64,000 nucleotides of DNA from Deltaproteobacteria bacterium (GTDB lineage: Bacteria; Myxococcota; JACPTQ01). Positions 1-64,000 of this stretch are shown one piece after another. The notes below the pieces were generated by a model. That model was not told the DNA's origin, made no database searches, and saw nothing but the letters and a program-made list of their open reading frames with translations. Within the stretch, counting starts at the first letter, position 1, and each line of letters begins with the position of its first letter. The position numbers were made by a program, and so were the translations under genes. The stretch spans positions 62,001 through 126,000 of the forward strand of contig JACPTQ010000022.1 in NCBI GenBank assembly GCA_016192705.1, in the 5' to 3' direction.

Positions 1-1
1 G

Positions 2-400
2 CCCGGCAACGTCCGGCAGCTCGAAAACGCCGTGCGAAGCGTTGCAATCCTCTCAGACGGCGATGAGATTTCGCTCGTGGACGTTCGCGCGTGGCACGGC
101 TCGTCTCCATCGACGCCGACCACGACCGGCGCTGACCGAGCGACGTCGGTTTCACGCGTCGGTGCGTTCGATCCGCCTATCGGCGTTGCCGGTTTGTCTG
201 AGCGCGTCCTTCGCTCCGAGCTGTCGCTCGATGACATGCGGCACGAGCTCGAAATGACGTGCATCGCGCGCGCGCTGCAGGAAACGGATTGGAATATTAC
301 GCACGCGGCAACGCTTCTAAAGATGAAGCGCCCGCGGCTTTCGCAAATAGTCAAAGCTAACCTTGAGACGCTTCGGTCGCTTCAGGTTGGAAACGCGTGA
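2..400 (+). CDS. Sigma-54-dependent transcriptional activator, C-terminal part (5' end outside window)
   Basis: The reading frame is open from the first bases, so the start lies upstream of the window. The visible 132 residues open with PGNVRQLENAV, the conserved end of the AAA+ domain of NtrC-type enhancer-binding proteins. A low-complexity linker of about 60 residues follows, then a Fis-type helix-turn-helix (CIARALQETDWNITHAATLL) that would bind an upstream activating sequence. Such proteins use ATP to open promoters held by sigma-54 RNA polymerase. The sensory and most of the AAA+ domain cannot be seen, so the signal is unknown. Two sigma-54-like promoters elsewhere in the window (near 35950 and 46360) show that this type of regulation matters locally, but nothing links this particular protein to them. 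Confidence 0.9.
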   Translation, partial: PGNVRQLENAVRSVAILSDGDEISLVDVRAWHGSSPSTPTTTGADRATSVSRVGAFDPPIGVAGLSERVLRSELSLDDMRHELEMTCIARALQETDWNITHAATLLKMKRPRLSQIVKANLETLRSLQVGNA

Positions 401-408
401 GGCTGACG

Positions 409-1350
409 ATGACAACAAAACCGTTTTTCAACTCAATCTTTGCTTTGGCCGCAGTTGCCGCATGGGCCGCCGGCGCGGGCTGCATCGCCGAAATTGGCGC
501 CGACCCCGATGGCATCCGTCCGATCATTTCTCCAGCGCCGGGGCGCACAGGTTCCGGTGACACAGCGCGCACAGCCGACGCGCCTCGGGATGCGGTCTCG
601 CAGTCGATAACGGTTGAGGTCCGTGGCCTCGGCCGTAAGCCCGGAACCGTCGGCACATCGCTCAACCTTTCCGAGCTGTCGTTTCACATCGAGTCGGTCC
701 GCGGCTTTGGCGACGACCTCGATTCCTCGGGCGAGGACCTGGGTGGGATGACATTTGAGTCGTTTGATGGCGAGCCGTCGTTTGAATCGCCGCGAAAGGG
801 GAGTTTTTCGGGTGCCTTGAAGAAAGTCAAACGCGTGGGGATCGACTTCAGCCCATCGCCCGCGACGCTCGACGGCCGCGCGTCGGACAGCCGGATTGAC
901 AGCCCCGGTGCGTCCGTCGTTTTGCGTGGAGCGTTCTCGTTCCCGCGTTCAAAGCGCTCAAAGCCGAGTCACCCGACGCCTTCGCCCGACCATCCGACGC
1001 CGTCGCCGGATCACCCGACGCCATCACCCGATACGCCGGCGCCGCCCACATTCGAGCGCTCCGACGTCGGTGACATCGAGTCGCTCCCGTTTGTGTTCCG
1101 CGACTCCGGCGCCATCGCGGTGCGCGCGACGCTCGAGCAGATTGCGATCGGCGACGTTCGCCAAATTGTGATTGTGATCGACCTCGACAAGATCGTGGAT
1201 GCTGAGCTGTTCAATTTGTTCGATCGCGCATCGCACGAATCGCAGGCGACCGAGCTCTTGATTGGCGCCGATTCGACAGGGAGCACGCTCGCGCTGTTTG
1301 ACGGGATGCGAAATCGCTTCTCGTCGGCGATCAGCATCGAACTCCGGTAG
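409..1350 (+). CDS. Hypothetical lipoprotein with Pro-Thr-Ser-Asp repeats
   Basis: I do not recognise a family. The N-terminus (MTTKPFFNSIFALAAVAAW) is a signal peptide ending in an AGAGC lipobox, so the protein is probably an envelope lipoprotein. Residues about 187-210 hold tandem PTPSPDH repeats that would form an extended linker. The C-terminal part ends in a region predicted to be beta-rich. I prefer the ATG at 409 because GAGG sits seven bases before it. A GTG at 397 in the same frame, overlapping the stop of the upstream regulator, is an alternative start. The tight spacing suggests co-transcription with that regulator. Confidence 0.8.
   Translation: MTTKPFFNSIFALAAVAAWAAGAGCIAEIGADPDGIRPIISPAPGRTGSGDTARTADAPRDAVSQSITVEVRGLGRKPGTVGTSLNLSELSFHIESVRGFGDDLDSSGEDLGGMTFESFDGEPSFESPRKGSFSGALKKVKRVGIDFSPSPATLDGRASDSRIDSPGASVVLRGAFSFPRSKRSKPSHPTPSPDHPTPSPDHPTPSPDTPAPPTFERSDVGDIESLPFVFRDSGAIAVRATLEQIAIGDVRQIVIVIDLDKIVDAELFNLFDRASHESQATELLIGADSTGSTLALFDGMRNRFSSAISIELR
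970..1032 (+). repeat. 21-bp in-frame tandem repeat encoding PTPSPDH
   Basis: Three copies of a 21-base unit start at 970, 991 and 1012. The copies differ mostly at third codon positions, so the peptide is kept while the DNA drifts. This points to selection for the linker rather than fresh slippage. Confidence 0.8.
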
Positions 1351-1403
1351 GGCTCGCCTACAATTGCCGCTTTCGCGCTCCGATGTTACAAACAAAGAGA
1401 GCC

Positions 1404-2354
1404 ATGAAAGCGAACTCGCTGGGCATGAAGTGTCTCGTCGCCGCGGTCGCGCCCGTTCTCGCCTGCGCGGGGCGCGAGGCCGCGTGGCAGAGCGAATCGC
1501 GTGGAGCGGCGATTTCACCGGCGGCTCGCGCTGAAGCGGCACAGCTCGAAAGACGAGCCGACGAACTTTGGCGTGATCGCCTCGACCGATCGCGCCTCGA
1601 AGCGGCGATCGCAACGCTCGCCCGCGCGGTTGAAATCGACGCAACAAACGCGACACGGCTGACTCGACTCGCGCGCGCTTACTACTTTCTCGCCGACGGG
1701 CACCTGTCGTTCGAGCTCGAGCGGGCAAAGCGCGAAGACGAGTCGGGCGAATCGGCCGCCATCAAATCGATCAAACGCCGGCTGCGGGCCACATACCAAC
1801 ATGGTGCGAACGCCGCCGAGCGGGCCATCGCCGCGCACGCTCCCCGCTTTGCGACGGCGATGCGATCTGGGGCGCGCCTTGAATCCGCGCTCCACCTCGT
1901 CGCCGACAAATCCGCCGCGGGCGCGCTCTTCTGGTACGCCGCAAATCTCGGACGCTGGGCGCTCCTCATGGGAATCGCAGAAATCCTTTACCACAAAGAC
2001 CGCGTGTTCGCGGTCGTCGAGCGCGTTCAAAGTCTCGCGCCCGATTTTTTCCACGGCGCCGTCGACCGCTATTTCGGCGTCTACTACACGCGGGTTCCCG
2101 TGCCGCGCGGCGACCTCGCGCGTTCCAAACGACATTTTGAGCGTGCGCTTCGGCGACACCCGAGCTATCTCGCAACGCGCGTTCTCTTCGCCGAGCATTA
2201 CGCGGTTCGCGCGCGCGATCGGGCGCTGTTCGAGCGCGAGCTTCGGGCCGTCACCGCCGCCGACGAGCGTGCGCTGCCCAACCTTCTTCCTGAACTGACG
2301 GTCGAGAAACGCCGCGCGCGGCTACTTCTTGAACGCGTGGAGGACTTGTTTTGA
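1404..2354 (+). CDS. TatT-like TRAP-transporter-associated TPR lipoprotein
   Basis: This protein matches the TatT (TRAP transporter T-component) family known from Treponema, where TatT trimers sit on the binding protein TatP in the periplasm. The match is strongest over the last 150 residues, with the family-like stretches RYFGVYYTRVPVPRG and LFAEHYAVRARDRALFERE. The mature protein is all-helical, with TPR-like repeats. The signal peptide ends in VLAC, a lipobox. I chose ATG 1404 because AAAGAGAG precedes it; the upstream ATG at 1383 lacks such a site. The gene overlaps the next gene, the binding protein, by four bases, which is the arrangement expected for a TatT/TatP pair. Confidence 0.8.
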   Translation: MKANSLGMKCLVAAVAPVLACAGREAAWQSESRGAAISPAARAEAAQLERRADELWRDRLDRSRLEAAIATLARAVEIDATNATRLTRLARAYYFLADGHLSFELERAKREDESGESAAIKSIKRRLRATYQHGANAAERAIAAHAPRFATAMRSGARLESALHLVADKSAAGALFWYAANLGRWALLMGIAEILYHKDRVFAVVERVQSLAPDFFHGAVDRYFGVYYTRVPVPRGDLARSKRHFERALRRHPSYLATRVLFAEHYAVRARDRALFERELRAVTAADERALPNLLPELTVEKRRARLLLERVEDLF

Positions 2355-3424
2355 GCGCCCAGTCCCTATTGAAAACATCCCGCTTCAGGTTTCCCACGTT
2401 CGCCTTGGCACGACGCACGACGTGGGCTGGGTGCGCGCTCATCGCTCTCACCCTTGCGCCCGAGTCCTCTCACGCAGACGCCCCGGTCATCGTCAAAATC
2501 GGCACGGTCGCGCCCGAAGACACGCCGTGGGCGAAGCAGGCGTACCGCGTCAAACGCCAGCTCGAGCACGGGAGCAAGCGTCGCCTCAAAGTTAAGGTTT
2601 ACCTCAGCGCGATTCTCGGCGATGAAGTCTCGCTCGTGCGCCAATGCCGCGATGGCGACATTCAGGTGGTCGGCACATCGACCGGCGCGTTCGCCGCCGA
2701 AATCCCCGAGATTGGGCTCCTCGAGCTCCCGTACCTTTTCCTTTCGCAACGCGAGGCCGACACCGTGCTCGACGAAATGTTCGACGACTTCGCCGCGTTG
2801 TTCCGTGAACGCGGTTTTATCCTCGCGTACTGGACCGAGAACGGCTGGCGTTCCTTCGCGACAAAGGACCGGGCAATCAGGAGCGCCGCGGATCTCGCGG
2901 GTCTCCGAATGCGCGCGCAAGAAAGCCCCGTCCACGTCGACCTTTACAAAGAGCTCGGCGCCATACCGCGCGCGATCGGCGTCGGCGAGGTTCTCTCGTC
3001 GATTCAAACGGGCATCGTCGACGGTTTCGACAACACACCGCTCTTCACGTTCGCCACATCGTGGTACCAAGGGATCCGGCACTTCACGCTCACCGAGCAC
3101 ATGTATCAGCCGGCCATGGTCGTCTACTCAAAGAAGTTCGTCGATTCGCTGCCGCCGGCGCTCGTCCCAATGTTGACCGCGCATCGAAAACGCGAAAACG
3201 CATGGGCGCGCCGTGGCGTCCGTGAGCTTACACCCGCGCTCCTTCGAAATTTCCAGCGCACGGGCATTACCGTCACGCGCTTGACCGCCGCGGAACGTGC
3301 TGCGTTGGCGCGCGCCATGCGACCCGTCCACGATCGGTATCGCGCATCCGTTGGGCCCCGCGGTGTCGCTCTTTACGACAAGGTAGAAACCATCCTTCGA
3401 CGCCTGCGGAAATCGGCGCGATGA
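2351..3424 (+). CDS. DctP/TatP-type TRAP transporter substrate-binding protein
   Basis: This is a periplasmic solute-binding protein of the DctP family. After the signal peptide comes VIVKIGTVAPEDTPWAKQAY, the typical first strand and helix. Later come GDEVSLVRQCRDGDIQ and the hinge region LRMRAQESPVH, whose arginine normally binds a substrate carboxylate. The substrate is probably an organic acid or other hydrophobic carboxylate, but it cannot be named. The start is a TTG at 2351 with GGAGGA six bases upstream, overlapping the stop of the TatT-like gene. No DctQ or DctM membrane subunit follows; an M23 peptidase gene does, overlapping by ATGA. Confidence 0.88.
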   Translation: MSAQSLLKTSRFRFPTFALARRTTWAGCALIALTLAPESSHADAPVIVKIGTVAPEDTPWAKQAYRVKRQLEHGSKRRLKVKVYLSAILGDEVSLVRQCRDGDIQVVGTSTGAFAAEIPEIGLLELPYLFLSQREADTVLDEMFDDFAALFRERGFILAYWTENGWRSFATKDRAIRSAADLAGLRMRAQESPVHVDLYKELGAIPRAIGVGEVLSSIQTGIVDGFDNTPLFTFATSWYQGIRHFTLTEHMYQPAMVVYSKKFVDSLPPALVPMLTAHRKRENAWARRGVRELTPALLRNFQRTGITVTRLTAAERAALARAMRPVHDRYRASVGPRGVALYDKVETILRRLRKSAR

Positions 3425-4320
3425 TCGCCACGGTCGTGTTAGCCGCCTGGACGAGCGCGCAATCCCCTCTCCCCGTCGTGCGCGTCGAGCCGAGCGTGGT
3501 TCCCGACGGCAGTCCCGTCCTTGTCGTCGTATGTGCCCCGGGCCGCATCGAAGGACGTTTTGAAAACCAGCCGCTCCGGTTTCGCGGCGACACACAAGCG
3601 TCGACCGCCGCCCTTGACCGTCCCCGACAGACTGCGCTCGCGGCGATCCCTTACGCGGCCAAACCTGGTCCCCGCGAAGTGGTCGTGCGAATCACACACG
3701 CCGGCCAAACCCAAATCCACCACGCACCGTTCACGGTCGTGTCCGGCAACTACCCCACCTCGATCGTCGTGACGCCACCGCGCTCGAAAGCAACCCTCAT
3801 CGCGGCCGGCGCAGAGCCGCATCGAAAAAACGCGCCGCCCCTCCCCAGAGCAGAGCCCGGTTCGTTCTCACGGGCCCTCGCGTCAAACACAAAGGCACGC
3901 CTTTGGCGCGGGCGATTCCTTCGCCCCGTGATCACCACCGTCACCGAACCTTACGGCACGTCGCGCCTCAACATTCGCGGCCGCCGAAAGTGGCGCTCCA
4001 CGCACCTCGCGCTCGACCTCGACGGCCAAGGCGGCGAACCTGTACTCGCGTCAAACGGCGGCGTCGTCGTCGCCGCCGGTCACTATCCTGGATCCGGCAA
4101 CACCGTGATCATCGATCACGGCGATCGACTGCTGTCGCTTCATTTCCACAACGATCGCCTCCACGTGAAGCGCGGCGACCGCGTGAAGCGCGGCACCGCT
4201 ATCGCTGACGTTGGCGCCACCGGCCGCGTAACGGGTCCGCACTTGCATCTCGAGATTCGCTTAAACGGTCACCGCGTCAGTCCCGAATCGCTCATCGACC
4301 TCATTCCGCCTGAGAAATGA
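3421..4320 (+). CDS. M23-family metallopeptidase (LytM-like murein endopeptidase)
   Basis: A zinc peptidase or amidase-activator domain of the LytM/M23 type occupies about residues 165-295. The zinc-binding set is visible as THLALDLD (His and Asp) and GPHLHLEI (HxH), and NTVIIDHGDRLLSLHFH corresponds to the core beta sheet. The N-terminal half looks like one or two beta-sandwich domains after a short signal peptide (MIATVVLAAWTSA). The usual YAHL motif reads LHFH here, but the metal ligands are kept, so activity against peptidoglycan cross-links is likely. The ATG overlaps the upstream stop (ATGA). The 3' end runs 20 bases into the convergent CbiX-like gene. Confidence 0.88.
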   Translation: MIATVVLAAWTSAQSPLPVVRVEPSVVPDGSPVLVVVCAPGRIEGRFENQPLRFRGDTQASTAALDRPRQTALAAIPYAAKPGPREVVVRITHAGQTQIHHAPFTVVSGNYPTSIVVTPPRSKATLIAAGAEPHRKNAPPLPRAEPGSFSRALASNTKARLWRGRFLRPVITTVTEPYGTSRLNIRGRRKWRSTHLALDLDGQGGEPVLASNGGVVVAAGHYPGSGNTVIIDHGDRLLSLHFHNDRLHVKRGDRVKRGTAIADVGATGRVTGPHLHLEIRLNGHRVSPESLIDLIPPEK

Positions 4321-4699
4321 GATCCAGCACCGCGTCTGGAAGACTCTGCGAAGCGCCAATGATCTCGGAGACGCCGATGGCGACTCCAGAGAACCGCCCA
4401 CGCGCGCGGTCGACAAGTGCCGGCACGTCGCGCTGGACATGGCCGCCCGGTGCAAGAAACATCGGCACGACGACGATGCGGCCCGCGCCCTTGGCGACCA
4501 AGACCTGAATGGCAAGCGACAGCTCCTCGTCGCCCCCGGAGAGGTGCGATAGCACGGCCCCGACAACGTCACGCCCGCGCTCGGCGACGCGTTCCGCCAG
4601 CGCGCGCTCAGCGACGACCGCGCCTGGGCTCGAGCTGCCGTGATACAGCAATACGATCCCAACGCTCTTCGTCCGTGCGCCCGACCGCGTGTCCGTCAT
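4301..4699 (-). CDS. CbiX/SirB-family small chelatase-like protein
   Basis: This 132-residue protein has the single-domain CbiX fold: GIVLLYHGSSSPGA at the N-terminus (His as candidate metal ligand) and VPMFLAPGGHVQRDVP in the middle (second His). These are the two metal-binding histidines of sirohydrochlorin cobalto- or ferrochelatases. Single-domain CbiX proteins insert cobalt or iron into sirohydrochlorin for cobalamin or sirohaem. The neighbours give no tetrapyrrole context, so the true substrate is uncertain. Its start overlaps the stop of the upstream TPR gene (TAATG), so translation is probably coupled. Confidence 0.8.
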   Translation of the reverse strand: MTDTRSGARTKSVGIVLLYHGSSSPGAVVAERALAERVAERGRDVVGAVLSHLSGGDEELSLAIQVLVAKGAGRIVVVPMFLAPGGHVQRDVPALVDRARGRFSGVAIGVSEIIGASQSLPDAVLDLISQAE

Positions 4700-7122
4700 T
4701 AGCCTCGCGCCTTTGGCGTTCCCTGCGCGGTGACGCTACCGCCCGAGCCCAATCCACCGAGCATCGCACTGAGGCGATGCATGCGGGCCTCAACGTCGCG
4801 ATACTTCGGGTCCTCGTGCGCAACGCTGCGATAACCGTTGAGCGCCGCGCTCATATCGCCCATCGCTTCGAAGACCGCAGCGCGCTCAAAAATCGCGGCT
4901 CGCTTCTGAGCCGACGTCAGCGATTGGACGGCGAGAACGCGATCGATTTCTCGAAGCGCCTCCGACGTACGACCCGCCTGCCTGAAACAAGTGGCCAGCG
5001 CGGTCCCAGCCTCCATCGCGAGTCGCGGCTCCAAGAGCGCGCAGCGATACTCATCGATCGCTTCGTCCCACAGCGACATGTCTTGATACGCCCTACCGAG
5101 ATCGAAGTGCGTTTCCGCAGACTGATCGTCAACAAGTGAACTCGCCCCGAACGAAAAGTCACTCGCGAGATCGCCCGGCGACACCGCGTCAGAGCCCGCG
5201 CCCTCTTCCGACCGGCGCAGCTGCGCCACCACCTCACCGACCGTTGGCTCGTCGATGGCGGTTCGACCCACCATCTCAATCTCCCGAAGTTTAATGGTGA
5301 GCGCGACTTGACCCGGCCATCGAAGGCACGCTTCACGAAGCATCGACGCCGCCTCGTCATGGAGCCCTTGGATCAAAAAGAAATCGACCTCTTCAAGGAC
5401 GGCCGTCGCCTCGGGCGAAACCGTCAGCGATGAAGTTGCAGCGGGCTCAACCACCATCGCCGCGACACTCCCACTCGAATCCGTGAGAACCGCCGCGGCG
5501 CTCGGGCGCCGATTCGCCTCGCGGCTCGGGGCCTCAACCGGGATGAGGCCAACGTCGTCGTCATCAGCCGCCACTCTCGGTGCAACACTCCCCGGCCGAT
5601 CGGCACCGGCCGGCTTCGGAAGGACCGCGTCCGACGCTGAGAATTCAACGTCGCCCTCTCTCTCATCGAAGTCCGTATCGATCGCCACAGCCTCTGCGCC
5701 CACGTCCGCGAGATCGACGGACGTCCTTGTTGCGGCATCAACGTCGAACACAAGCGAAGCCTCATCGACCTCGATCTCAAGCCCACCTGGCGCCGCGCCA
5801 GTTTCGCTCGCACTCGACTTTCCTGCACCGCCAGTCCCGAAAACCCCAGCGGCCCAAATTGACGTCGGGTCCAACCGAAACACCTCGGCCGCAAGAGGCC
5901 CCGCATCGGCCCCAAGTTCCGCGCCCATCGCTTCACCAAAACGCGCGAGCGCATGGGCCGCAAGCGCAAGCGCCCCCGACTCCTCGTAAATCCGCGCAAG
6001 CAATCGGGCAACTTTCTCTTCGCGCGGGAACGCCTTCGCCAGCGCCTCGCCTTCCCGAACCGACTGCTCGCGCAGTCCATACTTCGCGTAGATTTCAATC
6101 TCCGTCAGCCGCTTCTCGATTTCACCGCCCGGCTCCAGCGGCGCTTCCGTCGCGCTCGAAACGCTCGCCGCATCCGCCCTGTCCCACGTCGGCTGCACGG
6201 CGTCGGTCGCAACATCGGCCTCCGGAGCCTCCGCGCTCAGTTGACGGCGCGCGTCTTCATCGCCCGGTTCAATTTCAAGGAGACGCTGAAGCGCCGCGTC
6301 CCGTTGGCTGCGGCTGCCGCTCTCATCGAAGACCGACACAAGTTCGCGAAGCACGGCCGCCGTCTTCGTCAATTGCCCGAGGTCCCGGAACGTGTCCGCG
6401 AGAAGCTCTAGAATTTCGGGATCCCGCGGCGCCGCACGAAACCCCTGCTGCAGTCGCGCGAGGGCACGTTGCGCATCCCCTTTGTCGACGTAGAGCCGCG
6501 CGAGCTCCTTGATGAGCACCAAGTCGTTCGAATCATAGTAGAGAAGCCGCTCAGCAACTTTGATGAAGTCGGCCCGCCGGTGAACTTTCCGAAGGTGGTC
6601 GAGAATGACGCGAAACTCGGCGACGGCCTCGTCGCGCATCTCCTCACGGACACACAACTCCGCGAGCCGCACGCGGCCCGCAACATCATCCGGCTCAAGC
6701 TCCACGACACGCCGATAAACCGCGCACATCTCCTTTGTGCGCCCCATCCCTTCATAAACCTTCGCCAGCTCGCTAAACCCCGCGGCCGCTTCCTGGACGA
6801 GCCCAACCTCGACGTACAGCTCCGACAAACTAAAGAGCGCATCAACCCGAGCGGGAACAAGTTTCACAACTTGCTTAAACACCGCGATCGCCTTGTGAAC
6901 CGATCCCTCTTCGTGATAGCGCGTCGCGATCCGAATGAACGTGTCGGCCGCTGACGCGTTGTCGCCCATTTTCACATAGACGTCGCCCACCTTGAGAAGC
7001 GTTCGAATGTCTTTCGGGTCGTCCTCAAGAAGCCGCTGGTACTCGACGAGCGCCTTGTCGTACTGGGCTTTTTGGAGAAAACGCTGGGCTGCCGCTACGA
7101 TGCGATTCCGATTCGCCGCCAT
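4699..7122 (-). CDS. Large TPR-repeat protein
   Basis: A soluble protein of about 807 residues with no signal peptide, probably cytoplasmic. TPR helices fill residues 1-300, with typical motifs such as ALVEYQRLLEDDPKDIRTLL and repeats about every 34 residues. A long acidic, low-complexity linker follows (about 320-560), then more TPRs (about 570-800). Such proteins act as scaffolds, and the partner is not evident. I start at ATG 7122 (MAANRNRIVAAAQRFL): GGAGGAGGG lies just upstream, and the 17 extra residues of the longer frame look non-coding. It heads a two-gene unit with the CbiX-like gene. Confidence 0.85.
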   Translation of the reverse strand: MAANRNRIVAAAQRFLQKAQYDKALVEYQRLLEDDPKDIRTLLKVGDVYVKMGDNASAADTFIRIATRYHEEGSVHKAIAVFKQVVKLVPARVDALFSLSELYVEVGLVQEAAAGFSELAKVYEGMGRTKEMCAVYRRVVELEPDDVAGRVRLAELCVREEMRDEAVAEFRVILDHLRKVHRRADFIKVAERLLYYDSNDLVLIKELARLYVDKGDAQRALARLQQGFRAAPRDPEILELLADTFRDLGQLTKTAAVLRELVSVFDESGSRSQRDAALQRLLEIEPGDEDARRQLSAEAPEADVATDAVQPTWDRADAASVSSATEAPLEPGGEIEKRLTEIEIYAKYGLREQSVREGEALAKAFPREEKVARLLARIYEESGALALAAHALARFGEAMGAELGADAGPLAAEVFRLDPTSIWAAGVFGTGGAGKSSASETGAAPGGLEIEVDEASLVFDVDAATRTSVDLADVGAEAVAIDTDFDEREGDVEFSASDAVLPKPAGADRPGSVAPRVAADDDDVGLIPVEAPSREANRRPSAAAVLTDSSGSVAAMVVEPAATSSLTVSPEATAVLEEVDFFLIQGLHDEAASMLREACLRWPGQVALTIKLREIEMVGRTAIDEPTVGEVVAQLRRSEEGAGSDAVSPGDLASDFSFGASSLVDDQSAETHFDLGRAYQDMSLWDEAIDEYRCALLEPRLAMEAGTALATCFRQAGRTSEALREIDRVLAVQSLTSAQKRAAIFERAAVFEAMGDMSAALNGYRSVAHEDPKYRDVEARMHRLSAMLGGLGSGGSVTAQGTPKARG

Positions 7123-7216
7123 CTCCCGAGACCCTCCTCCGCGGCCGGTGCGAAAACCATTTGACCAGAGCACTGCCGTGCCCTGAAACCGGCGACCCCT
7201 TCACTCCTAACTGAAT

Positions 7217-7245
7217 ATTCTAGTGACAGCAGCCAATCGCCGCAA
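7217..7245 (-). promoter_or_regulatory. Possible sigma-70-type promoter for the TPR gene
   Basis: On the minus strand, TTGCGG (7245-7240) and TAGAAT (7222-7217) are separated by 17 bases. The -10 matches five of six consensus positions and the -35 only three. The predicted leader is about 90 bases. Confidence 0.35.
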
Positions 7246-7284
7246 GGCTCGCGATCGCCATGTGTGGCCGTGTGATCCTCGGTT

Positions 7285-8409
7285 CTAATACGGCGGTGGA
7301 AAGAGTTCGTACGAATCGCCGGCGCCGGCCTTGTAGTAGTACGGAAGAGACCACGGAAACCGAACCTCGTCCGCAAGAACGATCTTTTTCTCGACGAGGG
7401 CATTCAAATCCGCGGGCAACTTCCCCTCCTCAAGCCGGTAAAGTTCAATCGCGCGCCGAAGCCGCTCGAGCTGTCCTTTGCCGACAAACGTACGCCCAGT
7501 CGTCGCCGTCACGATCGGTTGCTCACGAAACAACATCGACGGATCGAATTTCGCGCCGCGCACCAAGTAGAACCCAATGCCAACGAGCGCCAAAAAAAAC
7601 AAAAGCTTCGCGCCACCGATCGCAAACCGCTGCACCCGCGCCGCCCAAACCCCGCGCACCTTGACCTTCGCGCGCGCGTCTCTCCGCGCGGGTTGGCGAA
7701 CCGCGAGATAACCGCCATCGACAAGCCGCTGAAGCGTTCGCATCCCCTCGAAATCCCCCACGAGCGACATCTGAACGACGTCACGCGCGGTGCGACCCGG
7801 CGTCGAGGCGAACGCAAAAAGCGCGCGATCGTTCGCACCAAAATCGTCATCGTCGGCCGCGGGCGGCACCTTTTTCCCGCGCTCAAACGTTACCTCGTCG
7901 CTCGGAATCTTTTTGCGAATGAGCGGCCACTCGTCGACCTGCCGAAACCCCTCCATGAGAACGCCCTCGACGTTGAGGGGCGCCACAAAGCGGTTATCGT
8001 ATTCAACCTTGTCGGCCGCGATGAACTGGTACGTCCCGGCCTTCCACGCGAAGACGCTGTAGATCGTCTCAACAAGCTGCAGCTGAACGACGCGCGCCAG
8101 ATCCTCGCGCGTCACATAGTTCCGTTCGAGCAGAATGTCGCCCAGCCGCCTTAAGGTTCGCTTTTGCAGATCGAGCGCGGCGTCGAGGTCGGCTTGTGCG
8201 AGGAGATTCGCCCGCACGAGCCGCTCACCCAGCAGCTCCGGGCCCTTTCGGTGCGGCGCCTCGGCCCCGACGACGTTTCCCTCTGAAAACGCGATGTCGA
8301 CCTCCTTCCCTTCTTCGCGCAGATGCAACACCCCCGATTTCGATTGGTGCCCAATGAGCTGGAGGATCTCCGCGATCCCAAAATCCTTGAGTGTCCCTTG
8401 AAGCGCCAT
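7285..8409 (-). CDS. DUF4388 (PATAN-type) protein with transmembrane segment and pilin-like tail
   Basis: The first 110 residues (LKDFGIAEILQLIGHQSKSG, then REEGKEVDIAFSEGNVVGAE) are a DUF4388/PATAN domain, common in delta-proteobacterial and cyanobacterial signalling proteins. A helical segment resembling the usual extension of that family follows. Around residues 265-290 is one membrane helix (LLFFLALVGIGFYLV). The last 70 residues (LRRAIELYRLEEGKLP and PYYYKAGAGDSYELFPPP) look like the C-terminal part of GspG-type pseudopilins. ATG 8409 has GGAGG five bases upstream and overlaps the upstream stop (TGATG). It is probably a membrane-linked sensor or scaffold; its exact job is unknown. Confidence 0.8.
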   Translation of the reverse strand: MALQGTLKDFGIAEILQLIGHQSKSGVLHLREEGKEVDIAFSEGNVVGAEAPHRKGPELLGERLVRANLLAQADLDAALDLQKRTLRRLGDILLERNYVTREDLARVVQLQLVETIYSVFAWKAGTYQFIAADKVEYDNRFVAPLNVEGVLMEGFRQVDEWPLIRKKIPSDEVTFERGKKVPPAADDDDFGANDRALFAFASTPGRTARDVVQMSLVGDFEGMRTLQRLVDGGYLAVRQPARRDARAKVKVRGVWAARVQRFAIGGAKLLFFLALVGIGFYLVRGAKFDPSMLFREQPIVTATTGRTFVGKGQLERLRRAIELYRLEEGKLPADLNALVEKKIVLADEVRFPWSLPYYYKAGAGDSYELFPPPY

Positions 8410-10622
8410 CACCGCCTCCAGAAATCAACAACCGACGTCACGTACGCGAGGACGAAAACAACGCCGAGAAGGACGATGCGCACGACCGACATCGCCGCCT
8501 CAACCGGCTGAATCGGCTTCAAGATATCGCCCCAAATGAGCACCTGAAAAAGAATGAACCAAAAGAAGAGAAGGAACACAAATCCGCGAATCGCCTGACC
8601 TCGAAGAACGTGCCCCGATCCCATGAAGATCGCCGCGAGCACGCGCTCGACGTTGATTCGACGTCGCTGGTACCGCCGAATCTCAAGCTCCTTCTGAATT
8701 CGCAAGCGCGGATCGATGGGGCCCGACGATTCGAACATCGCGAAACACTGCGCGCAAATTTCACGGCGTCGCAGCGTGATGTGGCACCGATTGCAGGAGG
8801 CGTGTCCACACTTCCCACAAGCGTGTGCGATGTTTCCACGGCGAATGAAGACCGCGAGCAACAGCAGCAGAAGGCCGACGCCACCGGCGATTGGGCCAAC
8901 GAGGTCTGCGGGGATGACTTCTGAAACCTGACCCCACATCTGGCGCCGCAGCAAATCGACCACGCGTCGCGGGGTGGTTCCATCGAGAACGGATCGCGCG
9001 ACGGTTTCGCGGTAGGCGAAGCGATAGACGCGCTCGGGCGAAAGGACTTCGTCCATCAAGAGGCGCCGCCGCAACGCGCCGGACGACGCGCCCGACGCGC
9101 CGCCCGCCAAGAGACGCTCCTCGAACGCCGAACCGTCTAACGCCTCCAGCCGCACGAAAAGATCCACCAACGCCGAATCGATCTCACGCGCCGAAGTCTC
9201 TGCTGCGGGCGCCGCCTCGAGCTCACCCGCGGCGTACCGAAGACGCGACAAATTATAGTGCGCGCTCGCGATGCGGGGGTTCCACTGAATCGCTTTTTCG
9301 TACCGACCACGCGCCTCGGCAAGCGCCTCCTTTATCATTTGAGGTGATCGCTTTGCGGGGTCGACCTCGCGCTCAATTGTCCGCAACCCGCGCTCGAAGG
9401 CTATGTTTCCAAGGTTTACTTGGACTGCCCCGTCGTTCGAATCGATCGTTTCAGCGCGTTTAAACAACGCCTCGGCGGCGTCAAAGCGATGCGCGACCTT
9501 GTACCGAAGCGCCAAAACAAAAATCGGCTCAAACTCACCTTGGCTTCGGCTCGACGACGTGCCAGGTCCTCCCGCTCCGTTCGCGCCCATCACCTCACCA
9601 GAGCCCTCTCCGGCCGCCCGCTCCACGCGCGCTTTGATTCGCCGAACGGTCTCGGCGCTCGGCAAACCCGCGTTCAGCGTCTGAAGGTCCGTAAGGATTG
9701 GGTCGTTCAGCACAAGAAGGGACGCGAGAGCCTCGAGTCCCAGAACGAGCCCAAACACGCCCGCGACCGAGAAAAGGCTGCCGATTCGTTCCGAGTTGCC
9801 CTGGTAAGGCCAAAGAATGAGGAGCGCCACGAAAAGCACGCCGACGGCGCCCACGCCAAAGAGGATCGGCAGGAAAAGGAGAAAGAGAAGTACAAAAACC
9901 GTCGCAATCGAACCCAGCGCGAGGACGTGGTTCAGGTCGTGAACGACGAAGCGGATATGTTTCACGATTTGGAGCAACAAGAACGAGAGCACGGTCGCCG
10001 CGAGCGCGAGAAGACCGAAAATGAGGAGGTTTCCAAAGAGCGTCTTCTTGCGTTCTGGATCGGTCACAAGGATCTTGACCGCGCGCACGGCCGATTCGAT
10101 CGCGCTCGCCCACGCCCACATGTTGTCCGCGAGAATCGCGTCCGCGACCGCCAAATGTGCCTCTGGCAAATCCGGCGCAAGCTCTACCGCGCCCCGCGCC
10201 GCCTTGAGCGACGCCTCGTTCCGAGCCTTCGTGTCGCCGCCGCCACCCGCATCGTCTGCGCGCATCCGCTCGGCATCACGTATTAAGACAGCCGCATACG
10301 GGAAGAGGTTTCGAATCGAGTGCCGAACCGCGAAGTTCTTGATGGAGTCGAGAGTTAGCGGCGCGCCCCCCTTCGCAGCCCCGGCCGACGGGGGTGCTCG
10401 AAACGTCCGCCATAGCGATTCAAGTTCGCGATACGGCTCGACGATCGACTCGACCGATTCAAGCGGAACCACGGAGGGCGGCTTTGGCGCCAACACGGGT
10501 GATGGAAGCGCGGCCGGCCGCACCTGTTCTCTCTTCGATGAAACGGGTCGCGGCTGCGCCAGCGCGTCGTGGGCAAAAACCAGAGCAAAAACAAAGAGGA
10601 TAAGGCGAAACGTCGCTCGCAC
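8409..10622 (-). CDS. TPR membrane protein with zinc-ribbon-like Cys cluster
   Basis: A 737-residue protein with a signal peptide (MRATFRLILFVFALVFAHDALA), helical repeats (about 70-190), a group of four or so membrane helices (about 200-310), TPRs (about 365-480) and further membrane helices near residues 600 and 670-735. Between the last two sets is a cysteine cluster, CGKCGHASCNRCH followed by CAQCF, that resembles a double zinc ribbon. No known family could be named. It is translationally coupled to the DUF4388 gene (TGATG), which suggests the two proteins act together at the inner membrane. The start is GTG. Confidence 0.78.
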   Translation of the reverse strand: MRATFRLILFVFALVFAHDALAQPRPVSSKREQVRPAALPSPVLAPKPPSVVPLESVESIVEPYRELESLWRTFRAPPSAGAAKGGAPLTLDSIKNFAVRHSIRNLFPYAAVLIRDAERMRADDAGGGGDTKARNEASLKAARGAVELAPDLPEAHLAVADAILADNMWAWASAIESAVRAVKILVTDPERKKTLFGNLLIFGLLALAATVLSFLLLQIVKHIRFVVHDLNHVLALGSIATVFVLLFLLFLPILFGVGAVGVLFVALLILWPYQGNSERIGSLFSVAGVFGLVLGLEALASLLVLNDPILTDLQTLNAGLPSAETVRRIKARVERAAGEGSGEVMGANGAGGPGTSSSRSQGEFEPIFVLALRYKVAHRFDAAEALFKRAETIDSNDGAVQVNLGNIAFERGLRTIEREVDPAKRSPQMIKEALAEARGRYEKAIQWNPRIASAHYNLSRLRYAAGELEAAPAAETSAREIDSALVDLFVRLEALDGSAFEERLLAGGASGASSGALRRRLLMDEVLSPERVYRFAYRETVARSVLDGTTPRRVVDLLRRQMWGQVSEVIPADLVGPIAGGVGLLLLLLAVFIRRGNIAHACGKCGHASCNRCHITLRRREICAQCFAMFESSGPIDPRLRIQKELEIRRYQRRRINVERVLAAIFMGSGHVLRGQAIRGFVFLLFFWFILFQVLIWGDILKPIQPVEAAMSVVRIVLLGVVFVLAYVTSVVDFWRR

Positions 10623-10629
10623 GGCCGGA

Positions 10630-10635
10630 ACTATA
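10630..10635 (-). promoter_or_regulatory. Possible -10 box (TATAGT) seven bases before the start codon
   Basis: TATAGT on the minus strand is followed by seven bases and then the GTG start at 10622. No good -35 is visible. If real, transcription would start at or beside the start codon, giving a leaderless mRNA. The same geometry recurs near 13067, 25552 and 46156. Confidence 0.35.
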
Positions 10636-10950
10636 CCATAGAGCCCTGATAAACCTGGCGTTGGCGGCCACCGACTGCTTAACTAATTCGGGGGTTCGGG
10701 TTCCAACTACGAAAGGCATGTGCGCGAAGTCACCGCAGACAAAGTTAAGTTTTTTCTTTCAATTCCGGGAGGTTCGATCTATAAATCGCGCCCGGATGTT
10801 ACGGGGACCCCGGACGTCTGACAGGGTGTCTGGAATGCCCTATTGATGGAAGGAGGGTAGGCGGGCCCAGAAAGCGTTGCGAGGGAGGGGCTTCCCCCAG
10901 AGTCTGATTTGGTTTGAGGTTTTTCGTTAGGTTAGGTTTTTGGGTGTTCT

Positions 10951-10966
10951 CGACGGTGAACCGTCG
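10951..10966 (+). promoter_or_regulatory. Inverted repeat in the leader of the Lys-rich secreted protein
   Basis: CGACGGT GA ACCGTCG is a perfect seven-base inverted repeat, ending 27 bases before the ATG at 10993 and just upstream of the AAGGAG ribosome binding site. It could be an operator or an mRNA hairpin. Confidence 0.4.
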
Positions 10967-10992
10967 GGACAAATGAAAGAAGGAGTCGAGAA

Positions 10993-11598
10993 ATGACGAA
11001 GGTGATGTTTGGTTCGGTTTTTACGATGACAGCGTTCCTTGCGAGCGCGGCGCTTGCGGATGAGGCGAAAAAGGAAGAGAAGAAGGCTGACGACAAGCCG
11101 GCCGCGGCAGCGCCCGCGAAGGCGGCATTGCCCAAGTGCGACAGGAAGAAGAAAGAGAAGATCGTTTGGGCCGTGAAGAAGGCCAACGCGGGTCAGCTTG
11201 CGAAGGCTGGCTGGAAGTGGGCGAAGGGCTGGAACAAGGTCGCTGAGGCGGACCGCCCGAAGGATTGGGACGGACTCGTTGGCTGGGCGTGCGGCATGGG
11301 CGAAGCGGCCTGCAAGGCGAAGAACGACAAGTGCACGGAGAAAGCTGGCAAGTTGACCGACGAGGCGAAGAAGACGAAGGCGACGGACAGGTGCACGAAG
11401 GCGAACGAGAAGTGCACGGGCAAGGCTGCCAAGGCCAAGGAGAAGTGCACGGCGACGGCTGGCAAGGCGAAGGACAAGGTCTCGGCGTGGCTCGATTTCG
11501 GGGCTGACGCTCACGCCTGCAAGGCGCCTGAGGCGGCTCCTGCGAAGGAAGAAAAGAAAGAAGAGAAGAAGGAAGAGAAGAAAGAGGAGAAGCGCTAA
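10993..11598 (+). CDS. Secreted Lys- and Cys-rich protein of unknown function
   Basis: A 201-residue exported protein, not recognised. The signal peptide is MTKVMFGSVFTMTAFLASAALA. The middle carries repeated Cys-containing helical motifs (CKAKNDKCTEKAGK, CTKANEKCTGKA, KCTATAGK) with regular C-x6-C spacing. The C-terminus is KEEKKEEKKEEKKEEKR, a charged tail. The composition resembles small periplasmic proteins that form charged helices or bind metals, but no ligand can be named. AAGGAG precedes the ATG at good spacing, and a strong terminator follows. Gene-specific expression at high level is likely. Confidence 0.82.
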   Translation: MTKVMFGSVFTMTAFLASAALADEAKKEEKKADDKPAAAAPAKAALPKCDRKKKEKIVWAVKKANAGQLAKAGWKWAKGWNKVAEADRPKDWDGLVGWACGMGEAACKAKNDKCTEKAGKLTDEAKKTKATDRCTKANEKCTGKAAKAKEKCTATAGKAKDKVSAWLDFGADAHACKAPEAAPAKEEKKEEKKEEKKEEKR

Positions 11599-11637
11599 GC
11601 TTTCCTGTTTCGGCTCGAGCCTTTTGAGCTGAGAAGA

Positions 11638-11669
11638 GGCCTGCGTCGCGTGACGCGGGCCTTTTTTTT
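11638..11669 (+). terminator. Rho-independent terminator
   Basis: GGCC-T-GCGTC (11638-11647) pairs with GACGC-G-GGCC (11652-11661) around a GCGT loop and is followed by eight T residues. It lies 40 bases after the stop of the Lys-rich protein gene. Confidence 0.92.
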
Positions 11670-11693
11670 CGCCCCGCGACGGGCCGATTGGTG

Positions 11694-13058
11694 TTAGTGA
11701 CGCGAAAGAGATCGCCAGCCGGAACCAAAATCGGCAGCGACCAATTCAGCTCGCGTCGACGAAAGTAAGTCGAGCAGCGCCGTCGCGCCCTCAAAAAACG
11801 CACTCTCCGGGCGAAAGACCTGTAGCTTCACGTACGTCGCATCAAGGTCGTCGTCACCAAACATGGGGTCGAGGGGCCGCCAGTTTCCCCTGCGCCCCGC
11901 GCGCGCCTCAACCCATTGGTGGAGCCGGAACGCGCGATCGCTGTACACGAGTCCGAGCACAACACGTGCGTCGATCTCCGCAAGGTCGAGCAGCCGAGAC
12001 AGGAGCGCCGCGTGCTCCGTGCAGTCACCGGCGCGAGTCCGCAAGGCCTCGTCCGCTGAGCCCAGCAATTGGGACGGCCGCTTTTGCGCGAGCGCCCGAT
12101 AGACGAATTGCGACAACCGACGAGCGCGCTCCCACGGCGTCCCTTGACCGCCCGCAAGGCGCTCGACCAAATCTGCGAGTCGGACGGCGGCTCCCCTCAA
12201 CCGCCATCGGTCGGCGATTTCCTGTATCTCGTTGGTCCGCTCGATCGAGTCCCGGCGATTTGTTTCCCGCGCCGTTGCTCTCGTCCCAACGATCTCGACG
12301 ACGCGGCCAGCCCGCGCACCCACGATTCGTTGGCGGTCATCTTCGGGGATCGTCGCGGCGCTGAGGCCGCCGTGAAACCGGACGCGAAGACGATGCACGG
12401 GGCGAGCGCGCGGCAGTTTTACGTTCGTGTCGATCGCCGCGTCGCGCATAACCTCGACGAGTCGAAACGGAGCGCGTGCGACCGCTTCGCTGACGATTTC
12501 ATGTCGCACCACGCGGACCCGCTTCGCAACGGCTCGAAAATCGACGACCGACATCACCGCGCCCGTCTCATCATCAACCACAAACTCGCCGTCCCAGATG
12601 ACCCGACGCTCCTTTGCAATCGGCTCGGCTCGCGCTCGCCCACCGAACGAATCGACAAGGCTCGCGAGCCGCGGTGCCGACGACAAAGCGATATCGTCGC
12701 GTCGAACTGTTCCGTGCGCGAAGCGCTGAACGGCGAGACGATCGCCGAGCCATTCCGCTTCGACGCGATGCCCTTCGTTCCCCGCGCGCGTCTCGAACTC
12801 GAACCAGTCGACGACGCCATTCTTCGATTCGACGACAGCGCGCAAACACGCTTCGTCGGTTACGAGAACACCCTGACGTAGAAATCGACGCGTTGCGCAT
12901 CGATCAATCTGAACGGCACCGCGGTCTCCATCGACCGCCCGGACTTTTTCATTCGCGGTTCCGATTCGCGCGTCGCGGTAGACAATGGAAAACCAGCGCT
13001 CTCCGGGAGCGAGCTGACCAATCCAAAGCGCCAGAGTAGAAACCGCGAGTGCGCCCAT
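11694..13058 (-). CDS. Transglutaminase-like (papain-fold) protein
   Basis: The last third of this 454-residue protein is a transglutaminase-like domain with the full catalytic triad visible: Cys in RAGDCTEHAALLSRLL, His in RLHQWVEA and Asp in PLDPMFGD. This is the core found in bacterial transglutaminase-like cysteine peptidases. The N-terminal 280 residues are beta-rich, after an N-terminal hydrophobic segment (ALAVSTLALWIGQLAPG) that acts as signal or anchor. It is probably a periplasmic peptidase or amide-bond enzyme; its substrate is unknown. It has its own promoter (see 13067-13095), so it need not be co-transcribed with the FHA gene upstream. Confidence 0.88.
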   Translation of the reverse strand: MGALAVSTLALWIGQLAPGERWFSIVYRDARIGTANEKVRAVDGDRGAVQIDRCATRRFLRQGVLVTDEACLRAVVESKNGVVDWFEFETRAGNEGHRVEAEWLGDRLAVQRFAHGTVRRDDIALSSAPRLASLVDSFGGRARAEPIAKERRVIWDGEFVVDDETGAVMSVVDFRAVAKRVRVVRHEIVSEAVARAPFRLVEVMRDAAIDTNVKLPRARPVHRLRVRFHGGLSAATIPEDDRQRIVGARAGRVVEIVGTRATARETNRRDSIERTNEIQEIADRWRLRGAAVRLADLVERLAGGQGTPWERARRLSQFVYRALAQKRPSQLLGSADEALRTRAGDCTEHAALLSRLLDLAEIDARVVLGLVYSDRAFRLHQWVEARAGRRGNWRPLDPMFGDDDLDATYVKLQVFRPESAFFEGATALLDLLSSTRAELVAADFGSGWRSLSRH

Positions 13059-13066
13059 CCATCTTG

Positions 13067-13095
13067 ATGGTAGGGCTCAGACGATCGGTTTTCAA
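13067..13095 (-). promoter_or_regulatory. Sigma-70-type promoter for the transglutaminase-like gene
   Basis: TTGAAA (13095-13090) and TACCAT (13072-13067) are 17 bases apart on the minus strand. The -10 ends eight bases before the ATG at 13058, so the transcript should be leaderless or nearly so. A CCATC-AA-GATGG palindrome overlaps the start region. Confidence 0.55.
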
Positions 13096-13107
13096 ATTTG
13101 GATTTCG

Positions 13108-13662
13108 CTAACGAACGACTTCGAATTTGAGCGCGATCTTCGCGCCGAGAACGATAACGTCCCCTTCCTTAATCTCCCGCCGATCGCCGCCCTTCAAGAG
13201 TTCTTGGTTCAGCTGCGTCCCACCGTCCGAGAGCGCATGAAGAACGTGTTTCCCCTCTTGCCGATAAACGAACGCATGTTTGCGCGATGCCACGCGGTCT
13301 GGGTCAAACTTCGCAACGTCAAGATCGGGGAACGAACCCGCGATTGGATCGGCGCGCCCAATGAGCGTCTCGTCATTGACGACGAAATGCCGAAACACGG
13401 GGGCGCGATTTTGGTAAACGACAAGGCACGGCCCAACGGGCTTTGGCGGTTCTGGCGCGGCCACCGGTGGTGCGGGAACCGGCACAATCATCGGGTTCGG
13501 TGCAACAGCCGTTGTCTCCGTGCCCGAAACTAAAGCCGCTTCCGCAACCGCAACCGCAACCGCACCCGCTCCCCCAACCGCTCCCGCACCCGCCTCCGCG
13601 CCCGCTTCCGCACCTGGTCCCGCAACCGACGCAACCACCCCAACCTGCGGAATCGCCAACAC
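13108..13662 (-). CDS. FHA-domain protein with Ala/Gly-rich N-terminus
   Basis: The C-terminal 100 residues are a forkhead-associated domain, recognisable from LIGRADPIAG, RVASRKHAFVY and GGTQLNQELLKGGDRREIKEGDVIVLG. FHA domains bind phosphothreonine peptides, so this protein probably reads the output of the kinase encoded three genes upstream. The N-terminal 45 residues are almost pure Ala, Gly, Val and Glu, encoded by a hexamer-type DNA repeat. The GTG start at 13662 has only a weak ribosome binding site. The frame is open back to the TGA of the preceding gene, in the same frame, with only seven codons between (including Cys-Glu-Cys-Cys). Confidence 0.82.
   Translation of the reverse strand: MLAIPQVGVVASVAGPGAEAGAEAGAGAVGGAGAVAVAVAEAALVSGTETTAVAPNPMIVPVPAPPVAAPEPPKPVGPCLVVYQNRAPVFRHFVVNDETLIGRADPIAGSFPDLDVAKFDPDRVASRKHAFVYRQEGKHVLHALSDGGTQLNQELLKGGDRREIKEGDVIVLGAKIALKFEVVR
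13534..13627. repeat. Hexamer-type GC-rich repeat tract inside the FHA gene
   Basis: Irregular repeats of CCGCAA, CCGCAC, CCGCTC and CCGCGC encode the Ala/Gly-rich segment of the FHA protein. It is one of at least eight such tracts in the window. Confidence 0.8.
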
Positions 13663-13683
13663 CTCGCCGCAGCACTCGCAGAC

Positions 13684-16485
13684 TCAAAAACATTTCGTTC
13701 CGCCATCGTCAACACACGCGCGATAGACCCCCGAAAACGACCGCGTGCAAACGACGTCGCCCACATCCGCCGTCGTCGAGAGCCCAGCGCCCCCACCGTT
13801 TCCAAAACCAAATTGGTCAACTCCGCCCGCGACATTACACGCGATCGTTCCGCCGCCCACCGCCCCGCCCACGACACATAGCCCTCCGCCTCCTCCAGGG
13901 GTCAGCCCAGATCCTCCTTGTGCGCTGAATGAACCGCCGGCCGCCTGGACGCTGTTTCCACACACCACGATCGTTCCGCCCGCGGCCCCTCCACCACCGA
14001 CAGCCCCCGCCATTTCGCCATCCGCCAGCACTTTCCCCGCGACGACAACCGTACCACCGCGTAACCAAACACGACCACCGCCGTTTCCAGTGGCCGCGTT
14101 TCCCTCTGGGCACCCGTTCACCGCACCGGCCCCCGGACTCAAGAAACGGACGGCTCGAAGCGGGTCCACTACGTCGGCTAAGAAAGTGGCGCCCGAACAG
14201 AACGGCCCCCCATCAACTCCCCCGCCCGCACCGCAATGGCTCGCGCCGTATCCGCACCCCGCGTCGCCCTTCGCGTCGATCGAATAATTCGACAAGAAAC
14301 CAGACCCCGAGACTTTGATCGCTTCAAGCGGGCTCGTGCCGCCGCCGAGAACAATCGTATCGTCCGCGAGAATCTGTAATGCCGGAGCCGGGCGCACGTA
14401 CCAATTGAGCATCGCCCCAACTCGCAGAGCGCCGCCATCGTCGAGACTAACGTTTCGGGCACGCACCCACGCTTCGCTGTCGAAGTAGATGTCGGTGAGC
14501 GTCCCGTCGACCGAGAATCGCTCAATGGGGGCCGAGTTAAAGACGTAATCGGGCGCCACTCCGCCATCCCATCCCTTCGCGATCGTTGCGTACAGTCGCA
14601 ACGACACACCACCCCTCACAAAGAAATCCTCCGCGTCGACGAGCCCGTAATAATCAACACTCGCGTCGGCGATCTGATTCGGCGCAACACCCGCGCTGTT
14701 CGCCAACCTCGCAATCGAGCGACAATTCCCAGTCTCTGGGCCTTGATACCCTTCAACCCTCGCGATCCAAAGTCTTCGGTCCCCGATCGTGACGCCCGCG
14801 TCGACCGCAAAGCTCCGCGTCACCAACAGCACCCGCTCACCAACCCCCGGCGAATACGCCGTGTTGTGAACCGCGAACCGCGGGGCGCCCGCATCGTCGT
14901 CCCAACATCGCAGCATCGTAATCTCACCGGCACCGTTCGACACGAGCGTTGCGCCAACGCCAGTCCCGATTCCGACCCAGTCGTCCGGCTCACCGCCGCC
15001 ACGCGCGATCCCGCGATTATCGACTGACAACGTCGACCGGCACTCGACCTCGACGAAAACAGTGCCCGGGTTTCCAGACTTGAGATACCCAAATGAATCC
15101 GGCGGCGCCCACCCACCGTTCGCCCACGCGCTCGCAACGAGGCCATCGCGCGTCGCCAACGCGACTGGCGCGCCTCCATCGATCATGGTGAAAACGCCAT
15201 ACGCTCGAATGGCGATCCGTCCGCCGCCGCCGCCACCCCCCGCATCCACTCCAGCCTGCAACGCAATCCCCGCACCCTCCGCGCAGAAGCCACGCCTCGG
15301 GTTTGCGCTCCCGCCGTCGGCGCAAATGCCCGTGCCTGGTGCCAGATCTTCGAGTACAAGCGTCCAAGCGCGCAGGTCGATGGCTCCGCCTGCGCCGCCA
15401 CCGGCTCCCATTGCGCCACCATCTGATACGAGTGGTGGCGACGAGCCCGCGACGTCAATCAACCCGCCCATGAAAAACGTATCGCCCAAGATCCGAATCG
15501 CGCCGCCTCCAGCACCGACCTGCGACGCCCCCACGACGCCACCGTCACACCCAACGCCACAACCACCGCCAAACCCAGGGACCGCCGGCTCGCGCCAACT
15601 GTCGAAGAGATATTGGCTCCCCGCCACGCAATCGCCAACCGGATCGCCGCCGGTCCCACCGTGGTAACCGCCGCACCGGCCAGTCGAAAAAGTCGTACGG
15701 CCGGTGTACGCCCACGGCGACGTCTGCCCTTCAAACCCGCGCCCGAAAAGATCGATTCGACCGACGCCACCGTCCGACCGGCGGATCTCGATTCGCTGGG
15801 CCTGAATGTACGCGAGCCCCCCGTCAAGCGACGCATTCGTGATGGCGAGCGTGCCATCAACGATGAGGTGGTTTACTCGAACGATGGGGTTTGGAAAATT
15901 GGCGGTCGACGAGAGATTGGCCGTCACACCAGCCGCGACATGAAACCGGTTTACGAAAACCGGATTGAGCAAGGTGTATGAACCCGCGTCAAAGAGAAGA
16001 AGGTTGCAGTCCCGATACTCGCCAGCATCACCTTCGATCGCGGAACACGCCATTTGTCCGCCGCCCGCCGTCCCGGCAATGAGCCCGACTCTCCCGGCGT
16101 CATCGAGTACGCAACCCGGTGTCGCGCGACAAACACCAAGATCACAATACAGTCCGCCCGCACAGTCGACGTCACTTGCGCAAGCTCCATCCGCACCCGC
16201 ATCTGCACCTGCATCCGCGCCCGCATCCACTCCCGCACCCGCATCCGCACCCGCTCCCGAATCCGCACCCGCGCCCGCATCCGCACCCGCATCCGCTACG
16301 GCCACCACACAAACTTTCACGTCACCCGCATCGACGTCCTGACACCTTTCTCCTTTTTGGATTTCGCAATCGTCATCGGATCGACAAGCGAAACTCGTCG
16401 ACGGAAAATCGCCCACTCGCTTCGCGCTAAGCTGACAGCCGAATGCCAGGCTCCCGATCATCCACGTGCAGACCGCCGCACGCAT
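13684..16485 (-). CDS. Large Gly/Asp-rich lipoprotein with Cys-rich N-terminal modules
   Basis: A 933-residue secreted protein of a type common in Myxococcota, not assigned to a named family. The signal peptide ends in LAFGC, a lipobox. Two small Cys-rich modules follow (CRSDDDCEIQKGERC and CASDVDCAGGLYCDLGVC), separated by a long Asp-Ala-Gly linker. The rest is rich in Gly and in short beta motifs such as VNHLIVDGTLAITN and AQRIEIRRSDGGVG, which suggests a right-handed beta-helix or similar surface fold. ATG 16485 overlaps the stop of the PEGA gene (TGATG). It is probably a cell-surface structural or adhesive protein, co-transcribed with the kinase. Confidence 0.8.
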   Translation of the reverse strand: MRAAVCTWMIGSLAFGCQLSAKRVGDFPSTSFACRSDDDCEIQKGERCQDVDAGDVKVCVVAVADAGADAGAGADSGAGADAGAGVDAGADAGADAGADGACASDVDCAGGLYCDLGVCRATPGCVLDDAGRVGLIAGTAGGGQMACSAIEGDAGEYRDCNLLLFDAGSYTLLNPVFVNRFHVAAGVTANLSSTANFPNPIVRVNHLIVDGTLAITNASLDGGLAYIQAQRIEIRRSDGGVGRIDLFGRGFEGQTSPWAYTGRTTFSTGRCGGYHGGTGGDPVGDCVAGSQYLFDSWREPAVPGFGGGCGVGCDGGVVGASQVGAGGGAIRILGDTFFMGGLIDVAGSSPPLVSDGGAMGAGGGAGGAIDLRAWTLVLEDLAPGTGICADGGSANPRRGFCAEGAGIALQAGVDAGGGGGGGRIAIRAYGVFTMIDGGAPVALATRDGLVASAWANGGWAPPDSFGYLKSGNPGTVFVEVECRSTLSVDNRGIARGGGEPDDWVGIGTGVGATLVSNGAGEITMLRCWDDDAGAPRFAVHNTAYSPGVGERVLLVTRSFAVDAGVTIGDRRLWIARVEGYQGPETGNCRSIARLANSAGVAPNQIADASVDYYGLVDAEDFFVRGGVSLRLYATIAKGWDGGVAPDYVFNSAPIERFSVDGTLTDIYFDSEAWVRARNVSLDDGGALRVGAMLNWYVRPAPALQILADDTIVLGGGTSPLEAIKVSGSGFLSNYSIDAKGDAGCGYGASHCGAGGGVDGGPFCSGATFLADVVDPLRAVRFLSPGAGAVNGCPEGNAATGNGGGRVWLRGGTVVVAGKVLADGEMAGAVGGGGAAGGTIVVCGNSVQAAGGSFSAQGGSGLTPGGGGGLCVVGGAVGGGTIACNVAGGVDQFGFGNGGGAGLSTTADVGDVVCTRSFSGVYRACVDDGGTKCF
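16187..16298. repeat. Hexamer-type repeat tract encoding Asp-Ala-Gly linker
   Basis: Repeats of CCGCAC/CCGCAT/CCGCGC/CCGCTC on the plus strand translate on the minus strand to (DAGADAGA)-like sequence between the two Cys-rich modules of the lipoprotein. Confidence 0.85.
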
Positions 16486-17771
16486 CAAAACGCAAACTCC
16501 GCCTGAACACCATTTGCCGATATGCGCACCGCTGGAACCGCCGCCCGACGCTCCACACCACCCTTGCGCCCAAGATAGAATAGTAACCCTGCCCCGCCAG
16601 CCGCCGCGCCTGATAACGCAAAAAAGACTGTCGCCGCGGTCAGCCGACCACTCGCACGCGCGTAACGAGCTTCGTATTCACTCTTCGTCCATCCGCCACA
16701 CTCGGCTGCCGTTCCGCCGCGATTCGCACAACGCGCATAAGCATTAAGGTCATCCTCCAAACTTTTTCCCAGAACGGCGAACACCACACCCGCCGCCAAC
16801 GACGCGACCGAAACCCCTCCCACAACGAACGCCCACGTTGTCAACGGTGACTTCGCCCTCAAGCGCGTCACGCGCACTTCCGCGGTTGGCTTCACGACCG
16901 CCACACCGGCCTCACTCTTCTTGTCTCCTCTGGGCCGCACCGTTGGATCAACGACGACCGTCGGCGTCGCCGCCGCGAGTTTTTCGAGCGTGCGGCTCAC
17001 ATCGACCTTCTTGCCAGCGCCAATCACCACCGGAATGCGCGCATCTGCGTACCCAGCCAACCGCAATACGACGTCAACCTGTTGGTCGGGCGGAATCTCA
17101 ACTTCAACGGCCTCGCCAAATTTCGTCACGAGCCCCGTCGCCCGGCCGCCCACTTCGATCGACGCACCGGCCGGCGTCGACGCGACGCGAACCTTCGCGC
17201 TCGGCGGCAATGGGACCGCGAGCCTGACGACGGCAGTTGCATTGGCCCGCACCACGACCTCCTGCACAATCCCGATCGGCCGACCGTCGCGATCGCACGC
17301 CTCGACCTTTCGCCGCCCAACCGGAATCCGATCGTCGTTAAACCAACCAATCACTCGCCGACGACGCCCATCGACGCACACATAAACGTCGACGCGTGGG
17401 CCGAGCATCACGCGAAGTCCTCCAACAACCGATGCCCGCGCCTCCTCGAAGACGGCGAATGCCTCCGGTCCAACCCGCCGCTTGTCGGGACCCGCCTCGG
17501 GATCAAGCGTGACAACTCGGCGAAACGCCTCGCGCGCCGCACCCTTATTATCCAGTCGCACATGGCACAGGCCGCGATAAACCTCCGCCTGCACCCGCAC
17601 ATCGGGCGGCGGCTCTTTCGCCACGAGCCGCTCAAGGATTCTGAGTGCGCCCTTATAGTCGCTGAGGCCAAACAATCGCTTGGCGTCGCGCAGAAGTTTC
17701 GGCGGCGCATCCGCCCGCACCGCCGCGGACACAATGACAATCACAGCGCCTATGCAAACCTGTCGAATCAC
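16485..17771 (-). CDS. TPR-PEGA membrane-anchored protein
   Basis: A 428-residue envelope protein. The signal peptide (MIRQVCIGAVIVIVSAAVRA) is followed by TPR helices (about 25-100). A beta domain comes next, then a PEGA domain at about 190-265, with PPSAKVRVASTPAGASIEVG and VDVVLRLAGYADARIPVVI. A membrane helix lies near residue 320 (WAFVVGGVSVASLAAGVVFA), and the tail may hold a second hydrophobic segment (LTAATVFFALSGAAAGGAG). PEGA domains are typical partners of surface-layer or kinase-linked proteins in this group. The GTG start overlaps the kinase stop (GTGA), so the two are co-translated. Confidence 0.85.
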   Translation of the reverse strand: MIRQVCIGAVIVIVSAAVRADAPPKLLRDAKRLFGLSDYKGALRILERLVAKEPPPDVRVQAEVYRGLCHVRLDNKGAAREAFRRVVTLDPEAGPDKRRVGPEAFAVFEEARASVVGGLRVMLGPRVDVYVCVDGRRRRVIGWFNDDRIPVGRRKVEACDRDGRPIGIVQEVVVRANATAVVRLAVPLPPSAKVRVASTPAGASIEVGGRATGLVTKFGEAVEVEIPPDQQVDVVLRLAGYADARIPVVIGAGKKVDVSRTLEKLAAATPTVVVDPTVRPRGDKKSEAGVAVVKPTAEVRVTRLRAKSPLTTWAFVVGGVSVASLAAGVVFAVLGKSLEDDLNAYARCANRGGTAAECGGWTKSEYEARYARASGRLTAATVFFALSGAAAGGAGLLFYLGRKGGVERRAAVPAVRISANGVQAEFAF

Positions 17772-19510
17772 CGCTTCAGGTGAATCTCTACATCACGATT
17801 CCGGCCAGCCTCAATCCTCTTTACGATCCGACCCTTTCCAATCCCTGTCGCAGTTGCGGTGAATTCATGTTGCCCCACATCGATTTGAATATCTTTTCGT
17901 CCGCCGAGCCGCTTCCCATCCAAGAAAACCGCAGCGCCATCAACGGGTTCGTCGCCGTCGAATACGATGATGCTGACCGTCCCGCGACGAATCGCTGGCC
18001 GATGCGTCCTTGTCGTTGACACCGCTCGCTTTGCGCCCGGTCGCACCGCCACTCTCGCTCCCGCTGTCGCATCCGCGCGCGCTCCCGCTCCCGCATCCGC
18101 TCCCGGAGCGGATTCCAACGCAGAGGCGCCAAGGCGCGAAGGGGCAAGAACAGAGGCGTCTGGCCTTTGCGGCACTGCGTCTTTGCGTTGAGATTCCCTG
18201 CCCGGCTCCGCTTCCCTCGCCTCATCGCTCGCGCCACGCGCCGCCACGCCGTCCGGCCGCCGATCGCCCGACTTCTGAAACGCAATCACCGCAACCACCG
18301 CGCCGACGACGCCGACCACCGAGACAAGCGCCAACGTCCGCGCCTTTCGTGACCTCACCCGCGTCAGCGCCTCGCCGCTAATGGCCGTCGCGCGCACGCT
18401 TGACGTTGGCGGCGCGACAAAGGTCACACCGACATCACTCACCTCGTGATCCCGCGCTGACGACGCACCGAGGCTCGTCGCGCGCCCGGCCACCTCAATC
18501 GGCAATGATTCAACCGCCGTCGACGCCGTGATGGCCTGCCCCTTTTCGCCCCCTCTTCGGACGCCCTCCAACGCGTCACGAAATTCAGCCGCCGATGCAA
18601 ATCGATCGCCGGGGCTCTTCGCGAGCGCCTTGAGCACAATTTCGTCGACCGACGCCGGCAAGCGCGCGTTTCGCCTGGACGGCGGCTCCGGCGTTTCACC
18701 CACGTGCTTCATCAGCACTTCGATCCCCGAATTTCCAGAAAACGGTGGCGCCCCCGTCAACAATTCATAAAGCACAACGCCAACCGAATAGATGTCGGCC
18801 CGTCCGTCGATCGCCACGATCCCCTTGGCCTGCTCGGGCGCCATATATTGCGGTGTCCCGGGTATCAGGCCGCTTCGCGTGAGGTTCGTCGCGTGCGCGT
18901 CGCGCAAAATTCCGAAATCAAGAATGATCGGCACGCCGCGCCGATCCAACATGATGTTCGCGAGCTTGATGTCCCGGTGAACAAACCCAGCGTCGTGAAT
19001 CACCTGAAGCCCGTCGAGCACACCCTCGATCAGCCGACACGTGCGCTCGAGCGGCACAAATCGATCGCGCGCCAAAACCTCCGCGAGCGATTCACCATCA
19101 ATGAACTTCATCACGAAGTACGGGCGGCCCTCATGATCGCCAACAACGTGAATGGGGATAATGTTCGGGTGATCGAGCGTTGCGGCCGAGCGCGCCTCGC
19201 GGCGAAACCGCTCAACCAGCTCGGGATCGTCCATGAGCGCGCGTGGCATCACTTTGATCGCGACGTTTCGATTCAGCGACCGGTCGCGCGCAAGATAGAC
19301 GGCGCCCATCCCACCGGCCCCAAGCGCCCGAACGATCTCGTAGGTTCCGCCGAGCACAGCCGCCGCGGGAAGGTCGATACGCGCGGTGACGCTGACCGCT
19401 TGACCAGCCCCTTCGGCAGCCGGCAACACCGCATGGCACCGTAAACACGTTGCCGCGGGCTCTTGTGTCAACCCACACGCGACGCAATTCACGGTGACGC
19501 GACTTCCCAT
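17768..19510 (-). CDS. PknB-type Ser/Thr protein kinase with N-terminal zinc ribbon and C-terminal PEGA-like domain
   Basis: The kinase domain spans about residues 57-320. It has the Gly loop LGAGGMGAVYLARD, the Lys of NVAIKVMP, the catalytic loop VHRDIKLANIM, the DFG motif (ILDFGILRD) and GTPQYMAPEQAKG. All catalytic residues are present. A zinc ribbon (CVACG and CLRCH) precedes the kinase. After it come a membrane helix (about residue 390, TLALVSVVGVVGAVVAVIAF), a low-complexity linker built from two DNA repeat types, and a PEGA-like beta domain (VSIIVFDGDEPVDGAAVFLD). It heads the signalling operon; its FHA partner is encoded at the end of the same operon. Confidence 0.93.
   Translation of the reverse strand: MGSRVTVNCVACGLTQEPAATCLRCHAVLPAAEGAGQAVSVTARIDLPAAAVLGGTYEIVRALGAGGMGAVYLARDRSLNRNVAIKVMPRALMDDPELVERFRREARSAATLDHPNIIPIHVVGDHEGRPYFVMKFIDGESLAEVLARDRFVPLERTCRLIEGVLDGLQVIHDAGFVHRDIKLANIMLDRRGVPIILDFGILRDAHATNLTRSGLIPGTPQYMAPEQAKGIVAIDGRADIYSVGVVLYELLTGAPPFSGNSGIEVLMKHVGETPEPPSRRNARLPASVDEIVLKALAKSPGDRFASAAEFRDALEGVRRGGEKGQAITASTAVESLPIEVAGRATSLGASSARDHEVSDVGVTFVAPPTSSVRATAISGEALTRVRSRKARTLALVSVVGVVGAVVAVIAFQKSGDRRPDGVAARGASDEAREAEPGRESQRKDAVPQRPDASVLAPSRLGASALESAPGADAGAGARADATAGARVAVRPGAKRAVSTTRTHRPAIRRGTVSIIVFDGDEPVDGAAVFLDGKRLGGRKDIQIDVGQHEFTATATGIGKGRIVKRIEAGRNRDVEIHLKR
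18052..18190. repeat. Composite repeat (hexamer tract plus cgcagaggcg-type tract) inside the kinase gene
   Basis: Bases 18052-18109 hold CCCGCT/CCGCAT hexamers. Bases 18117-18190 hold GCAGAGGCGCCAAGGCGCG, CAGAGGCG and CTGCGTCTTTGCGTT. Both lie in the linker between the membrane helix and the PEGA-like domain. The same two repeat types lie side by side at 46172-46225 and 51890-52000. Confidence 0.75.
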
Positions 19511-19876
19511 CTGCTCAACAAATCTACCAGATTAACCCGCTTTCTTCATGAGACTTCGTCGCGCGCGCGCTGAAACCGCAGCCGAGCTGGGCAAGCGCTG
19601 CGACGACGGTCGAGGCTTACTGGTAGTAGGTCGCAGGCCGGAGAAGCGAGCACGCCCAGCGCAGGCGCGGGATCGACGCGCGTAGCTCCCGGCTCTCCCG
19701 CTTCGAGTATTTCGCTCGCCCAGGCAAGCCACTCGCTTGCCTACAGATCGCTCACGAAATTGACGAACCCTCATCGCTTTCCTAACCCCCGATTGCGCGT
19801 CCTATCCTTCGCGCGCCTTTCCAACCCCGACTTTTTATCCTTATCCACGCGTACTGGCAGTACTATTGGTAGCGCG
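19511..19876. other. 366-bp intergenic region with inverted repeat
   Basis: No gene is supported. A plus-strand frame starting at ATG 19548 gives only about 45 codons of Arg-rich sequence. An inverted repeat lies at 19722-19742. The codon usage of the gene that follows is unlike its neighbours, so this stretch may be the edge of an acquired segment. I see no clear promoter. Confidence 0.5.
19722..19742. repeat. REP-like inverted repeat
   Basis: AGGCAAGC-CACTC-GCTTGCCT is a perfect eight-base inverted repeat. A closely related stem (GGCAAGCC/GGCTTGCC) occurs at 25957-25977 in another intergenic region. Confidence 0.55.
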
Positions 19877-20605
19877 ATGGGTCTCTTCGACTTTCTCAAA
19901 CGCAAGTCCGCGACCCACGCTGCGGTTCTCGAAAAGCCGCGTGGCATGATCGATGCGCGCGTGCGCTGCGGCGTACTGCTCTCCTGCGGTGGTGGCGACT
20001 GGGCGTTCTGCGTGTTTCCGATGTGGGACGTCTCCACGCCGTTTCAGGCGCCCGATCTCCCTCCGGGCAACCGGGTCAAGTATGTCATCTCGTTTAACTC
20101 GATCAGTGACGGTGTGTTGCCGCTCTCCCAGCTCATGCTGTCCTCTGCCCGCACGTTGTTCGAGCACCCCGTTTATGTGATGGACAAAGGGAAGCCGGCC
20201 GAGCACTACCCGACGGGAACCCCACCCCAAATTCCGCCGTACGAAACGATGCGACTTCCCGACGAGGCGTCCTTGGGATCGCTTCGAATCACGCGGCGCT
20301 CTGACGACCTGGTGGATTGTCGCTGGACTACCGAAGCGATCACGCTGCGCATCGGACAGAATGTCGGACTTCCGCAGGTGCTGCAGGAGCCCCAGCCGAC
20401 GGTGTTCATCGGTTGGCTGCGCGAGCCCGACGACCGCGACGCCGAGGAGGTGCGGTCGGACGCGATGGGGCGCTGGGTGAGCCGGTTGCCGCCGCCGACG
20501 CTCATGATGCTGCTCGACCCGGTCGGAGCCAGGACCTTCACATACGCGCGCGTGCTGTCGAGGATCGGCCTGAAAGTCGTTCTTGTCGGCTATGAGCAGC
20601 CATGA
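19877..20605 (+). CDS. Hypothetical protein, probably horizontally acquired
   Basis: I do not recognise this 242-residue soluble protein. It starts MGLFDFLKRKSATHA, a short amphipathic N-terminus. It then has a mixed alpha/beta sequence with FCVFPMWDVSTPFQAPDLPP and an end near TFTYARVLSRIGLKVVLVGY. The ATG at 19877 is chosen because the 39 residues upstream look non-coding. The ribosome binding site is weak. Leucine is mostly CTG and valine often GTG, whereas the neighbouring genes favour CTC and GTC. Together with flanking repeats on both sides this suggests transfer. No partner gene is adjacent. Confidence 0.7.
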   Translation: MGLFDFLKRKSATHAAVLEKPRGMIDARVRCGVLLSCGGGDWAFCVFPMWDVSTPFQAPDLPPGNRVKYVISFNSISDGVLPLSQLMLSSARTLFEHPVYVMDKGKPAEHYPTGTPPQIPPYETMRLPDEASLGSLRITRRSDDLVDCRWTTEAITLRIGQNVGLPQVLQEPQPTVFIGWLREPDDRDAEEVRSDAMGRWVSRLPPPTLMMLLDPVGARTFTYARVLSRIGLKVVLVGYEQP

Positions 20606-20732
20606 GGCACTCGACATTCAGGCCGTCGTGGTCAGACGACTCTTATCCAGTGTCCTTCGGATCTTCGTCGACGCCGTCTCGAAATGGCATTGCACCAAAA
20701 CCGCGTCGCGCAGCGTTAAAGGCGCGATGACG

Positions 20733-20779
20733 GGCGCCGCCTCGTTATTTCGCGAGCAATCTGCCGATAAGCCATGATG
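20733..20779. repeat. Dispersed repeat, copy 1
   Basis: GGGCGCCGC at the left end and GCGAGCAATCTGCCG followed by ATAAGCCA at the right end match, with about four changes in the right block, a second copy at 25917-25966. The spacer between the blocks differs in length (10 versus 17 bases). It lies after the probably foreign gene. Confidence 0.5.
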
Positions 20780-20785
20780 GATTTG

Positions 20786-20818
20786 CACGAATGAAGTTCG
20801 TGTTGCGGCAGTGCCGCA
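20786..20818. terminator. Two adjacent hairpins downstream of the LysM gene
   Basis: CACGAA-TGAAG-TTCGTG (20786-20802) and TGCGGCA-G-TGCCGCA (20804-20818) are perfect inverted repeats between the convergent ends of the gene at 19877 and the LysM gene. There is no T-run on either strand, so termination is only a possibility. Confidence 0.35.
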
Positions 20819-20843
20819 TAGATGGGCGTTTTTCAGCAACCTG

Positions 20844-22202
20844 TTACGGCTTCGGTGCGGGGGTCGTCACTGGGGCCGGCGTGGGTGGCGAAACAGTTGG
20901 CGGCGCTGTCGACGGCGGTTTGCCCTTATCGCTCTCCTTCTTCTCTGGCACCGGCGTCAAACCCTTTACCGTTTCCCGTCGCATTTCCGCGAGGTCGCCG
21001 GGCTCAATCTCTCGACTGCTCCGCGCGACGATTCCAACCGACATCTTCTCATCCGTCGCAATGATCATCACGACGCCGATGTCTTCGAACGGCAGCTTCT
21101 CGCGTGTCTTCTTCGTCTGCTTCAAAAGCATCCCGTCACCACGCCGAACAATTGTGAATCGATTTCCGCGCTCAACTTTATCCGCCGACCCCTTGTCCAT
21201 CATGATGACCTGCTGGTCCGCGACAAGAACCTCTTGGTTTAACGTGTCGAGCACATACCCTTTCAGGTCGACCTTGTTCTCGACCGGCTTCACAACAACC
21301 CGATTGTTCAAATACGGCACCACCTTGTGCTCGCGCTCGACCGCGTCGTACGTGTTCCCGATAATGGCCTTCGCGACTTTCGCCTCAACCGACAGGATCT
21401 TCATGTCGCCCATGATTCTCACGAAATACCCGACGCGCTTCTTCGTGACCGGATGCACAATCGGACGATCCAGCCGCACCAAGGAAAACTGATCGCCCGC
21501 GCGAACTTTCTTCAAATCCTTGAACTCGATATAGGCTTCGTCGGCCTGCGAGAGGATGTGCCGCTCGGTGAAGGCATTAGCGATCTTCCCCGCATCCTGA
21601 ATCATCTTCTCCGGTAAGATCGCGACGTTTCGCAACACGAATGTGTCAACGGTCATCGGGGAACGCTGTTTGGTCCTGAACGTTGAAAGCCCGCCGCCGC
21701 CCGTCGTCGCCTCCCGACCTTCGAGCAGAATCGACGCACGCGGCTTGGTCGACGGCCGAAATCGAATCTCCTCGCCCGGATAAATCCAGTGGGGGTTCGT
21801 GATTTCTGGGTTGTACGACCAGACGCGCGGCCAGTAGTACGGGTTCGCTAAAAACTTTGCGCACAGGTCCCAGAGGGTGTCGCCCGCCTGAATCGTGTAA
21901 ACGTCCGGTGCATCGGCGGGCGCCGCATCATCACCTTTTTCGTCGTCCGCATCGCCCGCGCGACGGAGTTTTGTTCGCCCCGTCGCCGCACCACCAAGCG
22001 ACGCCGCACCGTCCGGTTCGCCGATTGGCTTTCGACGCCAAACTTTCTTCTTAACCGACTTCTTAAAATCGCGCGCCTCGTCGCGGACCTGATCGCGTCC
22101 CGATCTTTCCGCTTTCTCTTCTTCGGTGCGCTGACCGTGCGCTGCGCCCGCAAAAACCAGCAACCCTGCCGTTGTCGCTAACCGAACTGTGATTGCGGCC
22201 AA
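20844..22202 (-). CDS. LysM-domain periplasmic protein
   Basis: A 452-residue exported protein. The LysM domain is at about residues 100-148 (VYTIQAGDTLWDLCAKFLA, with a typical ending at IYPGEEIRFRP) and should bind peptidoglycan. Before it is a charged linker and after it a long beta-rich region with repeated short motifs such as LPEKMIQDAGKI and VERGNRFTIVRRGDG, followed by a Pro/Thr-rich tail. The TTG start at 22202 is supported by AAGGAG seven bases upstream. The start lies four bases after the stop of the CpoB-like gene, so the genes are in one operon. It is likely an envelope scaffold or assembly factor. Confidence 0.87.
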   Translation of the reverse strand: MAAITVRLATTAGLLVFAGAAHGQRTEEEKAERSGRDQVRDEARDFKKSVKKKVWRRKPIGEPDGAASLGGAATGRTKLRRAGDADDEKGDDAAPADAPDVYTIQAGDTLWDLCAKFLANPYYWPRVWSYNPEITNPHWIYPGEEIRFRPSTKPRASILLEGREATTGGGGLSTFRTKQRSPMTVDTFVLRNVAILPEKMIQDAGKIANAFTERHILSQADEAYIEFKDLKKVRAGDQFSLVRLDRPIVHPVTKKRVGYFVRIMGDMKILSVEAKVAKAIIGNTYDAVEREHKVVPYLNNRVVVKPVENKVDLKGYVLDTLNQEVLVADQQVIMMDKGSADKVERGNRFTIVRRGDGMLLKQTKKTREKLPFEDIGVVMIIATDEKMSVGIVARSSREIEPGDLAEMRRETVKGLTPVPEKKESDKGKPPSTAPPTVSPPTPAPVTTPAPKP

Positions 22203-22206
22203 ACCG

Positions 22207-23160
22207 TCACTCCTTCACAAAGTCAGCGAGCGCCTGCCTCGCCGATCGCGCTGCGTCGCTTGCCGGAAACCGGTCGACGACCGCGAGAAAACGCTCGCGG
22301 GCCTCGGCCACGGCGCCCAATTTCAGATGGCAAAGCCCGGCCCGATAAATCGCGTCGGCACGCTTACGCCCTTTCGCAAAGTCACTCACGACGCGCTGAA
22401 ACTCGCGCAGGGCCAACGCGTACTCCCGGCGCTCAAAATAAGCAGCCCCAATCCAAAAGGTTGCGTTTTCCGCAAGCGAATGATCCGCGTGGCGCTTCGC
22501 GATATCCGTGAACGCCGAAATCGCGTCCAAGTACCGCTTGGTCTCGAACAGCCTCCGAGCCGCGAGATAACTCTTTTGCACCGCCGCGTCGCCTGCGCGC
22601 TCCCGGCTCGCTCCCACTGAAGCGCCCCCGCGGTGACCCGGATTCGCCGATCCGTGACCGCGCGGCTTCGAATCACGTTCACGCGTTGCAACTCCCGGCA
22701 CGTCCGCCGAAGCGACGGCTTCACCCGCGGCGCCGCGTGCGCCACCGGGATCGTCGACCGCAATCGGCTTCTCTCCGGGCTCCGGGCCAAGGCTCACGCG
22801 CGCCCGACGCCGCACCTTCTCAATGGCGAGCGAACGAATCCGCTCGTCTTCACCGCCCGCCGCAATTGCCCGTGACCGCCCCGCGTCTTCGCCTGGAATC
22901 GCCGGCGCGACCGCTCGTGCCTCACTTCGGTCTTTCGTCGCAGCCTCAGCGCGCGGCAACTGGTTCACCGTGAGCAGCGCGACCTGATTCGCCATGTCGT
23001 CCAGCCGCGTTCGCGCCAGCGCGAGATCGCGTTGCAAAGTGTCAATCGTGCGTTCGAGCGCGGCGACTTTCGACCGCAACTCAGACCCGGCGCACCCAAA
23101 CGCTCCGGCAATTGCCAGACCGAGGCTCCCAAGCCATAGCCGGTTTCGCTTTGCGCTCAT
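22207..23160 (-). CDS. CpoB/YbgF-like coiled-coil TPR lipoprotein
   Basis: The protein has a lipoprotein signal (GLAIAGAFGC), a trimerising-type coiled coil (about residues 25-75, VAALERTIDTLQRDLALART), a disordered linker and C-terminal TPRs (about 195-317) with the family pattern YLAARRLFETKRYLDAISAF and AIYRAGLCHLKLGAVAEARE. This is the architecture of CpoB (YbgF), which coordinates outer-membrane constriction with peptidoglycan synthesis. No tol or pal genes are adjacent, so it may be a CpoB-like paralogue rather than the division protein. ATG 23160 is chosen because the longer frame begins with sequence that carries the promoter. Confidence 0.78.
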   Translation of the reverse strand: MSAKRNRLWLGSLGLAIAGAFGCAGSELRSKVAALERTIDTLQRDLALARTRLDDMANQVALLTVNQLPRAEAATKDRSEARAVAPAIPGEDAGRSRAIAAGGEDERIRSLAIEKVRRRARVSLGPEPGEKPIAVDDPGGARGAAGEAVASADVPGVATRERDSKPRGHGSANPGHRGGASVGASRERAGDAAVQKSYLAARRLFETKRYLDAISAFTDIAKRHADHSLAENATFWIGAAYFERREYALALREFQRVVSDFAKGRKRADAIYRAGLCHLKLGAVAEARERFLAVVDRFPASDAARSARQALADFVKE

Positions 23161-23171
23161 ATCCAATGTTA

Positions 23172-23199
23172 ATGGTACGCTCCAACCCTCCCGAGTCAA
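23172..23199 (-). promoter_or_regulatory. Sigma-70-type promoter before the CpoB-like gene
   Basis: TTGACT (23199-23194) and TACCAT (23177-23172) are 16 bases apart on the minus strand, and the -10 ends 11 bases before the ATG at 23160. The -10 hexamer is identical to that at 13067-13072. Confidence 0.5.
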
Positions 23200-23209
23200 G
23201 AAATCCAAC

Positions 23210-24148
23210 TCACAAAAGTCCGCGCGCTTCGAGCTCTGATCGGCTCAACCACGCGACCGGCAACGGGAACCAGGGCGACTGCGACTCGTGCGTTTCGTCA
23301 CTCGACGCCGGTGACGCCGCGACCGCCGACAGGTGACGCACTTCAGCCACAAGCGCACGCGCGCGCTCATCCGTCGCGCCCGCCGCGGCGAGGCCGTCCG
23401 CGAAATCCGCGCCGCCCACAAGGAGCGCGTGTCGCACGTTATGTCGCGTTGCGGGATCCCCGTTAAAATAAGCGCGGACCAGAGCCCGAATGGCCCGCAC
23501 GACGCGAAACGGCGCGATGAGCGATGCGGCCTTCGCTCGCACAACGTCGGCGAGCGGCCCCGTATCCTCTAAACAGCGAAACAACTCGGCGATGAAATCG
23601 TCTTCCCGTTCGACCTTCACGCTCTCACCATCGCCAACACCCATAAGCGCCGCGGCACGTACAACGGGATGGTGGTGCCGCATCGCGTCCCCGGTTGCTC
23701 CGCAATACCCAGCCATTCGACCGAGCGCAAAGGCGGCGTTCGCCACGGCCGCGATATCGGTTCCGTCGATCGCATTCTCAAGAACTTGGCACGCCGCGCT
23801 TTGTGACAAGCCCCCCACGATCTCCGTGAGCGCACGAATCGACGCCGCATCGGTCGCCTTCAGAATCGCGCGCGACACGGTAACTGCCGAGTGGTTCTTT
23901 TCCTCAACGGTCATTGTGAGGACAATTTCCGGGCGCTCAATCAGCCATCGCTGAACGACGCCGCGCACGGACGCATCTCGGTCGTGCAGCATCCGATAGA
24001 GCGCTTCAACAACGGCCGGGGGAACATGCTCGCGGGTGTCGAGCCAAATCTTGAGAAGGTGCGCACACGCCTTGAGGCGAACGGCCGGGTCGGGGCTCGA
24101 CAAGCGTGCCAGATGCTCGCGCGATTCTTCCCCCGCCTTGGCTGTCAT
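23210..24148 (-). CDS. HEAT-repeat-like protein
   Basis: A 312-residue protein without signal peptide that looks all-helical. Repeats of about 30-40 residues fit the HEAT pattern: RLSSPDPAVRLKACAHLLKI, YRMLHDRDASVRGVVQRWL and MRHHHPVVRAAALMGVG. Such proteins bind other proteins; a substrate is not evident. Its ATG overlaps the stop of the TPR lipoprotein gene (ATGA), so it is co-translated with it. The last 40 residues appear disordered. Confidence 0.75.
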   Translation of the reverse strand: MTAKAGEESREHLARLSSPDPAVRLKACAHLLKIWLDTREHVPPAVVEALYRMLHDRDASVRGVVQRWLIERPEIVLTMTVEEKNHSAVTVSRAILKATDAASIRALTEIVGGLSQSAACQVLENAIDGTDIAAVANAAFALGRMAGYCGATGDAMRHHHPVVRAAALMGVGDGESVKVEREDDFIAELFRCLEDTGPLADVVRAKAASLIAPFRVVRAIRALVRAYFNGDPATRHNVRHALLVGGADFADGLAAAGATDERARALVAEVRHLSAVAASPASSDETHESQSPWFPLPVAWLSRSELEARGLL

Positions 24149-25158
24149 GGGCGCGACGATAACTCGGCGAGACGTGTGCGGGCGATCTCGACGCGGACCG
24201 AATCGGCTCGGGTCGATTCGAGGCTCTGAATAAACTTTCTTAGGACGCGTTTAGCCTCGTCGCGATGCGGCTCGCCCGCCTTGGGAGAAAGCGCGGCAAG
24301 ACTCATTCCGACGCCAAAAAGCGCGATCGGGTCGTTCGATTGAATCTCGAGGGCCTGCCGGTACGCCGCGGCAGCCCGAAGAAAGAGCGCGTCCTTCTCC
24401 GACGCCACGCTCGCCCCGAGTGCTTCGGTCGCGTGAACATAGCCAAGCGTCGCATGCACATACGCGCGGTTCCCGGGCGACGCGATCGCATTCTCGAGAA
24501 CGCCACGCGCGCTCACGAGATCTCCGTGATCGGCGTAAAGCCATGCGAGCCGCTGATAGTTGCGCATCGCCATCTCTTTCAAATCATCGATGAGTCGCCC
24601 TTCAGCCGACGCAGAGGCGAGCGCGGGACGTGACAAAAATGGCACCGTCGCCCGAATCGCCCGTTCATATCCAAGCCGCGCGCCTTCGGGATCGTCTTCT
24701 TCGCGCGCCAGCTCACCGAGCCGCTCGAGCGCACGTGCCGACCAGAAAACCGCCGCCGGATTCCACGGGTCGATCGGCTGCGGCAAACGCCTCGCCGCGC
24801 TCTCCCAAGCCCGGCGCGACAAATCGCGTTTACCCAGCTCCCGATAACAGGCGCCAAGCTGGACCTCAACTTCAGCGTTCGCCGACGCCAGCCTGAGCGC
24901 CGTTTCAAGACTTGCGCTCGCCTCGTCGAATCGGCGCAACTCTCGGAGCGCGAACCCCAAATTTGCGTGGAAGCTCGCGACCGACCCGTCCGCCTGTATC
25001 GCCTTTCGAAGCTCGCCAGCCGCCGCTTCGTATTTCTGCTCCTTGAGCCATTTGACGGCGCGATTGTTGGCCTCAACCGCTTCGCGTTTTGATTGCGAAC
25101 ACGCCGCTCCAAGAAACGCGTACGCAACGATCGCCGCGATTCGGCTTGTCATCGACAT
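24145..25158 (-). CDS. TPR lipoprotein
   Basis: A 337-residue lipoprotein (MSMTSRIAAIVAYAFLGAAC, lipobox LGAAC) with TPRs through most of its length: AVKWLKEQKYEAAAGELRKA, NLGFALRELRRFDEASASL and GACYRELGKRDLSRRAWES. In the Myxococcota such lipoproteins often serve in pilus or motility assembly, but this one lacks diagnostic neighbours. It is 29 bases downstream of the small exported protein and overlaps the HEAT gene, so it belongs to the envelope operon. Confidence 0.82.
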   Translation of the reverse strand: MSMTSRIAAIVAYAFLGAACSQSKREAVEANNRAVKWLKEQKYEAAAGELRKAIQADGSVASFHANLGFALRELRRFDEASASLETALRLASANAEVEVQLGACYRELGKRDLSRRAWESAARRLPQPIDPWNPAAVFWSARALERLGELAREEDDPEGARLGYERAIRATVPFLSRPALASASAEGRLIDDLKEMAMRNYQRLAWLYADHGDLVSARGVLENAIASPGNRAYVHATLGYVHATEALGASVASEKDALFLRAAAAYRQALEIQSNDPIALFGVGMSLAALSPKAGEPHRDEAKRVLRKFIQSLESTRADSVRVEIARTRLAELSSRP

Positions 25159-25187
25159 CGATTCGCGTTCACCGCAGCCCCACGTGG

Positions 25188-25544
25188 CTACAGTTCCTGG
25201 ACGGTCTTCATCATTTCGGGAATAAAGTGCAGCCGAATCGGGAGCAGACTCTTCGACTGAACGCGACGGCGCGCGCCCACAAGCTCAGCCTCTGGCTTCG
25301 TGAGAACCCCGCGAATCTCCTCCTCCTTCGTGAAATCGATGACACGCTCCTTCACCGCGGCACCAGCGGCCGGAACGGCCTTCGCACCAACCGCCTTGGC
25401 CTTCGCCTTCTCGACCGCGCTCTTTGCGGCCTTCGTCTTTCCATCCGCCGTTGCTTTCGCGTCTTTCGCCGGTGCGTCTTCCGCGAAAACTCTCCCCACT
25501 GCGAGGCTGAGTAGCACGAACAGAATAGAAGGCGCCGTTCTCAT
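25188..25544 (-). CDS. Small exported Ala/Lys-rich protein
   Basis: A 118-residue protein with a clear signal peptide (MRTAPSILFVLLSLAVGRVFA), a low-complexity Lys/Ala region (about 22-62) and a more conserved-looking end with VIDFTKEEEIRGVLTKPEAEL. I do not recognise the family. Its position at the head of the envelope operon and its composition suggest a periplasmic partner of the downstream TPR and LysM proteins. A -10 box lies seven bases upstream of the ATG. Confidence 0.72.
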   Translation of the reverse strand: MRTAPSILFVLLSLAVGRVFAEDAPAKDAKATADGKTKAAKSAVEKAKAKAVGAKAVPAAGAAVKERVIDFTKEEEIRGVLTKPEAELVGARRRVQSKSLLPIRLHFIPEMMKTVQEL

Positions 25545-25551
25545 CTCGAAT

Positions 25552-25557
25552 AGTATA
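25552..25557 (-). promoter_or_regulatory. Possible -10 box (TATACT) seven bases before the start
   Basis: TATACT on the minus strand precedes the ATG at 25544 by seven bases. A candidate -35 (TTCGCC) lies 18 bases upstream but is weak. A leaderless transcript is the simplest reading. Confidence 0.4.
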
Positions 25558-25631
25558 GCCTGATTCCCGGTTAACGGCGAAGACCAGAATGGGGCGGTCG
25601 GGTTTGGGCTCGCTCCGGCTCGCGAAAGTCC

Positions 25632-25646
25632 TCAGGTCTGACCTGA
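25632..25646. promoter_or_regulatory. Operator-like palindrome
   Basis: TCAGGTC-T-GACCTGA is a perfect seven-base inverted repeat with one central base, 75 bases upstream of the -10 of the envelope operon. Its size suits a dimeric regulator site. Confidence 0.4.
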
Positions 25647-25916
25647 AATGTGAGTCTGCGCGAAACGAATCAAACATCATGAGAACGGCAATTCCACGCC
25701 CCATCGGCACCTCATCCCCTGCGGACGCGAGCCTCTGCTCGCCCAATCCCCGCCCGCCCTACCAGAAACCAGCCGTTTCCCCGGAACGGCGCTTGAGAGA
25801 CTTGGGGGTCGATCGAACGCTGGCCGACACCCAGCGGGTGAAATTTTCGTACCGCCCTCAAGCCCAGAAAATACATCTCCGGAAAGCGGTCCGCCCGATT
25901 TCGCGTGGGGTCGGCA

Positions 25917-25966
25917 GGGGCGCCGCATAGGCGCGCCTATTCTGCGAGCAGTCTGTCGGCAAGCCA
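25917..25966. repeat. Dispersed repeat, copy 2, with palindrome 25927-25940
   Basis: GGGCGCCGC at the left end and GCGAGCAGTCTGTCG followed by GCAAGCCA at the right match copy 1 at 20733-20779. Between them is the perfect palindrome ATAGGCGCGCCTAT. Confidence 0.5.
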
Positions 25967-25977
25967 GCGGCTTGCCG
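25957..25977. repeat. REP-like hairpin
   Basis: CGGCAAGCC-AGC-GGCTTGCCG, a perfect nine-base stem, overlaps the right end of dispersed repeat copy 2. Compare 19722-19742. Confidence 0.55.
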
Positions 25978-26110
25978 GCGCGAGCGGAATGGCGAGGGCG
26001 ACGGAACGGAGCCCGCAGCCCCACCTTTGCGCAGGGTCTGCAGCGCGATTTCGGCTGGGACCACGGAGCTTTGGCGGCCTCTAAACTGCGAATAAATCGC
26101 CCGTCTCAAA

Positions 26111-29100
26111 TCAGACCCGAGGACGTCGGCGCGCCGAAGCGGGCTCCTGTCGACTCTCACGCTCAAGAGCGCACGAACCGTTTAACCGGGGATTGTGGGG
26201 ATCGTATACAGGCTTTTCGAGATTGAGGCACCGTCTTGCAACCTCGATAACGTCCGTTCGCCCGCGTCCCTTCTGCTCCATGAGTCGCTGAATCCGCGCC
26301 TCGACTTCTTTCTTTTTTTCGCTTGGCAACCCCTCAGCCGCCGCGCTGACCCGCTTAAAGATCTCGAGCGCCTCGGCTGGCCGCTTCGCATAATCGTGCT
26401 CAAGGACTCCCAAATTGTAGAGGACGATGGCGTTCGACGGATCCATCGTCAGCGCCTCTTGATACGTCGATCGCGCCTCATCGAGCCGCCGCGCGACCCT
26501 CCGCGCGATCCCAAGGCCCGAAACCGCTTCACTCTTCCGCCCGGCCCGTCGAAACGCGGCCTCAGCCCCTTCCGCATCGCCCGCGCGCAGCGCCATCACG
26601 CCGAGCGCCAACGCCCCAGCCTCTCCGCCCGCCTGAAAATGCGCGACCGCTCCCATGCTGTCCCGCAAGTCCAAGCGCGCAAGCCCCGCCCCAAATTCAA
26701 GGGCCTCGGTCCCGGCATCGGTCGGCGAAACACCCGCCTTTGCCGCCGCGCGAAGGCGCAGAAGTCCGGCCCGCGCCGCCGCGAGCGCCTCGGACGGCCG
26801 CTTGTCTCGCAACGCCAACGCCACGTACGCCCGATAATGCGCCGTCACATCCTCGTCTCTCGACGCCGCGGCAATCTTCCGCGCGATTTCGTCGCGCCGC
26901 CCATCCACCGTGACCTCAACACGCCCGAGGGTCGGCACAACCTCCGTCACCTCGCGCGACTCGCCTGGAACAAATTGCGCGTGACCCTGCACGCAGCGCT
27001 CGGCGTACCGATCGTAAACCGCACCCGCCGCAACGACTTTCAAGCACGCCCTGTACGCGTCCGCCGCCTTCTCCTCGATCGGCAAAACCTTCGCTTCCAG
27101 CGCCGCCCTGAACTCGCGGACCTGGTCGCCCGTCAGCCCCTTGGGGACCGGCGCCGCCAGGATCTGTTTCGCGAAAAACTGAAGCACGTCGCCAACCTTG
27201 GCCAGCGCCTCAACCGCCACGCGTGGCCGTTTTGCGCCCACCGCGTCGGCGTAAAGTGCGCGCGCCTCGGTCACGAGCCGCGACTTCTCCGTAAGCTCGC
27301 GCGTCAGTTTCTTCATGGTGGTGCTTGCGAGCGTTGTGCCCTCAGCGAGCTTCCGACGAACTTCGGCGCGGACAAGTTTCGCCCGCGCAATGAGATCAAG
27401 GTCGGCTTCGGCCGCATCGCCCGTCTCAGCACGAGGCTTCAGCGCCGTCAGCAACAAATCGTCCGCCTGAGCCGCTTCTCCCACTTCAAGCTTAGCCCGC
27501 CCCAGCGCCACCAGCACCGCGCGCCGCGTCACCGCGTCGAGTCCGTCCGATTGTCGGACGGTTTGCGCAACCCGAATGATCCGCCGAAACTCACCCGTAT
27601 CCTCCAAGGTGCGCAAAAGCACCTCAACGATGCGGCTTTTCGTCTTCGGTGTGATCGATGACGCCCAAGGCGCTTTCAACGCGCGCTCCCAATCGTCGAC
27701 AGCCCGCTTCAGATCCCCCGCCGCTCGCCGCGCATAACCCGCCCGCACAAGCGCGTCACCCGCCTTCTTGAATTTCGGATAGGCCCCGGCAAGAGATTCC
27801 CAAGCGGCTGCGCCATCCGCCCACCGAAGGCTCGCGACGAACGATTCGCCTTGCGCCCAAAGGGCCGCCGGCGCGAGTTCGCTCGACGCGCGCTTCCGCA
27901 CAAGCAGTGCCCTCAACCGTTGTGCGGCCTCAACTTCCCGCGCCGTTTCGTACGCCGCCGCGCCGTTCAACAACGCACGATCAAGCAACTCGCTCCGCGG
28001 GAACTCCTTTGCGAACGCCTCGTACATCCGAGCGGCGTCCCGCGCCTGCCCACCCTGCGCGAGCGACTCGGCCCGTTTCAACATCGCCTGCTCGACAATC
28101 CGGCGGACCTCGCGCTCAAGCGCGCCGCCGCGCCGAATAAGCTTCGCGTTTGCAAGCGCCTTCCGGCCCCACTCCTCGACGCCCGTCAAATCCCCCTTCG
28201 TGTTCATGCAGTCGAGAAGCTCACCGAGCGCCGCAGAGGCGAGCGCGTGCGATGGATACGACCCGACCAGCTCTCCATAGCGCCGCGCGGCGTCGTCGAT
28301 CTGATGAAAATCGTAGAACAGCCTCCCGAGCCGATAAAGCACACCGGGCCGTTCGGTCGCCGCGTCCTTTGGGATGAGCACAAGGTACCGCTCGCAAGCT
28401 TCGCGAAGGCGCGTTTCACCAGGCGGAAGCGGGACAGGCGGGGGGCGCTTTCCGGGCGCATGGACACGCAGCGGCCGATCGCTCCGACCCAGCGCGCGAT
28501 CGAGCGCAACCACGGCGCCGTAGGCCGCAGCCGCTGCTCGGGGTCCCGCGGGGTTCGCGTCCACAACCTTCGTGTACTCTTCCGCCGCGCGCGCATTCTG
28601 CCCCGTCCGAAAAAGCGCTTCCCCAAAAAAGAAACGCATCTCCGCCGCGCGTTCACCCTCGGCGAACGCATCGAGATAGACCCCATAAACCGCCGTCGCC
28701 AACCCAAGGATGTCGTCGTTTTTCAGCTTGTCGCCTTCACGATGGTAAACAACCGCGAGGTCACGAATCGTGTTTTCCAAGCGCTTCGCGACCACGGACC
28801 GCGTTGGCTCTCCGACATTGGCGCGAATCTTCTTCCATCGCGCGCCGAGCATCGCCACCTCGGACACAACGCGCGCGCGATCGCCGAGCGCAATCGCGCA
28901 TTGGAGAGCGCCGGCGGCGAAATTGACTCCGTCTGCACTCTCGCCTTCATCGTTCGCCAGTCGCCGATAAATCGCCAGCGCCTCCGCAAACCGACCTTGG
29001 CCATAAAATAATTCGGCGAGGCGCGGCAACGAATCGCGCACGAGCCCGTCACCGCCGACGCGTCGAAAAAACGCCTCGGCCGCCCCGGCACCGGTTGCCA

Positions 29101-29923
29101 CGCGGCTCACCGCCGTGACGAGATCTTTTTTCGCCTCTTTGATGAGCTCGAGACGTGGGTCGCCCGCCTTCTCACCGTGCCGAATCGCCTGCAAAAAATA
29201 ATCGATCGTTTGCCGGTAATCGCGCCGGTTGTACGCACACCAAGCGAGCTTATAGAGCGCGAAGCCGTAAAGCGGACCCTCGCCGTACGCAACGAGCTTT
29301 TGATACATCTCCGTCGCGAGCTTGAGCTGATCGCGACTCCACGCGTGTTCCGCAAGTGCCATCAGCGCATCCGGCGCGTAATCGGACGTCGGGATGTCGC
29401 GCAAGATTTCGCGAAATCGGTCTTCGGCGTCACGAATGCGCCCGAGCTCTTGGTAAGCGTACCCAAGAAAATAGAGCACTTCGTCGAGGCGCTTGTACGA
29501 CGGGAAGCTCTTCACAATGCGTTCGTAAATCTTGACGGCACGTCCCTGCGCATCGCTCGCGCGCCGCATCTCCGCCTCGCGCGCCGCCGCCTCGGACGCG
29601 CCCTCGCGCTTCATCGCGCGTCGAAAATATAGGTCGCCCTCCTCCCAATACATTTCGGCAAGCCGCGACAGGAACTCCGGCAAATCGGGGTGCTCCCTCG
29701 GCGTTCGCCGAATGAGTTGCAGCAGGCTTTCGATCGCCTTCGCACGCGCCTCCTCGACTTGCGCATCGCGCCGCGGCGCGAAGACGACCGGTGCCTTAAG
29801 CCGCGGCCCCTCGCGCTTCGCGGTGTCGGCGAAAGATGAGGCAGGAAAAAGAGAAACCACAGAGAAGATGAGAAGATGAGTTATGAGGAGTAAGCCTACC
29901 GCTGTTGGTTTCTCCTTCTTCAC
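26111..29923 (-). CDS. Very long periplasmic TPR protein
   Basis: A protein of about 1,270 residues with a signal peptide (KPTAVGLLLITHLLIFSVVS, cleavage after SSFA) and TPR or TPR-like helical hairpins over nearly its whole length, for example QYMAPEQ-free motifs such as YKRLDEVLYFLGYAYQELG, AGDPRLELIKEAKKDL and YNLGVLEHDYAKRPAEALEI. I chose the GTG at 29923, which overlaps the upstream TGA (GTGA) and gives a normal signal peptide. Part of the signal peptide is encoded by a CACAGAGA-type repeat (29854-29880). A long TPR protein next to a medium one recalls the GltD/GltE pair of the Myxococcus gliding machinery, but I cannot show homology by eye. Confidence 0.85.
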   Translation of the reverse strand: MKKEKPTAVGLLLITHLLIFSVVSLFPASSFADTAKREGPRLKAPVVFAPRRDAQVEEARAKAIESLLQLIRRTPREHPDLPEFLSRLAEMYWEEGDLYFRRAMKREGASEAAAREAEMRRASDAQGRAVKIYERIVKSFPSYKRLDEVLYFLGYAYQELGRIRDAEDRFREILRDIPTSDYAPDALMALAEHAWSRDQLKLATEMYQKLVAYGEGPLYGFALYKLAWCAYNRRDYRQTIDYFLQAIRHGEKAGDPRLELIKEAKKDLVTAVSRVATGAGAAEAFFRRVGGDGLVRDSLPRLAELFYGQGRFAEALAIYRRLANDEGESADGVNFAAGALQCAIALGDRARVVSEVAMLGARWKKIRANVGEPTRSVVAKRLENTIRDLAVVYHREGDKLKNDDILGLATAVYGVYLDAFAEGERAAEMRFFFGEALFRTGQNARAAEEYTKVVDANPAGPRAAAAAYGAVVALDRALGRSDRPLRVHAPGKRPPPVPLPPGETRLREACERYLVLIPKDAATERPGVLYRLGRLFYDFHQIDDAARRYGELVGSYPSHALASAALGELLDCMNTKGDLTGVEEWGRKALANAKLIRRGGALEREVRRIVEQAMLKRAESLAQGGQARDAARMYEAFAKEFPRSELLDRALLNGAAAYETAREVEAAQRLRALLVRKRASSELAPAALWAQGESFVASLRWADGAAAWESLAGAYPKFKKAGDALVRAGYARRAAGDLKRAVDDWERALKAPWASSITPKTKSRIVEVLLRTLEDTGEFRRIIRVAQTVRQSDGLDAVTRRAVLVALGRAKLEVGEAAQADDLLLTALKPRAETGDAAEADLDLIARAKLVRAEVRRKLAEGTTLASTTMKKLTRELTEKSRLVTEARALYADAVGAKRPRVAVEALAKVGDVLQFFAKQILAAPVPKGLTGDQVREFRAALEAKVLPIEEKAADAYRACLKVVAAGAVYDRYAERCVQGHAQFVPGESREVTEVVPTLGRVEVTVDGRRDEIARKIAAASRDEDVTAHYRAYVALALRDKRPSEALAAARAGLLRLRAAAKAGVSPTDAGTEALEFGAGLARLDLRDSMGAVAHFQAGGEAGALALGVMALRAGDAEGAEAAFRRAGRKSEAVSGLGIARRVARRLDEARSTYQEALTMDPSNAIVLYNLGVLEHDYAKRPAEALEIFKRVSAAAEGLPSEKKKEVEARIQRLMEQKGRGRTDVIEVARRCLNLEKPVYDPHNPRLNGSCALERESRQEPASARRRPRV

Positions 29924-31485
29924 TTCTTCTGGCACTCCGATTTTACGTCCACCTCGTAGTACCCGAGCTCATCGCGCCAGAATTCCCCCTTAAACGGAAA
30001 CATCACCTCGTACACCGCAACCTTTCGCGTCGGCCGCGCGGGCGCAAACTCTTGTTCCTCGCGCACCTCCGCGGTGAGCCGATTGAGCCGCGCGTTCTGC
30101 GTCTCGAACCGCAGCCGGTACGCCTGCTGCACAAGCGACTCAATCTCCGTGTGCGCGCCAACGAACCGGTCACGGACCCGCTTGCCCGCGTCGATCGCCG
30201 CCTGCTCCCGGTGGTACGACACCGCCTCGAACATCGATCGCGCGAGCGCCGACTTTCGCCAAACGCCACGCGTGCTCCGAATCGCCGCAAGCTCGCGGTC
30301 GAGCTGCAACACAAACGCATGCATCCGCGTCAGTGCGCGGTCCGCCATCGAAAGCTTCAAGACACGCCCGAGCAGGTCGGGCGCCGAATCGCCTTTCGTG
30401 CTGACGCCTGCACCCGCCACGACGCCCGTCCGCCGCGCCGCTCGTTTGCGCATCTCGACAAAAAAGTCGAAGTACTTATCCGACGAATTCCCGAGCCGTT
30501 GAATCTGTTTTTTGAGTTCCGCGGCGAGCGGTTCAAACCGCTTCAAAAAAATATCGACCGTCCGATCGACCTCGTCGTACCGGCAATTCCGAAACGCGGT
30601 CACCGCGCGCAAGAGGTACGCCTCCGGAAAAAACTCGTTCTCATAAAAAGGCGAATCGAGCGTCAGCAAGTTGCCAAGCGCCTTCGCGTAATCGCGTTCT
30701 CGAAAAACCGCCCAGGCGGCCTCGAAAATCGCCGCAATCCAATTTGCCGATCGCCCGTCGATTCGCCGATACAAGCGGTTCGCGTCCTTGAATCGCTCGA
30801 GCTGATACAAGATGCGCGCCATGTTGAGCTGCGCAAGCTCGCGAAGCGGCCCGAGCTCTGTTTCGGCGGCTCCCGCGGGCACCAAGTCAAAAACAGTTTG
30901 GAACGCCTTCAAGGCTTCCTCCGGTCTCCCGAACCGAATTTGCGCCAGCCCATAAACAAACTGCGCCCGCGGATAAAACTGGCTCGACGCCTGCACCCCG
31001 CGCAAAATCTCTTCGGCACGTCGCAGCTCGCCCGTTTGAAAGAGGTGCTTCCCGAGCAAATACGACAGCTCGTTACGAATCCCAGGCGGAAACTCGTTTC
31101 GCGAAAACCGCGCGATTCGCTCGAGCACCGCCGCGTCGCCCTGCAGTCGATGCGCGAGAAGCGCGAGCCACGAAAGCGTCGCCGAGAAAAACTTGTGCGC
31201 CCGGCCCCGCTCAACGACTTTGTCAAACCGCGCGAACGCCGCATCGAAGTACCTCATCTGATACAGCGTCTTCCCCAAAAAAAACTCGGCCTCCTCAACG
31301 CGCGCCGCATACGAGGCCGCCGTGCTCTCCGCGATGTCAAAGAAAACCAGCGACGCCGCCTCAAACGACTGCGCCTGATACGCCTTCATCGCAAGCGTCC
31401 ATTTCGCCTCGACGCCCACATCGGCGCTTTCGGTCGCCGCAGGCTTTTGCGCAAGCGCCGCGAGAACGAAAAACACTACTCGCAA
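29920..31485 (-). CDS. Exported TPR protein
   Basis: About 521 residues, with signal peptide MRVVFFVLAALAQ and TPR-like repeats (FFLGKTLYQMRYFDAAFARF, YLLGKHLFQTGELRRAEEIL, FVYGLAQIRFGRPEEALKAF). The C-terminal third is helical and charged, with possible coiled coil (ELKKQIQRLGNSSDKYFDFF). I chose the TTG at 31485 because GGGAGG lies eight bases upstream; the longer frame would overlap the upstream gene more deeply and lack a signal peptide start. It overlaps the vWA gene by ten bases and the long TPR gene by four, so all three are co-translated. Confidence 0.82.
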   Translation of the reverse strand: MRVVFFVLAALAQKPAATESADVGVEAKWTLAMKAYQAQSFEAASLVFFDIAESTAASYAARVEEAEFFLGKTLYQMRYFDAAFARFDKVVERGRAHKFFSATLSWLALLAHRLQGDAAVLERIARFSRNEFPPGIRNELSYLLGKHLFQTGELRRAEEILRGVQASSQFYPRAQFVYGLAQIRFGRPEEALKAFQTVFDLVPAGAAETELGPLRELAQLNMARILYQLERFKDANRLYRRIDGRSANWIAAIFEAAWAVFRERDYAKALGNLLTLDSPFYENEFFPEAYLLRAVTAFRNCRYDEVDRTVDIFLKRFEPLAAELKKQIQRLGNSSDKYFDFFVEMRKRAARRTGVVAGAGVSTKGDSAPDLLGRVLKLSMADRALTRMHAFVLQLDRELAAIRSTRGVWRKSALARSMFEAVSYHREQAAIDAGKRVRDRFVGAHTEIESLVQQAYRLRFETQNARLNRLTAEVREEQEFAPARPTRKVAVYEVMFPFKGEFWRDELGYYEVDVKSECQKK

Positions 31486-33278
31486 TATCCGCACCTCCCG
31501 CACGTCGACCCGGCGGCGCAAGTCTGACTCGTGCCACACGTTGGCGGCGGATTCCCGTCACGCGCCTGGAACAACACTTCGACCCTTTCGCTGAGGCGCG
31601 GGCACGTTCCACTGAACTGAACGTAGCCGTTCGGAAACGCGGTCGACGGGCATTGGTACGTGTAGCGCGTGCCATCTTTCGGCAACACACCGCCGTCTTG
31701 TCGCACAATGATGTACGGCCCCGACGCCACCTGATTCACGACGGCCGGCATCGTCGCGAAACCGACTTCGCAAATCTGGTCGTCGCAAAATCCGCAACGC
31801 CCGCACCGCGACCCGGGGCAATCGCTGTCCGATGCGCACGTCGTGACGCTTGTTCGGTATGTGTAATTCACGGTGACCGTCGCGCCCGGTGCAAGCGTTG
31901 GGTTTGGGTATTGGCAATACGATTGCGCGAGCGAAATCGATCCCTTCGCATACGAGCCACCGGGCTCGGGACAGTTGTATTGAATGTCGCTCGACGGAAC
32001 CGCGACGCCATCGATGGCCACTGAAATCCCCGACGGACTCTGCGCGGCGGCGTTCGGATCGATGTTGTAGCCCGACGTCAGCGGGACCTTGCAGAAGAGC
32101 CCGGCGATCCCGCGTCCAATCTGACGGAGCGACTCCGAGAAGCTCGAATCGCAGATCGACCCAAAAAAACCGTTTTGACCAAACGACTGAACAACATCGA
32201 TATAGCGCGTTGCGGCGCGGGCCCCTGCATTGCCACCCGGAGCCAAACAAACGTACGGGCCGGCCGCGGCACCACCGTCCCTCGGAACAAGGGCGCCTCC
32301 GCCCGGTGCGAGCTGCTGGTCCATGAAGCACGTGCTTGCATCAACGTTTTGATAAAAACAATCCGACGCCGACGTGGCGTACGTTGCGCGTTCGTTCGGC
32401 TGCGCCCAACACTTCCCGCCGATACAAACTCGTCCCGCGAGCGCGCAATCCGACGTCTGCCGGCATTCGATCGCCGAGCCCCCCGCGTCGACATCGAAGC
32501 GCGGATAATCCGGGCCGCCAATGACCCCAAAAAGGACCTTCGACAAGTCGCCGCCCTTGAGCGCCGTCAAAAACGACACGTACTCAGATGTTGGCGTGAG
32601 GATGCTTCGCTGCGTGAAGCAAAACGTTTGATTCACTTCCTTGTAAGGGCACGTGAGCGGCAGACTGCAGTCATCCTCGTCGGTCACGATAACGACCGCA
32701 AGCGCCGAGTCGCTGCGCAAAAATCCCGCGTTGGTCGTCGAGATCAGTGGTTCCGACAAGGCGAGGCGCACCGCCTCAAGCCCCTTCTCGATTCCCCATC
32801 CGGTTGTTCCCTGATCGGCGTTTTGCTGGAAGAGAGTCGCAACGTTTGACATCGTCGACGTGAGAATCTTGGGGTTTCCGCCCGCCGCCTTGAGTTGCCC
32901 GCGGTCACCGGTCCATCCGCCATCAACGACCGCGCCTCCGTCACAGGTAACGGTCGTAATCAGGTCGGTCGTCGTGACCCCAATTTGGAAATCGGCCCCG
33001 CTCGTCGTCAATTCGTTAATGAAGGTCGCAATGTTGTTTCGCAGATTCGTTTGCTCATCGCCCATCGATCCCGAGTTGTCGACAACAAACAGGATGTCGA
33101 CCTTCCGCGGCTGTTCCGTCGGCTGGCGAAACGTCTCCTGCACGTTGACGCCGCCATCACCTGACGGAAGCTGCGTCCTCTCGGTAAACGACGTTCCGAG
33201 CCCGGAAAAAATCGGACGATCCCGACACGCCGAAGGAGCCAGCGCAATAATAAGAGCGCAGAGAAATCTCAGGCGCAC
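31476..33278 (-). CDS. von Willebrand factor A-domain lipoprotein with Cys-rich ends
   Basis: A lipoprotein of about 600 residues (ALIIALAPSAC, lipobox). The vWA domain starts near residue 60 with ILFVVDNSGSMGDEQ (DxSxS of the MIDAS site) and includes VVIVTDEDDCSL. It should bind a divalent metal and a protein ligand. Paired Cys-rich modules follow (CASDSDCPGSRCGRCGFC and CGTSQTCAAGSTCGRCGYC), probably disulfide-bonded and surface-exposed. I start at the GTG at 33278 with GGAGGG upstream; the ATG at 33290 is nearly as good. It lies 64 bases after the fumarase gene and overlaps the TPR gene downstream. Confidence 0.86.
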   Translation of the reverse strand: MRLRFLCALIIALAPSACRDRPIFSGLGTSFTERTQLPSGDGGVNVQETFRQPTEQPRKVDILFVVDNSGSMGDEQTNLRNNIATFINELTTSGADFQIGVTTTDLITTVTCDGGAVVDGGWTGDRGQLKAAGGNPKILTSTMSNVATLFQQNADQGTTGWGIEKGLEAVRLALSEPLISTTNAGFLRSDSALAVVIVTDEDDCSLPLTCPYKEVNQTFCFTQRSILTPTSEYVSFLTALKGGDLSKVLFGVIGGPDYPRFDVDAGGSAIECRQTSDCALAGRVCIGGKCWAQPNERATYATSASDCFYQNVDASTCFMDQQLAPGGGALVPRDGGAAAGPYVCLAPGGNAGARAATRYIDVVQSFGQNGFFGSICDSSFSESLRQIGRGIAGLFCKVPLTSGYNIDPNAAAQSPSGISVAIDGVAVPSSDIQYNCPEPGGSYAKGSISLAQSYCQYPNPTLAPGATVTVNYTYRTSVTTCASDSDCPGSRCGRCGFCDDQICEVGFATMPAVVNQVASGPYIIVRQDGGVLPKDGTRYTYQCPSTAFPNGYVQFSGTCPRLSERVEVLFQARDGNPPPTCGTSQTCAAGSTCGRCGYCE

Positions 33279-33342
33279 ATTGCCCTCCATGGGCTCCCCC
33301 TATCATCCCAAAAAGTCGGTGCGTTCGCCAGTTCGCGCGGGA

Positions 33343-34728
33343 TCAGGCGCCGGTCTGGCGCCGCGCATCGAGAAGGCGCGTAAGCTCATCGGGCGGCAGA
33401 ACTTTCTTTTCAGTCGCGAGCGTCCGCACGGTTTTCCCAGTCTTGAGCGACTCTTTCGCGATCTGCGCGGCGACGTCATACCCAATTTTCGGCGCGAGAG
33501 CCGTCACCATCGCGAGTGATTTCTCAATCATTTCCTCGCATCGCGCACGATTCGCATCGAGCCCGCGCACACACCGCGCCGCAAACGTCGACGCCGCACG
33601 ACCGAGAATTTCGATCGACTGGAGCAGATTGTACGCAATCATCGGCTTCATGACGTTCAGTTCAAAATTGCCGTGCTGGCCCCCGACCGCGATCGCCGCA
33701 TCGTTACCGATAACTTGAGCGCAAACCATCATCATCATCTCGGACATAACGGGGTTCACCTTGCCCGGCATGATCGACGATCCGGGCTGCAGGTCGGGAA
33801 TCAGGATTTCGCCGATCCCGCACCGCGGCCCGCTGCCAAGCCAACGAATGTCGTTCGCAACTTTAATGAGCGACACCGCGACCGAGCGAAGCGCGCCCGA
33901 CATCTCGACCTCCGCGTCGCGCGCGGCGAGCGCTTCAAAGAGGTTTGGTGCCTGCTTGAATGCGACGCTTGTCCACGCGGATATTTTCTCGATCACTTTC
34001 GCCGCGAAACCCGGCTCGGCGTTCAGCCCCGTACCGACCGCCGTTCCGCCAAGGGCGAGCTCGGTGAGCGCCGCGCGAGCCGCTTCGACACGTCGAACGC
34101 CGTTTTGGACCTGCGTCGCGTAACCCGAAAACTCCTGACCAAGCCGCACCGGGACCGCGTCCATGAGGTGCGTTCGCCCAATTTTGACAACGTCGTCGAA
34201 CGCTTTCGCTTTTTCCCAAAGCGCCGCGGCCAGGTCGCGAAGGGCCGGCAAAAGGTCGCGCTCAACGGCCTCCGCGGCTGCGATGTGAATCGCCGTCGGA
34301 ATGATGTCGTTCGAAGACTGGCCCTTGTTGACGTGGTCGTTGGGGTGTACCGCCTTACCGCCAACGCTTTCGCCGAGGATCTGCGCGGCGCGGTTCGCAA
34401 TGACTTCGTTCGCGTTCATGTTGGACGAGGTGCCTGAACCGGTTTGGAAGATGTCGACGACGAACCAGGCGTCGTGATCACCCTGCGCGACTTCGTCGGC
34501 CGCCTGAATAATGGCGCGGGCCATGCGTTCGTCGAGCGCCCGCTTCTCGAAGTTCACCTCGGCGCACGCCTTTTTCACAAGCCCGAGCGCGCGAATCATT
34601 CGACGCGGGATACGAAGCCCACTCACGGGGAAATTCTGACGAGCGCGTTCCGTTTGGGCGCCATAAAGCGCGTCCGCGGAAACTTTAACCTCGCCCAACG
34701 AGTCGGTCTCGATGCGAACTTCAGACAT
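33343..34728 (-). CDS. fumC: Fumarate hydratase class II
   Basis: The 461-residue sequence matches the iron-free fumarase: GSSIMPGKVNPVMSEMMMMV (the class II signature), TGSGTSSNMNANEVIANRA and KVGRTHLMDA-like KIGRTHLMDAVP. It converts fumarate to L-malate in the TCA cycle, in the cytoplasm. The length is normal and all signature residues are present. ATG 34728 has GGAGGT at ideal spacing. Upstream is a repeat tract and then the S23 genes, so it heads its own unit; the vWA and TPR genes follow on the same strand. Confidence 0.97.
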   Translation of the reverse strand: MSEVRIETDSLGEVKVSADALYGAQTERARQNFPVSGLRIPRRMIRALGLVKKACAEVNFEKRALDERMARAIIQAADEVAQGDHDAWFVVDIFQTGSGTSSNMNANEVIANRAAQILGESVGGKAVHPNDHVNKGQSSNDIIPTAIHIAAAEAVERDLLPALRDLAAALWEKAKAFDDVVKIGRTHLMDAVPVRLGQEFSGYATQVQNGVRRVEAARAALTELALGGTAVGTGLNAEPGFAAKVIEKISAWTSVAFKQAPNLFEALAARDAEVEMSGALRSVAVSLIKVANDIRWLGSGPRCGIGEILIPDLQPGSSIMPGKVNPVMSEMMMMVCAQVIGNDAAIAVGGQHGNFELNVMKPMIAYNLLQSIEILGRAASTFAARCVRGLDANRARCEEMIEKSLAMVTALAPKIGYDVAAQIAKESLKTGKTVRTLATEKKVLPPDELTRLLDARRQTGA

Positions 34729-34797
34729 GCGACACCTCCAAAGTGAAACGACGCGCGATCTCTACACCCGGCGCGCACGACTCGCAACCGCGGCCGC

Positions 34798-34876
34798 CCC
34801 CGCATCCGCTCCGGCTCCCGCCCCCGCTCCCGCACCCGCTCCCACTCCCGCTCCCGCTCCCGCTCCCGCATCCGCC
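34798..34876. repeat. Hexamer-type repeat tract upstream of S23 gene 1
   Basis: Mostly CCCGCT, CCCGCA, CCGCAT and CCGGCT units between fumC and the first four-helix-bundle gene. A similar tract in the same orientation lies on the other side of the S23 pair (35731-35809). Confidence 0.85.
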
Positions 34877-34964
34877 TTACCTGCGTTCGCGCCTCCTCTC
34901 TTGCCGCTTCGCGGGCCCTATTCCTTGCGGGGGCCGCGCTCAGCGGCTTCGAGAGGAGGTTCTC

Positions 34965-35318
34965 ATGGCTCATCGCTTCATCGCTCTCGACGTCGCGTTC
35001 GAGTTCGCGACTGCGGTTCGTCCGGCGCTCGATCGCATTCGTCGCAAGGATCGTTCTCTCGAAGATCAGCTTCGGCGTGCGACGGCGTCAGTGGTCTTAA
35101 ACATCTCTGAAGGCAACGGCAAATCATCCCTTCGTGACCAAGCCCGTTTCTTCGAAATCGCTCGTGGCAGTTGTCGTGAGGCGCGTGCAGCCCTGAAACT
35201 CGCGATGATATGGGGTTACGTCGACGAGCGGCGAGTCGCCGAACTCGATGGCCTCGCCGATCGAGTGTGCGCACTTCTTTCGAAGCTCATCGCACGAGCC
35301 GGGTCAGCATCGCGATAA
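34965..35318 (+). CDS. Four-helix-bundle (S23-like) protein 1
   Basis: A 117-residue all-helical protein of the S23 / 23S rRNA-intervening-sequence family. The family hallmark LEDQLRRATASVVLNISEGN is at residues 35-55, followed by RFFEIARGSCREARAALKLA. These proteins form pentamers and some are encoded within 23S rRNA intervening sequences; the free-standing ones have no settled function. GAGGAGG precedes the ATG at 34965 at good spacing. Its 3' end overlaps the 3' end of the convergent paralogue by 32 bases. Confidence 0.88.
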   Translation: MAHRFIALDVAFEFATAVRPALDRIRRKDRSLEDQLRRATASVVLNISEGNGKSSLRDQARFFEIARGSCREARAALKLAMIWGYVDERRVAELDGLADRVCALLSKLIARAGSASR

Positions 35319-35616
35319 CTCGCGACAACAACTCGCCGAGTTCTTTCGGCGCATCGTCGATGAGATCCAGCAGGGCCGCGGATTCACTCGCCTCGCCACG
35401 CGCGATCGCGTAACAGCGCCGCTTATCGGCTTTAGCCACGCGACCCGCACCTTCCGCCGTGTTCGTGAGAACTGAAAGCGATGCGCGGCGGAACTGGTCT
35501 CGAAGAACGGCGTTCGCAATCGGAAGTGACTGAGCAAGCCGTGCGAAGGCGCGCGCGACGCGAAAGCAATCGAGGCGTTCGAGAGAAGCGGTCGTGGGAA
35601 CGTTGTAACGATCCAT
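35287..35616 (-). CDS. Four-helix-bundle (S23-like) protein 2
   Basis: A 109-residue paralogue of the convergent neighbour. Its hallmark region reads LRDQFRRASLSVLTNTAEGA, against LEDQLRRATASVVLNISEGN in protein 1, and is followed by RRCYAIARGEASESAALLDL. AAAGGAGG lies six bases before the ATG at 35616; the longer frame upstream is not supported. The two proteins are clearly related but well diverged, so this is an old pair or two separate captures. Confidence 0.87.
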   Translation of the reverse strand: MDRYNVPTTASLERLDCFRVARAFARLAQSLPIANAVLRDQFRRASLSVLTNTAEGAGRVAKADKRRCYAIARGEASESAALLDLIDDAPKELGELLSRVIAMLTRLVR

Positions 35617-35631
35617 CGGGAACCTCCTTTG

Positions 35632-35653
35632 GAGCCCGCAGCCGAGCGGGCTC
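35632..35653. repeat. Inverted repeat in the leader of S23 gene 2
   Basis: GAGCCCGC-AGCCGA-GCGGGCTC, eight-base perfect stem, lies just upstream of the ribosome binding site of the minus-strand S23 gene. Confidence 0.5.
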
Positions 35654-35730
35654 CTGCCCGAAAGGCGCGCAAGCGCCAGGGCGAGCCCGCGCAGGCAAGG
35701 GCGAAAAAGGAGGTCGTGAAGAGGCAACCA

Positions 35731-35809
35731 CGCACCCGCCTCCGCTCCCGCTCCCGCATCCGCTACCGCACCCGCCTCCGCTCCCGCTACCGCGCCCGCA
35801 TCCGCTCCT
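35731..35809. repeat. Hexamer-type repeat tract downstream-side of the S23 pair
   Basis: CGCACC, CGCCTC, CGCTCC, CGCATC and CGCTAC units. It lies between S23 gene 2 and the giant lipoprotein gene. Confidence 0.85.
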
Positions 35810-35822
35810 AACTCTTCTCCCT

Positions 35823-35868
35823 CCGTCGCAGTGCGACACCGCCATGCGACGGTGCGACGTCCGCGGAC
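35823..35868 (+). promoter_or_regulatory. Possible enhancer (UAS) for a sigma-54 activator
   Basis: CCGTCGCA (35823-35830) and TGCGACGG (35845-35852) are inverted copies. GTCGCA-G-TGCGAC is nested within, TGCGAC occurs three times (35832, 35845, 35854), and GTCCGCGGAC closes the set. The cluster lies about 80-120 bases upstream of the -24 element, the usual distance for activator sites. Confidence 0.5.
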
Positions 35869-35943
35869 GACGGGAAACGGTCAACGCGTGAACCACATAA
35901 CGCGTAACGCGAGCAAATGTGCGCGTGCGTCCACAGGAACGGC

Positions 35944-35959
35944 TGGCGCCCCACTTGCT
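35944..35959 (+). promoter_or_regulatory. Sigma-54-type promoter of the giant lipoprotein gene
   Basis: TGGCGCCCCACTTGCT has GG at 35945-35946 and GC at 35957-35958, exactly ten bases apart, and keeps TGGC and TTGC of the -24/-12 consensus. Transcription should start near 35970, giving a 15-base leader that contains the GGAGGG ribosome binding site. Confidence 0.7.
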
Positions 35960-35984
35960 CTTTCACCTCCCCGTGGAGGGAACA

Positions 35985-38900
35985 ATGAATACACTACGAG
36001 TCCGAACACGAAGCGCCGTTTTTCTCGCGACCGTGTCGTTCTTTGTCGCACCTTCGTGCGCGACGCAATCAAAATCCGACGAAGGCGTCGTCGAATGTTG
36101 GGTGCGCCTCTCCGAAGACTTTAATGTCAGCCTCGTCCGCGGGCTGAAACTCGTCATCGACAGCGCACCCGGACAACCGCCCCTCAACCTCACCGCGACC
36201 AGCGAACAAACGATCACCAAGGGGCGCCTCACGTTCACGACGCAAGTCAAGAACGACGACAGCGACCCCGAAAACGAATTCGTCGTCCAGTTCAACACCA
36301 ACGTTTTCGGGTCGCGCACCTTCCTCTTCCGCTTTAACGGCATCTGGGGCGCCGACCGCCCGTTCGCACTCCGCGCGGTCGTTCTCCTCGAAGGTTCGAA
36401 TGAAGCCGCCGCGACCGCCACAGCCACCGTCGAGGGCGCATCGATCACCCTCGAACACGGCGCGCGCGCGACCGTCGAAAATTCGATCGCCTGCACACCG
36501 GGAATCTCGTGCATCGGCACAACGGCTGCGCCCGCGCTCGCCGGAACCAGCCCGGCGTCACCGGCAAACAACAACCTGCCGCGCATTCGTGGACAGGCCG
36601 TGGCGGCCGCGACGATCAAAGTCTACGGGCAGCCTGACTGCGGAGGCGCTGTCGTCGGCGAAGGAACCGGCGCCGAACTCGCAACCGACGGCATCGCGGT
36701 GTCGGTGACCGACGATTCAACGACGACCTTCAGCGCGATCGCGACCGACGCGACCGGCAACACGTCGCCGTGCTCGTCGACAACCGTCACGTACATCGAG
36801 GATTCGACGCCCCCCGCTGCGCCGTCGGTGAACGCCGCGACGAACCCACCGTCGCCTGGCAAGAGCCTGACGCCGCGCGTCTCGGGCTCCGCCGAAGCGG
36901 GTGCGACGATCGAAATCTTCAAGAGCGCAACGTGCGAAGGCGTGCCGGCGGCAACGGGCTCTGCGGCCGATTTTGCGTCAGGCGGCATCGCGATCAGCGT
37001 CGCGAATAACGCGACAACAACGATTTCAGTTCGGGCGGTCGATGTGGCAGGAAACCGTTCGCCGTGTGCGAACCCCCCCCACTCCTACACGGCGGACAAC
37101 GCATCGACCGTTCCGGCCCTCACGGCGACCTCCCCGGCGTCGCCCGCGAACAGCAACGTTCCACGTGTTCGCGGGAGCGCGGAGTCTGGCGCAATGGTGC
37201 GCCTTTACAAGGACTCTGCGTGCGCGGGGGGGGTCGCCGATGCGGGTTCAGGCGAGTCGCTCACCGGCGCAATCGCGACGGGAACCGCTGAGGATCTCGC
37301 AGGCGCCGGAATCGAAGTCACCGTCGCCGACGACGCGACGACGACGTTTTACGCGCAAGCGACCGATGCGCTCGGCAACGTCTCGCCGTGCTCGGCGGGC
37401 CTTGCGTACACCGAAGACTCGACGCCGCCGGCGAAGCCAACGCCGGCCACGGTTCCCGCTTCTCCTTCCAACAACAACGAACCGATCGTGAAGGGCACGG
37501 CGATCGGCGCAGACACAGTCGAAGTCTTTACGTCGGCGTGCGGCCTCGCGGCCGGCGGCACGCTCGTCGTTTCGGGTGCCGCGACTCTGTTTGCAACCAC
37601 GGGCCTTCAAGTTCCCCCGAACGTCGTTCCCGCGAACGCGACCACAACGTTTCTCGTTCGCTCCAAGGACGCCGCGCAGAATGCGTCCGAATGCGCGACC
37701 ATCGATTACGTCGAAGATTCGACGGCGCCCGCCTCACCCATCGGAACTGGCGTAACGCCGGCTGGGCCAGCCAACAAAAACGATCCGCTGGTGCAAGGGA
37801 CCGCGGAAGCAAACGCGTCGGTCCGAATCTATAAGAACGATGCAACGTGCACGTCGGCTGCGACAACTGGAAGCGTTGGTCAGACCGGTGCCTTTGCCGT
37901 GACCGTTTCGGTCGACGACAACGCGACGACGTCGTTTTCGGCGGAGACGGTCGACCGCGCGGGAAACATCTCGCCCTGTGTGCAGCTCGGGCTTTCCTAC
38001 GTCGAAGACAGTTCGCCCGCGACGGTCACGTTCGCCGCCGCGAGCCAAACCGTGAACGAGTCGGCCGTCTCGGCAACTGTCACCGTCAACTTGAACACCA
38101 TGATCGGCACCGCGATCGTCATTCCGTTCGCGGTCGCGGGGAGCGCAATCTATCCGGCGGACCATAGCCTCGCGAACGGAACAATCACGATTCCCGCGTG
38201 GAGTCGAAGTGCCAGTCTCACGTTTGGCATCGTCAACGACGCGCTGAACGAGGCGAGTGAAACCGTCGTTCTGACTCTCAGCACGCCCTCGAACGCTCTG
38301 CTCGGCGCGATCAATGAGCACGAGGTCAAGATAAACGACGACGACGCGGTCCCAACGGTCGCGTTCAGTGCGACGAACCAAGAGGTGAGCGAAGCCGTTG
38401 GTTCCGTAACGGTGACGGCGACATTGAGTGCCGTGAGTGGACAAGCCGTAACGGTGCCGTACAAGGTCTCCGGGAGCGCGACGAACGCCGATCACAACCT
38501 CACGGACGGGTCGATCCTCATCCCGGCAGGACAGGCGAGTGGCAGCGTGACTTTCAACGTCGTCGATGATGCGCTCGACGAGGCAGATGAAACCGTCGTC
38601 CTCAAGCTCGACCCGCCGACGAATGCGTCCTTTGGCGCAACGACCACGCACACCGTAAAGATCATCGACAACGACGACCCGCCGACGGTTGCGTTCAGCG
38701 CGGCGAACCAAGAGGTGAGTGAAGCCGTTGGTTCCGTAACGGTGACAGCGACATTGAGTGCCATGAGTGGACAAACCGTAACGGTGCCGTACAAAGTCTC
38801 CGGGAGCGCGACGAGCGCCGATCACAACCTCACGGACGGGTCGATCACAATCCCCGCGGGGCAACTGAGTGCGACGAAAACATTCGCCGTCGTTGATGAC

Positions 38901-41900
38901 ACGCTCGATGAGGCAGAAGAAACCGTCGTCCTCACGCTCGAACCGCCGACGAACGCGACCATCGCCTCGCCGGCGCCCACGCATACCGTCAAGATCATCG
39001 ACAACGACGACCCGCCGACGCTCAGCTTCAGCGAGACGAGCCAGCAGGTGAGCGAGTCGGTCGGCACCGTAACCGTCACCGCGGTCTTGAGCGCGGCGAG
39101 TGGACTCGACGTTTCGGTGCCCTTCAATCTCTCCCCCGCCGGAACCGCGACGAGACCCGCCGACTACTATGACGTCAACCCGTCGACCGGACTTATCGCC
39201 ATCCCGGCGGGACAAATGAACGCGACCGTAACCTTCAAGGTGTTCGATGACGCGCTAGATGAAACGGACGAAACCGTCATCCTCAGGCTCGAAAGCCCGA
39301 CGAACGCGACCCGTGCTGAACCTTCTTCGCACACCGTCACGATCCTCGACGACGACGCCACGCCAACCGTCGAGTTCAGCCTGCCGGACCAAACCCAGCT
39401 CGAATCGATTGGCACCGTGACCGTCACCGTGAACCTGAGCGCTGCGAGCGGGAAGACCGTGACGGTGCCGTTCACCGTCGGAGGAAGCGCGACGACCGAC
39501 GATTATAGCAACTTGAACCCCGCGTCCGGGCAGATCCTGTTTCAGCCGCTACAAACAACCAAGACCATCACGTTTGACGTTGCTGATGATGCGCTCGATG
39601 AAACAAACGAAACCGTTGTCTTCACACTCCAGCCGCCCACGAACGCGGCGCTTGGCGCAACGCAAGTACACACCGTCACAATCAACGACAACGACGCGAC
39701 GCCGACGGTCACGTTCACCGAAGCAGACCGAACGGTTGACGAGAACGTTGACGCGGTGAGCGTCACGGTGGAAATGAGCGCCGCCAGTGGGCAAACAGTC
39801 ACGGTGCCGTTCACCATGTCAGGAACCGTGACGACCGTCGATTACACTAACCTCAGCCCTACCAATGGAGAGATCACGTTCGCGCCGCGAGAAACGACCA
39901 AGACCATTACGTTCAACGTGTTTGATGATGCGCTCGACGAAACCAACGAGACCATCGTGTTCTCACTCGCGCCACCGACGAACGCGAACCTTGGGGCGAA
40001 GAGCGCGTTCACCCTTACGATTAACGACAACGATCCGCAGCCGACGGTTGGCTTTAGCGGCGTGGTCCAGTCGGTAGAGGAATCGGTTGGCTTGGTGACC
40101 ATCGCAGTGAACCTCAACGCCCCGAGCGGGCTGACTGTTACGGTGCCGTACACGGTTTCGGCATCAAGTACCGCGACGGCCGCCGATTACACGGACCTCA
40201 CTCCTACGCCACAACAGATCTCGTTCGCGCCGGGAGAGACGAGTAAGAACGTGACGTTCAGAGTCGTCGATGATGCCCTCAACGAAGAAAACGAGACCAT
40301 CTACCTCGATCTCGGCACGCCGACGAACGCGACAATGGCGGGATTAGCCCAACGAAGGCAAATCGTCATCATCACCGACAACGACCCGCTCCCGACCGTC
40401 GAGTTCACGACAACGGACCAGACGGTCGCAGAGTCGATCGGCACGGTAACCGTCACGGCGACCCTGAGCGCGCCGAGCGGGCGAACTGTCACGGTGCCGT
40501 ACACCGTCGCCGGAACTGCCTCCGGACCGGCGATGCTCCCGGCTGATTACAACACTCTCCTCCCGACATCGCCCCAATCGCTCTCGTTCTTGCCGGGAGA
40601 AACCAGCCGGAGCATAACGTTTAACGTCGTCGACGATGTGCGGAAGGAAGTGGACGACACCGTCATCCTGACGCTTGAGACGCCAACGAATGCGACGCTG
40701 GGCGCAGCAATCACGCGCACAGTCACAATCACCGACAACGACGACCCACCGACGGTCAGATTCACGACGGCTACCACGTCGGTGACCGAGCCGGCCGGAC
40801 CTGGGTCGCTGACCGTCAACGTGGGCGTGACATTGAGCGCCGCGAGTGACTTCGAAATCACGGTGCCGTACACCGTCTCCGCCGCAAGCACCGCGACGAG
40901 CGCCGACCACAACCTCGTGGACGGCGTGTTGCCGATCCCTGCGGGACAGGGGACCGGGACCATAACATTCAACGTCATTCACGACACGCTCGATGAACCA
41001 AACGAAACCGTCATCATCGCGCTCGGGACACCAACGAACGCGACCGCCGGCACGACTCTGCAGACGCACACGGTCACGATCGCCGACAACGACCCCACTC
41101 CGACCATCTCGTTCAGCGCGGCGAGCCAATCGGTGAACGCGTCAACCGGTTCCGTTTCCGTCTCGGTCACGGCCATCTTGAGCGCCGAGAGTGGCCGTGA
41201 TGTCTCGGCGACGTACACCGTCACCGGAACCGCGAAGTCCGTTGCGACCGCGACGAACCCCGCCGATCACGACCTCGCAACCCCAGGGACGATAAACATC
41301 CCGGCGGGGCAAACGAGCGCGACGGTTACGTTCAACGTCGTCGATAGCGACGTCGTGTATGAAGGGAGCGAAACCGTGATCCTGACGCTCGACAGCTCAG
41401 CGACGACACCGACGAACTCAACCAGAGCCGCACCCTATACCCACACTGTAACGATTATCGACGACGACCCGGTCCCGACAGTCGAGTTCACCGCGGCGAG
41501 CCAAACGGTGGCCGAGCCGGCCGGGACATCCTCTCTGCCCGTGACCTTTACGGTGACCTTGAGCGGTATGAGTGCGTCGAACGTGACGGTGCCCTACACC
41601 GTCTCCGGAACCGCGACACGCCCCTCGGACCACGATCTCTTAAGCAGCAGCATCACGATCGCCGCGGGAACAACGACCGCAAGTAAGACCGTGAATATCG
41701 TCAACGATTTTCTCCCTGAGCCAAGTGAGACGATCATCGTAACGCTCAGCCCGCCCACCGGATCGCCGACCGGTGCCACGCTTGGCGCGATAAACGTTCA
41801 CACCATCACGGTCGACGACACAACGCCGTCGGTGGCCTTCAGCGAAGCCGCCCAAACCGCACCCGAAGGTGCGACGAACCTCACCGTGAGCGTCTCGATC

Positions 41901-44294
41901 GACATCGCCAGCACCCTCGCGGTCAATGTGCCCTATTTTGTTGCAGGCACCGCAAACAAAGCGGATCACAACCTCGCAACGGGCGTGTTCACAATTCCCG
42001 CGGGCGAACTGACCACGAGCGCTTCGTTCAACGTAACGGGCGACGCACTATACGAGGTAAGCAAGACGATCGTCCTCACCCTCGGTACCCCAACCAACGC
42101 GAAGCTCGGGGCTACGACAGAGCACACGGTCACGATCACCGACGACCCGGCGCCGGTCCGACAGGCGTCGGCGGGCCAGAACCACACATGCGCGACGCGC
42201 ACCGACAACACGCTCTGGTGCTGGGGGAGCAACTCAAGCGGTCAGCTCGGCAACGGTCCCATCGCGAGCCAAAGCGCCCCGATGAAGATCTCAGGCACAA
42301 CCTGGTCAACCGTCGCGGCGGGGGGCGGCACATCGGGTTCCCACACCTGCGCAACAAAGTCAGACGGGACGCTTTGGTGCTGGGGCAATAACGGATGGGG
42401 CCAAATGGGCGACGGAACATTCTCGTCTAGGAACAGCCCGACACAGGTCGCTGGAACCACCTGGGCAACGGTGACCGCGGGTGACATTCACACTTGCGCG
42501 ATAAAGGCTGACGGCTCGCTCCACTGCTGGGGGGCCGGCGCCGCGGTCGGCATCGGCACAACAACGAACCAAACCAATCCGTCCCCTGTTTCCGGCGGTG
42601 GCACGTGGGCGAGCGTTTCAGCGGGCCAAAACCAAACATGCGCCATTCGGAGCGACAACAACTCGCTTTGGTGCTGGGGAGAGAACGGCAGCGGTCAGGT
42701 CGGAGACGGAACAGCAAGCACGAGGACTGTACCAACGCCCATTCTCGTCGGGACGACGTGGGCGAGCGTTTCGACGGGCGGCACCCATAGCTGCGCGATT
42801 CGGAGCGACAACAACTCGCTTTGGTGCTGGGGCGTCAACAGCAGCGGCCAGCTCGGAGATGGAACATTCACCCTCAGAAACGTTCCAACGAACGTCCTCC
42901 CCGGCACGACATGGGTAGGCGTCGCGTTGGGCGCGTCGCGCACCTGTGCAACACGGACCGATACGACGCCTAATTCACTGTGGTGTTGGGGAGGCAATTT
43001 GAACGGTCAGCTTGGCGACGGGACAACCACCAACCGAACGACTCCGACGCAAGTTACTGGAACCAACTGGGCCAACGCGATCAAGGGAGGCGTAGGGCAC
43101 ACGTGCGCCACACGTACCGACAACTCGCTCTGGTGCTGGGGAAAGAACAGCGATGGTCAACTGGGCGATGGGACATCCGGGACAGCGCAAACAACTCCAC
43201 GGCAATTGGTGCAGGAAGCGGGAACGACATGGACGGCCGTCGCAAATGGAGGAGGTTATCTTGGGCCCGGCTTACACGGCTGTGCATCACGGTCAGACGG
43301 AACGCTCTGGTGCTGGGGGCTAAACACCAATGGCCAACTCGGCGACAGCAGCTACGGCAATCGAGATAACCCGACTCAGGTCGCAACGCCAGTAGCGGCT
43401 GGAACGACGTGGCCAAGCGTGTCGGTGGGGAACAGTCACACTTGTGCATTACGATCCGACAACACCCTTTGGTGCTGGGGGCTCAATTCGGGTGGACAGC
43501 TGGGCGATACAACGATTATCGACCGGAATACACCGACTCAGGTCGCGGGAACAATTTGGGCAAGCGTTTCGGCGGGCTATCTCCATACCTGCGCAACGAA
43601 GACCAACAACACGCTCTGGTGCTGGGGACAAAGCCAGTATGGCCGCCTCGGCAACGGGGTCAATACGGCCAGCGCGAACTCGACGCCGATCCAGATTACC
43701 GCGGACACCAACTGGGCAAGCGTTTCGGCTGGGCAAAACCACACGTGCGCGCGCCGCACAAACAACACCGTCTGGTGCTGGGGCAGCAACTCTTTCGGGA
43801 GCATCGGCGATGGATCGAACTCGCAAAGCACGATCCCTGTTCAAGTCCCCGGAACGAATTGGGCCAGCGTTTCGGCGGGTCATGAGTTTACCTGCGCGAC
43901 TCGCACCAACAACACCCTTTGGTGCTGGGGGTTTAACAGCAATGGCCAATTGGGTGACAGCACTTTGGCGCCGCGATACTCCCCGACGCAGGTACTCGGT
44001 ACCGCGTGGGAAAGCGTTTCGGCTGGCCTTTTTCAAACGTGCGCAACGCGGCTCGACGATTCTCTCTGGTGTTGGGGACGAAACGCCAACGGTCAGCTCG
44101 GCGTTGGAACCGTCGCGGAAGAAACGAGACCGACGCACGTTGAAGGGGCCAACTGGGGCATGGTCTCCGCTGGGAGCTACCACGGATGCGCCGTGCGTCT
44201 CGACGGGACGCTTTGGTGCTGGGGCAAAGGCGACTCGGGACAGCTCGGTTTCCGGACCGACATTCGGACAACACCCGTCGTCGTGATGAACTGA
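35985..44294 (+). CDS. Giant surface lipoprotein: Ig-like, Calx-beta and RCC1-type repeats
   Basis: A 2,769-residue lipoprotein (lipobox APSC). By motif count it has five Ig-like repeats (about residues 180-675, each with a PASPANNNLPRIRG-like start), twelve Calx-beta repeats (about 680-2055, with PTVAFSATNQEVSEAVGSV and TVKIIDNDD ends) and fourteen RCC1-type repeats (about 2055-2769, each with HTCA and LWCWG). Fourteen RCC1 repeats would form two seven-bladed propellers. Each carries a cysteine pair (HTCA and WCWG), which suggests disulfides and an extracellular site. Calx-beta repeats bind calcium and form long rods. A surface adhesin or adhesive filament is likely. ATG 35985 has GGAGGG upstream; the promoter is sigma-54-type. 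Confidence 0.9.
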   Translation: MNTLRVRTRSAVFLATVSFFVAPSCATQSKSDEGVVECWVRLSEDFNVSLVRGLKLVIDSAPGQPPLNLTATSEQTITKGRLTFTTQVKNDDSDPENEFVVQFNTNVFGSRTFLFRFNGIWGADRPFALRAVVLLEGSNEAAATATATVEGASITLEHGARATVENSIACTPGISCIGTTAAPALAGTSPASPANNNLPRIRGQAVAAATIKVYGQPDCGGAVVGEGTGAELATDGIAVSVTDDSTTTFSAIATDATGNTSPCSSTTVTYIEDSTPPAAPSVNAATNPPSPGKSLTPRVSGSAEAGATIEIFKSATCEGVPAATGSAADFASGGIAISVANNATTTISVRAVDVAGNRSPCANPPHSYTADNASTVPALTATSPASPANSNVPRVRGSAESGAMVRLYKDSACAGGVADAGSGESLTGAIATGTAEDLAGAGIEVTVADDATTTFYAQATDALGNVSPCSAGLAYTEDSTPPAKPTPATVPASPSNNNEPIVKGTAIGADTVEVFTSACGLAAGGTLVVSGAATLFATTGLQVPPNVVPANATTTFLVRSKDAAQNASECATIDYVEDSTAPASPIGTGVTPAGPANKNDPLVQGTAEANASVRIYKNDATCTSAATTGSVGQTGAFAVTVSVDDNATTSFSAETVDRAGNISPCVQLGLSYVEDSSPATVTFAAASQTVNESAVSATVTVNLNTMIGTAIVIPFAVAGSAIYPADHSLANGTITIPAWSRSASLTFGIVNDALNEASETVVLTLSTPSNALLGAINEHEVKINDDDAVPTVAFSATNQEVSEAVGSVTVTATLSAVSGQAVTVPYKVSGSATNADHNLTDGSILIPAGQASGSVTFNVVDDALDEADETVVLKLDPPTNASFGATTTHTVKIIDNDDPPTVAFSAANQEVSEAVGSVTVTATLSAMSGQTVTVPYKVSGSATSADHNLTDGSITIPAGQLSATKTFAVVDDTLDEAEETVVLTLEPPTNATIASPAPTHTVKIIDNDDPPTLSFSETSQQVSESVGTVTVTAVLSAASGLDVSVPFNLSPAGTATRPADYYDVNPSTGLIAIPAGQMNATVTFKVFDDALDETDETVILRLESPTNATRAEPSSHTVTILDDDATPTVEFSLPDQTQLESIGTVTVTVNLSAASGKTVTVPFTVGGSATTDDYSNLNPASGQILFQPLQTTKTITFDVADDALDETNETVVFTLQPPTNAALGATQVHTVTINDNDATPTVTFTEADRTVDENVDAVSVTVEMSAASGQTVTVPFTMSGTVTTVDYTNLSPTNGEITFAPRETTKTITFNVFDDALDETNETIVFSLAPPTNANLGAKSAFTLTINDNDPQPTVGFSGVVQSVEESVGLVTIAVNLNAPSGLTVTVPYTVSASSTATAADYTDLTPTPQQISFAPGETSKNVTFRVVDDALNEENETIYLDLGTPTNATMAGLAQRRQIVIITDNDPLPTVEFTTTDQTVAESIGTVTVTATLSAPSGRTVTVPYTVAGTASGPAMLPADYNTLLPTSPQSLSFLPGETSRSITFNVVDDVRKEVDDTVILTLETPTNATLGAAITRTVTITDNDDPPTVRFTTATTSVTEPAGPGSLTVNVGVTLSAASDFEITVPYTVSAASTATSADHNLVDGVLPIPAGQGTGTITFNVIHDTLDEPNETVIIALGTPTNATAGTTLQTHTVTIADNDPTPTISFSAASQSVNASTGSVSVSVTAILSAESGRDVSATYTVTGTAKSVATATNPADHDLATPGTINIPAGQTSATVTFNVVDSDVVYEGSETVILTLDSSATTPTNSTRAAPYTHTVTIIDDDPVPTVEFTAASQTVAEPAGTSSLPVTFTVTLSGMSASNVTVPYTVSGTATRPSDHDLLSSSITIAAGTTTASKTVNIVNDFLPEPSETIIVTLSPPTGSPTGATLGAINVHTITVDDTTPSVAFSEAAQTAPEGATNLTVSVSIDIASTLAVNVPYFVAGTANKADHNLATGVFTIPAGELTTSASFNVTGDALYEVSKTIVLTLGTPTNAKLGATTEHTVTITDDPAPVRQASAGQNHTCATRTDNTLWCWGSNSSGQLGNGPIASQSAPMKISGTTWSTVAAGGGTSGSHTCATKSDGTLWCWGNNGWGQMGDGTFSSRNSPTQVAGTTWATVTAGDIHTCAIKADGSLHCWGAGAAVGIGTTTNQTNPSPVSGGGTWASVSAGQNQTCAIRSDNNSLWCWGENGSGQVGDGTASTRTVPTPILVGTTWASVSTGGTHSCAIRSDNNSLWCWGVNSSGQLGDGTFTLRNVPTNVLPGTTWVGVALGASRTCATRTDTTPNSLWCWGGNLNGQLGDGTTTNRTTPTQVTGTNWANAIKGGVGHTCATRTDNSLWCWGKNSDGQLGDGTSGTAQTTPRQLVQEAGTTWTAVANGGGYLGPGLHGCASRSDGTLWCWGLNTNGQLGDSSYGNRDNPTQVATPVAAGTTWPSVSVGNSHTCALRSDNTLWCWGLNSGGQLGDTTIIDRNTPTQVAGTIWASVSAGYLHTCATKTNNTLWCWGQSQYGRLGNGVNTASANSTPIQITADTNWASVSAGQNHTCARRTNNTVWCWGSNSFGSIGDGSNSQSTIPVQVPGTNWASVSAGHEFTCATRTNNTLWCWGFNSNGQLGDSTLAPRYSPTQVLGTAWESVSAGLFQTCATRLDDSLWCWGRNANGQLGVGTVAEETRPTHVEGANWGMVSAGSYHGCAVRLDGTLWCWGKGDSGQLGFRTDIRTTPVVVMN
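38361..38847 (+). repeat. Near-identical 330-bp-spaced duplication within the Calx-beta region
   Basis: About 157 bases at 38361-38517 recur at 38691-38847, exactly 330 bases (110 codons) away, with only a few changes. Other Calx-beta modules in the gene are far more diverged, so this pair arose by recent duplication. Confidence 0.75.
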
Positions 44295-44330
44295 CGCCGC
44301 TCTGTGCAACCGGAGACACGGTTTTCGCTT

Positions 44331-44414
44331 CCCCGGACACGCTTTCCAGCTCCCCGGACATAGTTCTAGCCTCCCCGGACAAGGTTTGGGGCTTCCCAGA
44401 CACCATGGGAGGAT
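44331..44414. repeat. 21-bp tandem repeat between convergent genes
   Basis: CCCCGGACA (or close variants) occurs at 44331, 44352, 44373 and 44394, a strict 21-base period, with a degenerate fifth copy near 44310. It sits just after the stop of the giant lipoprotein gene and before the end of the convergent gene at 44440. It does not read through as a conserved peptide of either gene. Confidence 0.85.
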
Positions 44415-44439
44415 TTTCAGTGTGAATATAGATGGTTAC

Positions 44440-45240
44440 TTAGTTCTGGCGTGGCGCTGTAGCGGGCGCGGCTGGAGCGATGGGCGTGGAATCGCTCGCC
44501 TTTTTTGCCGCGTGGCGACGGCGAGCGCGCTGAATCGACGCGACGCTCCTAAACTGCGCCAAGCGCGCCGTGTCGGAGTCGTTTCGGAACGCGTAAAGCC
44601 CTGCGGACCGCACTTCGTCGACCGCCTCGTCGAGATACGTTGCCGCGCGGTCGCGAAGGTCTTTCGCCTCACTGGACGCCGAACGGTTCTCGGCGCGATC
44701 GGCCGCGACGGTCGCGTGGAGCTTCGTAACCGCGTCGGCCACCTTGCGCGCCTTCACGATCTGCGCCGCGTCGAAGTCGGTCCGCGCGAAGTCGTCGCGA
44801 TGCGACTCGGCGAGCTGGGCGAGGTCTGTGAGGTCTTGACAGAGGTCGGCGACGCCCTCGCCCTCTTGGATGCGCGCGAGCGTTTCAAGCGCCCGCTCGT
44901 GCTTGCGCAGCGCGTAACCTGCCGTCGCCACGAAGTCGCGCCGCAGAACCGTCGCCTGATCAACGAGCGCCAAGTACTCGACCGGCGTCGCCGCATCGCG
45001 CGCGTGCGTCCACGCGGTTTGCGCGGCACGGAGCGCGTTGGCTCGAGCCGAGAGCGAATCGACAAATCGCTCTTCGAGGCCAGCGGCGATGAGCTGTGGA
45101 CGATAGCGCTCGGCGGTCTCCGCGAGGTCGAACGCTTCGTGAAAAAGCGTCGCGACGGCAAGATTCGGCTCGCGAACCCGCTCCGCCGGAATCGCCTTGA
45201 GCTCGCTAAGAAGACGTTCGAAATCGTTCGTTGCTTTCAT
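44440..45240 (-). CDS. Hypothetical helical protein
   Basis: A 266-residue soluble protein with no recognised family. The sequence is nearly all helix with regular Leu/Ala heptads (FERLLSELKAIPAERVREPN, EYLALVDQATVLRRDFVATA), which suggests an extended helical bundle. Nothing in it suggests catalysis. GGAGGAATT precedes the ATG at 45240 at ideal spacing, and the longer frame upstream is not supported. A TTGACC/TTATCC promoter lies 65 bases upstream. Confidence 0.8.
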   Translation of the reverse strand: MKATNDFERLLSELKAIPAERVREPNLAVATLFHEAFDLAETAERYRPQLIAAGLEERFVDSLSARANALRAAQTAWTHARDAATPVEYLALVDQATVLRRDFVATAGYALRKHERALETLARIQEGEGVADLCQDLTDLAQLAESHRDDFARTDFDAAQIVKARKVADAVTKLHATVAADRAENRSASSEAKDLRDRAATYLDEAVDEVRSAGLYAFRNDSDTARLAQFRSVASIQRARRRHAAKKASDSTPIAPAAPATAPRQN

Positions 45241-45304
45241 TGGAATTCCTCCGAGTGTTGGTTTGAGGACATTTCGCTCGCCCCCGGCGAACGAACGAGG
45301 TGGG

Positions 45305-45332
45305 GGATAACAAGGGGCGAAGCCAAGGTCAA
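45305..45332 (-). promoter_or_regulatory. Sigma-70-type promoter for the helical protein gene
   Basis: TTGACC (45332-45327) and TTATCC (45310-45305) lie 16 bases apart on the minus strand. The leader would be about 58 bases. Confidence 0.45.
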
Positions 45333-45378
45333 CCGGTGTGTGCAACAGGATGCGAAAGCGGGTGCGGGCGCGGGGCGG

Positions 45379-45930
45379 CTAATCCCAACAGGAGCGATAG
45401 AATTCCGCGATCTCCGATCGCTCCAGATCGCTCGCCAAAGCCGCGACGATCGGATCGAGATACGCGCGATCGATCGCGTCGCGCTGCGCGGTAATGATGC
45501 TCCGCACATCGTCGCGATCGCGTGCGCGCTCCGAGATGACCTTGTGAATGATCAGGTCTTCGGGGGAACAAACCGGAACTTCGATGTCACCGAAGGCGCA
45601 TGGTTTCGCACGGGCGATTGCGGCTTCCTCGAACGGTAAGAGCGCGAACACGAGATCAATTCGCCCGCCCGTCGTGGTCTCCAATGGGAGGACACGACGC
45701 GCTCTCGCAAAGCTGACCGGGTCGTTGACAAGCACACGAAATACTCCCGTAAGGCGCTCGACAAACGCGGGGACGTCGACGTCCGGCACGTGAACGGTCA
45801 CGTCAACATCGAGCGTTGTTCGCGGGGCGGCCCAGGCGGAGACCGCAAGGCCACCGATGACCATGTACGGCGCTCGGGCCGACGCGAGAAACCGAGCGAT
45901 CTCGCTCAGCGTTTGCTCGAGGCTGGTCAC
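45379..45930 (-). CDS. Nucleotidyltransferase (AbiEii-like) of a probable two-gene module
   Basis: A 183-residue protein of the polymerase-beta nucleotidyltransferase superfamily. The active-site region reads YMVIGGLAVSAWAAPRTTLD followed by VDV, giving the D-x-D pair, and GRIDLVF may supply the third acid. SPEDLIIHKVISERARDRDD is typical of the AbiEii/DUF-type group found in toxin-antitoxin and abortive-infection modules. The GTG start overlaps the stop of the small upstream gene (GTGA). Together they look like a small defence or toxin-antitoxin pair, but which is toxin is not evident. Confidence 0.82.
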   Translation of the reverse strand: MTSLEQTLSEIARFLASARAPYMVIGGLAVSAWAAPRTTLDVDVTVHVPDVDVPAFVERLTGVFRVLVNDPVSFARARRVLPLETTTGGRIDLVFALLPFEEAAIARAKPCAFGDIEVPVCSPEDLIIHKVISERARDRDDVRSIITAQRDAIDRAYLDPIVAALASDLERSEIAEFYRSCWD

Positions 45931-46145
45931 GGTTGGCGCCGAACCTTCGCAAGGGCGCGGTGCATCGCGCGAACGCCGCGGGGGTCAAAACGACGCGGGG
46001 GTACGACGCGAGAAACCGAATCGACGACAAACCCGATCGACGCGACGCGGTCGGCAAACGAAAGCGCAATCGGGTGCGCCACCTCCCAGCGGTTAAACTC
46101 GTTCCACTGGGCAAGGCGCGCGCGCAGCGTCTGCGATCGGTTCAT
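45927..46145 (-). CDS. Small protein, likely partner of the nucleotidyltransferase
   Basis: A 72-residue basic protein (MNRSQTLRARLAQWNEFNRW at the start, and near the end VRAMHRALAKVRRQ). I do not recognise it with certainty; small genes of this kind often precede such nucleotidyltransferases. The start is placed at ATG 46145 because the ATG at 46157 overlaps the TATAAT box. With this start the -10 is ten bases upstream, consistent with a leaderless mRNA. The GTGA overlap links it to the enzyme. Confidence 0.65.
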   Translation of the reverse strand: MNRSQTLRARLAQWNEFNRWEVAHPIALSFADRVASIGFVVDSVSRVVPPRRFDPRGVRAMHRALAKVRRQP

Positions 46146-46155
46146 AGCGTCCATC

Positions 46156-46161
46156 ATTATA
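46156..46161 (-). promoter_or_regulatory. Consensus -10 box (TATAAT) for the nucleotidyltransferase module
   Basis: A perfect TATAAT on the minus strand ends ten bases before the ATG at 46145. The -35 region lies in the repeat sequence at 46172-46190 and does not match consensus. Confidence 0.5.
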
Positions 46162-46171
46162 CTGCCTGAGT

Positions 46172-46225
46172 CGCCTCTGCGCCTTTGCGTTTATTCCCTT
46201 CTCCCGCACCCGCATCCGCATCCGA
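46172..46225. repeat. Composite repeat between divergent operons
   Basis: GCCTCTGCGCCTTTGCGT (46172-46190) is followed by CCCGCACCCGCATCCGCATC (46203-46222), placing both repeat types within 55 bases between the nucleotidyltransferase module and the cytochrome operon. Confidence 0.8.
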
Positions 46226-46323
46226 GTCTCGCAACTCTGCAAGACGCTCCCCCGCTTTTCGCAGAACTGCAAGAGATCGGTTTTGCCCGGTTTCCCCCCA
46301 GGAGCTGCGCGAAACCAGTCCGG

Positions 46324-46338
46324 GCGTGGATTCCACGC
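46324..46338 (+). promoter_or_regulatory. Palindrome upstream of the cytochrome operon
   Basis: GCGTGGA-T-TCCACGC is a perfect seven-base inverted repeat ending 14 bases before the -24 element. It is a likely operator for a dimeric regulator. Confidence 0.55.
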
Positions 46339-46351
46339 GCGCGCGCGGACC

Positions 46352-46367
46352 AGGCATTTCGGTTGCT
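46352..46367 (+). promoter_or_regulatory. Sigma-54-type promoter of the electron-transfer operon
   Basis: AGGCATTTCGGTTGCT has GG (46353-46354) and GC (46365-46366) ten bases apart, with GGCA and TTGC of the consensus. Transcription should start near 46378, just before GGAG (46381-46384) and the GTG at 46396. The spacing to the ribosome binding site is the same as at 35944-35985. Confidence 0.6.
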
Positions 46368-46395
46368 CATAAGTCAGGCAGGAGTGGTGTGTCTT

Positions 46396-46986
46396 GTGAC
46401 CATTTTGAGTAAAGGTTGTCGATCGATCGCGTCGGCGGAAGGGCTGTGCGCCGTCATACTCGCCCTCGCCTGCGACCTCGGCGGTGCCGGCGGCGGCCCG
46501 TCCCCACGTCCGCTACCGATTCGCCCGCTGATAGAACGCGTTCGCGAAACCACCGATCCCGTCGCGCGCGGCGCGGTCGTTTACCGCCAATACGGCTGCG
46601 GCTTGTGCCACGGCATCGACGGAAAGGGCGAGGTCGCAAACGAGAACTCCGAAACCGGCGGCAAGATTAACGGTCTCACGAAGGTGAAAGAGGGTTACGC
46701 CGAGGTCGAGGTCGCCAAGATGATCCGCGAGGGGGTCAAGCAGGTCGGTAAGAAAGACGCGGCCGGCCCGACGCCACCCTTTCGAATGCCGAGCTTCGCG
46801 AATCATTTGAAGGCGAGACAAGTCGACGATCTGGTGGCCTACCTTTTTAGTTTGTACCCGGGGGCGGGGGAAGAGAAGAGAAATGCAACCACAGAGACAC
46901 AGAGGAATGGAGATCTGAGGGAGAAGAAAAAGGCGGGCAAGAAAGAACAGCCGGGAGCGGGAAAGGACGATTGGGACAAGGAATGA
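46396..46986 (+). CDS. Monoheme c-type cytochrome lipoprotein
   Basis: A 196-residue lipoprotein (AVILALAC lipobox). The class I cytochrome c domain has the haem motif CGLCH near residue 73 and a Met ligand probably in FRMPSF, followed by the typical helix DDLVAYLFSLYPG. The C-terminal 40 residues are unusual: EKRNATTETQRNGDLREKKK is encoded by a dispersed DNA repeat. It would carry electrons in the periplasm, perhaps docked to the NrfD module encoded downstream. The GTG at 46396 is chosen for GGAG upstream and for the signal peptide. It overlaps the next gene by ATGA. Confidence 0.8.
   Translation: MTILSKGCRSIASAEGLCAVILALACDLGGAGGGPSPRPLPIRPLIERVRETTDPVARGAVVYRQYGCGLCHGIDGKGEVANENSETGGKINGLTKVKEGYAEVEVAKMIREGVKQVGKKDAAGPTPPFRMPSFANHLKARQVDDLVAYLFSLYPGAGEEKRNATTETQRNGDLREKKKAGKKEQPGAGKDDWDKE
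46887..46906 (+). repeat. CACAGAGACACAGAG-type repeat inside the cytochrome C-terminus
   Basis: AACCACAGAGACACAGAGG encodes the TTETQR peptide in the cytochrome tail. The same DNA and peptide recur at the end of the NrfD gene (51890-51931). Confidence 0.85.
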
Positions 46987-47480
46987 GCCGGCGACTCGCA
47001 ATAGGCGTCGTTGTTTTCGTCCTTGGCGTCGGCGCGGCACTTCTCGCGGCCGAACGCCCCATCGAGCAGCCGCTTCCATACAGCCACGCGGTTCACACGA
47101 AGGAGGCCGCGTGCGTTCTTTGCCACGCGGGCGCGCAATCCCAACCGAACGCGGGAATCCCCAAATTCAGCGTCTGCCAAAGCTGCCACGCAACGCCGCC
47201 CCCAAGACTCGCCGCGCCCGACAAGGCGCGCTGGGAGAACGCCGCGAAGGCGAAGGAACCCGAGGCGTGGAACCGACTCTACGAAGTCCCAAACCACGTC
47301 TACTTCTCGCACCGGCGCCACGTCGCTGTGGGAGGGATCGATTGCGCGGCGTGCCACGGCGACATGGCGACCTCGACGACGCCGCCAACGCAGGCCGCGG
47401 TCCCGATTTCGATGCGACGCTGCGTGAGCTGTCACGAGCGCGAACAGGTCACGAACGACTGCACGGCGTGTCACCGATGA
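46983..47480 (+). CDS. Pentaheme c-type cytochrome (ActA/QrcA-like)
   Basis: A 165-residue protein with an N-terminal membrane anchor or signal (LAIGVVVFVLGVGAALLAA) and five haem motifs: CVLCH, CQSCH, CAACH, CVSCH and CTACH. Extra histidines such as those in YSHAVH and FSHRRH could act as distal ligands. A small multihaem cytochrome before a molybdopterin-type gene is the order seen in alternative complex III (ActA) and the Qrc complex (QrcA, hexaheme). It should take electrons from the FeS subunit and pass them to periplasmic carriers. ATG 46983 overlaps the upstream stop; the longer frame is not needed. Confidence 0.88.
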   Translation: MSRRLAIGVVVFVLGVGAALLAAERPIEQPLPYSHAVHTKEAACVLCHAGAQSQPNAGIPKFSVCQSCHATPPPRLAAPDKARWENAAKAKEPEAWNRLYEVPNHVYFSHRRHVAVGGIDCAACHGDMATSTTPPTQAAVPISMRRCVSCHEREQVTNDCTACHR

Positions 47481-47493
47481 GGCGGAGCGAAAC

Positions 47494-49833
47494 ATGAACC
47501 GTCGCACGTTCCTCACCGTCCTTGGTTCTGGAGGCGCCGGCGTCACGATCGGTTCGCTTGGGCTCGCGCGCCTCCTGCCACCGGGCAAAAACCCGAACAG
47601 GAAGGCGCCGCTTCACGAACGAACTGCGCTCTCCACGTGCGGAGGCTGTTCGGCGGGCTGTTCGGTTGTGCTCCGCATTGTCGATGACCGCCTGGTTGGC
47701 ATTCGCGGGAACCCGAAATGCCCGCTCGCGGGCGGCGGCCTCTGCGCGCGCGGTGCTTCCGAGGTCGAGGCGTTTTACGACCCGGATCGCTTGGTCGGCC
47801 CCGTCAGGCAAACGGGCGAGCGCGGCGGCGATGCCTGGGGGCGACTCACATGGGACGAGGCTCTGGATGCTCTGGCGCGCCGACTCGCTGAAATACGAAA
47901 GGGTGGACGCCAAGGTCGGGTCGGCGTCGTGCTTGGTCCTGGCCGAGGCGTGGTCGAGGCGACGGCGGAAGCGTTCGTGCGGACGCTCGGGAGCTCGCAC
48001 GTTTATCGCTCGTCGGGCGTTCGGGACGAGGCAAGCACGGCGGCCGCGGCGCTCACGCTCGGTTGGTCGGAAGAGTGCGCGTACGACCTCGCACAAACCG
48101 ACTACCTCCTCAGCTTCGGAGCGCCCGTGCTCGAAGGGTGGCTCTCGCCAGCGTGGGTCGCGGCGACGTTCGGCCAAGCCCGCGCGCGCAAAGAGCACCG
48201 TCTTCGGTTCGTGCAGGTCGAGAGTCGCTTATCGCCAACCGCGATGCGCGCCGACCAATGGATTGCGGTCAACCCTGGGACCGAGACGATGTTCGCGCTG
48301 GGCATCGCGAGCGCCATCGTGCGCGAGCGGCTCGTCGACCGCGATTTTCTTGAGCGCACCCCGCACGGCTTTGAGGCGTGGACCGATTCGAGTGGCGCGC
48401 GTCGCCAGGGATTCAGCGATCTCTTGAACAACACCTACACGCCGACCGCGGTTTCGGCGGCAACGGGCGTCCCGATCGTGACCCTGATTGCCGTTGCGCG
48501 AGAGTTCGCGAGGGCGCATGCACCGCTCGCGCTGGGTGAAAGGCTTGCGGGGTCGGCCGGCGCCTTCGGGCTCGCCGCCGTGCAATCACTGAATGCGCTT
48601 CGTGGACGGATTGGCGCAGCCGGCGGCGTCGTGCGGCAGATGGGGGTACCGGTGAGCCCTCTTTCCGCACCCGCATCCGCACCCGCACCCGCGTCCCCGT
48701 TCGCGCCCGCACACGGAGCATCCGTTTGGAGCGCGCTCGCAGATGAGCCGCCCACGCGTGAACCACCCTTTGATCTCCTCTTCCTCTCAGATGGCGCGGC
48801 GCTCTCGGGCCTCGCGCCCGACGATCCCGCCTGGAAGGCGCTATCGCGCGTCCCGCACATCGTCTCGTTCGCGACGGGGCTCGACCTCTCCACGCGCATC
48901 GCCGACGTCGTCCTCCCTGCGACCACGCGCTTCGAGCAGTGGAACGACGTCGTGCCACCGCCCGCGACCGGCCTCGCGACCCTAGCGCTTTCACGCCCAG
49001 CGCTTCCGCGTCTCGCGGATGGGCGCGACACGGTCCAAGTGTTCCTGGACCTTGCGAAGCGTCTCGGCCCGTCCCTCACTCTGGCGCTTCCTTTTGCGAA
49101 CACCGAGGCCGTGATCCGCCATCGCCTGCGTGGACTTGCCGCTGTTCGGCGCGGAATGCCGTACTCCACCTCGTTCCAGCGCGAGTGGGCGTCGCAGATG
49201 GCCGCCGGCGGTTGGTGGCTCTCGCCGGCATCCTCGCCCGAAAAACTCTTCGCGCTCATCCTCGAAAGCGGCGGATGGCTCGATCCGGTCGTGGCACCAA
49301 CAGAGCGCGACCGCATCGAATACCGATTTGCGCCCAAGCTGCACCTGACGAACGCCCGGGCCGAGGGCTTTCCGTACCCCGAGCCGTGGACAACGTCGAA
49401 GGTTTCCCCTGCGCTCGCCCCCGACCGCCTCTGGCTCATCCCGTTCGCGGCGGGCGGCCTCGTCGGGTGCGGCACGCCGAATCGCCCGACGCTTCTTCAG
49501 CTCGCCGGTGCGCACGTCGAAGGCGCCTTTCGACCCTGGGCCGAGTTCAACCCAGCCGATGCGAAACGTCTCGGCCTTCGCGAGGGCGGGCTCGCCGAGA
49601 TCGCCTCGGACGCTGGGCGAATCATCGTTTCGGTGCGCCACTACCCAGGCATTCCCGAAGGCGCTGTGGCCGTCGCGATGGGACCGGCCGGCGTTGGGGG
49701 CGGTCGCTGGTCGCGGAGCTGGAGCGACGGCGCGTCGCGGCTCCTCGGCGCGCAACGCGGCGCGGTCATCGGCTGCCGACTCGCGGCGGGAATCGCGGTG
49801 CAAGTCACGCCCGCGACGAGAGGCCCCGCATGA
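47494..49833 (+). CDS. Molybdopterin oxidoreductase-family subunit (QrcB/ActB1/PsrA-like)
   Basis: A 779-residue protein with a twin-arginine signal (MNRRTFLTVLGSGGAGVT), so it is exported folded to the periplasmic side. The [4Fe-4S] motif is present: CGGCSAGC then C in LCARG (C-x2-C-x3-C-x27-C). The rest fits the molybdopterin oxidoreductase fold (SVSAAT-like VSAATGVPIVTLIAVAREFA; C-terminal ASDAGRIIVSVRHYPGIPEG). Whether it binds Mo-bisMGD is unclear: ActB1 and QrcB do not. A hexamer DNA repeat (48664-48711) has inserted an Ala/Pro-rich loop, LSAPASAPAPASPFAPAHGA. GCGGAG precedes the ATG, and the gene overlaps the FeS gene by ATGA. Confidence 0.88.
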   Translation: MNRRTFLTVLGSGGAGVTIGSLGLARLLPPGKNPNRKAPLHERTALSTCGGCSAGCSVVLRIVDDRLVGIRGNPKCPLAGGGLCARGASEVEAFYDPDRLVGPVRQTGERGGDAWGRLTWDEALDALARRLAEIRKGGRQGRVGVVLGPGRGVVEATAEAFVRTLGSSHVYRSSGVRDEASTAAAALTLGWSEECAYDLAQTDYLLSFGAPVLEGWLSPAWVAATFGQARARKEHRLRFVQVESRLSPTAMRADQWIAVNPGTETMFALGIASAIVRERLVDRDFLERTPHGFEAWTDSSGARRQGFSDLLNNTYTPTAVSAATGVPIVTLIAVAREFARAHAPLALGERLAGSAGAFGLAAVQSLNALRGRIGAAGGVVRQMGVPVSPLSAPASAPAPASPFAPAHGASVWSALADEPPTREPPFDLLFLSDGAALSGLAPDDPAWKALSRVPHIVSFATGLDLSTRIADVVLPATTRFEQWNDVVPPPATGLATLALSRPALPRLADGRDTVQVFLDLAKRLGPSLTLALPFANTEAVIRHRLRGLAAVRRGMPYSTSFQREWASQMAAGGWWLSPASSPEKLFALILESGGWLDPVVAPTERDRIEYRFAPKLHLTNARAEGFPYPEPWTTSKVSPALAPDRLWLIPFAAGGLVGCGTPNRPTLLQLAGAHVEGAFRPWAEFNPADAKRLGLREGGLAEIASDAGRIIVSVRHYPGIPEGAVAVAMGPAGVGGGRWSRSWSDGASRLLGAQRGAVIGCRLAAGIAVQVTPATRGPA
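48664..48711. repeat. Hexamer-type repeat tract inside the molybdopterin-family gene
   Basis: CCGCACCCGCATCCGCACC and further units encode an Ala/Pro/Ser insertion in the middle of an otherwise conserved enzyme-type protein. Confidence 0.8.
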
Positions 49834-50525
49834 CCCGCTGGGGAATGGTCATCGACCTCGATCGCTGTACGGGCTGCGGCGCCTGCGTCGTCGCGTGTCG
49901 CCAGGAGAACAACGTCCCCGTCGCGTCGGAGGACGACTATTACAAGGGGCGGAACCTCGATTGGATTCAGCTCGCCCGCCACGTTGACGGCGAATACCCG
50001 AACACCCAGGTTCGCCAATACCCGTTCCTCTGCATGCAATGCGACGACCCGCCATGCATCAAGGTGTGCCCCGTCGGCGCGACTTATCGCGACGAAGAGG
50101 GGATCGTCGGCCAGATTTACTACCGCTGCATCGGGTGCCGCTACTGCACGAGCGCCTGCCCCTACTCGGTCAAGGTTTTCAACTGGAAGAAGCCCACCTG
50201 GCCCGACGGGACCGACCGGCGCCAGAACCCCGATGTTTCGATCCGTTCCGTGGGCATCGTCGAGAAATGCACGTTCTGCCACCACCGGCGCCAACGCGCG
50301 AAGGAAGTCGCGCGGGCCGAAGGGCGCGAGCTGAACCCGAGCGACTATGTGCCGGCATGCGCCGAGATTTGCCCCGCGGGAGCGATGGTCTTTGGCGATC
50401 TCGATGACAAGGGGAGCGACGTCCACCGCCTCGCGGAAGATCCGCGCGCCCTGCGAATGATGGAAGAGCTCGGGACGAAACCGAAAGTCATCTATTTGAA
50501 GCGCGTCGCGGAGGCGAAGAAATGA
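49830..50525 (+). CDS. Four-cluster ferredoxin-like FeS subunit (PsrB/QrcC-like)
   Basis: A 231-residue subunit with four cysteine groups: CTGCGACVVAC, CMQCDDPPCIKVCP, CIGCRYCTSACP and CTFCHHRRQ with CAEICP. This is the PsrB/DmsB type, holding up to four FeS clusters that connect the NrfD quinone site with the molybdopterin-family subunit. It has no signal peptide and would be carried across the membrane with its Tat-exported partner. It overlaps both neighbours by ATGA, so the three proteins are made together. Confidence 0.93.
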   Translation: MTRWGMVIDLDRCTGCGACVVACRQENNVPVASEDDYYKGRNLDWIQLARHVDGEYPNTQVRQYPFLCMQCDDPPCIKVCPVGATYRDEEGIVGQIYYRCIGCRYCTSACPYSVKVFNWKKPTWPDGTDRRQNPDVSIRSVGIVEKCTFCHHRRQRAKEVARAEGRELNPSDYVPACAEICPAGAMVFGDLDDKGSDVHRLAEDPRALRMMEELGTKPKVIYLKRVAEAKK

Positions 50526-52015
50526 ACGGTCCGATCGCCACGACCGCCCCCGCGCCCATCGAAACCGAACACGAGCGCGCGCTCTTTCACCACATTCGCC
50601 ACACGGGGCGCGGCTTCAAGATTCTGTCGGTCGTCCTCGCTCTCATCGCCGCGTGGGGACTCACCGCCTGGATCTGGCAGCTCACGCACGGCCTCGAAGT
50701 GACCGGCCTCTTTCGCCCCGTTTACTGGGGCATCTACATCACGAACTTCGTTTTCTTCATCGGCGTCTCGCACGCGGGGACGCTCATCAGCGCTATCCTG
50801 CGCCTCTCCAAAGCCGAATGGCGCCGCAGCGTCACGCGCATGGCCGAAGTGATCACCGTGCTCGTCCTCTTCTTCGGCGCCGGCAACGTCATCATCGACA
50901 TGGGCCGCCCCGATCGCGCGTTCTACGTCCTCCTCCACCCCAACTTTCGTTCGCCACTCCTCTGGGACGTCTGCGCGATCTCGCTCTATCTCACGGCAAG
51001 CACGATTTACCTCTTCCTCCCGCTCCTCCCCGACATCGCGCGCCTTCGCGGCAAAATCGGCGGCTGGCGCGAGCGCGTCTACCGAGCCCTCTCGTTTGGC
51101 TACGACGACACGCCCGCGCAGCGCGGCAAGGTCGAGAAGGCGATCAACATCCTCGCCGTCATCGTTCTCCCGATCGCGATCAGCGTTCACACGGTCGTGT
51201 CGTGGGTCTTCGCCATGACGATTCAGCCGATGTGGCACTCGACGATCTTCGGGCCGTACTTCGTCGCGGGCGCCATCTTCAGCGGGATCGCCGCGATCCT
51301 CACGTTCATGGTGGTGCTGCGAAAAGTGTTCAAGCTCGAAAACTATCTCCGCCCGATCCACTTCGATTACCTCGGCCGACTCCTCCTCGTCATGACGCTC
51401 CTTTGGTTCTACTTCACGTTCGCCGAGCACATCACGACTTGGTACGGCAACGAGGGGCACGAGATGAAAGTCCTCTCGGCAAAACTCTCGGGCCCCTACA
51501 GCCCGTTCTTCTGGGCGATGGTCGCGACCTGCTTCGTCATCCCGATGTCGATCCTTTGTCGCCGCTCGACGCGCTCCATCCGCGGCGTTCTCATCGCGAG
51601 CATCTCGGTCAACATCGGGATGTACCTTGAGCGCTACACGATCGTCGTGCCGACGCTCGTCAACCCGCGCGTGCACTTGACGCAGGCGCTCTACAGCCCG
51701 AGCTGGGTCGAGTGGTCGATCCTCGCGGCGTGCATCTCGGCGTTCATCCTCCTCTATATGGGGTTCACGAAGCTCTTCCCGATCGTGTCGGTTTGGGAGG
51801 TCGAGGAAGGGATGCGCCACGGGCCGCGTGAGACGGCCGAGCGCATCAAGACGTTTCTGCCGGAAGAAGAAGAAAAGAAGAGAACATGCACCACAGAGAC
51901 ACAGAGAGAAGGGAGCGCGGAAACACAGAGGGATATGGGGGAGGAGAAAAGAGCGGGTGCGGTTGCGGAGGCGGTAGCGGGTGCGGGTGCGGATGCGGAA
52001 GGCGGGAACAAATGA
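50522..52015 (+). CDS. NrfD/PsrC-type quinone-interacting membrane subunit
   Basis: A 497-residue integral membrane protein with eight or more helices (ILSVVLALIAAWGLTAWIW, WGIYITNFVFFIGVSHAGTL, AMVATCFVIPMSILC, WSILAACISAFILLYMGF). It matches NrfD/PsrC proteins that exchange electrons with menaquinone or ubiquinone. The last 55 residues are not part of the family: TTETQREGSAETQRDMGEEK then Ala/Gly-rich sequence, encoded by the two repeat types at 51890-52000. The tail would be cytoplasmic or periplasmic and disordered. ATGA overlaps at both ends. Confidence 0.92.
   Translation: MNGPIATTAPAPIETEHERALFHHIRHTGRGFKILSVVLALIAAWGLTAWIWQLTHGLEVTGLFRPVYWGIYITNFVFFIGVSHAGTLISAILRLSKAEWRRSVTRMAEVITVLVLFFGAGNVIIDMGRPDRAFYVLLHPNFRSPLLWDVCAISLYLTASTIYLFLPLLPDIARLRGKIGGWRERVYRALSFGYDDTPAQRGKVEKAINILAVIVLPIAISVHTVVSWVFAMTIQPMWHSTIFGPYFVAGAIFSGIAAILTFMVVLRKVFKLENYLRPIHFDYLGRLLLVMTLLWFYFTFAEHITTWYGNEGHEMKVLSAKLSGPYSPFFWAMVATCFVIPMSILCRRSTRSIRGVLIASISVNIGMYLERYTIVVPTLVNPRVHLTQALYSPSWVEWSILAACISAFILLYMGFTKLFPIVSVWEVEEGMRHGPRETAERIKTFLPEEEEKKRTCTTETQREGSAETQRDMGEEKRAGAVAEAVAGAGADAEGGNK
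51890..52000. repeat. Composite repeat at the NrfD-cytochrome gene junction
   Basis: CCACAGAGACACAGAGAGAA and AAACACAGAGGG (51890-51931) are followed by GCGGGTGCGG/TTGCGG/GATGCGG hexamers (51953-52000). The repeats encode the NrfD tail and end just before the ATG at 52012; GGAAGG in the last unit serves as the ribosome binding site. Confidence 0.85.
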
Positions 52016-53280
52016 AGCGCATGCCGCGTTATTGGGTTGCGTGCGCAGTCGTGGGCGTTTGCGTGCCCGTCCTTGCCGGAGAGCTCGCCATCAAACTGAA
52101 CGGGCCGCTCCCCGAAGGGCCGCGAGAGAGCGCGGTCGCCTTCGAGCAGCTTCGGTGCTCGACGTGTCACACCGTCGGCGCGGGCCCGGACCGCGGGGGC
52201 CCCAATCTCGGGCGACTCGACCTTCGCGTCTCGTTTCTTGATGGCGCCGCGCGGCTATGGAACCACTTTCCCGGAATGCAGGCGCGGATGCGCGAGCTGC
52301 ACGTCCCTTACCCCGCGATCACAGGCGACGCCCTCGTGAACTTGGTCGCCCTCTTCACGAGCTACCAGTACTACCTCACGCGCGTTGGACGGCCGGGTGT
52401 TTCACCGCGCGGCGAGGCGCTCTTCGCCACGAAGGGATGCGCCGCGTGTCACTCATTCGAGTCGGGGGCGAAATCGACCGGTCCAAATCTCACAGCCTAT
52501 TCAGCGGGGCGTTCGACGCTCGATGTGGCGCAGGCGATGTGGAACCACGGCCCCGCGATGCAGAAGACGCTCGAAGCGCGTGCGATTGCACGACCCTCAT
52601 TTCGAAAGGGCGAGATGGCGGATCTCCTCGCCTACATCGCGACGCGTGGTGCGCCGCCTGGAACGGTCTCGGCGACGCTCGAACCAGGGAGTCCGAAACG
52701 CGGGGCGGCGGTGTTTCAAGCGCGCGGCTGCGGACGTTGCCACGCCGTTCGCGGTGTTGGAGGGGGCTTAAAGGGAGGCGCGAATCCCGCGCCAGACCTC
52801 GGGCGTCAGCCCGATGCGTTCGTGAGGGACTACACCGACGTCGCGGGCGTGCTTTGGAACCACGCGGTCCCGATGTGGGATCGCATGCGTCGCGAAGGCG
52901 TGTCTGTCGCGCCGCTCGTCGGCAACGACCTCGCGGATCTCGTCGCCTTTCTCTTCTTCGTCAACTTCGCTGACGAGACAGGGGACGTCACACGCGGTGC
53001 CACGGTTTTCGATCGGAAGGGGTGCGGCGCGTGCCACGCGATTGGCGAGCCGCGAAACGGCGATCCCGCTCCATCGCTTGGACGCGCGGCTGGGCTCGAT
53101 CGGCCGCAGGATGTGCTCGCCGCGATGTGGCGTGCCGCGCCGAAGATGCAGCGCGAGATGGCGAAGCGCGCGACGGAGTGGCCGCAGTTCGCGCCCGGTG
53201 AGTTCGCCGATCTGATCGCTTTCGTAAAAGACCGACGAAGCAAACCGCCGCGCCCGCCGGTGAAACTCGGGGCGCCGTAA
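52012..53280 (+). CDS. Tetraheme cytochrome made of four class I cytochrome c domains
   Basis: A 422-residue exported protein with signal peptide (RYWVACAVVGVCVPVLA) and four haem motifs: CSTCH, CAACH, CGRCH and CGACH. Each domain of about 95 residues has a later WNH or W-R-A segment with Met (MWNHGPAMQKT, LWNHAVPMWDR, MWRAAPKMQRE) that could be the sixth ligand, so haems are probably His/Met type with higher potential. It would relay electrons from the inner-membrane complex across the periplasm. The ATG overlaps the NrfD stop (ATGA). Confidence 0.88.
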   Translation: MKRMPRYWVACAVVGVCVPVLAGELAIKLNGPLPEGPRESAVAFEQLRCSTCHTVGAGPDRGGPNLGRLDLRVSFLDGAARLWNHFPGMQARMRELHVPYPAITGDALVNLVALFTSYQYYLTRVGRPGVSPRGEALFATKGCAACHSFESGAKSTGPNLTAYSAGRSTLDVAQAMWNHGPAMQKTLEARAIARPSFRKGEMADLLAYIATRGAPPGTVSATLEPGSPKRGAAVFQARGCGRCHAVRGVGGGLKGGANPAPDLGRQPDAFVRDYTDVAGVLWNHAVPMWDRMRREGVSVAPLVGNDLADLVAFLFFVNFADETGDVTRGATVFDRKGCGACHAIGEPRNGDPAPSLGRAAGLDRPQDVLAAMWRAAPKMQREMAKRATEWPQFAPGEFADLIAFVKDRRSKPPRPPVKLGAP

Positions 53281-53301
53281 GGAGATGGAGGAGGTGTTGA
53301 G

Positions 53302-54546
53302 ATGATGATGAAGACGCTGAGTTTGGGATGGCTCCTCGTGATGCTCGTCACGATCGGTTTCGCACGCGGCGACGCCGCGGCAGCCGCAGAGAAGGCGCGA
53401 TCAAAGAAGAAACCGGTGGTCGCAAAGACCCCCGACGTGGACAAAGACGACGCGGACGATTTCGAAAAGGACAAGGGCCCCGTCGACCGCAAGATCCACA
53501 TCTCGGGGGTCATGTCGACGTCGCTCCGCATGACGTGGATGGACGCGCACACGCTTCCGGATGGAACGCGCAAAGAAGACGATCGCACGTTCGAGCTTGA
53601 GCATGTCCACGTTAAACTCGGCGGAGACCTGACGCGGCATCTGTCGTGGGCCGTTCAGCCGTGCGTCGCGCACAACAACGAATTCAGCGTCATCGAAGCG
53701 AACTTCACCTACGCGTTCTTTCGCGCGCTCCAGGTGACCGTCGGCCGTTTCCTTCTCCCGTTCGGGCAATTCAACCAGCGAAGCCTTCCCGGCAGCTTCG
53801 CGACCGTCTCGCGCCCGCTCCTCTTCTCGAGTCACGAAGAGCGCACCATTTCGTACAAGGGGATCACACCGAGCAACCTCTTCTTCACACCGCGCGACGA
53901 CATCGGCATCGAGCTCGGTGGGTCGGTCTGGCTGGGCGAGAGCGAGAAGTTCCAACTGTCGTACAGCGGCTACTTCACGAACGGCCTTCGCAGCGTCTCC
54001 GGCACCTCGTCGCGCTTTTGGGACGACAACAACAACGGCAAACAGCTCGGCGCGCGCGCCACTCTCGGCTACTTCGGCGACAGACTCTCCGCCTCGATCG
54101 GTGTCTCGGGGCTCCTAAACGAGTGGGAGAAGAGCCTTAGGCAGTACGCCGTCGGCGCCGATGCGTGGATCGGCTACGAGATCAAACCGGGGCGCCGCAT
54201 CAACCTGCGCGGCGAGTACATCTTCATGCGGCGCGAGATCGTGCCCACGGCGGATCTCTTGAAGGGCGACGAGGACATCGCGGGGCTCTATGTGACGCTC
54301 GACGGGATGATCCTGTCGTGGCTCGGTGCGTTCGCCCAGTTCGATTCGCTCGACAACAAGATGCCGCGCGTCGCGACGGGCGGTGGCATCGAGGATTTCA
54401 CGGGGACGATGAACCGATACCTGTTCGGGCTCCTCTTCGTGCCGGTCGGGCCGCTCAACATTCGCCTTGAATACAGTTGGTGGCAGATACCGCTTGGATA
54501 CCCCGACGCGCACCGCGTGACCGTCCAAGCCATGGTGGTTTTTTAG
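53302..54546 (+). CDS. Outer-membrane porin-like beta-barrel protein
   Basis: A 414-residue protein with a signal peptide, a charged N-terminal segment (DVDKDDADDFEKDKGPVDRK) and a beta-barrel of about 16 strands of the porin O/P type. Signs are alternating hydrophobic strands (FELEHVHVKLGGDLTRHLSW, VTVGRFLLPFGQFNQRSLPG, NIRLEYSWWQIPL) and a C-terminal Phe (VQAMVVF). It lies inside a cytochrome operon, so it may be the channel for the electron conduit. MtrB-type barrels are larger (about 700 residues), so it may only admit solutes. GGAGGTGTTGAG precedes the ATG. Confidence 0.85.
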   Translation: MMMKTLSLGWLLVMLVTIGFARGDAAAAAEKARSKKKPVVAKTPDVDKDDADDFEKDKGPVDRKIHISGVMSTSLRMTWMDAHTLPDGTRKEDDRTFELEHVHVKLGGDLTRHLSWAVQPCVAHNNEFSVIEANFTYAFFRALQVTVGRFLLPFGQFNQRSLPGSFATVSRPLLFSSHEERTISYKGITPSNLFFTPRDDIGIELGGSVWLGESEKFQLSYSGYFTNGLRSVSGTSSRFWDDNNNGKQLGARATLGYFGDRLSASIGVSGLLNEWEKSLRQYAVGADAWIGYEIKPGRRINLRGEYIFMRREIVPTADLLKGDEDIAGLYVTLDGMILSWLGAFAQFDSLDNKMPRVATGGGIEDFTGTMNRYLFGLLFVPVGPLNIRLEYSWWQIPLGYPDAHRVTVQAMVVF

Positions 54547-54554
54547 GAGTACCG

Positions 54555-55106
54555 ATGTTGCGGATCCTCACGTTCATTCGTCGAAGGCCACCGAATCTCG
54601 CGGACGAATACCGTGCCCCGGCGGATCGTATTGCCGTCACGGTGTTCGGGGCCATGCTGTCCACCTGGGGCGCCATCATGGGGCTTTGGGCACTCATCAC
54701 GCTCGTCGGCTGCGATTTGTGGGTCGACACGGCTGAGGTCAAGGCCCCGCGCGTCGATACGGGCGCCGTCGACGGCGGCGGCACCACGCCCGTGTCGGAC
54801 GGTGGCGTCGATGCTGGGCCCGCGACCGTTTCATACGCGGCGACGGTTCAGCCGATCCTCGCCAACTCCTGCGGCGCCTGTCACAGCGGGTCGAGTCCGC
54901 AAGCTGGCCTCGACGTGACGACTTATGCGGGCCTGGTAACGCAGCAACTGGAACGCGGCATCATCGTGCCGGGTGATCCGGCCGGTTCGGTCCTCGTGCA
55001 AAGGATCGCCAACGGATCGATGCCGCCGGCTGGGCTCCCCAGCCCAACGGCGAGCGAGTTGGACACGATCAAGGCGTGGATAACGAGCGGAGCGCCAAAC
55101 AATTGA
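54555..55106 (+). CDS. Small membrane-anchored monoheme cytochrome (PSCyt1-like)
   Basis: A 183-residue protein with an N-terminal membrane segment (VTVFGAMLSTWGAIMGLWAL, near residue 40), an Asp/Gly-rich linker and a C-terminal cytochrome c domain with CGACH and the Met motif SMPPAGL. The domain resembles the cytochrome c type seen in planctomycete and myxobacterial proteins (SCGACHSGSSPQAGLDVTTY). AGGAGT precedes the ATG at 54555, 9 bases after the porin gene. Its place between the porin and the decaheme gene suggests a role in handing electrons to the surface. Confidence 0.83.
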   Translation: MLRILTFIRRRPPNLADEYRAPADRIAVTVFGAMLSTWGAIMGLWALITLVGCDLWVDTAEVKAPRVDTGAVDGGGTTPVSDGGVDAGPATVSYAATVQPILANSCGACHSGSSPQAGLDVTTYAGLVTQQLERGIIVPGDPAGSVLVQRIANGSMPPAGLPSPTASELDTIKAWITSGAPNN

Positions 55107-55168
55107 AACGAGAGCGATTCATGCGATTTGAGATTTGTACAAACACGAAGCGCAGGAGGGTTAAGGTC

Positions 55169-58100
55169 ATGCGAAAAACAGCGGCAATCGGTTGGTTCGT
55201 CATCGGCGTCGCGGTGGCGATGATCTCGTGCAAGGGGGTTAATGGGCCCGTTGGCAACGACGGCGCGCAGGGGCCGGCGGGAACGGCGGGTGACGCGGGA
55301 CCGGAAGGCCCTCTTGGGCCATCCGGTGACGCAGGGTCAACGGGACCGACCGGTACGACCGGCCTCACGGGTCCAACCGGAGCGGCGGGCGCGACGATTC
55401 GCACGGTTCTCGATCCGTACGAAAACCTTCCCGGTGTCGTCATCGCGGTAAGTGGGCTCAGCGGTGGAACGGGTGCGGGTGGCGCATTCAAGGCGGGCGA
55501 CACGATCGCCATGACATTCACCGTGCAAGACAAGGATGGCGGCGCGATCCCGCTTGGCGAGCTCGACGCGGTCTCCGTGTTCGTCTCGGGCCCAACGACG
55601 AACTACCAGCGCGTGATCGCCGAGCAATCAATCGTCATCACAGGTGCCACGCAAGTCCCGGACAGCGGCGCCTACCGCTACTCGTTCCCCGCGGTCCCGT
55701 CGACGTACCTCGCGCCGCTCAACGATTCCGCTCTATTCGACGGCGACGCCGGCGAGTTGCAAGGGCAGGCGCTCCTCGATGGGACGTACACGGTTGGCGT
55801 ACAAGCCTACAAGAACTACACGGTGTCGGGAGTGGTCTACAAAGATGTCGCGAACACGACGAAGGACTTCCTCTTTGGCAGCGCCACGTCGCTCGATTCG
55901 CGCGAGGTGGTCAAGACCGAAAACTGCAACGTCTGCCACATCCAGCTCCAAGTACACGGCGGCGGGAAGCAGCGCGACACAAAGGTCTGCGTCCTTTGCC
56001 ACACGGCCGGCGCGGAGGACGGGAACAGCCCCGGCGCGCCAATCGAATTCAAGGTGATGATCCATCGTCTCCACAACGGGAAACACCTGCCCTCGGTCAA
56101 CGGTGTCGCGACAAAAGCCGACGGCACGCGAAACTACGACGCCGGAAAGAAATCGCTCATTATCGAGGATAAAGATTACTCCGAAGTCGGCTTCCCGGCC
56201 TTCCCGAACTTCAATATTGCGATGCCCCGCAACTTTGGCTACGCGGTGCTCGATGGGGGCGAGAAGGCACTCGACGACGAGATTCGAAAGGGCGTGACCA
56301 ACTGCGCGGCGTGCCACGGAGATCCCGATGGGATCGGGCCACTCACCGCACCCGCCCAGGGCGATCGCCACAAGACGAACCCAACGCGCAGGGCGTGCGG
56401 GTCGTGCCACGACGACGTCGACTTCACGAAGCCGTACATCTCGAACTACCCGACGAACAACCCGCCGGGGATGCAGCCGCAGGCGAATGACAACGGCTGC
56501 GTGGGATGTCACGTAGGCAGCGGCTACGATGCGCGCCTTGATATCGCGAACGCCCACCTTCATCCGGTTTACCGGCCAGAGTTGGCCTCGGGCGTGAATT
56601 TCAATCTGACCGCCGTGAACGAGTTCGACGGTGGAAACGGCAATGGTCGGATCGACCCGGGCGAGAGGGTCGCGATCACGTTCACGATCAAGAACGATGC
56701 GGGGGTCGGCATCGCGCCAAGCGCCCTCGGGAGCACGTTCACCACCGTTATTTCAGGGCCGACGACGAATCGTCAGATGATTTTGAACGCGTCGTTCCCA
56801 ACGGCGGCGCTCACCGCCATCGCGATTGACGCCGGTGAGCCGTACACCATCAATGTGCCCCAGCCCGTTTTCTACGAGTACGTTGGTCGGTCCACGATGG
56901 ACGCTGGCGAGGTTTTCACAACGGTTCGCACGCCACACTGGAACGTCTCGAGCGGAACGACCACCGTGTACGTTCGAACCTCGACGGACGGCGGCGCAAC
57001 CTCGCTCGCGAGCGGCGCCAGCCCGCTCCAGAACTACATCGACGTGGTGAGCCCGACGAACTTCGCGACAAACGACAACATCGTCATCGACGACGGCGTT
57101 CCAGGGAAGGAGGAGTACCTCCAGGTCAAATTCGTCGACGGCGGCCGCCTCTGGTTCGCCGCGATCGGAAGCGGTGCTCCGTCGGTGCAGCCGTGGCTCC
57201 GTTACAGCCACACCGCGGACGCCTCCGTCATGGAGGTGCAGCTTACGACATGGACTTCGGCCATGGGCGGCTACACGCTGAACGCGGCCACCGGGCAGAT
57301 CACCGAAGGCGACGCGGGATTCACTGGGGACGGGGGATCCGGCGACAACGTTGCGGTCGTCGTCAGCTACACGAGCGACTTCGTGATGCCGGCGACCTTC
57401 ACGCCGCCGATCAACGACTCGCCCGACCTCGGCCAGGCTTGGGGCGATTGGACGGGCCTTTCGATCCTCGACGGCACGTACACCATCGGCCTTTGGGGCC
57501 GAGTGTCGTTCTATACGACCCCACTCGGCGTCTTGACCACGGACGCGGGTGGCGACAACACGAGCTACAGCGATACTTCGCCCCCGGCTACGTTCAACTT
57601 CTTGGTTGGCGACGCCGGGACTGTGGTGCCGTACCGCCTCATCTCGTCGGGCGAAAACTGCTATGCGTGCCACAAGGATCTCTTTTTCCACGGCGGCGGG
57701 CGACGCGGATTTGAAACGTGCATGATGTGTCATGCGACGGCCGGCATGGAGGACAAGCCACAGTATTCGAGGTCCAGCGCCAGCGCGACACCGGGCGCGA
57801 CCGCCAACTACCGCACGATGTTGCACAAGATCCACATGGGCAAGGATCTCGCCTACGCCACGACCTACGGCATAGAGGGGAACAGTTCGATGAGCACGTT
57901 TGAAGAGATCGGGTTCCCGGCGATGCCAGGCGGCGTCAAGAACTGCGAGAAGTGTCATGGCGCCGACATGACCACGTGGCAGGAGCCGGCGGCGCGCACC
58001 CATCCCGCGCAAACAAATCCAACGCGCGTCTGGAACGCGGTCTGTGGGTCGTGCCACGACAACGGGCCGGCTCAAATCCACATTGGGCTAATGACAAACG

Positions 58101-58180
58101 TCATAGGCGAAGAGTCGTGCTCGGTCTGTCACGGACAGGGACGCGACTTCAACGTGAAGCTGGTGCATAAGACGAGGTAG
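55169..58180 (+). CDS. Decaheme OmcA/MtrC-family surface cytochrome with collagen-like N-terminus
   Basis: A 1,003-residue lipoprotein (VAMISC lipobox). It has the four-domain layout of MtrC/OmcA: beta domain (about 80-230), pentaheme domain (CNVCH, CVLCH, CAACH, CGSCH, CVGCH at about 250-445), beta domain (about 460-800) and pentaheme domain (CYACH, CMMCH, CEKCH, CGSCH, CSVCH at about 830-985). Ten haems in all. Residues 22-75 are Gly-X-Y repeats (GPVGNDGAQGPAGTAGDAG), a collagen-like stalk not known to me in this family. It should transfer electrons to minerals, humics or partner cells, or from them. ATG 55169 has AGGAGG ten bases upstream; the longer frame is not supported. Confidence 0.9.
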   Translation: MRKTAAIGWFVIGVAVAMISCKGVNGPVGNDGAQGPAGTAGDAGPEGPLGPSGDAGSTGPTGTTGLTGPTGAAGATIRTVLDPYENLPGVVIAVSGLSGGTGAGGAFKAGDTIAMTFTVQDKDGGAIPLGELDAVSVFVSGPTTNYQRVIAEQSIVITGATQVPDSGAYRYSFPAVPSTYLAPLNDSALFDGDAGELQGQALLDGTYTVGVQAYKNYTVSGVVYKDVANTTKDFLFGSATSLDSREVVKTENCNVCHIQLQVHGGGKQRDTKVCVLCHTAGAEDGNSPGAPIEFKVMIHRLHNGKHLPSVNGVATKADGTRNYDAGKKSLIIEDKDYSEVGFPAFPNFNIAMPRNFGYAVLDGGEKALDDEIRKGVTNCAACHGDPDGIGPLTAPAQGDRHKTNPTRRACGSCHDDVDFTKPYISNYPTNNPPGMQPQANDNGCVGCHVGSGYDARLDIANAHLHPVYRPELASGVNFNLTAVNEFDGGNGNGRIDPGERVAITFTIKNDAGVGIAPSALGSTFTTVISGPTTNRQMILNASFPTAALTAIAIDAGEPYTINVPQPVFYEYVGRSTMDAGEVFTTVRTPHWNVSSGTTTVYVRTSTDGGATSLASGASPLQNYIDVVSPTNFATNDNIVIDDGVPGKEEYLQVKFVDGGRLWFAAIGSGAPSVQPWLRYSHTADASVMEVQLTTWTSAMGGYTLNAATGQITEGDAGFTGDGGSGDNVAVVVSYTSDFVMPATFTPPINDSPDLGQAWGDWTGLSILDGTYTIGLWGRVSFYTTPLGVLTTDAGGDNTSYSDTSPPATFNFLVGDAGTVVPYRLISSGENCYACHKDLFFHGGGRRGFETCMMCHATAGMEDKPQYSRSSASATPGATANYRTMLHKIHMGKDLAYATTYGIEGNSSMSTFEEIGFPAMPGGVKNCEKCHGADMTTWQEPAARTHPAQTNPTRVWNAVCGSCHDNGPAQIHIGLMTNVIGEESCSVCHGQGRDFNVKLVHKTR

Positions 58181-58213
58181 GCGGATGGATCTTTGGCGAA
58201 AGGAGGAGAGAAA

Positions 58214-58657
58214 ATGATGAGCAGGATGGAGAGAAACGAACGGCGTGGGTGCCCCGCGCCGGTGACGATCGGCCTTTTTACCTTGATCGCCTTCGGGGTG
58301 TGGCTTCTGGTTGGCCTGGGGCCTGCCGTTGCCGACGAAGAGGAAAAGAAGGAGGAGGAGAAGAAGGAGTTCGCGGCCGACAAGGGGCCCGACTCGATTG
58401 ACGTGAAGGGATACCCGGCGAAGATTCGGAGCATGTACAAGACGTTCGCGTCGAAGTGCAGCCGCTGCCACACGCTCGCGCGTCCCATCAACACCGATAT
58501 GAGTGCGGGGGCGTGGATGCGCTACGTCAAGCGAATGATGAACAAGCCGGACTCGGGGATTTCGCCCAAGCTGGGGAAGCAGATCTACCAGTTCCTGAAA
58601 TTCCACCAGGCGAAGAAGGACGAGAAGAAAAAGGCCAAGGAAGAGAAATCCGAATAA
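58214..58657 (+). CDS. Small exported monoheme cytochrome-like protein
   Basis: A 147-residue protein with a hydrophobic segment (VTIGLFTLIAFGVWLLVGLG), an acidic/basic linker (DEEEKKEEEKKEF) and one haem motif, CSRCH, followed by helices (GAWMRYVKRMMNKPDSGISP) and a Lys-rich tail. It resembles small cytochromes with a single haem and a Met-rich helix. AAGGAGGAG precedes the ATG at 58214. It closes the electron-transfer operon, 33 bases after the decaheme gene. Confidence 0.82.
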   Translation: MMSRMERNERRGCPAPVTIGLFTLIAFGVWLLVGLGPAVADEEEKKEEEKKEFAADKGPDSIDVKGYPAKIRSMYKTFASKCSRCHTLARPINTDMSAGAWMRYVKRMMNKPDSGISPKLGKQIYQFLKFHQAKKDEKKKAKEEKSE

Positions 58658-58706
58658 CGTTCGTCTGAGTGTTTTTTCGTCGGATCCGCGCACAAAACGT
58701 CGGCTG

Positions 58707-58719
58707 TTGACGTCGTCAA
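58707..58719 (+). promoter_or_regulatory. Palindromic operator/-35 overlapping the apparent start of the OmpA-family gene
   Basis: TTGACG-T-CGTCAA is a perfect 13-base palindrome. TTGACG fits a -35 element with a weak -10 (TACGGT) 17 bases downstream. It is also the only TTG in frame for the gene, so one of the two readings must be wrong. Confidence 0.4.
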
Positions 58720-60941
58720 ATTCGCCCTGTACGGTCCACCTAATTTTTTACCTCATTACACGACGCAACCCGATCGCCGTCCGAAAACGCCTCAGGAGTT
58801 GCTGGTCACCGCTTCTGTTTTCCCTCGCCGCGGTCGTATGCGGTGTCGGCGTATTCGCGACCGACGCGCACGCGCAAAAAGGCCTTCCCGACCTTCGCAA
58901 AGTGAATTCGAACCGCTTTGTCCCGAGCCTCGGAAACGACGGACTCGTGGGCGTCAGCTCGTCCGAGACGATGGGGCACCTCAACTTCGCGATCAAAACG
59001 ATCTTCGGATACGCCGGAAATCCGCTCCAGGCGATGCTCGACGAGAAATCGACGCTCGAGGCCTGCGCGAGTCAGTTTCGCTTCGACGTTCTCCTTTGCG
59101 TCGGGTTCAGCGATTTCTTCGACATCTGTGGTCAACCGCCGGTCCCCCTCTTCACGGCGTCGTGCGGCGGCGTCGACACGCTCGGCAACGTCCCCAAGGT
59201 CCCCGGCACTTCGATCGGCGATGTTCGCGTCATGCCGCGCGTCAACTTGCCGATTCTTCGGAACCGGGTGCTCGCTCAAGTGAAGCGTCTCAACAAGAGA
59301 CTCTATGGGCTGCTCACGGAGTTCGGCCAAGTTGGAAAGATGGTGGCGGCGGCAAAGAAAAAGGTCGCCGCGTATAAGGAAGAGGTCGATCGCCTGCGCG
59401 GTGAAGCCGAGGGCGTCGTCCGCAAGGTTTCGCAGCAAGTGGAATCGCTGTCGCGTCAGCTGTCGGGCGCAACGATCACGTTTTTGGAGAGGTTCGACGG
59501 TGGGGTGGCGAAGATTCCATCGCTGTCATCGCTTGCCGACGGTGGCGTGCCGGTGCCGCGCGCGCTCCGCGATTGGATTGAGGGCAAGGTGCCGGCGCCG
59601 CCGAATATGAAGGAACTGCTCGCAAGCGGGGTCGTGTTGCCCCCCGAATTGAAACGGCTGCTCGATGGCGGCATGCCGGGCGAAGCTCTCTGTTTGATGG
59701 GGATGAAAACCCTTGAACGCGAGAAGGCGCTGCGGCTCGCGCAGATTCGGCGCCGACTGGGCGCGATTGAGCCGATTTACCGCGATGCCATCGACGTTTA
59801 CAGGCGCTTCGAGGAGCGCCGCCAGAGACTCCTCGCAATGGTCGACGAGCTAAAAAAATCGATCACCGCGTTGGCACCGCGAACACCGACGGGCGTCGGG
59901 TTTGGGTTCGTGCCAGAGTTCACCCTCCCGACCGCCACTGACAATGCGAACGCCGGCGAGCCGGGCATGACCTTCACGCCCAAAGTCCTTCTCGATTACC
60001 GATGGGCGAACGGATCGTTTTTCGGAACGAACCTCGCCTTTCGGCTGCGGCCCGAAACCGTGACGCTCAACATCCACGCGGGAAACGAAATACTATTGGG
60101 CGTCGGCGGCAACTTCCGCCTGCACCCGCGATGGGATCTGGTTGCCGAGGCTCAGTTTGCGCTCGGCGTCGCGGGTGGCGCGTTTCTCGACCAGGTTTCG
60201 CTCGAAGGAACGGTCGGCGGAACGCATCGATTCTGCAGCGGCTTTTTCATAAACGCGTCGTACGGCCGCGGGGTCCTGACGAACTGGGGAACGCCTGACC
60301 AGCGCATCACAGCGGGTTTTGGCTACGGTCCAAAGCCGGACTGCCCCGTTGAGACGCCGCGCGATCGCGACGCCGATGGTGTTCCCGACGTGTTCGACGT
60401 CTGCCCATCGGTCGCTGGCGCGCGCGTGAATGGCTGCCCAGAGCCGCCGCTTCCACCGAAAGTTCCGCCCGCAGACCCAGAGCTCGAACCGGATCCCGAA
60501 CCCGTTGTGGACGTCGCGCCCCCGCCACAGCCGGAGACAGCTCCCAAGCTTCTACCAGAGCCCGAGCCGCCGCCGCCCGCCGTTTCCCTTTCGTCGCCGG
60601 TTGCGTTTGCGACGGCCCGCGCGGTCCTCCTCCGCATTTCGCATCCAGAACTGCGGCGCATCGCGGAGCAACTTCGACTGTTCCCCAACCTTCGCTTGCG
60701 CATCATTGGCCACAGCGACGCGCGCGGAATCGAGCGTCAAAACGTCCGGCTTTCGCGTCAACGCGCGGAGGCTGTTCGGCGCTTCTTTGTGCGTGAAGGG
60801 ATTGCGGCCGAACGAATCATAGTCGAGGGGAAAGGGAGCGCTGAGCCGCTTGAGAAGAGATGCGAGGCCAAGAAGTCGGGCGCGGCGCGCGAGAAGTGTT
60901 ACACGGCGAATCGGCAGATCGAAATCGCGATCGTGGAGTGA
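58707..60941 (+). CDS. OmpA-family protein with beta-barrel, TSP3-type calcium repeat and OmpA domain
   Basis: About 744 residues. A signal peptide ends at FATDAHA, then comes an unusual helical region (about 190-400, with the coiled-coil VEALR-type stretch KKKVAAYKEEVDRLRGEAEG). A beta-barrel-like part (about 420-555), a calcium-binding repeat (DRDADGVPDVFDVCP), a Pro-rich linker and an OmpA peptidoglycan-binding domain (LRIIGHSDARGIERQNVRLS) follow. The start is a problem: the only in-frame start codon is the TTG at 58707, which lies in a perfect palindrome and has no ribosome binding site. An ATT at 58743 or a sequence error are alternatives. Confidence 0.82.
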   Translation: MTSSNSPCTVHLIFYLITRRNPIAVRKRLRSCWSPLLFSLAAVVCGVGVFATDAHAQKGLPDLRKVNSNRFVPSLGNDGLVGVSSSETMGHLNFAIKTIFGYAGNPLQAMLDEKSTLEACASQFRFDVLLCVGFSDFFDICGQPPVPLFTASCGGVDTLGNVPKVPGTSIGDVRVMPRVNLPILRNRVLAQVKRLNKRLYGLLTEFGQVGKMVAAAKKKVAAYKEEVDRLRGEAEGVVRKVSQQVESLSRQLSGATITFLERFDGGVAKIPSLSSLADGGVPVPRALRDWIEGKVPAPPNMKELLASGVVLPPELKRLLDGGMPGEALCLMGMKTLEREKALRLAQIRRRLGAIEPIYRDAIDVYRRFEERRQRLLAMVDELKKSITALAPRTPTGVGFGFVPEFTLPTATDNANAGEPGMTFTPKVLLDYRWANGSFFGTNLAFRLRPETVTLNIHAGNEILLGVGGNFRLHPRWDLVAEAQFALGVAGGAFLDQVSLEGTVGGTHRFCSGFFINASYGRGVLTNWGTPDQRITAGFGYGPKPDCPVETPRDRDADGVPDVFDVCPSVAGARVNGCPEPPLPPKVPPADPELEPDPEPVVDVAPPPQPETAPKLLPEPEPPPPAVSLSSPVAFATARAVLLRISHPELRRIAEQLRLFPNLRLRIIGHSDARGIERQNVRLSRQRAEAVRRFFVREGIAAERIIVEGKGSAEPLEKRCEAKKSGAAREKCYTANRQIEIAIVE

Positions 60942-60946
60942 GGGCG

Positions 60947-62836
60947 ATGGTGACAAGCGAGAAAAGACTTTCGGGGCGGCTCACCGGGGTGATCGCCATC
61001 GCGTCGTTCGCCGCCGGATGCTGCGACAGCAAGGGGGAAGTCCCCGTGACGTTCGGGTGGACGCTTCAAGGCCAGCTGCCGACTGCGCAAAACTGCGGGG
61101 CGAATCAAATCTATCTCTGGGGGCACCGCGCCGCCGACGATCGCACGCTCATCTCTGATGGCGGGATCGATTGCACGCTTGGCGTCGCAACGACGATCTG
61201 GATGCCGTATGCGTGGGCGCTGACCATCCAGCTCAAAGACCCGCTTGGCACCGTGGTTCAGGCGAGCGTTTTGAGCACGGACGACGCACCGATTTATATT
61301 TTCGACCGCGTGCCGCTCAATCTCACCACGGCGCCCCTGATCCCCGTCGACGCGGGCCCCGATGCGGGGGCCGACGCAGGCGTCGTGGATGGCGGAGCAG
61401 ACGCCAGTGCGGACGCAGGCGCTGACGCCAGTGCCGATGCAGGTTCCGACGCGGACGCGGGTGCCGATGCGGGCGTCGACGCAAGCGTCGATATCACGCC
61501 CCCTGACGCCGGTGCCGCCATGATCGTTTTTGGTCCTCCGGGCTCCTCGACGACCCCCAGCACGGCAAGCGTCACGGTGATCTGGACCGCGGCGACGGAT
61601 AACGTCACGCCTCAAGCAGCGCTCGAGTACAAGCTCGTTCGCGCGGCATCGACTTCTGCGATCGACACGGTCGCGAAAGCCGACGATGCCGGGATCGTGA
61701 TGGATTGGACGGCGAACGTGATATCGCAAGCACCGACCGGCATTCTCGCCAACGCCCCCCAGTCGTTCGCGGTCCTTGTGCGCGATGACGCGGGAAACAA
61801 GGCTCTCTACGGGCCCGACACGGCCGTCTCGATGCTCCACGCGCCCACCGTCGCAGGCGGCTTTCTTTACGCTGCGTTCCCCGACAGCACCGCCTCGGGA
61901 AAAGTGAGCGTCGTTCGCTCAAATGGTGGCCCGTGGGCCGCCGTCGGTGGCGCCGGATTCACGAGCTTGCCGGTTCTTTGGGACGGCATGTCGCTCGCCG
62001 TCAGCGATGCGGGCGAGCCGTGGTTTGCAAGCACGCAGGACACCGGCGGTCCGGCTTCGGACACTTACACCTATGCATTTTCAGCCGGCGCATGGGTCTC
62101 AAAGGGGAACGTTGTGGGCGCTTGCCCGGGCACGTTTTCGCCGACGATTCTGTTCGCAGGCAACACGCCGTACCTCACGCTGCGAACAGATGAATGCACC
62201 CCAACGTGGGGGATGCAGGCGATGACCCACAACGGGACCAGTTGGGTCTTGTTTGTTCCGCATTCGCTCGTGGACGCCTTTTTCCCGTTCACGCGCGGGT
62301 TCTTTTTCGGTGGCGAAATCTATATGTTCTTTGGCTACCTGTTTGGGCCGTCTGCGGCCGTCTACCACTCGGCGGGCGGCGCGGATGAGTTCGCCCAGCT
62401 TGGTGGCGATCTCGAAGCAGCCCCGGTTTCAGATGGCCTCAGGCCGGGTCAGGTCATGGCTCTCGCAGGAACGACGATCTACGTCGCATACCCAGACCCG
62501 GTCACCAGCAGAGCCGTGGTTAAGTCGTGCACGATCAGCGCATGTACGTTCTCGACGCTCGGGGGCGCGCCATGTTCCGACGGCGAGGCGAGCGGCATCG
62601 GCATGATTGTGCGAGCCGGAGTTCCATACGTTGTCTTCCGTGACCACACGCGCGGCGGCAAAGGAACCATCATGAAGTACAGCGCCGCGTCGTGGACTAT
62701 TGTTTCCACGGGCTTCTCGACGGGCGAAATCGCTTCGCCTCACCTGGTTGACAACACGACGAGCGGGCAAATCGATGTCTATTACATCGACGCCACCGAC
62801 CCAAGCCGCGCGACGATCTCCTCGTTCCTCCCATGA
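60947..62836 (+). CDS. Lipoprotein with Asp-Ala-Gly linker and beta-propeller-like domain
   Basis: A 629-residue lipoprotein (IASFAAGCC, lipobox). The first 110 residues are a beta domain; then a long linker of Asp-Ala-Gly (61360-61500, DAGPDAGADAGVVDGGADAS and more). The last two-thirds hold a Fn3-like segment followed by repeats such as GKVSVVRSNGGPWAAVGGAG and TYTYAFSAGAWVSKGNVVGA, probably a beta-propeller. Homologous lipoproteins in Myxococcota are uncharacterised. It starts six bases after the stop of the OmpA-family gene, so the two are co-transcribed. Confidence 0.78.
   Translation: MVTSEKRLSGRLTGVIAIASFAAGCCDSKGEVPVTFGWTLQGQLPTAQNCGANQIYLWGHRAADDRTLISDGGIDCTLGVATTIWMPYAWALTIQLKDPLGTVVQASVLSTDDAPIYIFDRVPLNLTTAPLIPVDAGPDAGADAGVVDGGADASADAGADASADAGSDADAGADAGVDASVDITPPDAGAAMIVFGPPGSSTTPSTASVTVIWTAATDNVTPQAALEYKLVRAASTSAIDTVAKADDAGIVMDWTANVISQAPTGILANAPQSFAVLVRDDAGNKALYGPDTAVSMLHAPTVAGGFLYAAFPDSTASGKVSVVRSNGGPWAAVGGAGFTSLPVLWDGMSLAVSDAGEPWFASTQDTGGPASDTYTYAFSAGAWVSKGNVVGACPGTFSPTILFAGNTPYLTLRTDECTPTWGMQAMTHNGTSWVLFVPHSLVDAFFPFTRGFFFGGEIYMFFGYLFGPSAAVYHSAGGADEFAQLGGDLEAAPVSDGLRPGQVMALAGTTIYVAYPDPVTSRAVVKSCTISACTFSTLGGAPCSDGEASGIGMIVRAGVPYVVFRDHTRGGKGTIMKYSAASWTIVSTGFSTGEIASPHLVDNTTSGQIDVYYIDATDPSRATISSFLP
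61360..61500. repeat. Asp-Ala-Gly encoding repeat tract
   Basis: Units of GACGCG/GATGCG/GCAGGC encode the DAGADAGA linker. It is the Gly/Asp form of the same hexamer-type tracts. Confidence 0.7.
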
Positions 62837-62906
62837 TGTCGAGCGCTGGTTTCGCGGACCGTAATAACGTGATGCAATGGAACACAGTGGGACTGGAGGT
62901 GTTGAA

Positions 62907-63389
62907 ATGATGAAAGCCTTGATGGCGGTGTTTTTTGTGGTGACGGTTTCGACGGTGGCGCTTGGTGACGACGCCGACAAGGCGCGAGGCGCAACGGTTG
63001 GCGCGTCGACGAGCGAGGCGACGACGACCGCGCGCGCGAAGGACGCACCGGCACCGTGGTGGTCAAGCGAAAATATGAAAAAGAATTGGGGCGAGTGGGT
63101 CGGCAAGTTTGCGGCGGCGCAGGAGAAACTTGCGGCGGCGCAAAAGGCCGTGAAAAGCGCGAAAGACGCGTACGCGACCGAAAAGGATCGGGCCAAGCGA
63201 CAGGAACACCGGGGCCAAATCCTCGTGGAGCGAAAAACCGAGCTCACGGTGCGGATCGAGTGGTATCAACTTCACGTCGCTTTTCGCGAGGCGCAACACA
63301 AGAAGGCGGTTGAAAGTTACGAAATCGAGGCGAAGACCCGAGCCGAACAGATCAAGAAGCTGCAAGACCAACTGGCCGCGATGAAGTGA
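62907..63389 (+). CDS. Exported coiled-coil protein
   Basis: A 160-residue protein with signal peptide (MMKALMAVFFVVTVSTVALG), a short Ala/Thr-rich segment and a long helical coiled coil (KFAAAQEKLAAAQKAVKSAK and AQHKKAVESYEIEAKTRAEQ). I do not recognise a family. Such small periplasmic coiled-coil proteins often bind envelope components. GGAGGT precedes the ATG at six bases. It meets the convergent ThyX-like gene with one base between the stops. Confidence 0.78.
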   Translation: MMKALMAVFFVVTVSTVALGDDADKARGATVGASTSEATTTARAKDAPAPWWSSENMKKNWGEWVGKFAAAQEKLAAAQKAVKSAKDAYATEKDRAKRQEHRGQILVERKTELTVRIEWYQLHVAFREAQHKKAVESYEIEAKTRAEQIKKLQDQLAAMK

Positions 63390-63390
63390 T

Positions 63391-64000
63391 TCATAGAATC
63401 CGCGCGAACTGCGGAAGGTCGAGCTTCCAAACTGGTACGCCGCAATAGCGCGGCCCCTCGGGACAATACGGGCGGACGCCCGCGCGCTGACGCAAGTGGC
63501 ACGGCGGACCAATCGCGGCGCCGATGCGCGGGTGCACGCGACGCACCTCTTCGACTTCTTCAAGCGAGGCCTGCCAAATCTCTTCTTGCGCGGCGTAACA
63601 GAGGCGCGACGTCCACTTGTGGTGGAGCGCCATGAGGTCGCCCGACTCGACAAAACGAATGGGGAACGCGTTGGGCAAGAGGTAAAGCGCGAATTCGTGT
63701 GCGACACCGTCGGCGAGGAGCGATTCGATGGCGCGCCAAACTTCGCGCATCGTCGAGAGGTATCGATCGAGCGCTGCGGCGTTGCGGCGAATGAGGAGCG
63801 GAACGACGACGTCCGGCTCGCCGGCGACAAACTGCGCGGAGAGCACGGGGCGCGAGGCTGGCGCCATGCGGTGACGCTGGTCTTGGGAATCGGCGGTGTG
63901 CGAGAGGCGCTTCGCGAACGTGTAATGCGCATGCGCGAGGGCACGCGTGAGTTTCGCGTGGTAGACGAGATTCAGCGCCTCGGCGAAAAGGCCGTTTTGC
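63391..64000 (-). CDS. thyX: ThyX-like FAD-dependent thymidylate synthase, 3' part (5' end outside window)
   Basis: The frame runs off the right edge, so the N-terminus is missing. The visible C-terminal 202 residues show SHTADSQDQRHRMAPASRP (the ThyX-type RHR region with a Gln/Ser-rich preceding loop), FALYLLPNAFPIRFVESGDL, HHKWTSRLCYAAQEEIWQAS and, near the end, a Cys cluster (PPCHLRQRAGVRPYCPEGPR and YCGVPVW). ThyX makes dTMP from dUMP using FAD and methylene-tetrahydrofolate. The Cys-rich C-terminal extension is typical of a delta-proteobacterial subtype. The stop is one base from the convergent gene. Confidence 0.78.
   Translation of the reverse strand, partial: QNGLFAEALNLVYHAKLTRALAHAHYTFAKRLSHTADSQDQRHRMAPASRPVLSAQFVAGEPDVVVPLLIRRNAAALDRYLSTMREVWRAIESLLADGVAHEFALYLLPNAFPIRFVESGDLMALHHKWTSRLCYAAQEEIWQASLEEVEEVRRVHPRIGAAIGPPCHLRQRAGVRPYCPEGPRYCGVPVWKLDLPQFARIL

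Follow-up and report, generated by a model that had tools for sequence, protein, structure and literature searches.

A collagen-like Gly-X-Y segment, probably a tether of variable length, behind the lipid anchor of OmcA/MtrC-family decaheme lipoproteins

In the solved MtrCAB complex, MtrC is seated as a single copy on MtrAB with short distances between haems (PMC7198977), and soluble MtrC constructs have been made with other sequences in place of the native signal peptide and the site of lipid attachment (PMC7198977, PMC12304082). Porin-cytochrome clusters have been described for Kuenenia and Anaeromyxobacter in a paper with no mention of collagen or glycine (PMC4245776). The segment that joins the lipid to domain I is unremarked in the literature searched, and a search linking collagen-like repeats with decaheme or multiheme cytochromes found no relevant paper. 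Short forms of such a segment are visible in deposited structures: a Gly-X-Y stub of the form GGSDG... occupies this place in the PDB entries for Shewanella OmcA (4lmh), UndA (3ucp), MtrC (7o7g), and MtrF (3pmq), and of S. baltica MtrC (6r2q). The stubs of Shewanella MtrC, OmcA, UndA, and MtrF measure 4–6 triplets, as read from the matched PDB residues.

The window analyzed here is a 64,000-nucleotide stretch of a contig from a Deltaproteobacteria genome (5.2 Mb, 88 contigs, 96.7% complete). One of its genes opens with an ATG at 55169, preceded by a ribosome-binding-like AGGAGG at 55154–55159, and closes with the last stop base at 58180. Its 1003-aa product is an OmcA/MtrC member by every family feature tested. 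The gene and the parts of its product are as follows, all on the forward strand:

55169..58180 (+), gene for an OmcA/MtrC-family decaheme lipoprotein of 1003 aa (TIGR03507 above cut-off, PF22113 twice, PF14522)
55169..55231 (+), predicted lipoprotein signal peptide with lipobox M-I-S-C and lipidated Cys21 (sequence inspection)
55235..55396 (+), putative collagen-like tether of 18 Gly-X-Y triplets, residues 23–76 (shuffle test, codon mix, Pfam Collagen, no DNA tandem repeat)
55397..55909 (+), beta domain I, residues 77–247 (AlphaFold2 pLDDT 85.4, pTM 0.80; S. baltica MtrC 6qyc as top PDB fold match)
55901..56521 (+), pentaheme domain II with CXXCH histidines 257, 278, 383, 414, and 448 (PF22113 over residues 245–451)
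56576..57643 (+), beta region III, about residues 470–825 (low-to-moderate-confidence strands in the full-length model; lies between the haem groups)
57659..58177 (+), pentaheme domain IV with CXXCH histidines 835, 855, 930, 963, and 988 (second PF22113 stretch, PF14522)

A first-pass annotation had described this product as an OmcA/MtrC-type decaheme lipoprotein with two pentaheme and two beta domains in MtrC order, and the profile searches bear this out. The protein scores 248.5 bits against a TIGR03507 cut-off of 209.3, and PF22113, which describes MtrC/MtrF domains II/IV, matches it twice; PF14522 matches in domain IV. By inspection, the signal sequence reads MRKTAAIGWFVIGVAVAMIS^C, with the lipobox MISC at residues 18–21, and the ten CXXCH motifs fall into two groups of five (residues 253–448 and 831–988), giving the order beta-I, pentahaem-II, beta-III, pentahaem-IV. 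When the protein is aligned with four homologues of 44–53% identity, 12 histidines outside the CXXCH motifs prove invariant, including residues 263, 299, 302, 463, and 465 in domain II and 841, 886, 889, 945, 971, and 1000 in domain IV; they are well placed, and their number would be enough for bis-His ligation of ten haems. By homology, the protein is predicted to be a redox carrier, probably located on the outer surface and passing electrons to outside acceptors.

A full-length AlphaFold2 model built from five sequences reached a pLDDT of 38.7, with values of 22–27 over the Gly-X-Y stretch, and was unusable beyond beta-I, so that comparison with the PDB was restricted to domain I modeled alone. 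Among the Foldseek matches listed, only two fell under E 0.001, both of them S. baltica MtrC chains (top match 6qyc, E 2.7e-5, prob 1.00, TMq 0.51, rmsd about 6), which identifies the domain adjoining the collagen-like stretch as an MtrC-type beta domain. No C1q/TNF-like or other known trimer head appeared among the matches listed for domain I, and no trimerisation domain was recognised flanking the Gly-X-Y repeat.

Right behind the lipidated cysteine and ahead of domain I, residues 23–76 form 18 unbroken triplets, or 54 residues: GVN GPV GND GAQ GPA GTA GDA GPE GPL GPS GDA GST GPT GTT GLT GPT GAA GAT. The first-pass annotation had noted about 50 such residues at this place and called them a collagen-like stalk; a profile search agrees, with Pfam Collagen (PF01391) matching residues 23–75 (E 4.3e-8, 33.2 bits against a gathering score of 27.2). 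Given the protein's own glycine frequency of 12.9%, about 1e-13 runs of 18 triplets are expected, and the longest run in 100,000 shuffles of residues 22–77 was 9 triplets. Glycine codons are mixed across the 18 positions (GGG 5, GGC 5, GGA 4, GGT 4) and no tandem DNA repeat was found under the segment; what has been maintained is therefore the glycine period of the protein, at any rate after whatever expansion may have produced it, and an origin by slippage was rejected. A repeat-expansion artefact without selected function would account for the very unstable length of the segment among relatives, but it is hardly credible in view of the codon mix and of the occurrence of the segment in the paralogue and in most relatives of two phyla. 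The concern that the stalk might be a rarity produced by slippage and missing from close relatives is not borne out.

Because the segment sits between the lipid anchor and domain I, a spacer is its natural reading, and the earlier proposal that it lifts the cytochrome away from the membrane stands in that form. Most probably it serves as a tether whose length can be adjusted, and it does not by itself establish a stalk of three chains. In the mechanism that we propose, the lipidated cysteine at the mature N-terminus would be followed immediately by the collagen-like tether, which would hold domain I and the ten haems off the lipid surface, and whose length would be easily altered by evolution (18 triplets in this protein, from 0 to 37 in its relatives). 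A length-variable tether of this kind, probably not an obligate trimer, is the likely explanation, since the segment recurs at the same spot with variable length in most relatives and is short even in the Shewanella proteins.

In order to see how widespread the segment is, 195 genomes of the phylum, probably Myxococcota, were searched with the TIGR03507 profile, of which 97 match and 54 pass the cut-off. N-termini were examined for 92 family members chosen by profile score, the two of the window genome left out and some lying on fragmentary contigs; simple rules for lipobox and runs recognised a lipobox in 84 of them, from 49 genomes. At least four consecutive triplets follow the lipid cysteine in 67 of these 84 relatives, at least eight in 46, and at least 12 in 34, with a maximum of 37, and 47 of the 49 genomes encode at least one member with four or more. 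Pfam Collagen matched 42 of 88 N-termini scanned at E ≤ 0.001. The window genome's only other TIGR03507 protein, on a separate contig, carries 10 + 9 triplets after its lipobox. The nearest relatives of the window protein belong to Planctomycetota, where 18 of 24 members have at least four triplets and only two have at least eight. Together these counts suggest that the collagen-like segment is a family-wide, length-variable feature that would be standard in the family, present in most relatives as the homologue survey proposed earlier has found. Roughly one in five of the members in this phylum do without it, so that it is dispensable, a point that counts against the tether.

The position of the segment is as regular as its length is variable. 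The run begins exactly at Cys+2 in 45 of the 67 relatives with at least four triplets, and an N-terminal alignment of 88 sequences gives the consensus CxGxxGxxGxxGxxG. A fixed start of this kind, together with the short version in all five Shewanella sequences seen, would fit a glycine-rich N-terminus acting mainly as a sorting signal, in which the CxGxxG start would let the protein escape retention and send it to the surface, the long version having arisen by drift. Such a signal, however, needs neither up to 37 triplets nor a glycine phase held over 54 residues, and one clade does without the motif; we regard this explanation as quite improbable.

Length has changed repeatedly. On a FastTree phylogeny of 106 haem-domain sequences, scored as eight or more against fewer than eight triplets, the state of eight or more changed at least 20 times, and sister proteins differ by 23 against 6 and by 4 against 20 triplets. 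Domain I is 44–58% identical between the window protein and relatives with 2–5 triplets, and relatives at 44–53% identity have kept only 2–5. One Myxococcota-type clade, represented by eight proteins, carries poly-Gly instead of Gly-X-Y, as expected of a spacer, which supports the tether; neither kind of stretch occurs in a second clade. The window protein and its paralogue sit inside a mainly Planctomycetota clade, a placement that may reflect gene transfer. A stalk length tuned to the species, with the paralogues of one genome alike, was considered and not retained (permutation within families, p 0.10–0.19, not significant).

The first-pass annotation had also placed 30 haems together in a trimer. 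Three lipid-anchored chains wound into a homotrimeric collagen triple helix would make a stiff post some 15 nm long (54 residues × 0.286 nm), and the 18 uninterrupted triplets and the above-cut-off Pfam match agree with such a helix, as do the seven prolines in X with none in Y and the threonine or alanine in Y, both as in bacterial collagens, for which a bias of proline to X is typical. Many relatives, however, carry poly-Gly or are too short, 2–5 triplets being too few for a stable triple helix, and no recognised trimerisation domain accompanies a domain I that matches MtrC. Stable helices form without hydroxyproline in bacterial collagens (Tm 35–39 °C; PMC4066190). Anchoring in the membrane would raise the local concentration of chains. 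The window segment nevertheless has only 18 triplets, with 7 prolines in its 36 X/Y sites, whereas recombinant Scl2 has (Gly-X-Y)79 and a trimerisation domain (PMC4066190). A rigid 15 nm post would moreover carry the haems far past the tunnelling range of any outer-membrane conduit, and MtrCAB holds its one MtrC. On the strength of the relatives with 2–5 triplets or poly-Gly, the single-copy MtrC, the Scl2 contrast, and the conduit distance, the tether ranks above the trimeric helix, which is unlikely for this protein; a trimer with 30 haems is unsupported, and a flexible or only partly ordered single-chain tether is favoured over a rigid three-chain post of that length.

Composition across the family counts in the opposite direction. 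Over 50 runs of at least eight triplets, proline has a frequency of 0.31 at X against 0.10 at Y, and asparagine one of 0.01 at X against 0.17 at Y; proline is commoner in X in 35 runs and in Y in 8 (sign test p 4e-5, although the runs are not independent of one another). An indifferent flexible linker has no need of these biases, which weighs against the tether and leaves room for a triple helix in the long versions. That the long-stalk members are genuine lipid-anchored triple helices, trimeric 30-haem posts standing 10–30 nm off the outer membrane, seems improbable to us; if true, they would give extracellular electron transfer a novel architecture.

Set beside described systems, the window protein resembles Shewanella MtrC, MtrF, OmcA, and UndA as a lipoprotein with 5 + 5 CXXCH motifs, the beta-haem-beta-haem order, the domain I fold, and Gly-X-Y after the lipid cysteine. 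Unlike them it has 18 triplets rather than 4–6 and longer beta regions (1003 aa against about 670 aa). With the short form present in Shewanella, the long stalk is continuous with known proteins and is a variant inside the known OmcA/MtrC family. It shares with the PF01391 proteins Scl1/Scl2, BclA, and Lcl an uninterrupted Gly-X-Y run, proline in X, and no need of hydroxyproline, and differs from them in its short run, its electron-carrier cargo, and the lack of a recognised trimerisation domain of the kind that usually adjoins the repeat in Scl and BclA. Burkholderia Bucl3 and Bucl8 are likewise lipid-anchored, and the number of triplets in their collagen-like regions varies (PMC4565658), although their cargo domains are unrelated. 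The survey suggests that tethers in this phylum are long enough to decide whether the cytochrome still makes contact with a conduit in the outer membrane or has to extend away from it. With the segment as a standard tether of variable length, the effect of that length on extracellular electron transfer would be open to direct test.

The genes around the decaheme gene include possible partners:

46851..53280 (+), upstream set of pentaheme cytochrome, QrcB/PhsA-like molybdopterin protein, 4Fe-4S protein, NrfD, and four-CXXCH cytochrome (best scores below NCBIfam cut-offs)
46851–47477 (+), the upstream pentaheme cytochrome
53302..54546 (+), upstream porin-like protein (Porin_O_P, PF07396 E 6e-6, above cut-off), a possible outer-membrane partner
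54477..55106 (+), upstream single-CXXCH protein (PSCyt1), a possible partner by adjacency
58193..58657 (+), small downstream one-CXXCH protein

Judged by gene order, oxidation of quinol may feed cytochromes toward the surface, with the genes at 46851..53280 as a possible quinol-side electron source linked to the decaheme protein by that order. Within them, 46851–52015 resembles a Qrc/alternative-complex-III-like membrane complex set (pentaheme cytochrome, molybdopterin-fold, 4Fe-4S, NrfD), all below NCBIfam cut-offs. Unlike at MtrC loci, no MtrA or MtrB genes are recognised beside the window gene: MtrA-type cytochromes (TIGR03508) gave only sub-threshold matches in the genome, and a search run without a positive control found no match there to the MtrB-type porin (TIGR03509). 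In Planctomycetota relatives, a 13-CXXCH protein is encoded directly upstream of the decaheme gene, an arrangement resembling the Kuenenia and Anaeromyxobacter clusters (PMC4245776). The window porin matched a porin-like gene of a Planctomycetota relative only weakly, within its N-terminal part rich in Ala and Lys. A defence-system library search returned no match. Farther downstream, 58707–60941 encodes a protein with an OmpA domain that matches the outer membrane exchange protein TraB below threshold (112.9 bits against a cut-off of 700).

Other multihaem and collagen-like proteins were seen along the way. Proteins with 18–23 CXXCH motifs, in open frames of about 450–640 aa, adjoin stalked decaheme genes at six loci in several genomes of the phylum, and at another locus four neighbouring genes with 8–12 CXXCH and no stalk may be 12-haem versions of the family. 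In nine proteins, Gly-X-Y runs alternate with short Cys-pair repeats (e.g., CTVTDNGDGTKTITCxDGTSVTV) from the lipobox to the haem domains, and matches to DUF7151 or to the Collagen-flanked surface repeat occur in the N-terminal set. A second kind of collagen-stalked multihaem lipoprotein has about 20 triplets, two CarboxypepD_reg matches, and 8 CXXCH (G000 C47, L144:9689–12280; also L113). In the window's own genome, further proteins have collagen stretches near the N-terminus, several of them soon after a lipobox-like cysteine. Three of these (L109, L111, and L114) carry about 23–38 triplets followed by a Gly-rich domain whose ends are similar among them, with lipobox-like cysteines in L109 and L114 (GVGC and GIGC).
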